Position numbers and translations under genes: made by a program
Source of the DNA: Synaphobranchus kaupii
Lineage: Eukaryota; Chordata; Actinopteri; Anguilliformes; Synaphobranchidae
Length of the DNA: 64,000 nucleotides
Assembly (NCBI GenBank): GCA_029718625.1
Contig: CM056378.1
Location: 59,605,027-59,669,026, forward strand
Reading direction: 5' to 3'
Notes under the pieces: model-generated
Told to the model about the DNA's origin: nothing
Database searches by the model: none
What the model saw: the letters and a program-made list of their open reading frames with translations, nothing else
In this document: one piece after another, positions 1-64,000 of the stretch
Position numbering within the stretch: the stretch's first letter is position 1
How the letters are laid out: each line of letters starts with the position of its first letter

Positions 1-1040
1 TTTTTTTAATCTGATATCACTTATATTTTTTATAGCTAACTAATGATGAATAATGCATGAAGATAAACATGGAGACATGCATTCCAAATAAATGCATGCA
101 GACATTCACCTAACCATAACGCCCTCTATTGACAAGAATGAGAAGTTATCCTATTACAGACAGCACACAATTACATTGAGTTTGTAGATGAGCAGTATTT
201 AATGTGTAATGAAATACAATGAACAGCACCACCTGAGCTATGGATCATGAAGCATGTAAATTAATGAACCAAGTCTATATGAGACATGCATGCACAATGG
301 GCAAGACGCAAACACATTCTAGCTGAAAGACATACAGCCTAAATAGCTAGTACAGCCTAAATAGTTTGTATCAGTAAAATATGGAAATACAGTTTTAAAA
401 TAGGGCTATTAGTATTCTATAGAAAATGAAATACATTTAACATTAGGCTATTCAACACTGGATTGCCGGATGCGTAACTCCAACCTTACATGTGTGGGCT
501 ACGAGCTAGTGAGCGAGCTAGTGAGTTCATAAGCACAGCAGAATTCCTTCGCATTTTTTTTTCCGGTAGTGTAGAACGTTACCTGCGGGAAATGTTTTGG
601 TACCGGACAGCTAGGTTTAGTTTAGTTTTCTGTAGTGCAATGAATGTAGGCTATAAGGCATGTTGATTCGCTTCGTAGTAGCCTAGCTTGTATCTGCTTC
701 CTGACTAGAAGCAGACTAATTTGCAGACTTTATTGTTTTTTGTTTTTTTAAAGTGACTAACCATGAATCAGATATGTTTGGGGAATTGGCGGTTTATAAA
801 TCCGATTTCTTAAAGGATTGCAGGTTATAGTAGGCTATCGTCAATTCTTAATGTATAATGGTAAATTCTTAATTTTCCTAGTAGTTAATTTTATGGTGAC
901 ATTGTGTTGTGTGAGAAAAGGATACAGTGAACAGAGCTGAAGGGAAGAAATTAATGAATAAAGAAATGTTGGCCGAGGCAAGGGTACGTTGAGGTTCGGT
1001 TTCCACAGTCAGTCAGTCATGACCGCAAGAGCAGAGCGTA
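1..1040. other. No gene seen; AT-rich flank
   Basis: This stretch is AT-rich with scattered stops in all frames. I see no domain, RNA gene or element end that I can support. Confidence 0.5.
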
Positions 1041-1090
1041 ACACCCTCCCCAAACCAGACAAGAGCGAGCGTCCGGTTTGGGGAGGGTGT
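1041..1090. repeat. 20-bp stem hairpin
   Basis: Two 20-base arms (1041-1060 and 1071-1090) are inverted complements with one mismatch, separated by a 10-base loop. On the minus-strand transcript the mismatch becomes a G-U pair, so the RNA stem would be continuous. The arms are GC-rich within AT-rich DNA. It could be a small foldback transposon relic or a structured RNA; the sequence does not decide. Confidence 0.8.
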
Positions 1091-1242
1091 GATATAGTAC
1101 AAGTGAAACATTGAACAGTTAATATTGGAAACCTCTTTTGCCTTTGCAATAAATACGTTAATGTGTTAGTGTGAAAATAATAACAGTCTAATTAATGAAA
1201 AGTACTTAACAGTTGCACATTGTTTTTGTGGAAAATAAGCAT

Positions 1243-1314
1243 GTGCCCTGCTGGGCTCGAACCCACAATCCTCTGTGTGAGAGACAGCAACTCTAACCAT
1301 TAGGCCACAGTAAC
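1243..1314 (-). tRNA. tRNA-Glu(CTC)-like sequence, degenerate acceptor stem
   Basis: Read on the minus strand this is 72 nt long, the usual tRNA-Glu length. It has a perfect Pol III A box (TGGCCTAATGG), a perfect B box (GGTTCGAGCCC), and an anticodon loop CTCTCAC giving anticodon CTC (Glu). The T stem has one mismatch and the acceptor stem pairs at only about 4 of 7 positions, so charging is doubtful. A TTTT run lies about eight bases downstream on the minus strand and would serve as a Pol III terminator. It is either a decayed tRNA gene or the head of a tRNA-derived SINE whose body I cannot trace. Confidence 0.5.
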
Positions 1315-1450
1315 TTCTTGGAAAGCATGAAGCCATTAGCTTTATTGGGCGATAAGCTTGATGAGCAGGTATACGGATCATACCCTCAAAGAATAATTCT
1401 CCCCATTGGATAACATCGCGACGGAGGCAGGCAGTTTGGCAGGAAAAATA

Positions 1451-1482
1451 GGAAGAAGAAGAGGAAGAGGAAGAAGAAGAAG
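1451..1482. repeat. Purine-only GAA/GGA simple repeat
   Basis: A run of GAA and GGA triplets with no pyrimidine on the plus strand. Confidence 0.85.
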
Positions 1483-2317
1483 GGCAAAATAACCCAAGTT
1501 TGGGGCTTTATTTTGTGGATGTGTGAAGTTGTATCTGAATGCTGTGTGGTTACATGAGGTCAGAACATACAGAAGTTAATGTTTTTAAGGGCTGAGTCTA
1601 TGGTCATTGTGGTTACTTCTGTAGGAAAGTGCCAAACTCTCGGTGCTGTATAGGTATGGGGCATGCCCCCACCAAGCCGTAACTTGGTGGATGGTGTCGG
1701 GTAAGTGAGGACTAGGTAAAAGGCGTATTTTCTGAATCCAGCGGTTCCAACAGTCAATGCCCTTGTTAAAACGTTCCGCACTCTGAATACTGAACACAAG
1801 CGATATTGCGTGCTAGAACCCCTCACTTAACCTACATTCAAAATAAGCTTTACGTGATTTAATTTAATAATTATTATTAAAAATGACAATCAATTAAATC
1901 GCCGAATTCTTTGATAGGTAAGTCGAACAGTAACCTGGTGGATCAACCAACAAGCCAAAACAAAGTCTAAATCAGGTCTTGAGATTAAGTAATTTTATTA
2001 AGCGAAAACAGTCAATTGGAATAATGAATTGAAATCATACATTCACTAAGGAATGTAGGCTGACTACTTATAATTCACAAAAGTGAAGGCATTAAACCAG
2101 ACATTAATTAGGAAATACCAGTACAGAGAGAGATAAGCCAAAAATTGCCAAATTATTTACCCTCCAGCTGAACAGGAACAAAAGGAAACGCACGAGGAAC
2201 CAAAAAGAATGACTTCTTCACCAACAAACTCCAAACTTGACTAACTTCTTTTTCTGCGGTACACTCATAAAATACCTCCACGGGAAGACCATCCCTGTCC
2301 TGATTGGGTTAAGGTGT

Positions 2318-2335
2318 GGGGGGGGGGGGGGGGGG
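2318..2335 (+). repeat. Poly-G run of 18
   Basis: An uninterrupted run of 18 G, followed by TT and four more G. It could form a G-quadruplex, but homopolymers this long are also assembly-error prone. Confidence 0.85.
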
Positions 2336-2407
2336 TTGGGGATCAAGATGAGCTTTTTCCTCACGCCGTCCTGTAGCTGCAGCAGTGCCAGCAGCATCCA
2401 TTTCTTC

Positions 2408-2614
2408 TTATTCTAAATCAGTATATTCTGGCTCGAACAAGTATGATGCAACTACAAACTCCACCCCTTCATAATCAGACATTTCGCTAAGAAAACAAAC
2501 GCTAGCTGCTTCTGCTTTGTTTACAAGCAGACTAAAAGCTAGCAAGCTATCTTCCAGTCCACTTCTGTATCGCGATGTGACACTGGCCACTGTTCTCGCT
2601 GAATTTACTTCCAT
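2408..2614 (-). CDS. Possible small exon, function unknown
   Basis: A 68-residue minus-strand reading frame with an acidic C-terminal part (SDYEGVEFVV, then YLFEPEYTDLE). The aromatic-FEP ending recalls the start of a multicopy teleost protein family with a PY(L/M)(Y/F)EP motif, but I cannot confirm this. There is no clear splice donor, and a stop follows directly. Chance is a fair alternative. Confidence 0.2.
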   Translation of the reverse strand: MEVNSARTVASVTSRYRSGLEDSLLAFSLLVNKAEAASVCFLSEMSDYEGVEFVVASYLFEPEYTDLE

Positions 2615-2875
2615 TATCTTTTATTAATACAATAGGATTAACAAATGCAAAGAACCAACAAGAAAAGAAACAAGTGTGCCTGTAGCAGCATCCTTGTAGT
2701 AAATTAACACGGACTTCAGCATGTTCTGAATCACTTGATAACATAAAAAGCTGCCCTTATTCACAAATAGACTTCTCTTCAACCATGTTTTACGTCCGTT
2801 ACGTTTCACCATCCAATTGGTTCAGCCATAAGGAACGTACAGCTCAGAAATTGTTACAGGCGATCATAATGTTGA

Positions 2876-3169
2876 GGGGTGCATCCCAATATTCTTCACT
2901 CCCCACCTTGTTTCCTCCACTCCCCCACTACCACTCCTCTCTTACCCGGAAATATGCAAAACTGCCTGAAAGTTTAGAGTACAAGTATTTGCATGTACAG
3001 TATACAATGTACCTTACATTGGGGTTTGCGTTGAGACATTAATATGTAACCATTAATAGATAATTAAGATGTAATCAGGCACATTAGATTAAAACACAGA
3101 GAACCGTTTCCGGGACACGGAGGAGAGGAGGAACGGAGGGTGCATTTTTCGAGTATTGGGACGCACCCC
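2876..3169. mobile_element. MITE with GGGGTGCRTCCCAATA-type inverted ends
   Basis: The left end (2876-2894) and right end (3151-3169) are inverted complements over about 19 bases with few mismatches. The subterminal parts are also inverted (CTCCCC...CCTCC against GGAGG...GGAG). There is no coding capacity in 294 bp. The same family recurs at 32474-32749 and 32758-32960, which supports a transposed unit. The target duplication is not clear. Confidence 0.7.
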
Positions 3170-3601
3170 GGAATTGACCTATAGTCCCGCCTCTTTTGGT
3201 TAATGTTCCAAACTTTAAATTTTTTCCAGTTCTTATCAAATTATTGTTCAGTGTCCCCGAGTGGGCGGTTCAAATAGGTTAAAGTCCCTGTAAAGTGAAT
3301 TCAGAGATTTGTTTTTAACACATTATACATGTTAGAAATTGCTGAAAACATGTGAAAAGACTGAACTATGTAGTACTGAATTGTGGAGTTACACCGTTAC
3401 TGTTTTTCACCATTTTTATTTTCCAGATTTTTTGGGCTGGGCTGAAATCATGGCTTGATGACGCACTGGAGCCATAGTTATGGTCCCTCCTCTAACACTA
3501 CATGTAAACAAGAGAGCACGTGGTTCTCCCGCTCATTCGCGAGTCTACAGCTACATCCATGGTCTCCAGTCATTTAACTGCCTACAGTTTGCTAACTAGC
3601 T

Positions 3602-3844
3602 ATGTCTTTGTCCCGCAACTGCATCTTCCCTGGATGCCAGAATGTACAGAACATCTCGGTCTCCTTATTTAAATTTCCGAAGAATGATGAAATGAAGAAG
3701 AGGTGGATTTATTTTGTGAAGTGCCACGGTGATGGAGAGCTGAGAATCACCACCAACACCCGCCTCTGCAGGGTACATTTTACACCTGGTAGTTTCACAA
3801 ACTTTCATCGGAGACAACTGGGATTCACAGATAATCCGCTGTAG
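3602..3844 (+). CDS. THAP-domain protein, first exon or truncated
   Basis: Eighty residues carrying a THAP-type C2CH zinc finger: Cys7 and Cys12 near the start, the FKFPK motif at 23-27, the invariant Trp35, then Cys56-x2-His59-Phe. THAP domains bind DNA and occur in host regulators and in P-element and Kolobok transposases. The frame stops soon after LGFTDNPL, so the C-terminal AVPxxF part is missing. The Met lies right before the finger, which supports this start. The 320 bases upstream begin with a TTAAAG motif that could be the end of a TTAA-targeting transposon. I cannot tell a host exon from a transposon remnant. Confidence 0.65.
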   Translation: MSLSRNCIFPGCQNVQNISVSLFKFPKNDEMKKRWIYFVKCHGDGELRITTNTRLCRVHFTPGSFTNFHRRQLGFTDNPL

Positions 3845-4215
3845 TTAATTTGATCTACGATGTGTCCCTACTCAGAACAGTGACAGACGCTGCATTATTT
3901 ACCCCCTTGCTGGCACTGCCCCTCAACTATGACAGAACACAGACTGAATTTATAACATAGTTATTGTGCTAGGCTGAGAAAGCCATCTACGGGGCAAGAC
4001 CTCCAGCACCCAGCATGCACTACACATAGTCTTGTTTGAATTACAGGTTCCCCTAGCGAACTGTAGGCTGTGGGCAAGACTGCTGGTTAAATGCAGGCGA
4101 ACTGCATAAAGTAGGCTACTTATCAGATGGCTATCATCATTGGAATAAGTTAACTCACCTGCAGGGGGGTCTTACCCACCACATAGAGATGTTGTTTGTT
4201 TTGGGGAGCGATTTA

Positions 4216-4398
4216 CTAATTTATTTTTAAAAGGCAAACTTGTTGATTACGTTCTCCAAATTGAGACTCTGAACTTGAGCCCACCTTGGGGTGATTATGC
4301 TTCAAAAAGAAGTTAGTGGTACACACGATGCATCTTTTGTTTTTTCCCCGCTGTTCTTTTTGTTGACGTTTCGTATAACCTGATTTTTGTTTCTCCAT
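4216..4398 (-). pseudogene. N-terminal fragment of a hAT-like transposase (tentative)
   Basis: From an internal Met the minus-strand frame reads MEKQKSGYTKRQQKEQRGK and then a TTNFF motif. Lys/Arg-rich KSGY-KR starts followed by an aromatic pair are typical of teleost ZMYM-type hAT transposases. The frame ends after about 60 residues. The Tc1 at 4520-6050 lies directly upstream on this strand and separates it from any promoter. The assignment rests on a short match by eye. Confidence 0.35.
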
Positions 4399-4519
4399 TT
4401 TTAACTGCACTGCTAACTGACATTGGCAATGAACATTCGTGCAATGTGCATTTGTGGAAGTCAAACGTAGCCTAATATGAATTATCTTAATGAAAATATT
4501 TCCCCACGTTTTAAATATA

Positions 4520-6050
4520 CACTACTCACAAAAAGTTAGGGATATTTGGCTTTCGGGTGAAATTTATGGAAAATGTAAGTTCACGCTACAGTGATATTAT
4601 ACGTATCATGAAAGTAGGGCATTTAAGTAGAAGCATGCAATGGTGATTTCCTCATCTCAAACAATTTATTGAAACAAAAGCCAACAACAGTGGTGGGTAT
4701 ACCACAACAAAAATGTCAATGTCTCAATAACTTGTCATGTGCCCTTGAGCATCAATTACAGCTTGACAACGACGTCTCATGCTGTTCACAAGTCGACTTA
4801 TTGTCTGCTGAGGCATGGCATCCCACTCTTCTTGAAGGGCGGCCCTCAGGTCATTGAGGTTCTGGGGTACAGAGTTACGAGCCTCTACACGGTGAGTCAG
4901 CTGATCCCATAGGTTTTCTATGGGATTCAGGTCTGGAGAAAGTGCAGGCCACTCCATTTGAGGTACCCCAGTCTCCAGCAGCCTTTCCCTAATGATGCGA
5001 CCTCGATGAGCTGGAGCATTGTCGTCCATGAAGATGAAATTAGGCCTGTGTTGTTCATGCAGGGGCACAATGACTGGATTAATGATGTTATTCAGGTAGT
5101 ATGGGCTTGTCACTGTACCATTCACAAAGTGTAGGGCAGTTCTGTATTGACTAGACACACCTGCCCACACTGTAACACCGCCACCACCAAAGGGTCGTCT
5201 GGTGACAACAGTGGCTGATGCATAGCGCTCTCCTTGACGTCTCCAACATCGTTGGCGGCCATCATTTCTGCTCAACGTGAATCGACTTTCATCAGAGAAC
5301 AGCACTGAGGCCCACTGGTCCCTCGTCCAGCGTAAATGCTCCCTGGCCCATGCAAGACGATGACGCCTGTGCCTGGTGATGTGGTCAGGTACCCTTGCAG
5401 GTCGTCTAGCACGCAGACCACGCTGATGTAAACGGTTTCGAATGGTCTGACGTGACACTTGGGTGCCTCTCACCTCCCTTAAATGTGCCTGGAGTTGAGT
5501 GGCATTCATCATCCGGTTCCGCAGGGCACTGTTCACAATGAAGCGGTCATCAGTGTGGGATGTGGCCAAAGGACGTCCACTTCTATGCCTTTCTGTGACT
5601 CTTCCAGTCTCTCTGTATCTCTGTTGCAACCTGCTGATGACACTCTGTGACACTCTAAGCTCAGTGGCCACTTCCCTCTGAGAACATCCTGTTTGAAGCC
5701 TCGCAATGGCGAGGTACTGTTGATCAATTGTTAGGTGTCGTCTTGGTCTCATGATGTCAAAATGTGAACAGCATGATGAAGAGGACTGTTTAAATACCAA
5801 TTCTAATTGAACCAGGAAATTTATTGGTCGATTCATGGATCAAACACCTGTTGTGAATTTTGCCGTTCAGCTCCTTGTTAGAGAACAGCAAGTTGTGCAA
5901 AAAGTACTGAAACATTGAATAGTTGGACATGTGCATTCAAAAGGTTAGAGAAGGTCAAATTAATTTCACCTGTAAAGGTTATAGTGCATTTTAGGTTCAT
6001 CCTGAAATTTCACCCGAAAGCCGAATATCCCTAACTTTTTGTGAGTAGTG
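4520..6050 (-). mobile_element. Full-length Tc1/mariner element, copy 1
   Basis: The element is 1531 bp and bounded by TA dinucleotides (4518-4519 and 6051-6052), the Tc1 target duplication. Its inverted ends match over about 47 bp starting CACTACTCACAAAAAGTTAG, with one or two differences. It contains a single uninterrupted transposase frame. A second copy with the same ends lies at 16395-17912. Intact ends, target site and frame make it potentially mobile. Confidence 0.95.
4724..5836 (-). CDS. Tc1-family transposase, intact
   Basis: The transposase cuts and joins DNA at the element's inverted ends and inserts at TA. The frame gives 370 residues from the first Met. A second Met at residue 29 (5752) starts the usual MRPRRHLT N-terminus and is the likelier start, giving about 342 residues, normal for Tc1. 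Residues 35-150 hold the paired helix-turn-helix DNA-binding region, with a GRPL segment near 87. The DDE catalytic residues read Asp182 (FSDESRF), Asp272 (FMDDNAPAH) and Glu307 ([11 protein letters not shown]), with 34 residues between the last two (DD34E). There are no stops or frameshifts. It is the sole gene of its element and its terminal sequence would serve as promoter. Confidence 0.93.
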
Positions 6051-6338
6051 TATAACCTATATTTTGTTCAGTTATGTCTACACTGTTGATAATTCATTTT
6101 TGATTTTTATTTCACTTAAAATGTATGTGTTTGCCTTCAAGGGGCTGCCAGACTCAAGGCATTTTACCTCGAGGGGGGACGAGTGCACTCCCTGCTCCCC
6201 ACTACTTACAGCCGGTCTGACATTGTGGTTCCCATTGATGTAGAAAACAAAGCCGTTTGTTATATGCCATATTTTTGTTGATATTAAATATGTTGAAACA
6301 AAACAGAAACGCACTGTCAATTAGCGAATTGATTTTAA

Positions 6339-8100
6339 AGTAATAGGGGACTGAGCAGCACAGCTGCTGGTACCCTATTGTTTTTGTTCTGATTCTTTTT
6401 ATTTATTTATTTTTTCTCTCCCCTTTCACCTAATATTCACGTGAGCTGGTTTGGCTTAGAATCACCAAACTTGGCAGGCTTGTTGGGATTGTCAAACTCT
6501 TGGATCTTCTATATTATGACACAGATTGAACACCTGGTGGCGCTGTAGTGTATGTGACAAGATTTTGACATTGACACGGCCACTGCCAACGCCCCGTTTC
6601 ACCTAGAGTCACAAAATTTGGTATACAGGTCCCTTTGCTCATTCCGAACAAATCTGCCTCAAGGACCCATAAAGTCCACCATTAGCATTTTTTGTAAAAC
6701 ACTTAAAATGCTACTCCTACAAAATTTGACCAATTTACATGAAAGCTGGTACACACACTCCTTAGACCATGCTTCATAAAAGTTATATACAGAATTTTGA
6801 TATTTTAAAAGATGGTCAAATGACGAGCCAATGAATTTTCACTGGGCGTGGCTTATCACAAAAATGCTAATAATTCCAAAAGCATTTGACAAAGTTATGA
6901 AACTTGGTAGGTCTATTAAGAGTAACATGAGGAGTTGACCTCTGCAGTTTCAACCCAATCAAGCCACGGGGTGGCGCTATAGAGATCCTAATATAAAAAA
7001 ATATTTAAAAATTCCTTTGCAGAGATTTAAAACTTGCTACAGTGACAAAGACTCAGATTTGGATCATAGATCTTTACTAATTGGGTGGGCACCATCTTGA
7101 ATTTACTGCCATTTTGGTTTAAATGTACTCATTACTTCTCTGTTTTTCCTTAACTGCTTTGCTGATTCTTATGAAACTTGACTTGTAGTTAGAAGTTGTA
7201 ATCTCACAAGCAGTCACCAAATTTGGTGGCGATAAGCCAGTTGATGGCGCTGTAGAGGACGTGACAAAATTCTGACTTCGACACGCCCACTGCCGACGCC
7301 CCGTTTTATCTAGTCACAAAATTTGGTGTACAAGTCCCGCTACTCATGCCCAACAAATTTGCCTCAAAGAACCATGAAGTTTGCCATCTTCGATTTTCGG
7401 CTAATTAGCATTTTTCGTAAAACACTTAAAATGCTACTCCAACAAAATTCGACAAATTTACATGAAACCTGGTACACACAGTCCTTAGACAATGCTTCAT
7501 AAATTTTATATACAGAATTTTGACATTTTTAAAAAATGGCCGAATGACGAGCCAATGGATTTCCAGTGGGCGTGGCTTATCACAAAAATGCTAATAATTC
7601 CAAAACCATTTGACAGAAAGTTATGAAACTAGGTAGGTCTGTTAAGAGTAACATCAGGACTTGACCTCTGCAGTTTCAAGCCAATCGAGCCACGTGGTGG
7701 CGCTATAGAAATCCAAATAAGAAAATATTTAAAAATTCACAAAAAATCACTGCATACTGTTTGATCTAAAGTCACAAAATATGGTGTGCATGTCCCGCTG
7801 CTCATGCCCAACAAATTTGCCTCATGGAACCATGAAGTCTGCCATCTTCGATTTTCCGCTAATTAGCATTTTTTGAAAAACACTTAAAATGCTGCTACTC
7901 CTACAGAAATAGACAAATTTGCACCAAACCTGTTCGAGGGACTCAACCCGCATCCCTTCATACATGCATTGCTTTACTAAGGCCTATCTCAAAAATTGGC
8001 CGAATGAGAAGCCAATGACTTTTGCATTGGGCGTGGCTTATCACAAAAATGCTAGTAATTCTAAAATCATTTGATATAAAGTTCTGAAACTAATAATAAT
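6339..8100. repeat. Diverged long tandem repeats of unknown family
   Basis: Segments recur head to tail: GTCACAAAATTTGG near 6610, 7313 and 7772, and ACAAAAATGCTAATAATTCC near 6858, 7582 and 8047, so units are about 460 to 720 bp. The block opens with TAGGGGACTGAGCAGC and holds GCGCTATAG and GGGCGTGGCTTATC motifs. Related sequence lies at 34173-35310, partly in the other orientation. No long open frame is present. I do not recognise the family. Confidence 0.75.
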
Positions 8101-8509
8101 AAATAAAATGTCTCAAGGCAAAAAATGGAAAAAGATGCACATACATGAACAGTAAGAAAAGTTGAGATTTTTTCTGGCTTCAGAAGGGCTGTGCAGCGGT
8201 TGTACGCAGCTATCATAGCAAGCATTAGCGAAGTTAACTATTACTGTCATGGTTCTGTTACTAATAAGAGCACAAGCTAGGAGAAATATAACTCAGCCGC
8301 ACTGACGGTTTGCAAGGTAGGTGCGCCTGATGTTGACGCTTTATTTGTTATTGGACATCTAACGTTGATCCAATATATAAATTATTTCTGTATAACGTTG
8401 AACAAGTTAAAGGGTAATTCCACCCAAAAATGATGTCTGGTTTGTAGAAAAGTAGCTCTCCTCCTGATTAAAATGAGCTCTCAGCCAACTTTCTACCTGC
8501 AGTGAGAGC

Positions 8510-9718
8510 TCGGGATGTGCATGACAGGCCGAAATGATTTTCGAATAGTTTATGGCTATTGAGTGCGAATATTCAAAAATTTGAAATACCCCAACGTTCC
8601 TCTAACCCCCACCCCCCCAAACAGAAAAAGTGAGGCTGTTAAACAGGACTTTAGCCTTGGTTCAATAATGACTTTAATAGAACTAAACCTTATTCAAATC
8701 TATGTCAAATATTGTTTTAATAACAATGGTTAAATAGGCTATTCCATCTAGCCTACATTCTTTTTTTTTTGTTGTAAAATTCTTATAGGCTATCGGCAAT
8801 AAGCAGCTCATAGCCGAAAATAAGAACGGTGTGTAGGCTATAAGCGGCTCACAGCCGACAATAAGAGCAGCGTGTAGCCTAAATTCAACACGTCACATAG
8901 ATTGGTTTTGATTAGGTTAACAAAAACAAGGATGTACAATGTACTACAATGATTACAATTGTTAAATAAGCTTTTCCTTGGCTGCATCCTTTTTTTTCTT
9001 CTTAGAATTATTAACAATTTCCGGCAATTTTCAACACTGGCTAATGTTTTGCGGAGATGTCTGGCAATATCAGCATAGCCGACAGCTTTTCGATTTGCGA
9101 GGTAAAGCTTTGACGGGATGGGACCGTATACTCAGGTTCCGTGTAACTTATGGGTAGCATGTCTTCATTTTTGTGATAAGCGCTGTTGTTTATCCCGCAC
9201 GTTTATCATCACAACAACGTCGTTGCCACCCAAAGCCAGATATGGATGTTTGGGCACGGTTTGTAGCTGTACGGTCTGTGGATGCTTTCCTTTCAAATGC
9301 ATGTGCATTGTTGTTGTTGACTTGATACGCTAGCTTAGTGTTGCACAATTTGCATTTCACTTCGTTGTCGTAAATTCTATCGAAGAAGTTCCATGTGGAA
9401 CTTTTTCCTTGCTGTGCCAAGTTCCATGTTTTTTAGCTGCGTGGGCTGCACCGTTATCGCCCTCTCCAGCAGAAGGCTATTTCACTCGTAGCCGAGTGTA
9501 TAGTGTAGGGTATTTAAAGAGCCAGCAGATGGCAGTGTGAACCACATATAGATATAACAGCCTACAGCTGCATATTTGTAGTTCTATACACTGTATAGAA
9601 AATAAAAAAATAAAAAAACTATTAATATAAAAATTTAATGCGACCCTGGCTGCCATGCAATTTGAATATTTAGACGTGCGTGACTAGTCGAATATTCAAA
9701 TATTCTAACCCATCCCTA
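8510..9718 (-). mobile_element. hAT element with 8-bp target duplication
   Basis: The ends are TCGGGATG (left) and CATCCCTA (right). They are flanked by GTGAGAGC (8502-8509) and GTGAGAGA (9719-9726), a 7/8 match as expected for hAT. Long AT-rich subterminal parts with GAATATTC motifs are typical of fish hATs. A BED-finger remnant lies inside on the minus strand. At 1209 bp it is internally deleted. Confidence 0.75.
9190..9420 (-). pseudogene. BED zinc-finger fragment of hAT transposase
   Basis: The start MAQQGKSSTWNFF is followed by NEVKCKLCNTKLAY, the Trp-x2-Phe and Cys-x2-Cys halves of a BED finger, the DNA-binding module of hAT transposases. The second half (Asn then His-x-His) is replaced by an Asn run and unrelated sequence. 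The RNase H-like catalytic part is absent. It lies inside the hAT at 8510-9718 and reads on the minus strand. Confidence 0.6.
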
Positions 9719-9759
9719 GTGAGAGAAAATTATCGACATCGTTTTATCGCCCAGCCCGA

Positions 9760-10224
9760 CTTACAAGCAATACTATAAAGTCTCTGAATTTGAATGGATC
9801 TCTGTGGGAATTGGAGGGTGGGACTAGATTTAGCTTTAAATTATGCTGGAACAGTAGGGAATATATGGTTGGGAAAATGGCTGTAAGTCATCAAGGGTCT
9901 GAGGTATCAAATGAGCCTCAACCCATCGCTCTGCTGCCAGATATGGATGGATCACTTTAAGGGTTGTTTCTCTTGACAATTTTTCCTATTGAACTCTATG
10001 TAAAAATAAGTCCATTCAAGTTATCCATCCATATCTACTGTATTTCTGGCAGCAGAGTGATTATTTAAGGCTTGGTTGATGCGTCAGACTCTTGATGACT
10101 TTCAGCCATTTAGCCAACCATGTGTTCCATACTGTTCCAGTGTAATTTACAGCTAAATCTAGTCCCACCCCCAAATTCCCAGAGATCCATTCAAATGCAG
10201 ACACGTTATAGTATCGCTTGTAGG
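9760..10224. repeat. Long foldback repeat, arms about 190 bp
   Basis: The left arm (about 9760-9955) and right arm (about 10020-10224) are inverted copies with roughly 80 percent identity by eye, around a spacer of about 65 bp. The right arm and its continuation to about 10345 recur at 55787-55967. No gene lies inside. Confidence 0.8.
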
Positions 10225-10394
10225 AGTACCATAAAATAATATAAGTCTTTTGATATTGTTGGGTCACAGACATCAGGAAGTCATGGCATGCAAAGGATAT
10301 GCCACCAAATATTACTTTATTCTGCATTATGTTAAACTGTCCAATATTTTTGATGCCAAAAATGTGTACTATGTACAAAAGGTTCTATAATTTC

Positions 10395-10690
10395 TTTTTC
10401 TTTATTTAAATTTTTTTCCAGTTTTTCTCCCAATTTGGTAGGCAATTGAACCCCTATTCTAATTCAATTCCCCCCATGTCCCAACCGCTAGAGAATCACC
10501 GCTGCACAACCCCCTCAGCCGGTATTAGACGGAGGTTGCCACGTCCTTATTCAGGGCGTGACTCCAAGCCTGACCATGATTCCAACTCGCCCAGGGCCGC
10601 TATATGCGCAGCGATTCTCTACGAGCCCTTCCTCCCACCCAGGAGCAGTTGCCAATTGCTGCTCCCACAGGGCAAAAGTAGAGTAAACAA
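10395..10690. repeat. GC-rich interspersed repeat with internal hairpins (unknown family)
   Basis: A pyrimidine-rich T-tract leads into a GC-rich body that contrasts with its AT-rich surroundings. It holds inverted pairs: AGAGAATC...CGCTGC near 10490 against GCAGCGATTCTCT near 10608, and GGAGCAG...CTGCTCC near 10645. It looks like a SINE or a small structured repeat. I cannot name it. Confidence 0.4.
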
Positions 10691-11389
10691 CAGCAGTCTC
10701 TCCCTCAACTGTCCTCTACACCTCCGCAGAAAACACAAAGACGTTGTGACAACCTATTGCTTTAGTTCCCACAACGTTGTGCCGAGGACTTTGTCACAAC
10801 ATGGAAATTAAATTCCCCATAAAGTGGTGACGTTATCTGACCGTCCTGACAATCGGCGACATTCTGACAACGTAGTCTGGAGTAGCTTGAAAGTAGCTGC
10901 AACATTGTCACTACCTTTTCTGCCGCCTTTAATAATTATGTAGCTTATTCTGGGACATTTAAAATGGCGTGAAAATTGGTAGCAGCCAACACTATATTGG
11001 CACTTAGCTTACCTGTAAATACTGGTATTTCTGCCAACCCTTGCGGAGTATGGTTTAAATATGTCTATACTCGTAGCATAACTCCCTAACCTATAGGGCT
11101 GCAAATATTCCTCTATAATCCCATTATCCCACTCCCCCCCCTATGAAAAAGCGTGTGCAAGCAAGGAGGCCTACAAACCTGACTCAGTTACACCAGTTCT
11201 GTCAGGAGGAATGGGCCATAATTCCAGCAACTTATTGTCAGAAGCTTGTGGAAGGCTACTAAGGGTACTAAGACAGGGAATGTTTACTAGGATTAAATGT
11301 CAGGAATTGTGAAAATCTGAGTTTAAATGGATTTGGCTAAGGTGCATGTAAACTTTCGACTTAATTCGACTTATATTATATACACTGGC

Positions 11390-11790
11390 GCTAAATATCG
11401 ATATTTTTATTAAAACATGCAGGCGCTCTAAACGGATTCGCCACAGCCACAGACTGTAAAATGCATAAAATGCACCGTTTATACGCGCTAAGAAAATCAT
11501 GTTCACGTATAGAAACAATAATAATTGTAAAAAACGTTGTAGTAAAAGCATTTTCCTTGCTTACTGTACTATACAGTACCTGATGCACTTTAGGTTTAGA
11601 AAACACCTAATTTTTTTTCTCCAAAATCTCTTGTATAAATATGTTTCGGAAAGCAAGGACTTACCAGTATATTCAGCTACAGCTGTTTTCAGATTAACCG
11701 TGAAGAGTTTATCTTGTTACATTTCGCCCAAGTCCCGTACAGTCCACATTTCCACAGCGACCATCTATCGCACTTAGGGCTAAAATACGT
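11390..11790 (+). repeat. Fragment related to the hAT at 15135-18236
   Basis: The stretch with ACGTATAGAAACAATAAT and TACTGTACTATACAGTACC matches the internal part of the hAT at 15510-15605 plus 16323-16390, but without the MITE found there. It therefore acts as an empty-site reference. A minus-strand relative lies at 49640-49930. Confidence 0.7.
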
Positions 11791-12160
11791 TGCTGTTATT
11801 GTGTAGAAACACACACGCTTTTGTACGTTTTAAAAAAAAAAAGTAAATACATTAGGCTACTTATGTTATGGTTATTATCTCACCAAAAATATGTTTTCAA
11901 CGTTACATTTTTTTTTTTACTCACGTATAGCCTACAAAGCACTGTCTAAGTCCTTAATTCCAACTTGCAAAAGCTAGGCCTGCCTTTACAAGTATTGATA
12001 TCAAAATGTGGCCAAGTTACAACTAACAATATTGCCTATCGTAGCTCACACTAATTACACTAGCTCTATTCCAAAGCAATGCTATCCAAACCTTCCTAAA
12101 TTATTTAATGCAACGTATTGTGATAATATCGTATCGTGAGTTACTCTGATTCCCACCCCT

Positions 12161-12161
12161 A

Positions 12162-12198
<37 letters not shown>

Positions 12199-12237
12199 TA
12201 TATATACACACACATTATATATATATATATATATATT
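12161..12237. repeat. Compound (TA)n(CA)n microsatellite
   Basis: Alternating TA and CA tracts, about 75 bp in all. Confidence 0.95.
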
Positions 12238-12384
12238 AGTACCCTCCACAAGCACCCCTGGTAAGGATGAGTAAAAAGGATTATACAAAATTCACCTTTT
12301 GGTGAATTAGCTTAATCTCACACTGAAAAAATTGAGAAAAATCCAACCTTCATTCCCTCCGCCCCCAGCATGTATGTTTTCGGT

Positions 12385-12425
12385 GGTGTGGGTGAGTTTG
12401 TTTGTTTGTTTGTGTGTTTGTGGGC
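12385..12425 (+). repeat. (GTTT)n simple repeat
   Basis: A short GTTT/GTGTTT run inside a stretch (about 12340-12560) that looks like an older interspersed repeat of unknown family. Confidence 0.6.
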
Positions 12426-13020
12426 AGGATTACGTAAAAACTACCAGACCAATTTGTGTGTAGTATAGTATGTATGTGTAGTATGGGCCAAGGACGAACC
12501 CATTAAATTTTAGAGCGGATTTGATCAGTGGTTTTCGAAATAAATATAAATATATACGCGTTTACAATGTTTTGCAATGGGGGCGCCGCCATGTTTAGTG
12601 ATTGACCACTAGATGGTGTCAGGCAGTGAGGCAGTGAAACGTGGGCAGCAACTGAAGCCCACAAATAGTTTTTCTATTTTTGTGTAATAATTTTGGCCTT
12701 TTCGTTTAGTAAATAGAATATATGCCTTACATTGCCCATTCTTCTAGTCCTCAACTAGTCCTCAACTTTAAACTTTAAAACCCCGGAGCATAAAGTTTGC
12801 TCTTTCAGAAAAACTACATCTAGTCTGCTGGATACAACAGGAACAGCTCTACGTTCGACATTTGAGGTACTTGGAAAATATAAGGTAATAATAACCATAT
12901 TATTTCTGAAAATCGTAGTATTACGCTACATGTTTCTGTTCACGTGAAGTGGTCCCTTTCTCTGTGTTATTGGTAGCCTAGCCGATTTGGGTAGTTGATG
13001 TAACTGACTATTCGGGGGAG

Positions 13021-13132
13021 TATTCCAGAAAGCGGGTTTAGTGAAAATTTTGAGTTTGCTAACCCTGAGATTAATTCAATTCAATCTCAGGGTTAGCAAA
13101 CTCAGATTCCAGTAAACCCGTTTTCTGACATA
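13021..13132. repeat. Two-tier palindrome (foldback)
   Basis: An inner perfect 19-bp stem (13052-13070 with 13085-13103) sits around a 14-base AT loop. An outer 20-bp stem (13021-13040 with 13113-13132) pairs at about 17 positions. It has no coding potential and is probably a small palindromic transposon relic. Confidence 0.85.
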
Positions 13133-13446
13133 CCCCCCGATGTGATTGACCAGCGGAGTTCCGGTTAACGGATAGGCTATAGAAGTTCTTTCACCTATCT
13201 AACTAGCATTCTATCTGCCTATTCAAGCCATCATCAATTAACTGATAAGCTTAAATACGCTAGCTAGTCAGGCAACCTCGCTAGCTAGAAGTAGCGAACT
13301 TGGGTGTACTGGCTTAGGAAGGTGACCAAAATAGTAACGTTATTACAACGGCGTTAGCTTCTAGGCTAGCTAGCCACACACCTTGTAGGCTTGTTACGCT
13401 TGGTAACGTTAGCCTAACCAGTATTAAATAACTTGAAAATGTATTG

Positions 13447-13885
13447 TTAAAGGTTGTATCAGCGATTTTGGGTGACGTCACTTCTGAAGCGAAATCCCAA
13501 ACAAACAGAGCCAGCTCCAGCTCAGAGCCAATTATGTTATGTTTTAAAAAATAGTGTTCAAGCATCCAGAATTATAACCACATTAATAATGTTTGTAAGA
13601 AAACAAACCGTTTGTAAATCCGTCAAGATTTCAGCGAGATAAAAGTATTAGCGTATTAGTATCACCCACCCCTTGTCGGTGATTGGTTGGAATACTGTTT
13701 ATTTTGGTTTTGAGTGGTTGGTAGTACCATTTGTTTTTGTGTACGATCTCGGAGCATAGGCTGCCTACAGAGACGTGGTTTTTTGACGGCCTGCTTATGG
13801 GGCGGGCAGCTAGCGGATCGTGAGGAAAAATCAGATGAATGTGATCATTTATGTTTCGACCCAAAATCGCTGATACAACCTTTAA
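13447..13885. mobile_element. MITE with TTAA target duplication
   Basis: The ends are inverted over about 25 bases (AGGTTGTATCAGCGATTTTG at the left and its complement at the right). Each is bordered by TTAA (13447-13450 and 13882-13885), the target of piggyBac and Kolobok elements. The 439 bp hold no credible transposase. I cannot choose between the two superfamilies, but THAP exons in the window make Kolobok worth testing. Confidence 0.8.
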
Positions 13886-14303
13886 AGTGAATCAGAACTC
13901 TCATGGTTAACGTAGCCAATGTGGCTCCATTTTTTTTTCTGTCTGTTGGTGCTGCAGGGAACTACCTGCGCACACAACAGAAAGGTAAAAAACGCTAGTT
14001 AGTTAGCTAGCTAAATATGGCCAATTGAACTCTGTTCACATCGTTAAAAGAACATTAGATGTACAAATTTTGATATAATGACATTAGCCTGGCTTCGCCA
14101 AGCCCAATTTGAAAAAAGTTAATGGGGTTTGACTGGAAACTCGATTCATTTTGGATTTCCAAGTGACCTTATCAACGATTGCAGACCAAAATTATTGCAC
14201 GGAATTGGATAGACCTACAACCAATGTGAGCAATGAAACGTGGGTTAGTCATGTGGGTACAATCATCATATTAGCCCTGCCACATATTAGTTAAACGGTT
14301 GTG

Positions 14304-14416
14304 ATTAACTGGGAATCAGTTTGAACGGGTGCTACCAGACTGATATGGGAGTGAAACAGAATGTGAGGTCACGTGATCAGGCTGGTAGCACCCGTTCAAA
14401 CTGATTCCCAGTTAAT
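14304..14416. repeat. Perfect 35-bp foldback, 43-base loop
   Basis: Arms 14304-14338 and 14382-14416 are exact inverted complements of 35 bases. Perfect arms in otherwise diverged DNA suggest a recent origin, gene conversion between arms, or selection on an RNA hairpin. Confidence 0.92.
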
Positions 14417-14744
14417 TGTCAAAATGTATCTTCTATTGAGATTTTATTATACTCTAGGCCTACTAAATGATCTCTGATAGCCTACAAAGAAGGACAAATG
14501 GATGCAAGATTACTGCTGTGAGTCCTGTCATATTTAACTAGTTTTCATTTCATTTTGACATGGAACATATTTACCCATACATACTCGGTCTGCCCATGGT
14601 ATGAGCTTCCCCTGCAGAGTCAGTAGTAAAAGCACTTCAATAATCCCAACAAATCTTCAAAACTAATTGCAAATGCTTATCAATGTATACCTGATTTTAC
14701 GGTACATGCATCATCATGCAGCATGGCCGGAGGGATGCGCTCTC

Positions 14745-15134
14745 CGAGCGACCTTTCTAGTTTGAAGTATTTATTTTGAAAAAGAAAAAAAAATCCCTCA
14801 ACAAGAAATTATTATTTTGAACAAAACCACATGTGCCACAATGAACAAAATGTAACTGAAGCATTTTTTCCATTTATATTTTACTTTTTAAAGTTTTTAT
14901 TTTTTATTTTACCTTTATTTATACAGGGTAGGTTGACTGAGCACACATGCTCTTTTTGCAGCAATGCCCTGTTAACACCGCCCCAATTAGCCTAAACCTG
15001 CATGTTTTTAGGATTTATTTATTTTTTGGCAAGTTCATCAGAGTGTTTAGGAACTTTCGAGCAGTAATCCATGACTTTGTGTTTCACTGGGGTATAAATA
15101 TGAGGTGACAGAGGCCATATTCCCTTATTCATAC
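14745..15134 (+). mobile_element. Old Tc1 element (A), 5' part
   Basis: This part contains a terminal stretch (AAAACCACATGTGCCACAA at about 14823) that is the inverted complement of the 3' end near 24770-24787. It continues to the leader ending at ATTCATAC, where the hAT at 15135-18236 was inserted. The outer boundary is approximate. A second repeat may overlap 14870-15010. Confidence 0.55.
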
Positions 15135-15601
15135 TAGTGTTGCACGGTACACCGAAACGTCGGTACTTTTTCGATACTTAAAAAAAAAAACGGTTCGGTA
15201 TTAGAATTTTCCGACGTTCGGTACTTTTAGGTCAAATGTGTGCTCTGCTGTTATGTGTCTGCATTACTGATTGAGAGGATGAAATGTGAACGTTAGCTAA
15301 CAATACTACGAGTCTGATTCTTTCACACGCGCGATATTGTTTTTGGCCGGCAGAGCTATAGGCTACTTTACGGTACCTACTAAACTAACGCCTTACTTCC
15401 ACGGAGAATTTAGGTGAGCACAAAGTAAAGGATTTAACGATAGTTTGACTTGAAAAATGATGGTATAATCACTGAAAATAACCCCGATAGACTGTCGTCG
15501 TATTTTATCATGTCACGTATAGAAACAATAATTTTTTTTTTTAAAACGTTGTACAAATGAGTATTCGCCGTTTTCCCTTGCTTACTGTACTATATACAGT
15601 A

Positions 15602-16322
15602 CAGTGTTTCCCCTACCATTATCTTGGCCGGGCGGAAACTCACGTACCGCCCGGCTTGGACAAGAGGGAAAATAAATAATTTTAATGAAAAAAAAAATAC
15701 AATTATATATATATTTTTTTATATAATCTTAAAATTTTTTTTTTTTTTTTATGTAGCAGCAATATTTCCCTTACCGCAGAATGCGGGAATGATCAAAATA
15801 GCATCTGGAAAAACCCTTGCCAAAACAAACAGGTTTCCCGTTAGGCCTAATTAAAATTTTCCATGGCAGCGCTGATATTATGAGGGTGTAATTATAGTTT
15901 CCGCCTCTACGCAAAATGGCGCACTTTCATCCGTTTCTCTATCTGACCAGAACTCTTACATTTTAGTGTAGAGTAAAAGCTAATACTGCAGAGGCAGAAG
16001 TTTGATTCTACCTGTTTTTAAGGACTGATTATGGATCAGCACTATGGAGGAGTCTCAAAAGCAGCTCTACATTGCTGAAAAGATTGATATTTATTTACCA
16101 TAAGCCTTTGTGAGCAAATGTTATTTTAGCTCAGAATGGAGAAATGCACCACTTTGTTACCAACACCCTCCCCATGTGTGCGACGACTCTCCGTACCCCC
16201 GACCTGCGCGATGATACTACCTCGGCCCCGCAGGCGCGTTTGATGACACCGTACGCCCAACAACACTGGTAGTTTCGAGGGGCCTACCACCCGGCCTGAA
16301 AAAAAATCTAGGGGAAACACTG
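15602..16322. mobile_element. CAGTGTTTCC-ended MITE nested in hAT-1
   Basis: The inverted ends are CAGTGTTTCCCCTA and its complement, extending to the CCGGGCGG/CCACCCGG subterminal parts. CAGTA occurs on both sides (15597-15601 and 16323-16327). The fragment at 11560-11595 shows the uninterrupted site. CAGTG-TTTCC ends resemble Charlie-type hATs, although a 5-bp duplication is shorter than the usual 8. Confidence 0.75.
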
Positions 16323-16394
16323 CAGTACCTGATGCACTTTCGGTTTAGAACGTATTTAAATACATTAGGCGACGTATGTTATGGTTATTATATA

Positions 16395-17912
16395 CACTAC
16401 TCACAAAAAGTTAGGGATATTTGGCTTTCGGGTGAAATTTATGGAAAATGTAAGTTCACGCTACAGTGATATTATACGTATCATGAAAGTAGGGCATTTA
16501 AGTAGAAGCATGCAATGGTGATTTCCTCATCTCAAACAATTTATTGAAACAAAAGCCAACAACAGTGGTGGGTATACCACAACAAAAATGTCAATGTCTC
16601 AATAACGTGTCATGTGCCCTTGAGCATCAATTACAGCTTGACAACGACGTCTCATGCTGTTCACAAGTCGACTTATTGTCTGCTGAGGCATGGCATCCCA
16701 CTCTTCTTGAAGGGCGGCCCTCAGGTCATTGAGGTTCTGGGGTACAGAGTTACGAGCCTCTACACGGTGAGTCAGCTGATCCCATAGGTTTTCTATGGGA
16801 TTCAGGTCTGGAGAAAGTGCAGGCCACTCCATTTGAGGTACCACAGTCTGCAGCAGCCTTTCCCTAATGATGCGACCTCGATGAGCTGGAGCATTGTCGT
16901 CCATGAAGATGAACTTAGGCCTGTGTTGTTCATGCAGGGGCACAATGACTGGATTAATGATGTTATTCAGGTAGTATGGGCTTGTCACTGTACCATTCAC
17001 AAAGTGTAGGGCAGTTCTGTATTGACTAGACACACCTGCCCACACTGTAACACCGCCACCACCAAAGGGTCGTCTGGTGACAACAGTGGCTGATGCATAG
17101 CGCTCTCCTTGACGTCTCCAACATCGTTGGCGGCCATCATTTCTGCTCAACGTGAAGAGAACAGCACTGAGGCCCACTGGTCCCTCGTCCAGCGTAAATG
17201 CTCCCTGGCCCATGCAAGACGATGACGCCTGTGCCTGGTGGTGTGGTCAGGTACCCTTGCAGGTCGTCTAGCACGCAGACCACGCTGATGTAAACGGTTT
17301 CGAATGGTCTGACGTGGCACTTGGGTGCCTCTCACCTCCCTTAAATGTGCCTGGAGTTGAGTGGCATTCATCATCCGGTTCTGCAGGGCACTGTTCACAA
17401 TGAAGCGGTCATCAGTGTGGGATGTGGCCAAAGGACGTCCACTTCTATGCCTTTCTGTGACTCTTCCAGTCTCTCTGTATCTCTGTTGCAACCTGCTGAT
17501 GACACTCTGTGACACTCTAAGCTCAGTGGCCACTTCCCTCTGAGAACATCCTGTTTGAAGCCTCGCAATGGCGAGGTACTGTTGATCAATTGTTAGGTGT
17601 CGTCTTGGTCTCATGATGTCAAAATGTGAACAGCATGATGAAGAGGACTGTTTAAATACCAATTCTAATTGAACCAGGAAATTTATTGGTCGATTCATGG
17701 ATCAAACACCTGTTGTGAATTTTGCCGTTCAGCTCCTTGTTAGAGAACAGCAAGTTGTGCAAAAAGTACTGAAACATTGAATAGTTGGACATGTGCATTC
17801 AAAGGTTTAGAGAAGGTCAAATTAATTTCACCTGTAAAGGTTATAGTGCATTTTAGGTTCATCCTGAAATTTCACCCGAAAGCCGAATATCCCTAACTTT
17901 TTGTGAGTAGTG
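16395..17912 (-). mobile_element. Tc1/mariner element, copy 2, nested in hAT-1
   Basis: It has the same family ends as 4520-6050 and TA on both sides (16393-16394 and 17913-17914). It is 1518 bp, 13 bp shorter than copy 1, because of one internal deletion. Otherwise the copies differ by a handful of substitutions, so both insertions are recent. Confidence 0.95.
16599..17698 (-). pseudogene. Tc1 transposase inactivated by a 13-bp deletion
   Basis: The N-terminal 180 residues (17147-17698) match copy 1 closely and end at VLFSSR. Downstream sequence (16599 to about 17150) carries the rest in another frame with FMDDNAPAH and [11 protein letters not shown] intact. Against copy 1, 13 bases are missing at about 17155. 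This removes the codons for Asp-Glu-Ser-Arg, including the first catalytic Asp, and shifts the frame. The ends remain intact, so the copy could still be moved by a transposase made elsewhere. Confidence 0.93.
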
Positions 17913-18244
17913 TATATACTGTATGTGACTATTCTGAAATAAATGTATTCTGTAGCACATTTCTGAATGATACAGCTTCTTCTTCAGTTCGAACTTAAAA
18001 CTATGGATGTGCAGGGAATATTTTTTTAGATATTGACATTTAAATAAAACTAGTAGAAACCCGGAGGAAATTGCCTCTGAAGGGCCAAAGTAAATGGGGT
18101 TAAGGTCATTTCAGTAGAGGTACCGAGTATCGAATCAGTATCGTTTCAGTTTCAAGTACCGTTTCAGTATCGAGTATCATGATACTAAACCTGGTATCGG
18201 TATCGAAGTCAAAATTTTGGTATCGTGACAACACTAATTCATAC

Positions 18245-18469
18245 ATCAACATGGGAAAGATAAGAAAACATACAAATTAAATGAGGGAAAAGTGTGTTGA
18301 GCTTCATAAGTCAGGGAATGGCTATAAAAAAAATAGCTACTGAACTGAAAATGCCCATATCTCCCATTAGGGAAATACTTAAAAAGTTCAAAGCAACTGG
18401 AACTGTTAAAAACTTGCCCGGAAGAGGACCCAAGTTTATTTTGCCCCCACATACAGTGAGGATGGTAAG
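18245..18469 (+). pseudogene. Tc1-A transposase, N-terminal piece
   Basis: After the hAT-1 target duplication, the Tc1-A transposase starts in a frame with KCVELHKSG-like then KKIATELKMPISPIREILKK, the first helix-turn-helix, and runs into NLPGRGPKF, the GRPR-like linker. It is cut at GAGGATGGTAAG by the hAT at 18470-23952 and resumes at 23953. The DNA-binding half is readable although the 5' start is frame-damaged. Confidence 0.8.
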
Positions 18470-18472
18470 TAG

Positions 18473-19448
18473 TAGGGCTGTCAACATTGGCCAAAAATCA
18501 CATTTGAATATTCCTTCTGAAAAAACAAATAAGTTTGAATATATTCGAATATTTATTACAATTTTAAAATGTTACAATTTGACCCACTTTCTGGCTGTGT
18601 TATTGCGCGTTAGGTCCGTTAGGCAAACCAATACAACGAGACACATAACTAGTATCGGTACATTTTATTTGAACATAAACATGAATGCAGTCAAGTTTGG
18701 AAGAAAAAAAACCCCGTTAACATTCAAGATGGCTTTTAAAATCTACATACACACTTTTATAATGCTTTTGTTTGAATAAAATTAAGGCACACAATTTCGA
18801 GAAATGTTACTAAAAAGAATTTTGATCCTGAGGGATCATTTACAATAAAGTGCTATTAAAAACAGAAAAGTACCATCTTTGACCTTTTGGAGAGGGAACT
18901 GTGATTAGCCTAGTTTTAACGTTTAACATAGCATAGTTTTAACGTTTAAGGTAGGCCATCTGTAGCTTACATAGCTTGCATAGAACTTTGTCTCGAGGTC
19001 CCACAATTTTTCCGTTCACTGACCAAAAACCGAAGTACTTCCAAACAGGGCTTTTAGATTGCTCGGAGTGCTAATCACTCTCTCCGCGGCAGAGCTGGTT
19101 TCCGAACTCTCTGCCATGCTGCTGCTGTTGAATTATTGGCTCTTTTCAGCTCGACGAATATGCCTACATTTGATTTTCAATCTGCTATTAAATGAGTACC
19201 GTGTCCGTCCTGTACAAGCATAGCAATGACCTGTATGCAGCGTCTTCCATTTTCAACAGAGAAGTCGCTAAAATTATTTATTTTTGGTTTAACACAACCC
19301 AAGTTGAAAGGAAGACAGACACTTATCTGTGATAGAGACGCTGCATTTTTTTTTTTTTTCGAATGTTAATTTTCAGATTCGAACGTCACTTTTTTTTTTT
19401 TACTATTCAAATAGCATTCGAATATCGAACCATCGTATGACAGCCCTA
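18473..19448. mobile_element. hAT element (hAT-3) inserted three bases inside hAT-2
   Basis: It is 976 bp with ends TAGGGCTGTCAAC and GACAGCCCTA and an exact 8-bp duplication GTAAGTAG (18465-18472 and 19449-19456). AT-rich GAATATTCG motifs lie near each end. It holds no transposase domain, so it is non-autonomous. Its target duplication includes the first three bases of hAT-2, so hAT-2 came first. Confidence 0.92.
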
Positions 19449-19970
19449 GTAAGTAGGTTTGGGTATCAAGAACCAACTTGGAACCGGTTCCAAATTTTCA
19501 AGAACCGTGGATTCGATAAGACTCGTGCATTTCGATTCTGCTTCGGTTCCTAACTTTTGTATATTTCAGTCGCGCTCCAGAGTGAACTGCAGTGAGCATT
19601 TGAAGACCCTGGTGCTAAAAGTACTGAAGTCACATTTTAAGAGCATAGAAACAGTTGAGCATAGAAACATGTTGTATTTATTTAGCTAAGTCCACCCTAT
19701 AAATATTGTTAACAGAAAAGGTGCTTAAGCAATGCATAAAAACAGCAACTTTTAATGGCTGATTTTATGGATCAATGATATTTTCGGATTTGATTTTCTG
19801 AAAATAGACATTTTGTGACTTCAGTACTTTTAGCATCAGGGTCTTCATTTTACAGTCCATAAAAGTTGCACATCTGCCAGGACCTGCTACGTGCACCTAA
19901 CGTCATGTCATTTGTTATGCAGTACGTCAACTAAGCATGTGAGGAGACACTTCTGTTTACATCCTGGACC

Positions 19971-20237
19971 ATGGCTGACCTCAGCAAATGCTCGAAATTT
20001 TGGCTTAGCTTCACTAAAAAAGATAACGACACAGCAAAATGCAACACCTGGAGTAAGAATATTTCGTGCAAGGGAGGAAGCACCTCCAATATGACGAAGC
20101 ATTTACTTCAACACGGCATGAATCTGAAGGAATGCACCGTGTTCGATGTGTTGCGGTCTCCCAGCCACAATAACGCCCCAGATACAGCTAACGTTAACAG
20201 AAGCAACGTCTCATGCTCAGGTACAAAACATAGATGA
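19971..20237 (+). pseudogene. BED-finger exon of hAT-2 transposase
   Basis: The frame MADLSKCSKFWLSF... contains FWLSF, then KCNTW, GGSTSNMTKHLLQHG. This is a BED finger with Trp/Phe, the Ser-Asn-Met-x-x-His pattern and the paired His residues. The second Cys of the Cys-x2-Cys pair is Trp (CNTW), so zinc binding should be lost. Such exons form the N-terminus of ZBED-like hAT transposases. The frame ends 30 residues later and no RNase H-like domain is visible before the nested element at 21303. Confidence 0.75.
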
Positions 20238-21690
20238 GCTGAATCCGTGTACTTTTTGCCTGATCATTTCCTGTTTCAGAAACATAAATTAAAAAACAAG
20301 AAACTAATGGTTATTCTATATTCATTTTAAAAACAGAAATTGAAAAACAGAATCAAATGGTTATTAATTTTACTGACTGATTTTAAACATAACATTACAG
20401 GAAATTTAAATTGGTCTCGATTTCCGAAATTTGTGTTTGATTTTCAACTTTCAAGCTCAATTCTGACCTTTCCCCGCCAGTTTTCGGTAGCTTCCGCATT
20501 CCCTAAAACATTTTCGCTAACTACACAGTCATTATGAGTGCATTAGAACATTATGCCACTGAGATAGCCTATAGGAGATAACAATAAATAATTTTTCATA
20601 TGCAAACAGAGCAGCAAACATTGCATCGCAACATTGTTTTGTAGACATAGTTCGAAACTTAATAAATTGACTGCCTTAAGGCCACTCATCGTCATCATGT
20701 TTTTCATCACATATTATATGGAGCGATCTATGAAGTGTCTAGCTACTAAATTACGAGAAAAAATTGTTTTGTGAGATGAGTGACAGTACGGGATGTTGCA
20801 GTTGGCATTCATTTACGAAACTGTGGGTTAAATCTATGTGAAATCAATTGCTCCATACCTGTATACAATTTATTAACAATAAAAAAGAAATCGGTATTAT
20901 GTTGTGTGTGTTTCAAAGGATGCTTAACTGATAGTCTACCTTATATTAGCTACAGCTAGCTAACTAGTTACATAGCCTAATGATAATATAGCCTACAAAA
21001 AGTACACGGATCCAGCTCATCTGTGTTTTTCTTCAGAAGAATTGTTGACTTTGCGTTGACATCCACTCTGACATTGTTGCTGCTTCCATAACAACTGTCT
21101 GTTAAATATTTTGTTATATTCTTATATATTTTTTGTTATATTTTTTCATTATTTATTTAAATGGTTTTGGTTTGTAATGGTTTTTGTTGATCATTCCTTA
21201 CAAGAAAGAGTAATATTTATTTTTATAAATGAAGGGAAAAAGAAACCTTCCTGTCACGGTTGACAGTTTACCGATTATAGCCTAAATGTGCCAAGAATAA
21301 AGCAGGGCTCGAAATTGCGACCGTTTTGGTCGCATATGCTCCCGAAATTTAATCTGTGCGACCTCGAAATATAATTGGGAGCATTTGTGCGAGTGCAAAT
21401 AATTGTTCTGGTGCGACCTTTTTTTTTCTTCTTTTTTTCCCCCCCAGTCGAACGTCCCTTTCTCTGTACATTTGCTAGTTAGTACATTCAGTATGTGCCT
21501 TGTGAGCTGACAGTGACCATTCTAACCAATCAAACGTGAGCTTGACGTTCTTACCTTAAATGCTGATTTTAGATTGGTTAAGAAACCTTCAACTAATGTT
21601 ACCTGAAGACAAAAGTTTATTATCAATTTATTAACGTTACCTATCTAGCTAAATTGGTAACGTTAGCTAGCGTTATCGAAAGCTAACAAT

Positions 21691-21768
21691 ATGAAGCGAA
21701 CGATTACGGAATTTTTTAGTAACGTTACTAAAAACGTAACAGATGCAGTGGCACCGGAATCATTTCAA
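21691..21768 (+). pseudogene. N-terminal exon of a hAT-like transposase with ITEFF motif
   Basis: Reading from ATG at 21691 gives MKRTITEFFSN and about 15 more residues to FQK. A GTGCGG that could be a splice donor follows. Short Lys/Arg-x-x-Ile-x-x-Phe-Phe starts are common in teleost ZNF862/ZMYM-like hAT transposases and resemble a PCNA-binding (PIP) box. No downstream catalytic exon is recognisable before 23812. Confidence 0.5.
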
Positions 21769-22869
21769 AAGTGCGGGGCCAAAACATTTTTTTTCATTCA
21801 TATTATACTATATATATATATAGGCTATATATGCAAAACCGTGTGCAAATTGTGAAGAAAACAGAGGAGGCATCCGCGCACATGTACACGTGGGTTAGGC
21901 TATACAACATCTGCACGCAGTCTTTTACCGGAATATGCGGGTCATCATGTTGATTTTTCCAGGCATTTGTGAGAATCGTATACCCTATGTTCAAATTATC
22001 ACATAAAGCCTAATAACGTACAGGAATCAATTACCATGCACTTTACTTAGGTCTACATCATTTAGATGTAGCTTTCCTGAATGTAGCTATGGCAGAATTT
22101 AACAACAAACAAGTTTGCAAGCAATACGAGGAGTGAATAAGCCTGTGCTACATATTCTCCTTTAAAACAATTCATGAAGGAAGTGGATTAATAGGCTACC
22201 CTTTTAGTATTCTCAGTCTAGCGCTATGGCTAGGTTGACGTTGTTGTCCCGAAGCTAGACTATGCTTGTTAGTAGAGATCTTATTAAAAGACTAGGCTAC
22301 TACAGATTCCTTCTCTTGGGCTATTAGCTTTTATTCTGGCATATATGCGATCGCTTATTTAGGACATTATTAACAAGGGCGTTACTTTCTGTTGTTTTTT
22401 TCGTGGTTTTGAGATAGATGTGCGCTGCTGACTGAACACATCCACGTTACTGATTGCTTGCTGCTCCTCGGCGGCCGCGGCAGCGTTACTGTTCTGTAAA
22501 CTCGTAGGCCTAGTTTAGGTTAATTGACAAAGTAAGGCTTGTATCTTGTAGGGCTACATTATGAATTCTGACGTTAGCTAATCAATTATACAATCATATA
22601 GCTTAAGCTACAGTGTGCAAATTGATAGGGGAATATGATAAAAAGAAAAGGGTAGGCTATATAGCCTATTAAGCTACTTCCATTATGCATTATTGTAAAG
22701 TGGTAGCTGAGCTACCAAAGCTCACTCCTCATATTGTTTGTTGTTAAATTATACCATAGCCAAATTCAGAAAAGCTGCATCTAAATGCTGTAGACCTAAA
22801 TAAAGTTTCCGGCACTTTATTAGCCTAATTTTAGCATAGGCTACGATTCTCGGAAATGCCTCGCAAATC

Positions 22870-23200
22870 AACGTGAATCAGAATCAGAAATCAGAATCAG
22901 AAATTTGTTTATTGCCATTGTACTTACATACTAGGAATTCATGACGACGTCAGTAGTGCTTAACCACATTACAACATTGGACAGGTGCAAAGACAGGACT
23001 GGACAGTGCAAGACAGGACTTATAAAGTGCAGTAATACAAAGTGCAAATCACAGTGCAAATTGGGACAGTGCTGTAATCAGTCCAGTGCAAAAATTTTGC
23101 GGGGGGGGGGGGTCAAAGGGGGACACGAGCCATGTTGATTAGGCTGGTGGCCATGGGGAAAAAACTGTTGGTAAAGACGAGTGTGCATGAAGGTTAGGCT
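22870..23200 (-). repeat. Repeat fragment with GAATCA-type tail (possible LINE 3' end)
   Basis: Starts with GAATCAGAATCAGAAATCAG copies and continues with repeated GTGCAA/GACAGT motifs and a run of 11-12 G at 23100. The order fits a retrotransposon 3' end read on the minus strand. The family is not recognised with certainty. Confidence 0.5.
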
Positions 23201-23952
23201 GTGTCCCTTCTATAGGCTACTATTGAGTAACGTTATGATAGTTGAGTAGGCCTAGCCTACACTGGATGAGAACGTTAAGCAGACGAAATGTTCTCTAAAT
23301 GTAGTGTGCTTAAAATCCACAAATAATATACTTCCGAGTTTTCGCTGATAATAGTAGCCTATGGAGGATATTTTTTTCACATACTGCATGTCACTAAACA
23401 GTATACAGTAGCCTAAGCAGTATACAGTAGGCCTATGCTATTACACAGGATGCAGACCATTCGGACACAGCAATGCACACAGTGAATGGAGTTTTTGCTT
23501 CCGGAACCTAAGCCTCACGTTTCCACTCTATGCAGCCTCGCAGTCTACATAATTGCAGCGGGTGCCGCCTGAAATGAAACAATGCTGTGCTACATTGTAG
23601 TTAGTTTATCTCGTCTATCGCCCCAATAATGTAACTAAATGGAGCAACATTGTTACCCCGCCCACTGATTGCCGTATACAACCCGATACAACAAAATATT
23701 GTTGGTGCTCCTTACATTTTGGTGGGTGCTCCTAAATTTTTGCTGGTGCTCCTAACTTTTTGAAGTTGGGAGCACCAGTGCTACCAAGTAAAAAAGTTAA
23801 TTTCGAGCCCTGTAAAGGTAGGCTAATTTTTGTTCTTGAAATATCTATTTTTTTCTCTCCAAAAAATATTGGAATCGGAACCGAGATTCGATAAGAACCG
23901 GATTCGATAAGCAGAATCGGAATCGATAAAATTGAAACGATACCCAACCCTA

Positions 23953-24787
23953 ATGGTAAGAGGCTAAAAAGAAACCCCAAGGATCACTGTTGGAGAATTA
24001 CAGAGGAAAGTAGCATCTTGGGGTCTTCAAGTCTCCAAAACTACCATTATACATCACCTCCACAGCAACAAATTATTTGGAAGGCATGCCAGAAAAAAAG
24101 CCTTTCCTGTCATTTCACCACAAACGTAAGAGCCTGGAGTTTGCTAAACGCTATTGGAACTTTGACTGGAACCGTGTTCTATGGTCAGATGAAACAAAAA
24201 TTGAGCTTTTCGGCAACCAACACTCAATGGGGTTTGGTGTAAAAAGAAGGATGGCTATACCAAAAATAACCTGATCCCCACTGTTAAGTATGGTTGAGGT
24301 TCCGTGATGTTGTGGGGCTGTTTTTCCTCCAAAGGCCCTGGGAACCTTGTTAGGGTACATGGCATCATGAACTCCATGAAATACCAGGAAATTTTAAATC
24401 TGAATCTGGCTGCCTCTGCCAGGAAACAAACTGGATTGTCGTTGGATCTTCCAGCAGGACAATGATCCAAAACATACATCCAAATCAACACAAAAATAGT
24501 TAACTGAACACAAAATCAAGCTTCTGCCTTGGCCATCTCAGTCCCCTGACCTAAACCCCATTGAAACCCTGTGGGCTGAGCTGAAGAGGAGAGTGCACAA
24601 GAGAGGACCTAGGACTCTGGAGGATCTGGATAAAAACTGTAAAGAGGAATGGTCTCAGATTCCTTGCTCGGTATTCTCCAATATTATTAGATGTTACGTG
24701 AGAAGACTCAGTGCTGTTTTACTGGCAAAGGGAGGTTGTATAAAGTATTAAATGCAGGGGTGCCAATAATTGTGGCACACGTGGTTT
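23953..24787 (+). pseudogene. Tc1-A transposase, C-terminal catalytic part
   Basis: Sequence resumes at the ATGGTAAG duplication. Pieces in different frames read SDETKIELFGN (first catalytic Asp), QQDNDPKHTSKS (second Asp) and [18 protein letters not shown] (Glu), followed by EEWSQIP. A tRNA-free Tc1 3' end (GGGGTGCCAATAATTGTGG) follows and is cut at about 24787. The catalytic triad is still spelled, but several frameshifts and an internal stop make it a pseudogene. It is older than the insertions it contains. Confidence 0.85.
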
Positions 24788-26448
24788 TGGTAAGCAATAA
24801 TGACGGAGGAGCCGGGCATTACACAGTTTTATACCATGGCTTGGATAAATACTCGATTCTGATTGGCTGGAGGGTGGGCATTTAATTAGTTTACACCATG
24901 GCTTGGCTAAATACACGATTCTGATTGGCTGGAGGGTGGGCATTTATTTCGTTACACCGCCCGGCAATGAAGTAGCGCTGGCAACATTTTAATCACCGTT
25001 CTAAATTAATACGCCGTCTACGTTATCTGCTGACAGCGCCATTAAAGTCGACACTTTTATGAATGGTATCCATAGCAACACCAACAGCTGATTAATAAAG
25101 CCGGCAAATAACGCTAAATCTGCCGATTTGAAAAGTTTGTCTTCGCCAAATATCTTAGTTACAACAACTTTAATCTAGCAAAGAAGTTTTGTGGTTAGAG
25201 GTGCAGTATTTATTCAGTTTTGAAATATGAACGTAACATATAGTAGGGCTTTACCGAATGTAATGTAACGCTGACGTGAGCAACGCTGGTTGCGAATGCG
25301 AACAAGTTACTTCACAAAGCACGTTAATCTGTATATTAAAAAAACATTTTATCCAGCGAAATGTCTTAGATATGACAAGTTACATCTAACAGTAACAAAC
25401 TCTCTATCTACAGTAGGCTATTTTTTTCAGATGTTCCCATCTCATGATGCAGATCGTGAAATGCAATTTCCTTAGCCTGGGCTGTTTAAAATAGGCTGCG
25501 TGACCAATAGTGATGGGCAAAACAGTTCACTTCAGTGACTCGAATCACTAGAATCAGTTCATTAAAAAGATTTGTTCAAAATATTCGTTCACCGAATCGT
25601 TCAGTGCTTGGGCGGAGCTCCGAATGCGTACTGCGTAGTCCGACTCACTCAGTGAACTGAAACGGCCGAACGGTTCATGCGGAAGTGCTGTCGTTTTGAC
25701 AAACGCGCCAAACTCCGTTTACAAATCTTGATATTTTAAAAGTTTCCTCGTTGAATATCAATATTGGAGGTGAACGCTGGTTTTCAATGACTTTTAAGTC
25801 TTAACTTGCTGGGCCTGATTCTGGCAGTTTGAGCCGCTGATTATCACTCAGGATCACGTCACGTTAACTCACTGTGTCTAGTAGCCTTCAGTGAACGAAT
25901 CACGACACGTTCGCTCGCAGATAACTATGGTATAAGCGCAATAATGACGCGTCGGGCATTTAGTAAGCAATAATCACCTCGGAGCTGGGCATTACAGTTT
26001 AAATGCCCGACGCGGAGGTAGTAAATTGCGGACCTTGATTCTCCCTGTCGGTTCCGTGTAAACGAAGACGATTGAGGAAAAAAATGGTAACGTTAGTTGC
26101 CATTTCAGCCTACCAGGAGTTATATGATTTCAATAATCGTGAATACCATGATAAAAATAAGCGATCCAAGGCACTCCGCTTATTCGCGGCTTTTTAAAGA
26201 CAAATAACGAAGCAAACTTTCGGGTAAATTTAGTTCGCTAACACCGTTAACAACGTCAGCTAAGTGATTGACAGGAACGGAGTTCGGTTGCCTAGCAACA
26301 GCAAAAAAGACGCCTCCAACTGCTTTTTCAGAGTAGGCTTTCGTAAAATCAAGACAGGTAGTGCTCCTCGCGTTTTCAAACCTACAAAGCGCGTCCGGTG
26401 TGATCGCGGCCTAATGCCCGGCTCCGAGGTGATTATTGCGCTTATACC
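24788..26448. repeat. Palindromic repeat complex with GCCGGGCATTA arms
   Basis: The left arm (24788-24820) and right arm (26412-26448) are inverted copies of a CAATAAT...GAGCCGGGCATTA unit. Two more copies lie at about 25929-26010. A direct duplication of about 59 bp (CCATGGCTTGG start) covers 24832-24950. No transposase is seen. Confidence 0.6.
25507..25915 (+). mobile_element. hAT-like end fragment (TAGTGATGGGC)
   Basis: It begins TAGTGATGGGCAAAAC and contains repeated GAATC/GATTC and TTCACT/AGTGAA motifs typical of hAT subterminal regions. No matching right end or target duplication is visible, so it is probably truncated. Confidence 0.4.
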
Positions 26449-27636
26449 ATGGTTACCAACAATTATTATATACACATATATATTACATTTATATTTATTG
26501 ATTTTTATCGACTATAATCAGCTGAAATTGAAATATCCTTCCGAGGCCATTTTGGCATGTAGGCCTAGTTTGCCGTTGTCATGCAAAACTGCTCGTTGAT
26601 AGTTCTATTTGAACAGAAAACATCTCGTTGCTAATTCTATTTTTCGTTACTAGTTCTATTTTGTCCGTAGTTATGCAAAAACCTCTCGTATAAAAAAACA
26701 AAACCTCTCGAATATTCATACTTCGACCAAAAAAAACAGTATGGAGCACATTTGAAAAGCTCCTGGATGATGTGAAAAGCTCAAAAACAGGAAAACTATG
26801 CGTGTGGGCCTTTAATGTAGCTACTTTACGGCTCTTGATTTGCTTTAGAAGTTTCTCGCTCCTGAATCCAACAATGAAGGGGAACTATCGTCACGCGTCA
26901 CAAGCATTGGTGTAAGTATGGTGAAACCGGAGCAAGCACCCAGAAACGCCACTATTGAAACTCCGAATTTTGTTGGCTAAGTTAGGTAGCTTATGTTGAC
27001 TTTGTCTGCCTATACCATCGGCTAGCTAGTTAATAACGTTAGCTATCCAGTAGACAATTCCACTTTGGATTTAGAGGATAGCTCTGTTTATTAAGAAAAT
27101 AGTTTAAATGCTAACATCACATACTATAGTAGCATGCTTCACACTTTATGCATATGCTAGCAGTTTAGCGAGTTGCCCATCAGTTGCAAGTTATGTTGGA
27201 TTCACATGCACGCCTCAAATAATATTTGTTACGGAATTCGAATTTTTGCAATCGCCTATCCTTTCTATATCATTCAACTGTGGCTAAGCCAAAAATGTTG
27301 TTCTTAAACTATAAATGTTTACAATTCACTTACCATTTCTGCCCTGTGCTTTGGCCAGAGATTTTCTTTGGCTTTTAGTTTTTATCCCACACGTGCGAAC
27401 CTAGCTCTGAAGCTCCGGTGTCAGGAAGGAAGTGACGTAAGCAGGAAGAGCGTTTCTTTGGCAGGGTAGAGAAGGGGGCGTGTTCGGCTAGAGCCGATTT
27501 ACGTCATATCTGCGTCGGTCTGCGTCGGACTCATAGAACAATTAATATATAGTTCTATGGTCGGACTGCATCGGAAACTGTCCGAGATCGGTGCTGCGTG
27601 AAATAAGGCGGAAATGACAACAGGAGGTTAAGCAAG
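26449..27636. other. No gene seen
   Basis: AT-rich sequence without a supported domain or element end. A short CATAGAAC/GTTCTATG inverted pair lies near 27531-27556. Confidence 0.5.
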
Positions 27637-27736
27637 GCGCTGTCACAACAAATTTCATCACAAATTTCATCCCCCCTATTCCCTTCCGGGGTTACGCTTC
27701 CGGCTACGTACGTTAGCGTCCACTTGGCGATCGCCC

Positions 27737-27853
27737 TGGCTGCGTGGTTGCCAAGCATTCTCTGTTGGTTGCTAACGACGCGATGTGAGATCACCCAGCC
27801 TGCGCGGTTGCCAAGCATTCTCTGCTGGTTGCTAACGACGCGATCTAAGAGGC
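27737..27853 (+). repeat. 58-bp direct duplication in the Ginger subterminal region
   Basis: A unit containing GCGTGGTTGCCAAGCATTCT is repeated once, with a period of about 58 bp. It lies just inside the left inverted end and could be a transposase-binding or promoter region. Confidence 0.8.
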
Positions 27854-27929
27854 GCTCGCGAATTATGCTTCGGGAGCTTCAGGAGACCAGAAAACCTGCG
27901 CTGCTTAAGCCTATTTTTTATAACGTTAT

Positions 27930-28225
27930 ACTTATTCTGATTAGTGGATAGTGTTGTATTGTGTTTTTTTTTCCTTCAGTTTTTTCTTTATAAATCTATT
28001 GTTTTTATTGTTATAATTACCTTGTTAAAGCGCTTGTTAGATAGATTAAATAGATAGATAGATTAAGCCTATTATTTTGATTAACATTACTTATTCTGAT
28101 TAGTGGATAGTGTTGTAATTATTGTGTTTTTTTCAGTTTTTTCTTTATAAATCTATTGTTTTTATTGTTATAATTAGCTTGTTGTTATAGCGCTTGCTAG
28201 ATAGATAGATAGACAGATAGATAAT
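27930..28225 (+). repeat. Two direct repeats of about 125 bp ending in (GATA)n
   Basis: The stretch starting ATTCTGATTAGTGGATAGTG occurs at about 27934 and 28091, and each copy runs into a GATA tetranucleotide tract. Confidence 0.85.
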
Positions 28226-28328
28226 TAGATTAATTAGACTTCACTGATTGATTTCATTCACTGAAATTTTTGACTTGCTGACTGAAAATGGTGGTGTCAC
28301 TAAATGCCATTTTTCTCTATCTTTCCCA

Positions 28329-29530
28329 GGGGACATATGAGAAAGATGTTTGCAAGAAACTCAGGCGGAGTATACGGTTGGCCTCAGAAAAATTCTTTCT
28401 TCGAGGTAAGTTAACTCCTTCACACATCTCAACATTGACACTAGTCTCGCCACAATTTAAGAAAAATGTGTTGTGTGCCTTGCTGTTTAGGCGATTCCCT
28501 TTACTACGGAGACAGGAGGGTCATTCTGACCGAGGAGGAGAAAGTGGCTGTGCTCACTGAGGTTCATGCAGGCCATTTTGGACCAAGGAGGATGCAGGAG
28601 AAGATCGCACCAAGATTTTATTGGCGTGGCATCACGCAGGACACCCTGGATTGGGTAAGGGAACAATTGTGAAATACAGAGAGCATTGTAGGTGTTAGGC
28701 AGGGTTGGACTAAGTAATTATGCTTCCCCTAATCAAAGCCCAACTTTGAGCCGCCCCCCTTCACCGTTTTTTTTACTGTATAACCATTCCAAACACGCAA
28801 AATCTCATTTAAATATGGCTGTTTGCGGCAAATACTTTGGCTGTTCATGTAAAATAACACCCCTTATTTGGGATCTTAGTAAATCGACCCCTGGGTGTTA
28901 TATTATACATTAGCATAGCAAACTTATATCATAAAAAATAAAATATGTAAAATACTTGAGTATTTTTTATACATACGCAAGTGCGGAACATTTGTTCTCA
29001 TTTTTTCTTTGTACTTTTCCTTACTGTCCCTTTATTGCCATGTTTTAAGGTGCGCACGTGTCCTGACTGCCAGTGCTTTGAGAAGTTGAAGACAGAGGCA
29101 CCAGAGCTGAAGCCCATCAAGCCGGTTTCACCATGGCATATGGTTGGTGAGTGAAGTCATTGGTGAATGTCACACACGTGCGCGCACACACACACACACA
29201 GACTTTTCCTGAAGCGAAAACATGACTCCATACTCTAGGTGTGGACCTCTTCGGGCCAATGTTAAAGTCCACCAAGGGGAACAGGTACTGCTTTACCCTG
29301 ACAGACTACTTCACCAAGTGGGTGGAAGCCAGGACCTTCGCGAAGAAGACGGCAGCCAATGTGAAGGAGGTGCGATATACATTTTGCCATATCACTTTGC
29401 CATTATCATCAGTTAGAAAAAATCACCTATGTATTCTAATTTTTGCAACACACAGGCCTTGAGGGACATCTTCACACATGGTTTGCCTGAGATTATCCTC
29501 ACCGACCAGGGCAGTGAGTTCAAGAAGGAG
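28329..29530 (+). CDS. Ginger1-type integrase/transposase, N-terminal exons
   Basis: Five exons are supported by splice signals and phase: 28329-28405, 28491-28654, 29050-29146, 29239-29369 and 29456-29530. They join without a stop. The first reads GTYEKDVCKKLRRSIR, the N-terminal region before LYYGDRRVI. The second and third give an HHCC zinc-binding domain (VHAGHFG, then TCPDCQ), though the two His are only two residues apart, closer than usual. The fourth has GVDLFGP with the first catalytic Asp, and the fifth LTDQGSEF with the second. This enzyme class cuts and inserts DNA. The third catalytic Glu (HPQ-x-G-x-x-E region) is not found: the next readable exon begins with unrelated residues, and the intron between contains a gypsy LTR fragment. 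The start exon is not identified. It continues into the protease exons at 29859-31571. Confidence 0.85.
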
Positions 29531-29535
29531 GTAAC

Positions 29536-29800
29536 CTGTAACATTCCACTCCCATCCTATTGTTTCTCCATGTTTTCCCTCTCCCCCTGTTTCGTGTTTG
29601 TCTCTCCATTGTCCGTGTTTTCCCCGTTGCTGCAGGTTGGGCATGTTTTCCCGTTTGTATCACTGTTTCACTGCTCCTTTCTCAGCCTATCCCATTCCCC
29701 CGTTTTGCATGCATTCCACACTCTCCGCTCTGTTCAATCACTCTCGCATACATTCGCACGCGGTTCCTAATTGATTCCAATTAATGTTTCATTTTCTTGA
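29536..29800 (+). mobile_element. Gypsy LTR fragment inside the Ginger gene
   Basis: It starts TGTAACATTCCACTCCC and matches, base for base over most of its length, the 5' part of the minus-strand LTR ending at 52021. Shared stretches include CATGCATTCCACACTCT and CATACATTCGCACGCGG. It lies between the fifth integrase exon and the next exon, where the third catalytic residue should be encoded. Only the first 265 bp of the LTR are present. Confidence 0.8.
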
Positions 29801-29858
29801 AATAAATGGGTCGTCTATGTGCACATATGCTTTCTAACTATTTGTATGATTCACACAG

Positions 29859-31571
29859 GATCAGGTTCAGAGTCTGGCAGACCATACCTACGTCGGCCCC
29901 ACTCAAACCTGGGAAAAGGAGTTGCACCCTCACCAAGTACAACTGGTAAATTGGTTTCAATCAGATTTTAATTATATGTTAAGATATTTGAGTCATCAAG
30001 TGATAAACAAGTGATTTATGTATTGATTTTTCAAGTGGTCCTAGACAGACAACAATGGAGTCATACAAAATGTTATTATCTTAAGCTTGAGTATGTCCTG
30101 GATCCTGAGAGTCCTGCACTGGAGCTGATTGTCAAAGAAGGAGACGTGTGTTTGACGCGAGAGGAATTCTGGTCCCTTGGGTTGTCCAGAGACATGGACT
30201 CCACTGTGAGTATAGTAACATGTTTGTTTAGCACGATTTCTCATTCTGAATGTGTGGAGGTGCTCGACCAAGAATATTTTGCCTAAAGCACATCAGAAAA
30301 CTATTCAGAAATTTAAGTATCTGTATGTTTTGTGTAATTATTTGCAGATTGGGAACACGTGCTTGAGGGTTGTTCGGGAAGCTGCTCAGAGACATGTAAG
30401 ATTTGTTTCTCAACGTAGCATAGCAGAGACAGTTTGCATTTTTGAATCATTTTGAGTTCAAATAGTTGATTTTGCAAACCTTACTTTTTATAATGCCTTT
30501 GGATTCAACACCCTTACAGAGCAAAGATGTCTTCATTGCTGACATGTACGCCGTGCCGACATGGACTGTCAGGCCTTCCAGTGAGTATCCTTAATGTTCT
30601 ATATTAATAATTGCAATAATCTGAAATCTCATCGTATAATATTCATGAATCATGACTACAGAAGGATCCACACCTAAAGGATGCTCTAGTCTTCCCAGCT
30701 TGGACAAACTGCAATGGACCAGAGCACTACCTTCTATGTGTAAGTAATGAGCAGAAAAATACATTTGAATCCACTTGAGTTATCTACAAAATCTTGGTTA
30801 ATTATCATATTGTTTATGTTTCTTTCTGCATTACCCATTATAGGTGTTGAAGCCAGCCAAGAGAGAGATTCACTTGCTGGATTCTCAGTTTGCCCTTTGG
30901 CCTTCAGGTTTTGGAGATGAGGAGTACAGAGGCATCTTTAGGTCCCTAAATAATAAATTATTCGGGCCACGTTCCTGTTCTGGCCACGTTCCTATAACGG
31001 CCACATTTCTGTTCTGGCCATGTTCCTATAACGGCCACATTTCTGTTCTGGCCACGTTCCGATGACCTACAGTATATCTTTTGAGATTTCCTATTGATCT
31101 CTTTCATATAATTTGGCTACGTTCCCATTGCCTGTTCAATTGATTAGTTACTGATCGCGTTCAGAAGTTTTAGTGCTTAGTAGTCACGGTGCGATGTATT
31201 TTTGACAGGATTGATTTATTTTTTATTGCAGGAACATTGCAGAGCGTATTGTTCCCGGAAGCTGGAGTGAGATGACCGGAAGGGACATGCAGGTAATGAT
31301 ATGTCCCCCCCCCGTAATAGCAGTGTCTTGTAGTAACATCTAAGAATATAAGAGTTTTTATCACGCAAATATCTGTTATCAGGATATCCCACGACAGACA
31401 TCTGGGAATGACTGTGGCATTTTCGTGCTTATGGTAAGTTGAATTTTTAGGTAAATACTGTACATGTATCCAGACAAAATTGAAAGAATTAATCTGAAAA
31501 ATGCAAGTTATTTTTTTTTCTTTCAGTACACCCTCTGCATATGTACCGATGCTCCATTCCACTTCACTATG
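29859..31571 (+). CDS. Ulp1/SENP-type cysteine protease, C-terminal exons of the Ginger gene
   Basis: Exons by splice signals: 29859-29945, about 30036-30205, 30348-30395, 30520-30580, 30662-30739, 30844-30941, 31232-31292, 31383-31433 and 31527-31571. C48 family proteases remove SUMO-like modifiers. The catalytic residues are visible: His in GPEHYLLC, Asp in IHLLDS, Gln in PRQTSG and Cys in GNDCGIF. Upstream are DVFIADMYAVPTW and FPAWTN, typical of the fold's N-terminal part. Most junctions keep phase, but 30580 to 30662 is out of phase by one base relative to the conserved frame, and the start of the second exon is unclear. This indicates decay or a mis-set boundary. The final exon after TDAPFHFTM is not found. 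Ginger1 proteins are known to carry OTU or Ulp1 domains after the integrase, and this fits the Ulp1 type. Confidence 0.85.
30964..31062 (+). repeat. Minisatellite in a Ginger intron
   Basis: A unit of about 36 bp with GGCCAC(A/G)TT and TTCTGTTCTGGCCA(C/T)GTTCC is repeated about 2.5 times. Confidence 0.85.
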
Positions 31572-32473
31572 GTCAGTATTTCAACAACTGCAAAAATGAC
31601 ATACAGTACATACGTATACTTCATATCGCAGAATGTAGCTAAAATATCATCCAACGTAAATGTATGGGCTAATTAAATAATTAAGGGCAGAAGTTAATCT
31701 GAAATCCAGAAACAGATACGGCCCTCCAGGACTGGTGTTGCCCACCCCTGGGCTAAACAATTCTTTCAGGGATAACATAATTAGGCAGAAAATGTTTTAT
31801 GAGTTATTGCACTAAATAATAGCCATACCTATCTAGGCCCATCAGAATTGCAAACACTTGACAGGAGGAAGATTCTTGGGGCCACATGACCGCTGGGTTA
31901 AACAAAAACAAAAAAAAACCCTCTCTTGGCCTGTACCTTGACGTGGTGAGAGGGCTTGTCACTAAAACAGGCTGACATTTCTGACTTAATGATTACTCAA
32001 ATGCCACTTCTTTTTTCTATCTCTGTCCATTCATAAGGAGCACTATGTGATGACCATATTTCATATATCATTACACAGAATTTTCAAATAAACATTATTA
32101 AAACTGAGCATGATGTGTTTTTCTTCATTGTTGTGTTCTTTATTAGGGGAAAGATGAGATGATCAATGATCACACTACCTTTACATCTGATATCACTAGA
32201 CTACATATTGGCTATGCTGTTTGTATTGTGGACATATAATTAATCATAATTATGGCTGGGTGTGATTTCACCTGTTTTTTGTGGTTTCTGTGATTTTTTC
32301 ATTTTTGGATGCTGGTAATTGTCAACATTAACATAGCCTACAATCAACTGTTGCAATCAGATGCCTGACGGCCCCTGTCAACATTGCTGCTGTGAGCACT
32401 CCATCTCATGTCAGATCAAGACCGAGCAAAATAATTAAGTACAGGGGGGTATACTATGAAGCAGAATTAATTA

Positions 32474-32749
32474 GGGTGTGTCAAAATGCTCGGAAAATGC
32501 ACCCTCCTCTGCTCCGTGCCCCTGAAATGGATCTTTGTGTTTTCATCTAATGTTGATGATTACATCTTAATTACGTATTAATGGTAACATATTAATTAAT
32601 GTCTCGACAAAACCGCAATGTCAGGTACATTACTGTAGCCTACATGCAAATAATTGCACTTGAAACGTATAGGCTACTTTGCATACTTCTTTGTAGGAGA
32701 CGGAGTGGAGGAAAGGAGGTGAGAAGTGAAGAATATTGGGACGCACCCC
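32474..32749. mobile_element. MITE of the 2876-3169 family, copy 2
   Basis: The left end is GGGTGTGTCAAAATGCTC and the right end GAATATTGGGACGCACCCC, inverted with mismatches. Subterminal CTCCTCTGCTCCGTG-like and GGAGTGGAGGAAAGG parts agree with the copy at 2876-3169, in the other orientation. Confidence 0.65.
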
Positions 32750-32757
32750 AGCTAACT

Positions 32758-32960
32758 AGGGCTACGTCCCAATATTATTCACTCCCCACCTCCTTTCCTC
32801 CACTCCCCCACTAACACTCCTCTCCTACCCGGAAGTATGCAAAAATGCCTAAACGTTTACAATGTACAGTTTACAAACAGTATACAATGTACTTGACATT
32901 GCGGTTTGCGTCGAGACATTAATCAATTTGTAACTATTTGTAAGTGATATGTAGCCCTAT
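32758..32960. mobile_element. MITE of the 2876-3169 family, truncated copy 3
   Basis: It starts GGGCTACGTCCCAATATTATTC and follows the 2876-3169 copy through the ATGTACTTGACATTGCGGTT-like part before fading. It lies nine bases from copy 2, head to head. Confidence 0.65.
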
Positions 32961-33528
32961 GTTGTGCACCCCTGCATTGGCAGTCAAGCTAGCACTAACA
33001 AAAAAGATAACATTTAAAACTTTTTTCTTTTTTTTTTACCAAGAAAAGCCATGTGTCTATATGCTGTTTTCCTGAACAGGTCTCTCCTTTGATACGATGC
33101 ACTGTAGGTACGTTAATTAGCTAGCGTCGAGTTGAAAGCGAAAGACATAGCTAGCTAACGTGGACTAGCAATATATATATATATATGAGAGAGAGCCTAG
33201 CTAACCATCTATGTTGCTAGCTAGCCAACGTTATATCAGAGATTGTATAGCTAGTAAATTCGCTAGCTACACATAGTGCTACACAGGCTGAGTGTAGGCT
33301 AGGCTACCTATATTTATTCACAACAGTCTGTCAATCTATCTTTTCTTTCTTTCTTGCTAGCTAGCTAACTAACTATCACTGTAGACTAAGTTAGATAGGC
33401 CATATTTATTCACAACAATCAGTCAATCTACGCTTCTTATTAGCTAGCTAGCTAACGATTTATCGATTGTAGCCGGAAGCGTAACCCCGGAAGGAAATAG
33501 GGGGGGATGAAATTTGTTGTGACAGCGC

Positions 33529-34172
33529 CTGCAGCGGTGCAGCAGCTCTCGGGCGCCTTCATCAACATCGCCGCGCCTTCAAACAAACCCCTCCAAGTAA
33601 GAGTGCGAGGAGAGAGAGGTGTTTCGTCATGACACACGCGAATCATTTCACAATATCGCCACCGGCGTATTGATTCTAATCTAAAAAAAAAAATCTTAAT
33701 GAAATTTACCCCTCCCTAAGTGTTCAAACACAGGGATATGGGTTATTTATTAAATCCTACAATGTAATAGCAGTATTTTCCTCTTTCCCTTCTCTGTTCT
33801 CTTTTCTATTTTCACAATGAATATTTATTCAGTTTTGTCTTATTATTGCTTTATTTTAAAATATATTTTTATATAATACAATCCTTTATTGTTTTTCCAT
33901 TAATGTGATTTTGTTTTGTAAAGTGAGCTTCTAGCATAAGCCCTGTAGGGTTTCCAACCTCTCTGGCATATTTCTGTAAATGACTTTGACTTGCATTTGT
34001 TCTTTATTCATGCAAATACATAAATATGTGTTTTGAGAGTGTGGGATTGACTAACATAAGGTCGCTACTCTGGTTATTATATACTGTACCGTACATGTAC
34101 TTTATTGAAGTATGAATGCGAAAAGTACAATATTGGTAATGCTACATAAACAAATTAAGTTGCCACTTCTCA
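33529..34172. other. No gene seen
   Basis: AT-rich sequence past the right end of the Ginger element, with nothing I can support. Confidence 0.5.
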
Positions 34173-35310
34173 TTAGGGGACCGAGCAGCGTAGCTGTGTT
34201 TTTTTTTGTAAAACACTTAAAATGCTACTCCTCCTACAAAATTTGGCCAATTTACATGAAACCAGGTACACAAACTCCTTAGACCATGCTTCATAAAAGT
34301 TATATACCACTCTATACCACATTATGTGACTCTAGATAAAACGGGGCGTATGTAGTGGGCGTGTCAATGATTTTTAGTGAATTTTTAAATAGTTTCTTAT
34401 ATTTGGATCTATATAGCGCCACCATGTGGCTCGATTGGGTTGAAACTGTAGAGGTCAAGTCCTAATTTTACTCTTAACAGACCTTCCAAGTTTCATAGCT
34501 TTCTGTCAAATCATTTTGGAATTATTAGCATTTTTGTGATAAGCCACGCCCAGTGAAAATTCATTGGCTCGTCATTCGGCCATCTTTTAAATACCCATTG
34601 AAAAATGATTTTGGAATTATCAGCATTTTTGTGATAAGTCACGCCCATTCAAAATTCATTGGCTCGTCATTCGGCCATCTTTTAAAATATCAAAATATAT
34701 ATCTTATATATCTCTATATATCTTTTATGAAGCATGGTCTATGGAGTTTGTGGACCTGGTTTCATGTAAATTGGCCAAATTTTGTAGGAGGAGTAGCATT
34801 TTAAGTGTTTTACAAAAAATGCAAATTTCCTAATGCTAATTAGGAAAATCCAATATGGCTGACTTCATGGATCCTTGAGGCAAATTTGTTCAACATGAGC
34901 AGAGGGACCTGTACACCACATTTTGTGACTCTAGGTCAAACGGGGCGTCGGCAGTGGGCGTGTCAATGTCACAATATTTACACGTGCACTACAGCGCTAA
35001 CAACTGGCCTATCGAGCTTGTGAAATAACAACTCCTAACTCTTTGCCAAGTTTCATAAGAATCAGCAAAGCGATTAAGGAAAAACTCAAAGAAGTAATAA
35101 ATGAGTACATTTAAGTCAAAATGTCGGCAATTTCAAGATGGCGCCCACAAAATTAGTAAAGATCTATGACCCAAATCCGGCTCTTTGTCACTGTAGCAAG
35201 TTATACATCTCTGGAAAGGAATTGTGATTTTTAGTGAATTTTTCAATATTTGTTTATATTTGGAACTATAGCGCCACCACATGGATCGATTGGGATAAAA
35301 CTGTAGAGGT
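34173..35310. repeat. Second block of the 6.3-8.1 kb repeat family
   Basis: It opens TAGGGGACCGAGCAGC like the block at 6339. It then carries the same AAAACACTTAAAATGCTACTCC, GCGCCACCATGTGG and GGGCGTG motifs, mostly on the opposite strand, so internal rearrangement has occurred. Confidence 0.75.
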
Positions 35311-35316
35311 TATGAA

Positions 35317-36975
35317 GATATGTTAGGCCCTCTCTTTCTTCGCATTTCTGCTCCTTTGATTGCTGAATACATAGCTCATATTTTAAATTTCTCCATTTCA
35401 ACTGGTGTAGTTCCTATTGTCTGGAAAACTGCTCATGTTGTCCCCCTGCACAAAAGCGGTGACAGGTGTGACCCAAATAATTACAGACCAATTTCTAAGC
35501 TGTCCTGCTTGGCTAAAATTCTGGAACACTTAGAAATTATTTTAAGTTGATGGTTCACTTAGTGCCAACTCGGTTTTAAGCCCACATCAATCAGGGTTTA
35601 GGCCCCAGCACAGCACTGTGTCTGCTATCACTGTTGTTTTAAATAATATTGTCAATGCCTTGGATGAGAAGAAACATTGTGCTGCTATCTTTGTGGATCT
35701 CTCCAAGGCATTTGATACTGTTGATCATCCTTTGCTCTTGGATACTTTGAGCAGGATTGGTTTTAGTCCTGGTGCATATTCCTGGTTCCTAAATTATCTC
35801 TCTGATCGACAGCAGTCAGTGAACTTCGGATCTGCCCATTCTGAGTTTTTGTCGATTACAAAGGGGGTCCCGCAAGGTTCTATTTTGGGTCCAGTTCTTT
35901 TTATAATTTATATAAATATCATGCTTTCATCTCTAACTCAATGTTATGTCCACTTGTACGCAGATGATACAATTTTGTTTTGTATTGCAGATTCTGCTGA
36001 TCTCGCTGTAAAGAATTTGCAAACCTCCTTTGATATTCTCCAAACAGCACTAAGTGACCTTAAACTTGTTTTAAATGCAAATAAAACCAAGGTTATGCTG
36101 TTTTCTAAACCTAGAGATGCTAGTGACTTTGATTTTAAAATTTCTACTAAGCAAGGATCCTGTATCGAAAGTCACTGTCTATAAATACCTCGGTATTTGG
36201 ATTGACAATCAACTTACTTTTAGATTTCATATGGACAATCTTGTCAAAAAATTGGTTTTCTTTATAGAAATAAATCAAATTTTCCAATATTTTGTAGAAA
36301 AAGGATTGTCGAGGCTGGTTTTCTTTCTGTATTGGATTACGGTGATGTAGTGTACAGGCATGCATCTGCCTCTATTCTCAAACCTCTGGACGCCGTTTAT
36401 CATTCTGCCCTTAGGTTTATTACTGGCGATGCCTATGGTACGCATCACTGTACATTGTATGATAAAGTTGGGTGGTCTTCCCTCTCTCTCAGGTGTGACA
36501 AGCATTTTTATTTATTCATTTATAAGGCCCTTATCGGCAAAGTCCCATCTTATTTAAACTCTATGCTTGTTTGCTCATCGGGATCATATTATACTTGGTC
36601 CTGTGACTGGATTACATTAAATATCCCAAAAGTCCGAACTGAGCTGGGAAGATCTGCCTTCTCATATTGTGCTCCTTCAACATGGAATTCCCTGCAGATC
36701 ATTTTAAAACTAGACTCACTGGTACCTCTGGCCCATTTTAAACCACTGCTTTTTAGTCACTTAAATTCTGTCTGCCCCTGTTTTAATTGATTTGTTTTAT
36801 ATTTGTTTCTTGATTTTTATACGTCTTAATTTGAAATTGATTTGTCTTAATTGTTTTATACCTTGTATGTTTATCTTATTTTATCTCATCATTGTATACT
36901 CAACATCATTGTAAATGAGGGGTGGCCCTCAATGATCTTCGAGTTTAAATAAGAAATAAATAAAATAAAAAAATA
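35317..36975 (+). mobile_element. 5'-truncated LINE (jockey/CR1/L2-like)
   Basis: It contains the reverse transcriptase region and C-terminal domain of a non-LTR retrotransposon, a 3' UTR of about 150 bp, and an AAATAA-type tail to about 36975. The endonuclease domain is missing, as expected for 5' truncation during target-primed insertion. The clade was assigned by eye. Confidence 0.88.
35320..36790 (+). pseudogene. LINE reverse transcriptase, frameshifted
   Basis: Three consecutive frames together carry the RT. First come WKTAHVVPLHKSGD and NNYRPIS (35320-35550). Next are FVDLSKAFDTVDH, GVPQGSILGP and the catalytic YADDT (35618-36184). After that come KYLGIWIDNQLTF and the C-terminal part with LGRSAFSYCAPSTWNSLQ (to 36790). 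The enzyme copies LINE RNA into DNA at a nicked target. At least two frameshifts (near 35550 and 36180) and a probable third near 36290 disable it. A related 3' fragment from another LINE lies at 53500-54455. Confidence 0.9.
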
Positions 36976-36979
36976 AAAA

Positions 36980-38297
36980 AATATATAGTTTATTTGCTTG
37001 CATAAATGCATACCTTGTAATCAAAACATGTCAATATGCCAAAAAATGGTATTATTAGTTAGTTTTGGACCACTTGCCTTATCAACGCGATTGTACTTCA
37101 CGACATCTATTTTACAACTTCTGGTTGCACGACAGCTGCTCATGCCAGCAGTTGCTTGGGAACGGTACATAGATAGCATCATCTTTATAAACAACGTTGA
37201 CACAGACTAGCTAGCTAGTGATCCAATTTTTGTGGACTATATTTGAATATGTATTTTAGCAGTAATGACTATACTGAAGATTACTTAAATTTTTCAAGTG
37301 GTGTTCTGGGTTACAGTGTGAACCCGAATACATGGATGATATTGCAAGGGTAGAAAGAGAGAGAGTGCAACTCGCTGATGCTGTAGCTATTATCAGCTGA
37401 GAGTGAGATAAGGCAAATAAAACGGGCTAATGACAATTGGTGGTGCACCAGTGTGTTTTCAGTGTAACGGTAATTCTGTTAGCTACTTAGATTTAGTTAG
37501 ATTTACAATGTAAACAGGTACGCCCCTCTTTCTTAAACTGAGATTCGTTCTTTTAATTACTCCACAGTGAGAGGTTTATTTGACCAACAACCGCAAATAT
37601 GCAAAACAAAATAAGTTATCAGGACTCGTTTTGTATATGAATTGACGTTTTTGTTAGAAGCTGATTTTGAAATGTGTTTAGTAATTCATTGAGCGAATGT
37701 AGAGAGTTTTTGCTAGCTACAGTTGTCCGTTGCTATTTGCTGCGACTTGAAAAAACAGTAAGTAATGTTAGCCGTCTCGGTTTCTCAATTAAAGTTACTC
37801 ACCTCATCCATAACTTGCGCTCTTTGGATGCTGATATAAGGCGTGGGACGGCACTGGGTTTCAGATGAGGTCTTTCTCTCATGGTTTTCCTCCTTGGTAT
37901 TATAAATTCTTCCTCATCAAAGTTACTAAGTTACTGCAGAGCCTAGGTTCCGGATGTGTGTTTACATACATTTTTAATGATACTAGCCTAACCATAAGCA
38001 TAACTGGTCTGGGGGTTTTTAATGAAAACGTATGGATAATATAGGGTAGCTATAGGGTAGTCGATTGGGTTCTGGAGGTGTGTGGTTACAGCAATTGCGC
38101 AAGGTTGGTGTGGCCTGTGGTGGTGGGGTGGTGGGACCCAATGTGAAATATCTTTTCATGGGGCCCAAATACCTGGCGGTGCCCCTGTATGTACCATACA
38201 TGTTGCTGCCATTTGGATTTTCTGCTAATTTGCATAATATGCAAAATAGTTTCTTAACCAACTTGGACCAGACTTGGTACAAATCATTAAAAATAAT
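36980..38297. other. No gene seen
   Basis: Unassigned sequence between the LINE and the gypsy element. The part from about 38060 to 38297 continues beyond the gypsy element at 45772, so it is the interrupted target. Confidence 0.5.
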
Positions 38298-38302
38298 GTT
38301 TG

Positions 38303-39826
38303 TGTTACGAACCCGGAACGAGACGAACCCAAGTGCAACGACCAGGAGGCAGATTCACAAAAAGGGGGGTTTATTAAATTAAGTGTTGGGGTAGTCCCAA
38401 CACTGTACAGAAAAGGCAATACACAATATTACGCTGGAACAGCAAGGAAGCCCGGGACGGGCTGCTCCAAGCCGGAGCTGGGCTGGCAGGTCTGGAACGT
38501 TCGTTCCAAGCCGGAACTGGACTGGACTGGAACTGGACCGGGAGGTCCACTTTGGGAATCAGGATCTGGAACGGAATGTTCCAAACCGGAACTGGACTGG
38601 ACTGGAACTGGACCGGGAGGTCCACACTGGAATCAGGATCTGGAACGGGTGTGTTCCAAACCGGAACTGGACTGGACTGGAACTGGACCGGGAGGTCCAC
38701 ACTGGAATCAGGGTCTGGAACGGATTTGTTCCAAACCGGAACTGGACAGGACTGGAACTGGACCGGGAGGTCACACTGGAATCAGGGTCTGGAACGGATT
38801 TGTTCCAAACCGGAACTGGACTGGACTGGAACTGGACCGGGAGGTCCACACGGGAAGCAGGGTCTGGAACGGATTGTTCCAAACCGGAACTGGACTGGAC
38901 AGGTAGGTGCACGGCTCACACCTGGACTGGACTGGACTAGCTGGGGAGCGGCTCACTACGGCAGGACAGGAACTGGACCGGAATGACTGCACCGGTACAG
39001 AACAAAACAAAGCAGGTGGGGTTAGTGCAAGGGAAGGCACGGAAATGACCGGGAGGTTCTCACGGAGGTGCAGGGCTTGAGAGGTAGGTGGTTGGTGAAG
39101 CACGGCAGGGCTGGGTAGTGTGGCGTAGCTGCGGTAGGTCCGGAAGGAGCTGACTGGTCTCCAGAGCTCCCGGAACCGGAACCGAAGAACTAGTTGGCTT
39201 CTTCGGCCGGACAGGAACAACTGGAGGGTAGCCAGGTAACACGCCAACCCGGAGCCTACACGAGCTGGAGGTGGAGGTACCGCAACACACACAACGAAAA
39301 CGGGGGGAAACGAACACTGCCACGGGAGAATGGGAGCTGGGTTAGATGGAGGAGAGGGGAAACAGGTTAGCTGCATGAACAACAAGAAATGACTTGGAGG
39401 ATAACTACCAGACTGTAGTTAGGAGCGGAACTCTAGCTGCAAGGGGATAATATCCCACAACCAAGCGAGTAGTTCTTTGAACGCGACCAGGCAAACAACG
39501 AGCATTAACACCGCGTGACGATAGTTAACGAACTGGCGCCGACTGGCAGCCAGCCGAAGGAATAAATAGTGAGGTTAATGACAGAACTAAACAAGGAACA
39601 GGTGTGGAAAATAAACGGGAGTGATTAAGAAACACCAGGTGAGGAAATGCATGCAACGAGGGGGGACGGAGTGAAAAGGCGGAAGTAAGACAACCAGACG
39701 AACAAGACAGAGAAGGAAACGCCCAGACCACAGCAGCGGGGAAAACACGGACAAAAGGATCCAACATGACACGGAGGGAAAACAGGAATATACAGAAAAC
39801 GAACAGGAAGGGAGCGGAACATTACA
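38303..39826 (-). repeat. 3' LTR of the gypsy element, 1524 bp
   Basis: Lies downstream of pol on the minus strand, ends with the TG/CA termini, and is preceded by a polypurine tract. It contains five copies of a 74-75-bp minisatellite (38511-38890). An AT-rich ATTTATT near 39560 could be the core promoter. Confidence 0.95.
38511..38890 (+). repeat. LTR minisatellite, five units of 74-75 bp
   Basis: Unit anchors GGACCGGGAGGTC lie at 38535, 38610, 38685, 38760 and 38834. Each unit is itself built from GGAACTGGACT-type subrepeats. The frames read through it are by-products of the repeat, not genes. Confidence 0.93.
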
Positions 39827-39840
39827 CTACCCCCCCCTCA
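39827..39840 (-). promoter_or_regulatory. Polypurine tract
   Basis: On the minus strand TGAGGGGGGGGTAG lies directly before the 3' LTR, the position where plus-strand DNA synthesis is primed in LTR retrotransposons. Confidence 0.85.
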
Positions 39841-42771
39841 ACGTACGCCCCCTGGCGTACCTGGCGGCCTGGTCTTGAGAGGGAAGCGACTGTGGAAATC
39901 CTGGATCAATGATTGATCCAGGATGAGGCTCCTGTGGAGCCACGACCGCTCCTCAGGACCATACCCCTCCCAGTCCACGAGGTATTGAAAACCCCGACCC
40001 TTACGGCGGATGTCGATAATGCGGTCCACCGTGTAGGCCGGGGCGTTGTCGATGACCCGAACGGGTGGAGGAGGGAGGGTAGGGGCACTGAGGGGGCTGG
40101 AGGCGACAGGCTTGATCTGTGACACATGAAAAACGGGGTAGACCTTGAGGGAGGAAGGGAGGGAGAGTTTAACGGAAACCGGGTTAATGAGACAAACAAC
40201 AGGGAAGGGACCAATAAACCGGGGCCGAAGTTTCTTAGAGGAGGAGGGAAGGGAAATGTTGGATGTGGAAAGCCAGACCTGCTGCCCGGCTCTGTATTTA
40301 GGGGCTGCGGTCCTGTGCAGGTCCGCCAGACGTTGAGAACGGGAATTAGAACGCAGGAGTGCGGTGCGTGCAAGTCTCCACATGCGTTTGCACTTGAGGA
40401 TGTGGGACTTAACGGAGGGGACTGCTACCTCGGCCTCCTGGGCCGACAGGAGAGGGGGTTGGTAACCTAATGAGCACTCGAACGGGGACAGCCCTGTAGA
40501 CGCACTCTTAAGGGAGTTATGGGCGTACTCTACCCAGGGAAGAAAACGGCTCCAGGAGGCGGGATTGCGTGCAGTGACGCACCGCAGGGCGGCCCCCAGG
40601 TCCTGGTTCGCCCTCTCTGCCTGGCCGTTAGACTGGGGATGAAAACCAGACGACAGACTGGCCGAGGCCCCCAGGGCTACACAGAACGCCTTCCACACCT
40701 GGGAGGAGAATTGGGGCCCACGGTCCGACACAATGTCGGATGGGATCCCGTGCAGCCTGACCACCTGTGACACCAGGAGCTCCGCCGTTTCGAGGGCGGA
40801 CGGGAGCTTAGGGAGGGGAACAAAGTGAACCGCCTTGGAGAACCGATCCACAATTGTCAGAATGACGGAGTTGCCCTCTGACAATGGCAGACCGGTGACG
40901 AAGTCAACGCCAATGTGGCTCCAAGGACGGCCCGGGACAGGGAGGGGAAGGAGAAGACCAGAGGGAGGCTGGTGGGAAGCCTTGCTCCTGGCGCACACCG
41001 CGCAGGCCAGGACAAAAGCACGGGTATCCTCCTTGAGCGTGGGCCACCAAAAACTCCTCCTGACGAGGGTGGTCGTTCTGGCAACCCCTGGGTGACACGC
41101 CAGACAGGAGGCGTGAACCCACTCAAGGACCTGGGAGCGGACGGAGTTGGGAACAAACAGGGAGGAGTTAGGGTTACTACGGGGGTCAGGGTGGGAAGTC
41201 TGGGCGGACCTCACAACCTCCTCAATCGTCCAGGAGACCGCAGCCACCATACAGGAAGCCGGTAGAATAGGCTCGGGGTCAGCAGGACTGGAGGGAAGGG
41301 AAAAAACACGGGATAATGCATCCGCTTTGATATTGCGGGAACCGGGGCGGAAGGACACAGAAAAATTAAATCGGGCAAAGAATAATGACCACCTAGCCTG
41401 TCTGGCATTAAGCCTCTTAGCAGACTTTAGATAAATAAGGTTTTGGTGGTCAGTTAAAACAATAAAGGGGCTACCTGCCCCCTCCAGCCAGTGGCGCCAC
41501 TCCTCAAGAGCCAGCTTGATGGCCAGAAGCTCCCGATCCCCGACATCATAGTTCCGCTCGGCGGAGGACAGCCTCCGGGAGAAGAAAGCACAGGGATGGA
41601 GCTTGTTGTCCAAGGCGGCTCGTTGGGACAGAATGGCCCCCACGCCGGTGTCGGAGGCATCCACCTCAATCGTAAATTGGCGAGTGGGGTCAGGGTGACA
41701 AAGAATAGGGGCCGAGGAAAACCGAGCCTTAAGGCGTTCAAACGCGAGCTGGGCCTCGGAGTTCCAACAAAAAGAAAAAGCAGTGGAGGTGAGTTTGGTT
41801 AGGGGAGCAGCAATGACACTGTAATTACGGATGAACCTACGATAAAAATTGGCAAAACCAAGAAACTGTTGCAGGTGCTTACGAGAGGTGGGTTGGGGCC
41901 ATTCTGTCACCGCCTTGATCTTGGCGGGATCCGCCCGGATGCTGCCCTCCTCGATGATGAAGCCGAGGAACGGGACTGAGGAGACGTGGAAGGAGCACTT
42001 CTCTGCCTTAACGAAGAGCTGGTTTTCAAGCAGGCGCTGGAGAACCTCCCGGACATGGAGAATGTGCTCCTGGGGGGACTTAGAAAAAATCAAAATATCA
42101 TCGATATACACGAAAACAGTCTTCCCCAACAGGTCTCGCAGGACGTCATTCACCATGCCCTGGAAGACTGCCGGGGCGTTAGTAAGGCCGAAGGGGACCA
42201 CCAGGTACTCGTAGTGGCCCAACGGGGTATTGAAGGCAGTCTTCCATTCATCCCCCTCCCGTATACGCACCAAGTGGTACGCATTACGGAGGTCGAGCTT
42301 GGTGAAAATGACGGCCTGCGAGAGGGGTTCAAAGGCAGTGTTAATAAGGGGAAGAGGATATTTGTTGCGGATGGTAATTTGATTGAGCCCCCGGTAGTCG
42401 ATGCAGGGCCGTAGTGAGCCGTCCTTTTTCCCCACAAAAAAGAACCCAGCACCAACAGGAGAGGAGGAAGGGCGGATGATGCCCGAGGCGAGGGACTCAT
42501 GAATATACTCCTCCATGGAGAGTTTCTCCGGACCCGACAGACTGTAGAGACGACCAGACGGAAGCTTGGCTCCCGCCAGCAGGTCAATGCAACAATCGTA
42601 GGGTCGGTGAGGAGGTAGGGACAGAGCGCGTGATTTTGAAAAGGTAAGGCAGAGGTCGTGATATTGCTTGGGAACGTTGGACAGATCGGGTTCGGGTAGG
42701 TTGGTGCTGGAATTCTTGGATCCCGGAGGGGGGGAGAGCGGAACGAAGACAGCTAGCCAGACAGTGACCAC
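39838..42771 (-). CDS. Gypsy pol: RT, RNase H, integrase, chromodomain
   Basis: A 977-residue open frame. The RT has LDLRNAYH (Asp160), VPFGLTNAP and YIDD (222-225). RNase H has Asp371, Glu414, Asp441 and Asp484. The integrase has the HHCC zinc domain (His553, His560, Cys590, Cys593) and DDE residues Asp623, Asp683 and Glu719 with 35 residues between the last two. A GPF motif (about 850) follows, and a chromodomain sits at the C-terminus ([20 protein letters not shown], about 905-960), which may steer insertion to modified chromatin. It copies the element RNA and inserts the DNA. The frame overlaps the protease frame by about 190 bp, and the true junction is a frameshift near a run of seven C at 42728-42734. 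The first Met is therefore not the natural start. Confidence 0.95.
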
Positions 42772-43210
42772 TCCACGCCAGGATACGACCGGCTTGCCAG
42801 TCGATGTGAGGGTTGTGAAGGCGGAGCCAGGTCTGACCCAAAACTATGGAGGATTGTTTAGAGTTGATGAGCAGAAGTTGAATACTCTCCCGATGATTGC
42901 CGGATAAAACGAGCTGTACTGGAACGGTGGAGTGGGTGACTAACCCCAGACTCCTACCGTCTAAGGCAAAAGCAGTAATGGGAGAGGGTAGCAGTTCCGT
43001 GGGGATGCCGGCCCTCCTGGCGAAGGTGATGTCCATGAAGTTAGCGTCGGCACCAGAGTCGATAAGGGCCGACGAGACTTCGGACTTGTCCCTCCAAAGG
43101 AGAGTGGCCTTGAAGACAAGGCGATTCTGAGCTGCATGGCAAGGTATGATTGGGCTCGTCAGTACGCCCAGTTTAACTGGCGAGCCTACTCTTTTGGGCG
43201 AATGGGGCAT
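42584..43210 (-). CDS. Gypsy aspartic protease region
   Basis: The frame enters by -1 shift from gag and reads [10 protein letters not shown]. It then reads [15 protein letters not shown], the catalytic DSG of a retroviral-type aspartic protease, and [18 protein letters not shown], the flap/C-terminal part. It processes the Gag-Pol product. After about 42740 the frame runs out of phase with pol, and the last 50 residues are translated from the wrong frame. It would be the N-terminal part of one pol protein in an intact element. Confidence 0.9.
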
Positions 43211-44148
43211 GAGGCGATCTGGTGGCCTGGTTTGCCACAGTAAAAACAGGATCTAGATCGCAGGCGACGTTGGCGCTCCTCGGCGTTGACCGCAACTCTG
43301 CCCAGTTGCATGGGCTCTTCCTCAGAGACCCCAGACGCCGCTCTGGATCCAGAGGCAGAAGGGTGTGAGCGTATGTGTTGCTGATGCTGATGACCGGAGT
43401 TCCCCCCTCGCTCACGGGCCCGGATACGGAGACGGTTGTCAATAGCGATGGCCAGGCTAATAAGGCAATTGAGTGACGTGGATTCTTCGCGGGTGGCAAG
43501 TTGGTCCTTTAACTCTTCGCTCAGCGCCTGGCGGAAAGTCCCCTGAAGGGCGGTGTCATTCCATCCGGACTCCACTGCGAGGGTACGGAATTGGATTGCC
43601 ATTTCAGCAACGCTACGGCTTCCTTGACGGACCTGAAGTAGGCGTTGAGTTGCGTCTCGCCCACAGGTAGGGTGATCGAATACACGCCGCATCTCAGCGG
43701 TGAAGGCGGCGAAGTTGTTGCAGAGCGCGACTTGGCTGTCCCAAATGGATGTAGCCCACTCCAGGGCACCTCCTCCCAAACTGCTCATTATGAAGGCGAT
43801 CTTACATGGGTCGGAGGCGAAGGAGGAGGGCTGCATCCGGAATACTATGTCGCATTTCATCAGGAATTCGCGACACTTTCCCAATCCCCCGCGGTATAAC
43901 TCTGGATGTTGAACGCGGGGCTCTCGGAGAGAAGTGGGAACAGAAGGATCCACCGGCGGATCCGGCGCGGGCGGTGTAGGGCCCATAGGAATACGCGGAA
44001 GCGGCTGGTGAAGAGCTAGCTGCGCCACTTGCTCCGTGATGCCCCTCAGCACCTCCAACACGTCATCCAAACGTCGGCCCTGTTGGTCGCTGACCGCAGT
44101 TTGGCAGGAGAAGGCGTGACGAATTTGCTCCAGGTCGGCTGGGTCCAT
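43186..44148 (-). CDS. Gypsy Gag
   Basis: A 320-residue open frame starting MDPADLEQIRHAF, only 20 nt after the 5' LTR. It has a proline-rich stretch (about 60-90), then the capsid region (YRGGLGKCREFLMKCDIVF, ALEWATSIWD), and ends with a zinc knuckle [14 protein letters not shown] (Cys301, Cys304, His309, Cys314). Gag packages the RNA and forms the particle. The frame stops at TAG 43186-43188, directly after a slippery heptamer that allows readthrough into protease. Confidence 0.94.
   Translation of the reverse strand: MDPADLEQIRHAFSCQTAVSDQQGRRLDDVLEVLRGITEQVAQLALHQPLPRIPMGPTPPAPDPPVDPSVPTSLREPRVQHPELYRGGLGKCREFLMKCDIVFRMQPSSFASDPCKIAFIMSSLGGGALEWATSIWDSQVALCNNFAAFTAEMRRVFDHPTCGRDATQRLLQVRQGSRSVAEMAIQFRTLAVESGWNDTALQGTFRQALSEELKDQLATREESTSLNCLISLAIAIDNRLRIRARERGGNSGHQHQQHIRSHPSASGSRAASGVSEEEPMQLGRVAVNAEERQRRLRSRSCFYCGKPGHQIASCPIRPKE
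43192..43198 (-). promoter_or_regulatory. -1 ribosomal frameshift site C CCA AAA
   Basis: In the Gag frame the bases read C CCA AAA just before GAG TAG. This fits the X XXY YYZ rule for -1 frameshifting. Slipping back one base gives PKRVGSPVK, exactly the protease frame. A downstream pseudoknot was not modelled. Confidence 0.85.
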
Positions 44149-44168
44149 GATTTTTGGCCAGTTCGTTC
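44149..44168 (-). promoter_or_regulatory. Primer-binding/leader region, 20 nt
   Basis: The whole leader between 5' LTR and Gag ATG is GAACGAACTGGCCAAAAATC. It does not begin TGG as a tRNA-primed site normally does. The second element shares GAACGAACYGGCCA at the same place (50532-50545), so this is the conserved part. Sushi/Tf1-type elements prime from their own RNA 5' end, which may apply here. Confidence 0.6.
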
Positions 44169-45766
44169 TGTTACGAACCCGGAACGAGACGAACCCAAGT
44201 GCAACGACCAGGAGGCAGATTCACAAAAAGGGGGGTTTATTAAATTAAGTGTTGGGGTAGTCCCAACACTGTACAGAAAAGGCAATACACAATATTACGC
44301 TGGAACAGCAAGGAAGCCCGGGACGGGCTGCTCCAAGCCGGAGCTGGGCTGGCAGGTCTGGAACGTTCGTTCCAAGCCGGAACTGGACTGGACTGGAACT
44401 GGACCGGGAGGTCCACACTGGAATCAGGATCTGGAACGGGTGTGTTCCAAACCGGAACTGGACTGGACTGGAACTGGACCGGGAGGTCCACACTGGAATC
44501 AGGGTCTGGAACGGATTTGTTCCAAACCGGAACTGGACAGGACTGGAACTGGACCGGGAGGTCACACTGGAATCAGGATCTGGAACGGGTGTGTTCCAAA
44601 CCGGAACTGGACTGGACTGGAACTGGACCGGGAGGTCCACACTGGAATCAGGGTCTGGAACGGATTTGTTCCAAACCGGAACTGGACAGGACTGGAACTG
44701 GACCGGGAGGTCACACTGGAATCAGGGTCTGGAACGGATTTGTTCCAAACCGGAACTGGACTGGACTGGAACTGGACCGGGAGGTCCACACGGGAAGCAG
44801 GGTCTGGAACGGATTGTTCCAAACCGGAACTGGACTGGACAGGTAGGTGCACGGCTCACACCTGGACTGGACTGGACTAGCTGGGGAGCGGCTCACTACG
44901 GCAGGACAGGAACTGGACCGGAATGACTGCACCGGTACAGAACAAAACAAAGCAGGTGGGGTTAGTGCAAGGGAAGGCACGGAAATGACCGGGAGGTTCT
45001 CACGGAGGTGCAGGGCTTGAGAGGTAGGTGGTTGGTGAAGCACGGCAGGGCTGGGTAGTGTGGCGTAGCTGCGGTAGGTCCGGAAGGAGCTGACTGGTCT
45101 CCAGAGCTCCCGGAACCGGAACCGAAGAACTAGTTGGCTTCTTCGGCCGGACAGGAACAACTGGAGGGTAGCCAGGTAACACGCCAACCCGGAGCTTACA
45201 CGAGCTGGAGGTGGAGGTACCGCAACACACACAACGAAAACGGGGGGAAACGAACACTGCCACGGGAGAATGGGAGCTGGGTTAGATGGAGGAGAGGGGA
45301 AACAGGTTAGCTGCATGAACAACAAGAAATGACTTGGAGGATAACTACCAGACTGTAGTTAGGAGCGGAACTCTAGCTGCAAGGGGATAATATCCCACAA
45401 CCAAGCGAGTAGTTCTTTGAACGCGACCAGGCAAACAACGAGCATTAACACCGCGTGACGATAGTTAACGAACTGGCGCCGACTGGCAGCCAGCCGAAGG
45501 AATAAATAGTGAGGTTAATGACAGAACTAAACAAGGAACAGGTGTGGAAAATAAACGGGAGTGATTAAGAAACACCAGGTGAGGAAATGCATGCAACGAG
45601 GGGGGACGGAGTGAAAAGGCGGAAGTAAGACAACCAGACGAACAAGACAGAGAAGGAAACGCCCAGACCACAGCAGCGGGGAAAACACGGACAAAAGGAT
45701 CCAACATGACACGGAGGGAAAACAGGAATATACAGAAAACGAACAGGAAGGGAGCGGAACATTACA
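44169..45766 (-). repeat. 5' LTR of the gypsy element, 1598 bp
   Basis: 74 bp longer than the 3' LTR because its minisatellite (44371-44830) has six units (anchors 44401, 44476, 44551, 44625, 44700 and 44774). Elsewhere it is nearly identical. Confidence 0.95.
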
Positions 45767-45771
45767 GTTTG

Positions 45772-46890
45772 TGAGATACCACTGAGTATACATGCCAAAG
45801 TATGTCCAAATCCGTCCACAGCGGCCGCTAATAACCTTAAAAATGTTTTTCTACTTAATTGCTCAATACAATCCTGAAATTCTATATACATGGTCCAGGG
45901 ATGGAATTTATGAAATTGGCCATGACCTATCACCGGGCCACCAGTTTATCTTAACCACATGACTCGCAGGGATTTAAACTCGTAATTCAACTGTTATCCT
46001 CCATTGGGACTCTGTAGGCCAGAGGTGGGCAACGAGGGCCGTATCAACGCACAGTAAATTGAAATGAGCATTTGTCATGCCCGACAAATGCTATAATATA
46101 ATATGCTATATTATGTGCGATGACATAAACATAAAATAGTATTCCACCATCTGCAAAATGCTGCCAAATGTTCTATCCTCAATGAACATCAGTAGCCTAC
46201 ATCAAAAATACATTTAACGATTACACTATGTGAAATGCACTCAAAATGCGAAAATAAATAACAATAGGGCTATCAAACATATTGAAGAGACAGTGCTCGA
46301 GTGAAAACACGAATGTACATATGTAGCCAGCGAGACCAACGGCATTTTAGACGCAAAAATACATACATATCGGAAAAAGGAAACTCTCCTCCCTAATGCG
46401 TTTTCTATAGAGCTTGCGTAATACTAGACCGTTAAAAGGAAAACGGCCGTTACGCTGGGCTGTAGTAAACTGTTCAAAGCACCAAAAAAGACTTTGCATA
46501 TATCGTTGCTAAGGATATAATGTACTTTATTGGATAAAAAAGCAGACAATTAAACCAGAATGAACTGTAATGAATGAGACAGGCTTACAGGGCATGGGGG
46601 TATTACGCGTTGACGTTTCAGATAGTGTAATAGCGGTATAAAGTGTTGTATATTTCCCAAACTGATTGTACCAGACAATAAATGACCACTGAATTTTGAA
46701 AGGAACATCTCGATGTGTAAAACAAATGGTAGGATTGTATATTTATTTCATATTTAGTAGCATATATTGCTAGTAGAATACATGGTAGAATGAGACAGTA
46801 CTTTCACAGTTTATTTTGCATTTGAGTGAGAAGGGCTTTTCACTGCTTTTCTGGCATACGATCAGGCTATTGTTGGGTTTATCTTGTTGC
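45772..46890. other. No gene seen
   Basis: Continuation of the gypsy target and AT-rich sequence. It contains no supported coding or RNA feature. Confidence 0.5.
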
Positions 46891-47460
46891 CAGCACTGGA
46901 CTGGTAATCTGGCATACCGGGCATTTTCCCGGTGGGCCGATGCACCTTGGGGCCAATATAATTTAATTTATAATTTTTTATTTAAAAAAAATGGGCGACC
47001 GGCCCATAAATCAGGGACAACGGGCTATTGGTTCATTTTCTATACTGACACTGGGCTGGCCCAATCACATCTCTTACTAGGCCCCAGCCCTCCCCCTCTG
47101 TCCTCTCTGTTTCTCGTGTCAGATGCTGTGGCTCAGAGCAAAGCATCTGTGGATGAATGAGGGCGTCAAAATGGATAAACAAAAGCGCAAGGGGGGTGCG
47201 GAGAAGTTGCGGGCCAAAAAAAAATAAAAATCTAGGTGGATGCCGCCAAATGTGCAAAAATAACAGATATGTTTGCTGCATGGGCTGCAGTAGCTTCAAC
47301 ATCTACAGTACCCGACATTGTGCAGCGACAGAGGGAACTTGAAGGAGAGGTGGCTGGCCATGGCCACTGCCAGGTAGTGGAGCAGGCGTGTGACAAGGAA
47401 GCCGAGGAGGGACAGAGTGAGCATGACAGGGTCGAGGGACAGAATGAGCAGGAGCAGTAA
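46891..47460 (+). mobile_element. 5' part of a ZMYM-type hAT element
   Basis: It starts CAGCACTGGACTGGTAATCTGG with a palindromic CCGGGCATTTTCCCGG. A related end in the other orientation lies at 55270-55347 (CAATGCTGGAGTGGCTAATC). A transposase start follows at 47171. No right end was found, so the element is truncated near 47460. Confidence 0.6.
47171..47460 (+). pseudogene. N-terminus of hAT transposase, frameshifted
   Basis: ATG at 47171 opens MDKQKRKGGAEKLRAKKK and breaks at a run of nine A. The next frame gives AAKCAKITDMFAAWA and an acidic tail (EEGQSEHDRVEGQNE). Lys/Arg-rich starts followed by KITDMF are typical of fish ZMYM-like hAT transposases. The catalytic domain is missing. Confidence 0.6.
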
Positions 47461-47894
47461 GCATGGTAGCTTCATGATTAACAGGGACTCGCAGGGAGGT
47501 AGTGTGTGTGCGCCATGCCATGATGATGACGATGATGATGATTAATTCAATTAATGTCGATGATTATAAGATAAGATAACATGATCGTAACACTATCATA
47601 AAGTGAGACCGTCACCTACTGTTTGTGGTCACTCAGTCAATGTCAAATGGCGCAGCATAGGCTATTTGGCATTGTTTTTGTAGCTAGCATAGTTCCCTAA
47701 TGCAGTCACAACTTCGGCTGACTATTCTAACTTTAACTGGCTAACGTTATTTTGTCAGCATCGCGTTGGCTAAGCCCACGTTGCTGTGAGTGACCTAGGT
47801 CCATATCGTATCATCATAATATTATTAAAATTATTAGGCCAAGGGTTCCCTTGATAAAGATGCGCGAAAAGGCTGTATAATATACAGGAGTTGA

Positions 47895-48805
47895 GTACCA
47901 AAGCTGAAATTTGGTCGATGAGTAGATCTAATATATCTGTTTAACTGGTGTAAATTTCAGAAAAGTTTTAACTGTCCACATGGTGATCCATTGACAAGAC
48001 GGACGGTTGTGTTTTTGACTTTTTTTCACCCGGACCCAAATTTGTATGGATGTCATTCCTTTACAAATTAATTGATTAGCCTGTACTTGATTGTGACCAT
48101 AGACATACACCTATAGATAATACATCTGTGATATGGGATGTATATGTCCACTCGTATGGGCACAGGGTGACCTCGAAAATCACCAAAAACATGTGCGACT
48201 GAACAAAGTGGCTACTTTGGGTGCATATAACTTGAAAATGGAAGGGGTTACAAGTAATCTGATAAGTACGTGATCATATTCTTGCAAATTGGAAGAAAGT
48301 AAGTCAGGATACCAAGTTTCAGCTCTATAGCTATTACCAATCCCAAGTTATAAGCTTCCAAAGTCTGAAAAAAATCACATTTGCGCGTTTTCATGACTCG
48401 CATGCGTGAAAGACGGCGGTTTTGAGCAAATTTCAGGAGGCCATATCTCGGAAAGGACATGTCGTATGAGGCAAATTTTTTGTGTGTGTTCATTTTTCAC
48501 ACAATGGATTATTATGATGGAGTTTCATCAAAATCTGAGAGGGTCATACAGGAACTTTTCAGAAAACTGAAATTTGACACGGAATGACCCAGTGCTGTTT
48601 CCAGATGGTAATGTAAGAGAGGCTCACCCTACTATCTGGGTTCCAAGACTTCCTGTGATCTACAGGTAATGGACAAAAAAGTGTGAAACCAACATAAAGT
48701 CTCTATGATAGGAGCATTGGCATCCTTGAAGACATCGCTCCTATCAGAAAAGAAATGCTTTACTCCGTATCATTATGTAATGATTAGCTTGCCCTCTAAG
48801 GGGAC
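47895..48805. repeat. Interspersed repeat, copies also at 58647-59096 and 60100-60310
   Basis: The stretch with GATGTATATGTCCACTCG and AAACATGTGCGACTGAAC recurs at 58668-58745, and its distal part (48640-48790) recurs inverted at about 60120-60310. No transposase of its own is recognised. Confidence 0.7.
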
Positions 48806-49640
48806 GAGGGGATCCAAATCATGCCATTAAAAAGCACCCCATTATGCTTTCAATATAATTTGTATCCCTCAAACTGTGTGTAGTGGGATATTAGCCCATT
48901 GTTCAAGAAGGACAGTCTCCAGTTATTTGAGGGATGAAGGAGGTGGAAATCTAGGTCGCACTCTGCGCTCCAGAACTTCCCATAAAGATTAAATTATGTT
49001 TAGTTCAGGTGATTGTGCAGGCCATGGGTCATTGACGTCATTCTCGTGTTCTTGGAACAATTATTTAATGTTTTTAGCAGTGTGTATGGGGGCGTTACCA
49101 TGTTGGAATATGGGGACATCATGAGGGAACAGTGTTTGCACCATAGGGTGCACCTGGTCTTGTAAAATGGTTTCATATTGTTTGCCCATTACACGTCCAT
49201 GGAGAGCAACCATTGGACCCAATGAGTCCCATGAAATGGCTGCCCATACCATTACAGAACCACCATCATACTTAAGAGTTTGCAGCATTGTGGATTGAAT
49301 GCCTCCTTAGGCTTTCTCCAAACATAAAACATTTTTGTGCATTAGCCTTTGATACAAATGGTTTCCGAATGACGGCCCTGTGATAAATACCAGCTTTGTG
49401 AAGCTCATGATGTAGTTTTTGTTGAGACTGGTTCAGATATGGATTGATTCAATTCTGTGGTGATTTTTAGAACTGTAGTTCTGTGGTTATTAGCAACTAT
49501 CCTACGAAGTCAGAGAGCTTTGACTTGCGGCCAGTATGTTGTCATACTTTTTGACACTGTTCCCCTTGCCACCTTAACCCTATTTACTTTGGCCCTCCAG
49601 AGACAATTTCCACCTGGTTTCTATTAGGTTATTTAAATGT
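48806..49640 (-). pseudogene. Decayed Tc1-like transposase
   Basis: Minus-strand fragments read GGSVMVWAAIS, ALHGRVMGKQYE and IFQHGNAPIHTAKN, then DPWPAQSPELN and LWEVLERRV, the order of a Tc1 catalytic core. The second catalytic Asp (normally in DNAPIH) is Gly, and an in-frame stop sits where the Glu region begins. The longest open piece is 49061-49288. It belongs to a different Tc1 lineage from the copies at 4.5 and 16.4 kb. Confidence 0.85.
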
Positions 49641-49930
49641 CAATATCTTAAAAAATATTCCTTGCACACCCTTAGTTTAAAGTTCGAATTGAAGAAATTT
49701 GCAACATAATACATTTATTTCAGAATAGTCACATACAATATATATATATAATATAAAAAAATTAGATGTCTTCTAAACCGAAAGTGCATCAGGTACTGTA
49801 TATAGTACAGTAAGCAAGGGAAAATGGCGAATGCTCATTTGTACAAAGTTTAAAAAAAATATTATTGTTTCTATACGTGAACATGATTTTCTTAGCGCGT
49901 ATAAACGGTGCATTTTACAGTCTGCGGCTA
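49640..49930 (-). repeat. Fragment related to hAT-1 (minus strand)
   Basis: Inverted match to 11460-11600 and to the flanks of the nested elements in hAT-1 (15510-15605, 16320-16390 and 17930-18110). It ends abruptly near 49930. Confidence 0.75.
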
Positions 49931-50154
49931 TGGCGAGAGGAGGGTCGTAAGTGCTTTGGGCTATTGATAACACCCTCCTATTTTATGGCACTGCAGTGTA
50001 ACTGGAGAAGCTGAGGTTTTCGCAAGCGGCTACCCTATTAAAGAATACTTCGTCAAAATTTACGGGGTTTTCTTAATGCTGTAGTGTATAACTTCAGACA
50101 AACATGAATACTGTAATTGAGACGGATACGTCTGCACCACTAGGGGCAAAGTTT

Positions 50155-50527
50155 TATAGGGTTGTTTGCGCCTGCGTCGCCCTGGAGACCGGCCTGCGGC
50201 GACGGCGAGTGCGTCGCCCTGGAGGCCAGCGGAGACTGTATCGCCCGGGCCCTGGCAACCTCCCAGGTTCCCCACGTAGCGTTCGGGGGGTGAAACACCT
50301 GGCTCTGGGGCTAGTGGTGCAGCACCAGCAGGAACCCCCGGGAGGGGCAGACAACCCGCCCTCTGGCTCACCTGGTCCCAGCGACTCCTCAGAGTCTCCT
50401 CAGCTTCATCCAGGCACTGGCTCATGTGCTTGTTGAGCCCGTTCTGGCAGGCGAGCTCATACCGGAACTGTCTTGCAGCATAGCGGGCGAAGACGGGGTG
50501 GAGCAGGTCCAAGTCGGCTGGGTCCAT
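50155..50527 (-). pseudogene. Gag start of a second gypsy family
   Basis: The frame starts MDPADLDLLHPVFARYAARQ, clearly related to the first Gag (MDPADLEQIRHAF), 18 nt after its LTR. A predicted helical segment (CLDEAEETLRSRWDQV) and a proline-rich part (GVPAGAAPLAPEPGVSPPE) follow. The frame then drifts and homology ends near 50155, where non-element sequence begins. Only the 5' end of this element is present. Confidence 0.75.
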
Positions 50528-50545
50528 CTTCTGGCCGGTTCGTTC

Positions 50546-52021
50546 TGTTATGACCCAGATAGCGGACTGAACCCAAATGCACGACTCAGACAAGGGATTG
50601 CCAATTCTCAGATATTTATTGCTCAACAGGGCAGTCCTGTAGCAAGGGGAGAAAGGCAAGACAGGTTAACAATGCACAAACTAGATTCTTGGACCGGGTG
50701 GGCTTGTTCCAAGCCGGAACTGGACTTGACAACCGGACTGGACTCGTTCCAGGCTGGAACGGGACTGGACAGACGGGCGGTACTTGTTCCAAGCCGGAAC
50801 TGGACTTGGCAACCGGGCAACGCTCGTTCCAGACCGGAACTGGACTTGACAGGGCTGGACTGGACTGGACTGGACTCACGACAGACAGATGGACAGACAA
50901 TTGTGGGAGCGCTAAGCATCCAATAATTTAAACTTCAACAATGGCATTCTCCTGAAGAGTAGGGAGTGACATTTAATATGAACAGTCCGGGTTTGAGGCT
51001 GCGGGGAATGAGAGAGTTAGGAGAGAGTAGGGGAGGCAATGGAAACAGACAACCAGTTAGAATGAGCAGGGGATGAGCGGGAGCGGGAGAGCAGGATCGT
51101 GGATCGGGATCCGGATCGGACCCAGGCGTAGCAGCAGGGCAGCAGCAGTGAGCGCAACCGTAACCGTGGCAGTAGATGCGGCAACGGCCGGACGCAGGAA
51201 CTACTGCCGTGTGGAGGAGCAGAAACCCAAACGGCTTGCACACACGTCAGGAGGGAGGCTGTAGACCGCGGCACAGGCAGGGACGACCAACAACAACTGC
51301 AGTTAGGCGAATTGAAGCAGACAGAGTTAGTTTGACAAGACGGGAACAATGAACAGCAGACGTGCTGTTCCAGGCTGGAGCAGACTCAGGATTTAAATAG
51401 GGCGGTAAGGCGAATTAACACCTGTACAGCCAAGACTCAGGAATATTACTAGACTGGTTACTAGGACTAGGACTGGTCTGGACAACAATTAACATTACAT
51501 TACATTACAGGCATTTAGCAGACGCTCTTATCCAGAGCGACTTACACAACCTTATAGCATTTTTTTTTAACATATTATCCATTTATACAGCTGGATATAT
51601 GCTGAAGCGATTCAGGTTAAGTACCTTGCTCAAGGGTACAACGGCAGTGTCCTACCTGGGAATCGAACCTGCAACCTTTCGGTTACAAGGCCAGTTCCTT
51701 AACCATTATACTACACTGCCGCCCATTAACGAACCGGCACAGGACAGAGAACACCGGGTGACTAAATACAACATTTAATTGGTATCAATTATGTGCCGCG
51801 TGCGAATGTATGCAGGAGTGATTAGCAGATAGAAGAGTGTGGAATGCATGCGAAAGCAGGGAAGTGGGATAGGCTGTAAGGAGTGGCGTGAAACAGGGTG
51901 ATACAATTAGGAAGCTACGCCCAACCTGCAGCACGGGGAAAGACGGACTAAGGAGAGACGAACATGACACAGGGGGAGAGGGAAAACACGGGAAACAGTA
52001 GGACGGGAATGCGTCATCACA
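50546..52021 (-). repeat. 5' LTR of the second gypsy family, with SINE inside
   Basis: On the minus strand it runs from TGTGATGACGCATTCCC to GGGTCATAACA, with TG/CA ends. It contains GGAACTGGACT-type repeats (50700-50880) like the first family, and the SINE at 51494-51724. Its first 265 bp match the LTR fragment at 29536-29800. Confidence 0.8.
51494..51724 (-). mobile_element. tRNA-derived teleost SINE, full length
   Basis: Flanked by ATTAAC on both sides (51488-51493 and 51725-51730). Read on the minus strand it has a tRNA-like head with A box and the B box GGTTCGATTCC. Its loop CTTGTAA implies a Thr(TGT)-type ancestor. Then follow a conserved body (TACCCTTGAGCAAGGTACTT), the core AAGAGCGTCTGCTAAATGCC, and a TAATG repeat tail. 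Confidence 0.85.
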
Positions 52022-52300
52022 TAGTGAGTGGTACATTAGCCATTAATACATATTCATAACAGCTTTATAAAGGATTTGGGGCCCTTAAACTAAAGTGACA
52101 TATGATTCACCATTCATAACAGTATTATGAAACCATATACATCCCTTATGAAGTAGTGAGTTGTACATTAGCCATTAATACATATTCATAACAGCTTTAT
52201 AAAGGATTTGGGGCCCTTAAACTAAAGTGACATATGATTTACCATTCATAACAGTATTATGAAACCATATTCATCCCTTTTGAAGTAGTGAGTGGTACAT
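52022..52300. repeat. Two tandem 125-140-bp units, end sequence of the 55-57 kb foldback
   Basis: The unit TGGTACATTAGCCATTAATAC...GAAACCATATTCATCCCTT occurs twice (52027 and 52150). Related copies form the ends of the foldback at 55376-57255. Confidence 0.8.
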
Positions 52301-52302
52301 AT

Positions 52303-52460
52303 GGGCGGCAGTGTAGTATAATCGTTAAGGAACTGGGCTTGTAACCGAAAGGTTGCAGGTTCGATTTCCAGGTAGGACACTGCCATTGTACCCTTGAGCA
52401 AGGTACTTAACCTGAATCGCTTCAGTATATATCCAGCTGTATAAATGGATAGATATGTGA
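52303..52460 (+). mobile_element. tRNA-derived SINE, truncated, plus strand
   Basis: Same family as 51494-51724. The head GGGCGGCAGTGTAG, loop CTTGTAA, B box GGTTCGATTTC and body down to ATATATCCAGCTGTATAA are present. The 3' core and tail are missing. Confidence 0.8.
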
Positions 52461-52681
52461 TAGATGAGAACTTTGGACAGGACACCATGCGTCAAGCATT
52501 TGTAAATAAAACATTATAGAATTGTAAAAAGTTATAGTTGATGAACGTTTCCGACAGTTTTGTTACAAGAAAACAACTTATGTCAAGCTCGGATTTTGTT
52601 AGTTAGTATTGAGTGCTGGGTCAGAGGACGCGCTCAAAAAAAATACAAATGTTAGTAACGTTATAGCTAAATATAACTTAC

Positions 52682-52978
52682 CTCCGCTCCGGTGCTTGAT
52701 AGTGCTGCAGGTCCGACACGAGGAACAGCTGTGTTCTTTAGAAACCAGTGTTTTGCTTCTGATTTGCGGTTACAGAAATCAGTAGCGTCGAAATGCGCTC
52801 CACAAACTCGCGAGTCTGCCAAACGGAGTTGATTGACTGGAGTGTTTATGTCGATCCGTAAGACAACCAGCCAAAGTCTCAATCTTTCTGGGTCAGAGAA
52901 CGGGAGCCTGTGAAAACTGTTATTTGAGCGTCCAGACATTTTATTCCCACAACCGGGGACTGCACATTCGCGCACCAT
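52682..52978 (-). CDS. THAP-domain protein, first coding exon
   Basis: From MVRECAVPGC the frame has a complete THAP domain: Cys5, Cys10, FHRLPF at 22-27, Trp36, Cys59-x2-His62-Phe, and the C-terminal KNTAVPRV. THAP fingers bind DNA in transcription regulators and in some transposases. A GTAAGT splice donor follows directly at 52681-52676, so the exon ends at 52682 in GAGCGGAG. Domain length, start and donor are all consistent with a real exon. I could not find the next exon downstream on the minus strand, where SINE and LTR sequence lies. It may be a host gene's 5' end or a Kolobok-type transposon exon. Confidence 0.75.
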
Positions 52979-53499
52979 TGCTGTGATGAATTATTACAAA
53001 TGATGATTACAAAAACTGCGTTACAAATATTTCTGCTGTAGGCTACTAGCTAGTAAACTCCCCCCCCCTCTACAACGTAGCTAGACTGCGGAAGTTTACA
53101 GTGCGAGGTAGTGCGGTCGGAGAAATAGTTCTGTTTCAAATGGAACTGTTGTTTCAACGTTCGGTTTGCGTTTGCGATAGCCTACATTTCACAGGAGAGC
53201 ATACTGAGACCGTAAGAATACACACTGAGCTATGAAAGCACATTTATCGTTGTTTTTCCATAACATTTCTGATTGCCCCGTTCACTTCCATTGTAGCCCA
53301 GTGAGAGCCTACAGGAAATCTGTACCGAACTCAATACTGGACCGATCAGCGAAAAAATGGACTTCATGGGTCAGGTTCATGGAAGACGGACCGCAAATAG
53401 GGTCCAAGGTCCAAAATAGCGAACTTACCCTTTAATTTGGCTGTTAACTTTTGCTAGATAGCTAACGTTACCTCACGGTTGAAGGGTGACATTAGATGT

Positions 53500-54455
53500 C
53501 ACCTCAGACTAGTATTAAATGCAGACAAAAGCAAAGCCATGTTCTTCTCTAAAAAAAAGATGGCGCCAGCTGTTCTTCCCTGCATTACGTCTGCACAAGG
53601 TGCCCCTATTGAGATTGTGACCACCTACAAATACTTAGGCTTCACAATTGATGAAAGCTTTTCTTTTAAATCTCATATTGATCATCTTTTAAGGAAATTG
53701 AAATTAAAATTGGGCTTCTTTTTTAGGAACAAATCCTGTTTTTCCTTTAAGGCTAGGAAACGGCTTGTTGCTGCCACTTTCTTGCCTCTCCTGGACTATG
53801 GGGATGTTTTGTACATGAACGCATCAGCTCGCTCTCTCCATCTGATGGACGCTGTCTATCACGGAGCTCTGAGATTCATAACCAGTTGTAAACCCCTCAC
53901 ACACCATTGTACTCTGTATTCTTTAGTCAACTGGTCATCATTATCCATGCGTAGAAATTTTCACTGGTATAACTTTATTTACAAATCCATCCTTGAACTG
54001 CTGCCCAATTATTTATCAATTTACATGTCACATAAACAGTGCTGTTATACCCTACGCTCCCAGGGCTTCATCACTCTCTCCATCCCCTCAGTCCGTGCAG
54101 AATTAGGAAAAAAGGCCTTCTCCTACTCTGCCCCCTCAACCTGGAATATGCTACAGCAGGAACTGAAGCTGTCCAGCATGATTCCCCTAGGGCATTTTAA
54201 ACTACTTTTACGTAATCTGGAGAGAGCGTCTGTGGGGGTGTGCTCTTGTACATAATATTTCAATCTGACTACCACTTGGCACTTTTGCACTTTTATGATT
54301 TGTGTTCTATTTTTGTCTCTATATCGAATGTCCTGTCTGTCTGTAACTTTGTGTTGTATTGCTGCTTTTGTCTTGAACAGGTCTCTCTTGAGAATGAGAC
54401 CCCATGTCTCAATGAGATTACCTGTCTAAATAAAGGTTAAATTAAATAAAAAAAG
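53500..54455 (+). mobile_element. 5'-truncated LINE 3' end
   Basis: Carries the C-terminal half of an RT protein, then a 3' UTR with a hairpin (GAGAC...GTCTC near 54395-54408) and an AAATAAAGG-type tail ending near 54455. Related to, but distinct from, the LINE at 35317-36975. Confidence 0.88.
53509..54255 (+). pseudogene. LINE RT C-terminal domain, open but truncated
   Basis: About 250 residues start after the RT active site, with LVLNADKSKAMFF, the thumb region TTYKYLGFTIDESFSF, then LDYGDVLYMNAS and the typical LGKKAFSYSAPSTWNMLQ ending. The YADD motif and all upstream domains are missing because of 5' truncation. No stop interrupts it, so the insertion is fairly young. It has no enzyme activity. 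Confidence 0.88.
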
Positions 54456-54649
54456 ATGTCAAATAAATAAAAAGTTAATAACGTTAGCTAACAAAACCAA
54501 CAAGAAGCGAAGTAGGCTGGGCTATGTTAGCAAACGTTAGCTACATCTAAAACAGTGTTACTTAATAATTTACTTATTATTATTGTAATACCTTTCATGG
54601 CCTAATAATAATAATAAACAAGAATAATAATTTCCAACACAATTAACTC

Positions 54650-55347
54650 CCCCCTCGGTAAAAAAAAAAAAATTCTGGCTACTCAGAGATTATAGCAAAA
54701 AGCCTTTCACAATTAGATGATCCCATAACCATTTTGCATTTATCAAAGCAGTTATTTGTAAATACGCCAGCCATGCTTTAAAATTCCTTGACAATAAACT
54801 TTAATTGTGGTTGGTATGCAATGATACTGTGCTTTACATGCCTATGATATCTTAACACTATACGCTACTTTTCTCATCATCAGCTGCGTTTGTGTTTGTG
54901 TTCGAAATATGTCGGTTAATTTGGCTAATTTGGCCACTTCTTCTTCCATTGCCTTTCTTTTTTTTATCCTAGCCTTTTCTGCTACTCCTTTTCTTATTTT
55001 ATTCTCAATTTTAGCAACTTCGTCTGGCACAAACTCATAAACTAAGCTAATTACATCAGGTGATCAATCATAATCTAAAACAATCTTGGGTTCAACCAAT
55101 TATGGAATTTGGGAGGGGCCACTCTCATCCCCCCTATCAGCATCCAAGTTTCTGGTATGGGCCGTGGTTGCTTTTAGTGCGTGTGTGAGGAGGAGAGAGA
55201 GGGGGCCGAGTGAGAACTCACGCGGCCCACATGCAGCAAGTATAATCTAAATACAATTATTGTGTTTACCGATCCTGGCCACCAGCCCAAAAACCAGCGG
55301 CCCACTGGGATTCTTCCGGATTCTCCCGATTAGCCACTCCAGCATTG
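54650..55347 (-). mobile_element. 5' part of a second ZMYM-type hAT element
   Basis: On the minus strand it begins CAATGCTGGAGTGGCTAATC, similar to the end at 46891. Further in, the transposase start at 54842-55030 is present. The 3' end is missing. Confidence 0.55.
54842..55030 (-). pseudogene. hAT transposase N-terminal fragment
   Basis: MPDEVAKIENKIRKG... leads to KKRKAMEEEVAKLAKLTDIF, a charged, probably helical stretch ending in a LTDIF motif analogous to KITDMF at 47290 and ITEFF at 21700. The frame stops 15 residues later with no catalytic domain. Confidence 0.5.
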
Positions 55348-55967
55348 CCTGTAATGTAATGTAATTATCCATTAATATATATTCATAACAGCTTCATAAA
55401 GGACTTTTGGCTCTTATACTAAAGTGACATATGATTCACCATTCATAACTGTATTATGAAGCGATATTCATCAATTATGAAGTAGTTAGTGGTAATTAGT
55501 CCTTAAGAAAGTTTTTTTCCAAGCAACACGATGCCTGCATCCCACATGGCCATTTTGTGTATTTCCTTTCTACTCATGAAAAAGGAATCAACTTCACCCA
55601 TTTGATATGTTTTAATGTTTGTTTTTACAACAATAAACAAGATGTGACACTTCATTTTGTATGGAAACAGATCACATCATTCATGGAACACAAGATTTAG
55701 GTTACATTTCAGTCAAATTACATTTAATTAGTTACAATGTTACAAAAATAAACAAGTTACAGTCTTCTTCAATAATTTACAACTAAATCTAGTCCCACCC
55801 CCCAATTCCCATAGAGATCCATTCAAATGCAGAGATGTTATAGTATCGCTTGTAAGAGTACCAGAAAATAAGATATGAAGAGTCTTTTGATGTTGTTGGG
55901 CCACAGACATCAGGAAGTCATGGCATGCAAAGCCAAAGGATATGCGACCAAATATTAAAGATTTAAA

Positions 55968-56203
55968 GGCACAGTCAACTTAGTGTATGTAAACTTCTGA
56001 CCCACTGGAATTGTGATATAGTGAATTAAATGTGAAATAATCTGTAAACAATTGTTGGAAAAATTACTTGTGTCATGCACAAAGTAGATGTCCTAACTGA
56101 CTTGCCAACACTATAGTTTGCTAACATGAAATCTAGAGTGGTTAAAAATGAGTTTTAATGACTTCAACTTTAAGTGTATGTAAACGTCCGACTTTAACTG
56201 TAT
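55968..56203 (-). mobile_element. Sleeping Beauty-like Tc1 terminal IR/DR, solo
   Basis: Read on the minus strand it starts CAGTTAAAGTCGGACG and has the outer direct repeat around GTTTACATACACTTAA. The inner repeat around GGTCAGAAGTTTACATACAC follows about 165 bp further in. This is the paired DR structure of the salmonid-type Tc1 elements from which Sleeping Beauty was derived. Homology stops after CTGTGCCTTTAA. No transposase or second end is in the window. Confidence 0.88.
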
Positions 56204-56205
56204 AT

Positions 56206-56880
56206 ATATTAATTATTATTCTGTGTATTTCCAGTTAAGGAAAAGCAATGCGTTTTTAAAAATTAATGTTTTGTTTTGGAAATAATGTCGGGATAGTCAC
56301 GCCCACGTTGGAGAAAAACATGTTTTTTTCCCTCCTCTTTTACTTTGGCTGTTAACGAAGAAGGTATCGTTACGCATCTCCGCTGTTATTTTCTTATATA
56401 ACTTTGTGAGTAGTATTGTTTAAAAACAGTTTTAAAATGGTTTTTAATCGGTGCACAGCCTTATATTTATATTATGGTAGAGCAGAGCACACGTGTGATA
56501 GCATGTTATATAGCTTGTTAGCTAGTTGGTTACATGCATAACTAGCGCGAGGGGTAGCCAACTGTAAAACATAACGGTCTGCATGTTATTTAGCTAAGTT
56601 GTTCTTCAACAGGCACAGAGAAATAGCCTGTTGATACATAATAGGAATAAGTGCTCTGCTATTGCAGGTATGTGTTTTGGTGCATTATGTGCATTATGTA
56701 TGTATTTTGTGCTATGATAATTGCATGGCTTTTGTCATATTCTGTTATTTATTTATGTTGTGTTCATTCTATATGTTTACTTCTGGTGTTGCACTCAGTG
56801 TGAGTGTGCACTCTCCCATGCTCTCTTTTTCTATTAATGAAAAAGGCTTTGTAACTCGTTTTTCTTTTGTAACTTATGTA
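56206..56880. other. Centre of the foldback, no gene seen
   Basis: The open frame at 56662-56889 is hydrophobic and rich in Tyr/Cys but without a recognised domain, and it runs into the right arm. I treat it as chance. Confidence 0.45.
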
Positions 56881-57305
56881 AATAATTGAATGTTATTTGA
56901 CTCATTAAATGTAACCTAAATCTTGTGGTCCATGAAGGATTTGATCTCTGTTTACATACAAAATTAAGTGTCACTTGTTTATTGTTGTAAAAACAAACAT
57001 TAAAATAACAGTTTTGTCAAATGAGTGAAGTTGATTCATTTTTTCTTTATGAGTAGAAAGGAAATACACCCAAATGGCCATGTGTTGCAGGCATCGTGCC
57101 GCTTGGAAAATAAAATGTTTTATGGACTAATATCGCTTCATAATACTATTATGAATGGTGAATGACATGTCACTTTAGTATAAGGGCCCAAAGTCCTTTA
57201 TAAAGCTGTTATGAATATATATTAATGAATAATGCACCACTCACTACTTCATGTACTACTTCATAAGGGATGAATATGGTTTCATAATACTGTTATGAAT
57301 GGTGG

Positions 57306-58206
57306 GGTTCACTCCATGAAGCTCTCAACAGCCCCGGAATCGAGGAAGGCTTCAGCGGAAGACAATTGCTGACCCCAGCTAAGCTGGACGGAAACGAGGG
57401 TGCGAAAGGATTTAGACTGCTGTCTCGTGGGCACCTCACTCCTCAGCTGCGAGAAGACTCCTTGTTTCTCGAACACTTAAAGCAATTGTCATGACCCCCT
57501 CTTTTACAATAACTGCACCACCTCCCCCAAGGTTTACTAGGTGGTTTATGTAATGTAGAGCTGTCCTCCTGCATAGGCTCAGGACCTTCGAGGGGGAAGT
57601 GGGCAGACGCGACGGGCGGCGTCACGAAAGGAGGCGGAGTGGCTTTCCTACCACTCCTATCTCTCTCTCGCGTTCTGTGATCCGGTTGTCCACTCGGATG
57701 GCTATGGACACCAGGGCATCGAATGTGGCCGGCGGTTCGAGCACCACCAGGGCATACTTCACCGGGTCCGACAGCGCATTAAGAAACGGTGCCATCAACA
57801 GACCCCGTGGCCACCCTGTCTCCCCGGTTAGTGCTCAGAAACCGATGGAGAACCAAGCCACGGTATCAGTACCCTGGCAGAGATGCGTTAGTCTCATAGC
57901 CGCCTCCTGGCCGGAGACGTGGTGGTCAAAGACTACCTGCATCTCCTCCATCAGCCTATCCGAGCTACTCAAGATGGCCGAGTTAGACCGGATCAGAAGA
58001 TCCGCCCAGGCTAGAGTGGAATCCGCGAGGAGAGAGCGTATAAATGGCACACGTGCCTCATGGGTAGCAAACCATGAGGCTTGGGCCCGAAAAAAAATGA
58101 GACATTGAGAAAGAAAGGATCTGCACTTCCCTACTTCTCCTGCATACCTAGGGTTTGGACTCCCTAATGTGAATGGGAGTAGGAAAGACAGTTGTATTAT
58201 ATGCAT
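57306..58206 (-). pseudogene. Gag and protease remnant, third gypsy family
   Basis: On the minus strand the capsid part reads NPRYAGEVGKCRSFLSQCLI and STLAWADLL (57835-58206). A frameshifted zinc-knuckle part follows, CSYCKRGGHDNCFKC (57443-57625), and then a protease start FLDSGAVESFME near 57310. It is cut there by the foldback sequence. At least two frame changes are needed to read it. Confidence 0.82.
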
Positions 58207-58356
58207 GCTACACGTTTACCTTTGCAACGTCCCTACAACAGACATTCTCTCTTGGAGAGACTTCAGTGCAGTGACCACATGTGCACCCGTTGAAACCAAT
58301 ATTGTTGATATCTTGCAGGTAACGTTAGTGTGATTGCCGAGAGCCTGTGTAAAATG
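58191..58356. repeat. Left arm of a 165-bp inverted repeat
   Basis: Inverted copy of 59290-59455, nearly identical by eye (for example CACATGTGCACCCGTTGAAA against its complement). Spacer about 930 bp. Confidence 0.88.
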
Positions 58357-58359
58357 AGT

Positions 58360-58645
58360 AGCCAGACTCTCCGTGATGGATTTAAGAGAGTCGTCCTGAA
58401 AATAAAGTCGAGAAGACTAAACCAATAAACTCCTAAAACTAAGAAGTTCCTGCATTATATTCGCGAGAAAACAACGCAGTCTTCTGAGTACTCAGACTCT
58501 CTAACCTGTTACCTGGCTCTAGTACATGGCACGAATGACACTAAAGCACAGAGCAGCAGGCTAGGAGTGCTTAAATACCATGAGCCGCAGCTGAAAAGAA
58601 TCACGGCAATCAGAGCCGCAAGTGAGCTGCGAAAGGACACGCCCA
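58360..58645 (-). repeat. LTR-like fragment
   Basis: It lies upstream of the third-family gag on the minus strand. It contains a TATTTAAG box (58570-58577) and GCAGCTGCGGCTC-type sequence. It looks like the U3/R part of an LTR, but its ends are not defined. Confidence 0.4.
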
Positions 58646-58646
58646 C

Positions 58647-59096
58647 TTATATAGATAATACATCTGTGGTATGGGATGTATATGTCCACTCGTATGGGCA
58701 CAGGGTGACCTCGAAAATCACCTAAAACATGTGCGACTGAACAAAGTGGCTACTTTGGGTGCATATAACTTGAAAATGGAAGGGGGTAATCTGATGTCAT
58801 ATTCTTGCAGTAAGTTAGGATACTAAGTTTCAGCTCTATAGCTGTTACCAATCCCAAGTTATAAGCTTCCAAAGTCGGAAAAAAATCACATTCGCGCGTT
58901 TTCATGACTCGCGAGCGCGGAAGACGGAGGTTTTGAGCAAATTTCAGGAGGCCATATCTCGGAAACGACATGTGGTATGAGGCTAATTTTTTTTTTGTGT
59001 TCATACAATGGATTATTATGATGGAGTTTCATCAAAATCTGAGAGGGTCATGCAGGGACCACTGGTTGATTTGACACGGAATGAGCCTCATCCACA
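58647..59096. repeat. Copy of the 48.1 kb interspersed repeat
   Basis: It follows 48107-48590 in the same orientation, with small deletions (for example near 58790-58810). Confidence 0.8.
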
Positions 59097-59289
59097 AACA
59101 ACCAAACACGCTAGCTCCAGCTGCTGCTGAGCCCCATGTAGCCGAAGCAGAAGCAATGCTGGAGAATGAGAGGATGGGCAATGTTTTGGAGTGGTAGGCG
59201 GCGGCACGCATAGCTGGGCTTATAATGATGCGGCCAGCAAACAACAAATCACACGCTGTACAAATAGTTATCCATGCCATGTAGGCTAC

Positions 59290-59455
59290 TCATTTTACAC
59301 AGGCTCTCGGCAATCACACTAACGTTACCTGCAAGATATCAACAATATTGGTTTCAACGGGTGCACATGTGGTCACTGCACTGAACTATCTCCAAGAGAG
59401 AATGTCTGTTGTAGGGACGTTGCAAAGGTAAACGTGTAGCATGCATATAATACAA
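59290..59455. repeat. Right arm of the 165-bp inverted repeat
   Basis: Pairs with 58191-58356. Confidence 0.88.
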
Positions 59456-60820
59456 CTCCTGGCTCAACTATGCTTTATATTTATTATTAATAAAGTATAT
59501 ATTTATATATTTTAAAAAAAAAACTAGCTAGCTACTTGCTGAGCTAGACTGAACTATCAAAAAACAAGGGCTATCAAGCTAACTATAAAAAAATACCAAA
59601 AATACGTTACTATAACTTTCTAGAATATTCAAAAAAGATAAACTGTAAGCTAGCTAACGTTATATATATCGCTCGCTCTCTCTCTCCCTCTCCTATCTCC
59701 TCTCCGTCCACGCAGATCAACCACCGAACTATACAGAAAATGGTGAGAATTAGATCAACCGCTGAGATTCGCTTTTATAGCTGGGGTGTAGTCTGCCTTC
59801 GCTCCAAAACTTCAGGGCGTAGCTGTACAGGTTTAAATTTCATCATGGGGAGGCATACGTCAGCTGGATGAAGTTTGAGAACCAGACTTGAGTAATGGCT
59901 CAGTGGTTCACGGTCATGTTTGCCGCCCATTTCTTCCAGAAGCAACACTGTTTTCCCTGAAGGTAACCTATTCAATCTAATTGATCCTGTCTTCACCTAT
60001 TTGTTGAGAGAAAAAACCAGTTTGCCATGGCAGTCAGTTAACCATCATGATACTGCTTTTAATGACTAAGGATAAGGTCCCCTTAGAGGGCAAGGTCAAT
60101 GCTAATCACTACATGATGATACGGAGTGATCACCTTCATCCCATGAAGCATTTCTTTTCTGATAGGAGCGATGTCTTCAAGGATGCCAATGCCCCTATCA
60201 TAGAGAGTTTATGTTGGTTTTCCACTTTTGTCCATTACCTGTAGATCACAGAACGTTTCAGAACCCAGACAGTAGGGTGAGCCTCTCTCACTTTACCATC
60301 TGGGAACAGCACTGCAATACCCCGGGGATGTGGTGGCTTAGACATTGGTCATTCTCAGAGGGCAGTTCATGGAAGTGTTTTATTGTTTTGAGCTCCGCTT
60401 TCACCTTTTACGTACATACAAAACGTGGGCAGGTTTATCATTCTGAACTGCGTTGCTTTCACCAGGCTTATAGCAGAGAGGTATAAGCCTGGTACGCGAG
60501 GCTACATCACAGGTGACAGCTGTTATCTAATAGGATATGGTATGTCATGCTAATGTCACTTGCTGCATCTGTATTGGCATAAAAGGGACTATGCCTATTT
60601 ACGGTATTTGACATAAGGATCTCATGTCGTTTCACTTCATATGTCATGGTAATGTCACTTGCTGCATCAATGTTGACATAACACACCATATGCCTATTTG
60701 CGGTCATTTACATAAACACTTATGAATGTTTATGTAGTGCTCATGAATGTGTTATGTAGTGCTTATAAAGACGTTATATAGCTCTTATGATGGACCCTTC
60801 AAAGGAAGTGTTACCCTCCA
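59456..60820. other. No gene seen; repeat pieces
   Basis: AT-rich sequence. About 60100-60310 is an inverted partial copy of 48640-48790, and 60540-60780 contains degenerate ATGTCA and TTATGAATG repeats. No coding feature is supported. Confidence 0.5.
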
Positions 60821-61101
60821 GGGGCCACATGTATAAACAGTGCTGAGCAGAAAAATGCCCTCAGAAAGCTGTGTAAGCGAGTTTCCACGCAGAAATGAAG
60901 ATGTATAAAATAAGAGGACCTGCATACCTCTGCACACGCTGGACACCATGCATACGCAATATTTGGAGTCAGTGTGATATGGCGACACCGTAATCAAAAG
61001 ACAGAGGAGAAAATGCAAAACTTTGCATAAGCAGAGTTGCCATTTTTCCCTGAGCATTCTTTTACGCATTATTTTACTCAGAGTTTTACGTATGTGGCCC
61101 C
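60821..61101. mobile_element. Harbinger-like MITE (GGGGCCACAT ends)
   Basis: Left end GGGGCCACATGTATAAA and right end TTTTACGTATGTGGCCCC are inverted complements with one or two differences. The 281 bp hold no gene. GGGGCCACA-type ends are common in PIF/Harbinger MITEs. A 3-bp target duplication is not clear. Confidence 0.65.
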
Positions 61102-61559
61102 AGGTGTGAGCATCACATAAACTTGGTAAATGGCTTAAATGAAACACGACAAGTGTACCATTTACAATACGTACTTAGATTTGTTTATTTTCATAATTTA
61201 AGTCAAAATGAAGTGCCACAAATGCAAAGAAACTTTGGAAAAATGCAAAAAAAAAAAGTTTTCTTTAGTTTGCAACAATATACTGAGAGCTACATTAGTG
61301 AAACTGGTAATATACATACAGTTCCTGGATCATAAACTCCATGTCCATAAGTGCAAAATCTGAGGATGATATGCAGAACTACGGCAGTGTACCCTGTTGT
61401 CCATTTGTGTCTCCACATCTATCCAAATGGCTAAATTGTGCACTGCTCTAAATAAATAAAAATTATGATATATTTAACTACAAATCAACAGTTTTGCCTC
61501 ATAAAACTCACCTTTGCATTATTTTCCAGTGGGAATTACTATAATTTCATCAGTATATG

Positions 61560-62345
61560 TAAGGGGGGGTCGGGTTCGGAAGACCAGACGCGACTGAAAG
61601 GGGATCACAAAGATATCCATGAAACATGGATATCCACTAGAAGAAAGGGGAGAGATAAGAGAAACAGGGAAAAAAAACTCCTGGCTAAAAGCCCAAAATA
61701 ATAACGACCCCACTAATAATGCGAAGCTCGCAGACTTGAGCAAAATAAAACAGATAGGAAAACAAAACAATACCGGCGTAAGCCAAAAATAATATCGACC
61801 CAAGAAAATAGGGTGAAGCTTGCAGACTCAAGCAGAGAAATAGAAAGTCAGGGAAAATAATCCCGGCATAAGCCAAAATAAGGCAGGAGAATGGGCGAAT
61901 GCTCGCAGACTCGAGCAGAGAGCAAACAAAACAGGTAGGAAGCCTCTAGCTCTGAAAACAGTAAGAGAGCGAAAAGCAAAACAGAGGCAAAAGGAGACGG
62001 GAAAAACCAAGATACTGTCTACCAGGCAGGAGAGGAAAATAAAAGGAAGGAAATAACGAGTGAAGAAAACAAAAATAGAAATCCTAACACTCTAACAGAC
62101 AAGTCCCGTGTGTTGAATAAAAGGACAAGTGGTCGTCTGTATTCCTACACCCGTATCGGCTTTGTGTAGTGGCAATGAAGACACCAAAGCACCGGAAGCA
62201 AGAAGCACTGTGCTTATATAACCAGCGGGGAACTTGAAACAGGTGCATCAGATAAGTGCCGGGAAGCGAAAAAACCTGGCACGGGCGGCAGAAAAAATAG
62301 GGCAGGAGCACCCACACGTGGCTCCGAATGGAAACGATCTCTTTG
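61560..62345 (-). repeat. LTR-like region of a fourth gypsy family
   Basis: On the minus strand a TATATAAG box (62213-62221) sits near the upstream side. It is followed by about 85-90-bp tandem units containing GCTCGCAGACT (61721, 61811, 61895). The perfect palindrome GATATCCATG-AAA-CATGGATATC lies at 61612-61634. It adjoins the protease remnant at 62350-62480. Confidence 0.5.
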
Positions 62346-62349
62346 ATGG

Positions 62350-63640
62350 TCCCGGTACCTAACGGGCGACCGTCAAGAGTCGTCACCAAGTGGGGCCGAG
62401 TGAGGTGGTGTATACCTCATTCCCTAGCCCATTTCGCATCTACAAAAGACTCAACTGCTCCGGAATCAATGAAAACGTAGACACAAGTTCAGCGCTTATT
62501 CCAGAGCAGCTGAACCCGCAATAAAGTCTGAGAGGCGGTAACATTATGTCTCGCTAAGGTGCCCAGTTCCCCTAGCGAGACCCTCCATTTCCCTCCAATT
62601 TGGGGCACTGATCTTTTAAATGCCCCCTGTGTCTGCAGTAACGACACCAATCCTCTCGCAGCTAGGGTCGTTTAGGCTCACGCAGGGAAGTTCCGTCTAC
62701 CTGCATAGGCTCCTCCCTATTAGGGGGAGAGTAGGCAGAAGAGGAAGCTGAGGGCGTTACTGAAGGGAGGGAGACATAGTGAGTCGACCGTTCTTTTCTG
62801 TCACCTCTCTGTCTCTCTCGTTCTCGCTCCCGAACACAGTTATCGATGCGGATAACTGTGGATACCAGGGCATCAAAGGTAGCAGGCGGTTCGAGCGCGT
62901 CCAGGGCGTTTTTAATGGGGTCTGATAACACATTAGAAAAAAGCGAAATCAAGGGACCCTCAGACCACTCTGTCTCTTGCCAGTGCTCGAAACGTGATGG
63001 CAAATCCTGCTACCGAATTGGTGCCATGGCGGAGACGGGTTAGTCGCATGGCAGCCTCCTGATTGGAGACGTCATGGTCGAAGACTAACGCCATCTCCTC
63101 CATCAGCTTATCCATATCCCTCATCACAGGAGCATTCGCCCGAATAAGGGGACTAGCCCAGGTGAGCGCGGTCCTGGTAAGTAGCGAGAGCACAAACGCT
63201 ACTCGGGACGCTACTCGCTACTGTGACAAGAACCTAGAGGGCTGGGTGAGAAATATGAGGCACTGTGTGAGAAAGCCCCGACACTTCATGCCTCCCCGTC
63301 ATATCGGAGGGGGAGCTGGAGTTTGGGCTCCCTCATAGTGATTGGAACGAGCAAGGAAGGGGGGGCCTCAGGAGCGGGTGCTTGTGGAACAGTACGTGTA
63401 GGAGCGACCGTGAATTGGCGAACGCTTTCCGCCAACTCCCGGGACCAGCCCTCCTGCACACGCATTTCATTAGCCAGTTGGCCTTCTTGGACCAACATGG
63501 CCTGCTGTTGCGCCTGGAGAGCCCTAATGGTCTCCTTCTGGGTGGCCAATGCCGTGCTTTGTGTGGCCATGGCCTGATCCTCCTCTAGAGGAGTCGCTGG
63601 TCCCTCCATCATGTTCTGTAAGGAGCGCCCACATGTGGCT
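62350..63640 (-). pseudogene. Gag and protease remnant, fourth gypsy family
   Basis: Minus-strand pieces in order: Gag start MEGPATPLEEDQAM with a Gln-rich helix (63286-63610), capsid part TWASPLIRANAPV (62960-63193), and a C-terminal part with CVRERERERQRGDRKER and EEPMQVDG (62662-63003). A protease start FIDSGAVESF (about 62440-62470) and a second protease piece TTLDGRPLGTGTI (near 62370) follow. Several frameshifts separate them, and the zinc knuckle is damaged. RT and integrase are absent. Confidence 0.8.
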
Positions 63641-63699
63641 CCAAATGGAAACGACCACAGATATGGAAGGAAGACAGCCAAACCATGTCACTATAGGGG

Positions 63700-64000
63700 G
63701 GTAGATATCTATGGGTCCAAAACCCCTTTGCAAAACATGTCATAAAATGAATAAAATTAAGTTTTGTCCATTATAAAGTATATACATTTGCTCCTTCTGA
63801 TGGTTTACGACAAAAACATTGATATCACAACTAAATATGTGAATGATTATTCATTCTTGTACCTCAATAAAACATCACTTTTCCCTGTACTCTACAGTAT
63901 GTATACTTTTACCCCGGGATTGCATTTTTCTGTAGTTTTTTATGTTCCTATTCATAATGAGTTCAAGGAAAAAATGTACATTCATTTACCACATATCAGT
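63700..64000. other. No gene seen
   Basis: AT-rich end of the window. Confidence 0.5.

Follow-up and report, generated by a model that had tools for sequence, protein, structure and literature searches.

Results

Locus and ends of the element

The DNA analysed here, called the window throughout, is a stretch of 64,000 nucleotides from the eel Synaphobranchus kaupii (contig CM056378.1, positions 59,605,027 to 59,669,026). It contains an element at 27641-33524 that is bounded by terminal inverted repeats (TIRs) and carries a predicted, intron-rich gene with integrase and Ulp1 motifs (Table 1). The TIR arms measure 56 bp, with the left arm extended to 67 bp by an extra 11-bp tandem unit, and 55 of the 56 paired bases are identical. 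These lengths fall within the range of Ginger1 TIRs (~40-270 bp), the termini TGTCA...TGACA fit the Ginger1 ends TGTNR, and GCGC abuts the element on both sides. A previous sequence-only reading of this DNA had described inverted ends of about 60 bp starting with TG and GCGC at both borders; both features were recovered. Elsewhere, the window also holds the end of a UnaL2 LINE, presumably of a family from eel, as its sole Rfam match, as well as a Gypsy-like frame at 39841-42843.

Table 1. Features of the element and its borders in window coordinates.
Feature	Position	Strand	Basis or remark
Left copy of target site duplication, GCGC	27637..27640		flank comparison, empty sites
Left TIR (TGTCA..., extra 11-bp tandem unit)	27641..27707	+	recurs genome-wide
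Two tandem ~60-bp subterminal repeats	27729..27850	+	62 bp at 88.7%
Exons 1-2, N-terminal motif region and first half of H2C2 zinc finger	28288..28654	+	exon prediction, Pfam
Exon 3, CPDC half of zinc finger	29050..29146	+	exon prediction, Pfam
Exon 4, first catalytic Asp (VDLFGP)	29239..29369	+	exon prediction, Pfam
Exon 5, second catalytic Asp (TDQGSEF), last remaining integrase exon	29456..29530	+	exon prediction
Deletion junction 1	29538..29789 (near 29537)		copy comparison
Exons 6-8, linker and N-terminal part of Ulp1-like region	29859..30395	+	exon prediction
Exon 9, 20 bp short relative to L039	30520..30580	+	copy comparison
Exons 10-14, Ulp1 catalytic motifs (EHYLLC, HLLDS, QTSGNDCGIF)	30662..31571	+	in frame only via weak donor 30568
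Deletion junction 2	31620..31626 (near 31623)		copy comparison
Predicted last exon (GKDEMIND...), uncertain	32147..32239	+	exon prediction
Foldback repeat (MITE-like), nested in 3' part of element	32474..32938		relative at 2876-3168
Right TIR	33469..33524	-	paired with left arm
Right copy of target site duplication, GCGC	33525..33528		flank comparison

The predicted gene and its deletions

We predicted 15 exons and 14 introns on the plus strand, which join into an open frame of 437 codons; 11 of the 14 introns are in phase 0. Pfam analysis of the spliced protein identified Integrase_H2C2 (PF17921, 2.5e-14), rve (6.9e-8, spanning 10-89 of the 102 profile positions) and, on the frame that uses a weak splice donor, Peptidase_C48 (PF02902, 1.9e-6). 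Ty3 and foamy virus integrases and SENP1 were among its PDB relatives by sequence. Its closest relatives in protein searches were found in S. kaupii itself. Upstream of the zinc finger, a YPYY motif was inspected by eye: Y, F and YY fit, the P does not. The earlier reading had described more than ten plus-strand exons with HHCC, integrase and Ulp1 motifs, and all of the listed motifs lie on this strand.

Comparison with other copies revealed two deletion junctions. At junction 1, ~1.7 kb is gone (measured in L021), and ~250 bp of an unrelated repeat lies there instead (29547-29794, an 81% match to window positions 52011-51764). The exon of the third catalytic acid is part of the lost sequence, as are the GPY/F-like exons. 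The third-acid exon of the relatives P0004 and P0005 (HPQTNG...DERTNQ) and the region that follows it had no match in the window element. With the third acid, a complete DDE core is absent from the window copy and from 13 other deletion copies, and the window copy has no GPY/F motif since this region is deleted. At junction 2, the RRWWC exon and the PWP3A-B_C exons of longer relatives are missing. In addition, exon 9 is shortened by the same 20 bp relative to the longer copy L039 in all 14 copies compared. Splicing at the normal donor (30581) leaves the Ulp1 catalytic exons in the wrong frame, and the 437-codon frame depends on the weak donor at 30568, 13 bases upstream. A public gene model of a related copy on the same contig (P0001) follows the frameshift.

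Judged from its sequence, the window copy is a non-autonomous deletion derivative. The proposal that it carries a working integrase-Ulp1 fusion gene, as an autonomous Ginger1 element would, has to be abandoned: motifs and exon order are present and the relatives P0013, a single annotated protein with integrase and Ulp1, and P0099 join both domains, but the third-acid and GPY/F-like exons are without match in the element, the rve match ends before the end of the profile, and use of the normal donor puts Ulp1 out of frame. Because the third-acid exon is absent, this reading is already refuted unless an exon outside the element supplies the missing part, and we consider it very improbable. That integrase and protease exons belong to separate transcripts, which would have spoken against the earlier reading, is refuted for the relatives by P0013.

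Copies, target site and empty sites

We used 120 bases of the left end to search the 1.5-Gb S. kaupii assembly; with 40 of 64 candidates scored, this gave at least 43 matches. Further copies with the same ends thus exist, and non-recurrence of the ends, which would have spoken against a transposon, is refuted. From 20 fetched regions around left-end matches, we delimited 16 two-ended elements, the window's included. An exact 4-bp target site duplication (TSD) flanks 13 of these 16 (GCGC in 8, GCTC in 3, GAGC in 1 and AGGC in 1); the other three are a copy with one mismatch (L015), a 348-bp mini-element (L018) and a copy with a damaged right end (L027). Left out of the count were an inner second left end within L010 (L010b) and L023, in which we did not find a right end; for L021, L024, L025 and L028 the left end only was seen. 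None of the 13 exact TSDs read CCGG or CCGT/ACGG. The flanks read G-GNNC-C in 12 of the 13 copies, which indicates a GGCGCC-like target. The target of the family is GGNNCC-like, and GCGC represents one of its forms; the variant GCGC target suggested before holds for 8 of the 13 copies and is too narrow a description of the family.

Several insertions, including that of the window, are located in the same interspersed host repeat. This repeat contains GGCGCC more than once, and the insertions occur in it in both orientations. A search with the left flank of the window gave at least 67 matches (40 of 325 candidates scored), from which ten loci were taken, the nine non-window loci being the best-scoring of the 67. 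In 8 of these 9 (L031-L038, not L030), the joined window flanks align straight across an empty site. A single GGCGCC was seen there in the alignments of L038, L033 and L032; for the other five, we relied on the extent of the match. Flanking sequence is common to L010 and L019, so these two insertions may not be independent. The comparison of filled with unfilled copies of the host repeat, together with recurring ends and TSDs, bears out a TIR transposon with a 4-bp duplication, GCGC in the window, in a fish.

Host genes with an integrase of Ginger1 descent are GIN1, GIN2 and KRBA2. Domestication of a Ginger1-like element as a host gene, in the manner of GIN1 or GIN2, would fit the many introns and the long frame, and such host genes are documented (PMC2836005), but at least 14 dispersed, near-identical copies with TIRs, mostly with TSDs, and the empty sites argue so strongly against it that we give it practically no weight. 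The dispersed copies and their TSDs likewise argue against a host gene kept at an orthologous position in distant fish.

The deletion form predominates among the fetched regions: 13 of the 20 have the window structure, 2 are short remnants (L018, L023) and 5 contain the third-acid exon (L017, L021, L024, L025, L028). Both junctions are identical in 14 of 14 copies, with one differing base beside each in L022. Divergence among 13 deletion copies averages 0.25% (range 0.05-0.47%, 78 pairs) and is ~0.96% for L026; the amplification is therefore recent. Of the 13 other copies, 10 have the 437-codon frame (weak donor) open, as is expected for copies so young; the exceptions are L010 with a frameshift, L014 with an in-frame gap and L026 with a stop plus gaps.

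Possible selection on the encoded protein

Compared with pieces of five longer copies, dN/dS was 0.18-0.64 and thus below 1 in all seven comparisons, each based on 2-10 amino-acid changes. Within the Ulp1 part, differences are about half as frequent in exons as in introns (5/416 versus 20/842 for L039; 4/251 versus 19/550 for L040), while integrase-part exons differ like introns or more (16/585 versus 10/564 for L025). The contrast in the Ulp1 part suggests that Ulp1 may once have been under constraint in the family; it is not assignable to the deletion form, and we rest no conclusion on it.

These data bear on the possibility that the shortened gene is still useful. Its product would join the zinc finger and half an integrase to an active Ulp1 core via the weak donor, and could regulate the long transposase or help by removing SUMO. 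The frame that is open in the window and in most other copies, the protease motifs, the low dN/dS values and the Ulp1 exon/intron contrast are all in favour of such a protein. However, it requires a weak donor placed just before the normal one, and the gene model P0001 follows the frameshift instead. Since most introns are in phase 0, exon loss mostly keeps the frame without selection. Furthermore, the changes behind each dN/dS value are too few to tell the deletion form apart from the long copies, and integrase-part exons and introns differ alike. On this evidence a useful protein is unlikely, and the product of the deletion form would probably be inert.

Longer relatives and their C-terminal tail

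In the longer relatives C23 (L021, L039) and C1 (L025, L040), the order is third-acid exon, Ulp1 exons, RRWWC exon and PWP3A-B_C exons. PWP3A-B_C is the C-terminal domain of the PWWP3A/B repair factors. L039 and L041 run on into sequence that matches internal parts of L017, a copy with both TIRs and a GCTC TSD and without the Ulp1 and PWP3A segment. This collinearity with a TIR-bounded copy places the PWP3A exons inside the element. For the C23 copy, no right end turned up within 4 kb past L039, and the integrase exons of this copy are interrupted. None of the regions read contained a complete long copy that combines both ends with integrase and Ulp1. For these reasons, we infer rather than observe that enzyme is supplied in trans by longer copies.

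Annotated proteins show the same tail. Pfam found PWP3A-B_C together with Ulp1 in P0017 (1.2e-35) and in P0154 of Triplophysa dalaica (2e-48), and together with rve in P0068 of a second S. kaupii family (1.9e-34); in P0020 of Anguilla, the match is partial and sub-threshold. With the P0068 tail as query, 3 proteins were returned, P0068 itself included. At the GPY/F position, the eel relatives P0004 and P0011 read, by eye, ...SYRV or ...KYRV, without GP. In P0154 and P0029, the tail stands behind a different N-terminal part, which had no Pfam match up to E = 5 and for which KDZ is no more than a guess. An AlphaFold2 model of P0154 (19 rows) reached a mean pLDDT of 40.8 and was set aside. In P0021, P0022 and P0039, CxC7 follows the same linker and Ulp1-like region as in the eel family; the Ulp1 match is below the Pfam cut-off in P0021 and P0022 and is not listed for P0039, and F-box matches are below the cut-off in P0021 and P0039. 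In the literature, part of which was judged by title, we found no report of integrase, Ulp1 and the PWWP3A/B C-terminal domain in combination.

From these arrangements we tentatively suggest, as an idea that is possible though somewhat more likely wrong than right, that Ginger1-like transposons of fish have, after the integrase, a tail that can be exchanged. This tail would consist of a SUMO protease of Ulp1 type and, behind it, a module for chromatin or repair, namely PWP3A-B_C in eels and the loach protein and F-box/CxC7 in cichlids. Such a tail may occur with another transposase type and may handle SUMO and repair factors at the break.

Phylogenetic placement

A tree was calculated from the zinc finger and DDE core of 37 rows, hand-chosen from protein-search matches, among them no named Hydra Ginger1. 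The window grouped with its S. kaupii relatives (100/99) and then within a set of 17 rows, 16 of them from fish (98/92). Ulp1-PHD and KRAB rows, then OTU rows, were placed outside this set. The split from five rows that we labelled as Gypsy-side, three of which are long branches, was weak (75/44).

The integrase resembles those of Ty3 and foamy viruses, and a Gypsy-like frame exists elsewhere in the window, as would suit a Gypsy retrotransposon fragment that by chance lies between inverted repeats. Recurring TIRs with TSDs already refute this origin; moreover, the integrase is the only retrotransposon domain in the spliced protein, and the tree groups the element with Ulp1- and OTU-bearing rows, even if its Gypsy-side split is weak. 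The chance that this explanation holds is, in our view, negligible. We file the window element as a Ginger1-like variant that would behave as a Ginger1 deletion derivative, not as Ginger1 proper, since its TSDs are neither CCGG nor CCGT and neither a full DDE core nor GPY/F is found in the window copy. The proposed identity as Ginger1-Ulp1 thus survives in part: the descent appears Ginger1-like and the lineage joins integrase to Ulp1, but the target sites differ and the window copy is deleted.

Discussion

With a probability of roughly 87%, the element in the window is a Ginger1-like DNA transposon copy of S. kaupii that is young, non-autonomous and internally deleted; the deletion form, of which there are at least 14 copies, is most likely moved in trans by the enzyme of longer copies. 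Shared ends, 4-bp TSDs at GGNNCC-like sites, empty sites, shared junctions and the near identity of the copies were observed; supply in trans, the cut-and-paste route and the inertness of the encoded protein go beyond these observations.

Movement most likely proceeds as follows. The longer relative codes for an H2C2-DDE integrase-like transposase, then a Ulp1-like protease, then PWP3A-B_C. The transposase, presumably supplied in trans, would bind the TIRs, and the deletion form has kept ends to which it could bind. Excision would follow if the route is cut-and-paste, and insertion of the ends at a GGCGCC-like site, at positions staggered by 4 bp, would duplicate GNNC. SUMO removal or the recruitment of repair factors at the break by Ulp1 and PWP3A-B_C is a guess, in line with one made in PMC2836005, where Ulp1 and OTU are suggested to act on repair after transposition.

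A burst so recent in a fish genome, documented by numerous copies and by empty sites, gives an opportunity to study the part played by the protease in transposition. A connection with DNA repair or chromatin is suggested by the PWWP3A/B-type domain of the longer copies, in agreement with the repair guess of PMC2836005. If the idea of an exchangeable tail is true, the vertebrate PWWP3A/B tail and the transposon domain would be of one origin.

Comparison with known systems

That Ginger1 elements can encode Ulp1 has been described before: Ginger1-4 to -10 and -12 of Hydra carry it (Bao et al. 2010, PMC2836005, Table 1). Ginger1 was first described from four invertebrate species (PMC2836005), vertebrate relics were found later (PMC9004415), and teleost transposon listings include Ginger (PMC4746887, PMC6404401).

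The eel family resembles the Hydra Ginger1-Ulp1 elements of PMC2836005 in its TGTNR ends, TIRs within 40-270 bp, 4-bp TSDs, H2C2 zinc finger and DDE integrase with a C-terminal Ulp1. In contrast, 99% of Hydra Ginger1 sites are CCGG and CCGT/ACGG, whereas the eel family prefers GGCGCC-like sites and duplicates GNNC. Further differences from the Hydra elements described there are the 14 predicted introns of the window element versus 0-4 in Ginger1, a YPYY motif in which, by eye, the P does not fit, a GPY/F motif that is degenerate in longer eel relatives and absent from the window copy, and the additional PWP3A-B_C of the longer relatives, which is deleted in the window copy.

TIRs, TGTNR ends and a gypsy-like integrase are shared with Ginger2/TDD, whose TSDs are 4-5 bp (PMC2836005), but the Ginger2 target is AT-rich (RTATAY) and that of the eel family GGCGCC-like; no protease domain is mentioned for Ginger2 in the available part of that paper. 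The host genes GIN1 and GIN2 likewise have an integrase of Ginger1 descent with several introns, yet they are without TIRs (PMC2836005), whereas the eel element exists as many young copies with TSDs. Finally, fish F-box/CxC7 proteins have been linked to Zisupton/KDZ (PMC12062965), and it is at the position of CxC7 that the eel family has PWP3A-B_C.

Paired and miniature copies of the transposon

Among the regions of the S. kaupii assembly fetched around matches to the left end of the transposon, L011 (C6:39742960-39749900) holds two copies within one host repeat, with their left ends face to face and about 46 bp between them. An exact GCGC duplication was found at one of the two; the other was read without its far end. 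A second region, L018, contains a 348-bp mini-element at 439-786 with both ends present, and this element may be a MITE-like derivative. Its flanks do not carry an exact duplication.

Other probable mobile elements in the window

The two near-identical stretches on either side of the Gypsy-type frame are probably LTRs, and the whole segment (38774-45358) is perhaps a young retrotransposon. Two further frames presumably resemble Tc1/mariner-type transposases, and the second of them is broken across two reading frames. A stretch close to the UnaL2 element, at window positions 52011-51764, is similar to the repeat that fills the gap in the transposon.

Probable mobile-element features in the window
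Feature	Position	Strand	Details
Frame starting with helix-turn-helix-like part	4727-5839
Frame starting with helix-turn-helix-like part	16602-17701
Flanking stretch	38774-39418		215 codons
Gypsy-type frame	39841-42843	minus	1001 codons
Flanking stretch	44714-45358		215 codons
UnaL2 LINE 3' element	51505-51558		Rfam RF00436, 65.4 bits

Related domain combinations in public proteins

In the gene model of P0074 (S. kaupii), a Myb/SANT-like domain (PF13837, 1.5e-6) is attached to a Ginger-like integrase, a joining that could be a gene-model artefact. P0013 and P0015 represent a second S. kaupii family, which combines a related integrase with a Ulp1-like domain of quite unlike appearance (Pfam PF02902, 8.7e-5 in P0013). 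In P0029 (S. kaupii) and P0154 (Triplophysa dalaica), a non-integrase N-terminal part precedes the same linker and Ulp1-like region as in the window family, accompanied in P0154 by PWP3A-B_C. This N-terminal part, which gave no match in the Pfam search, may be KDZ/Zisupton-like.
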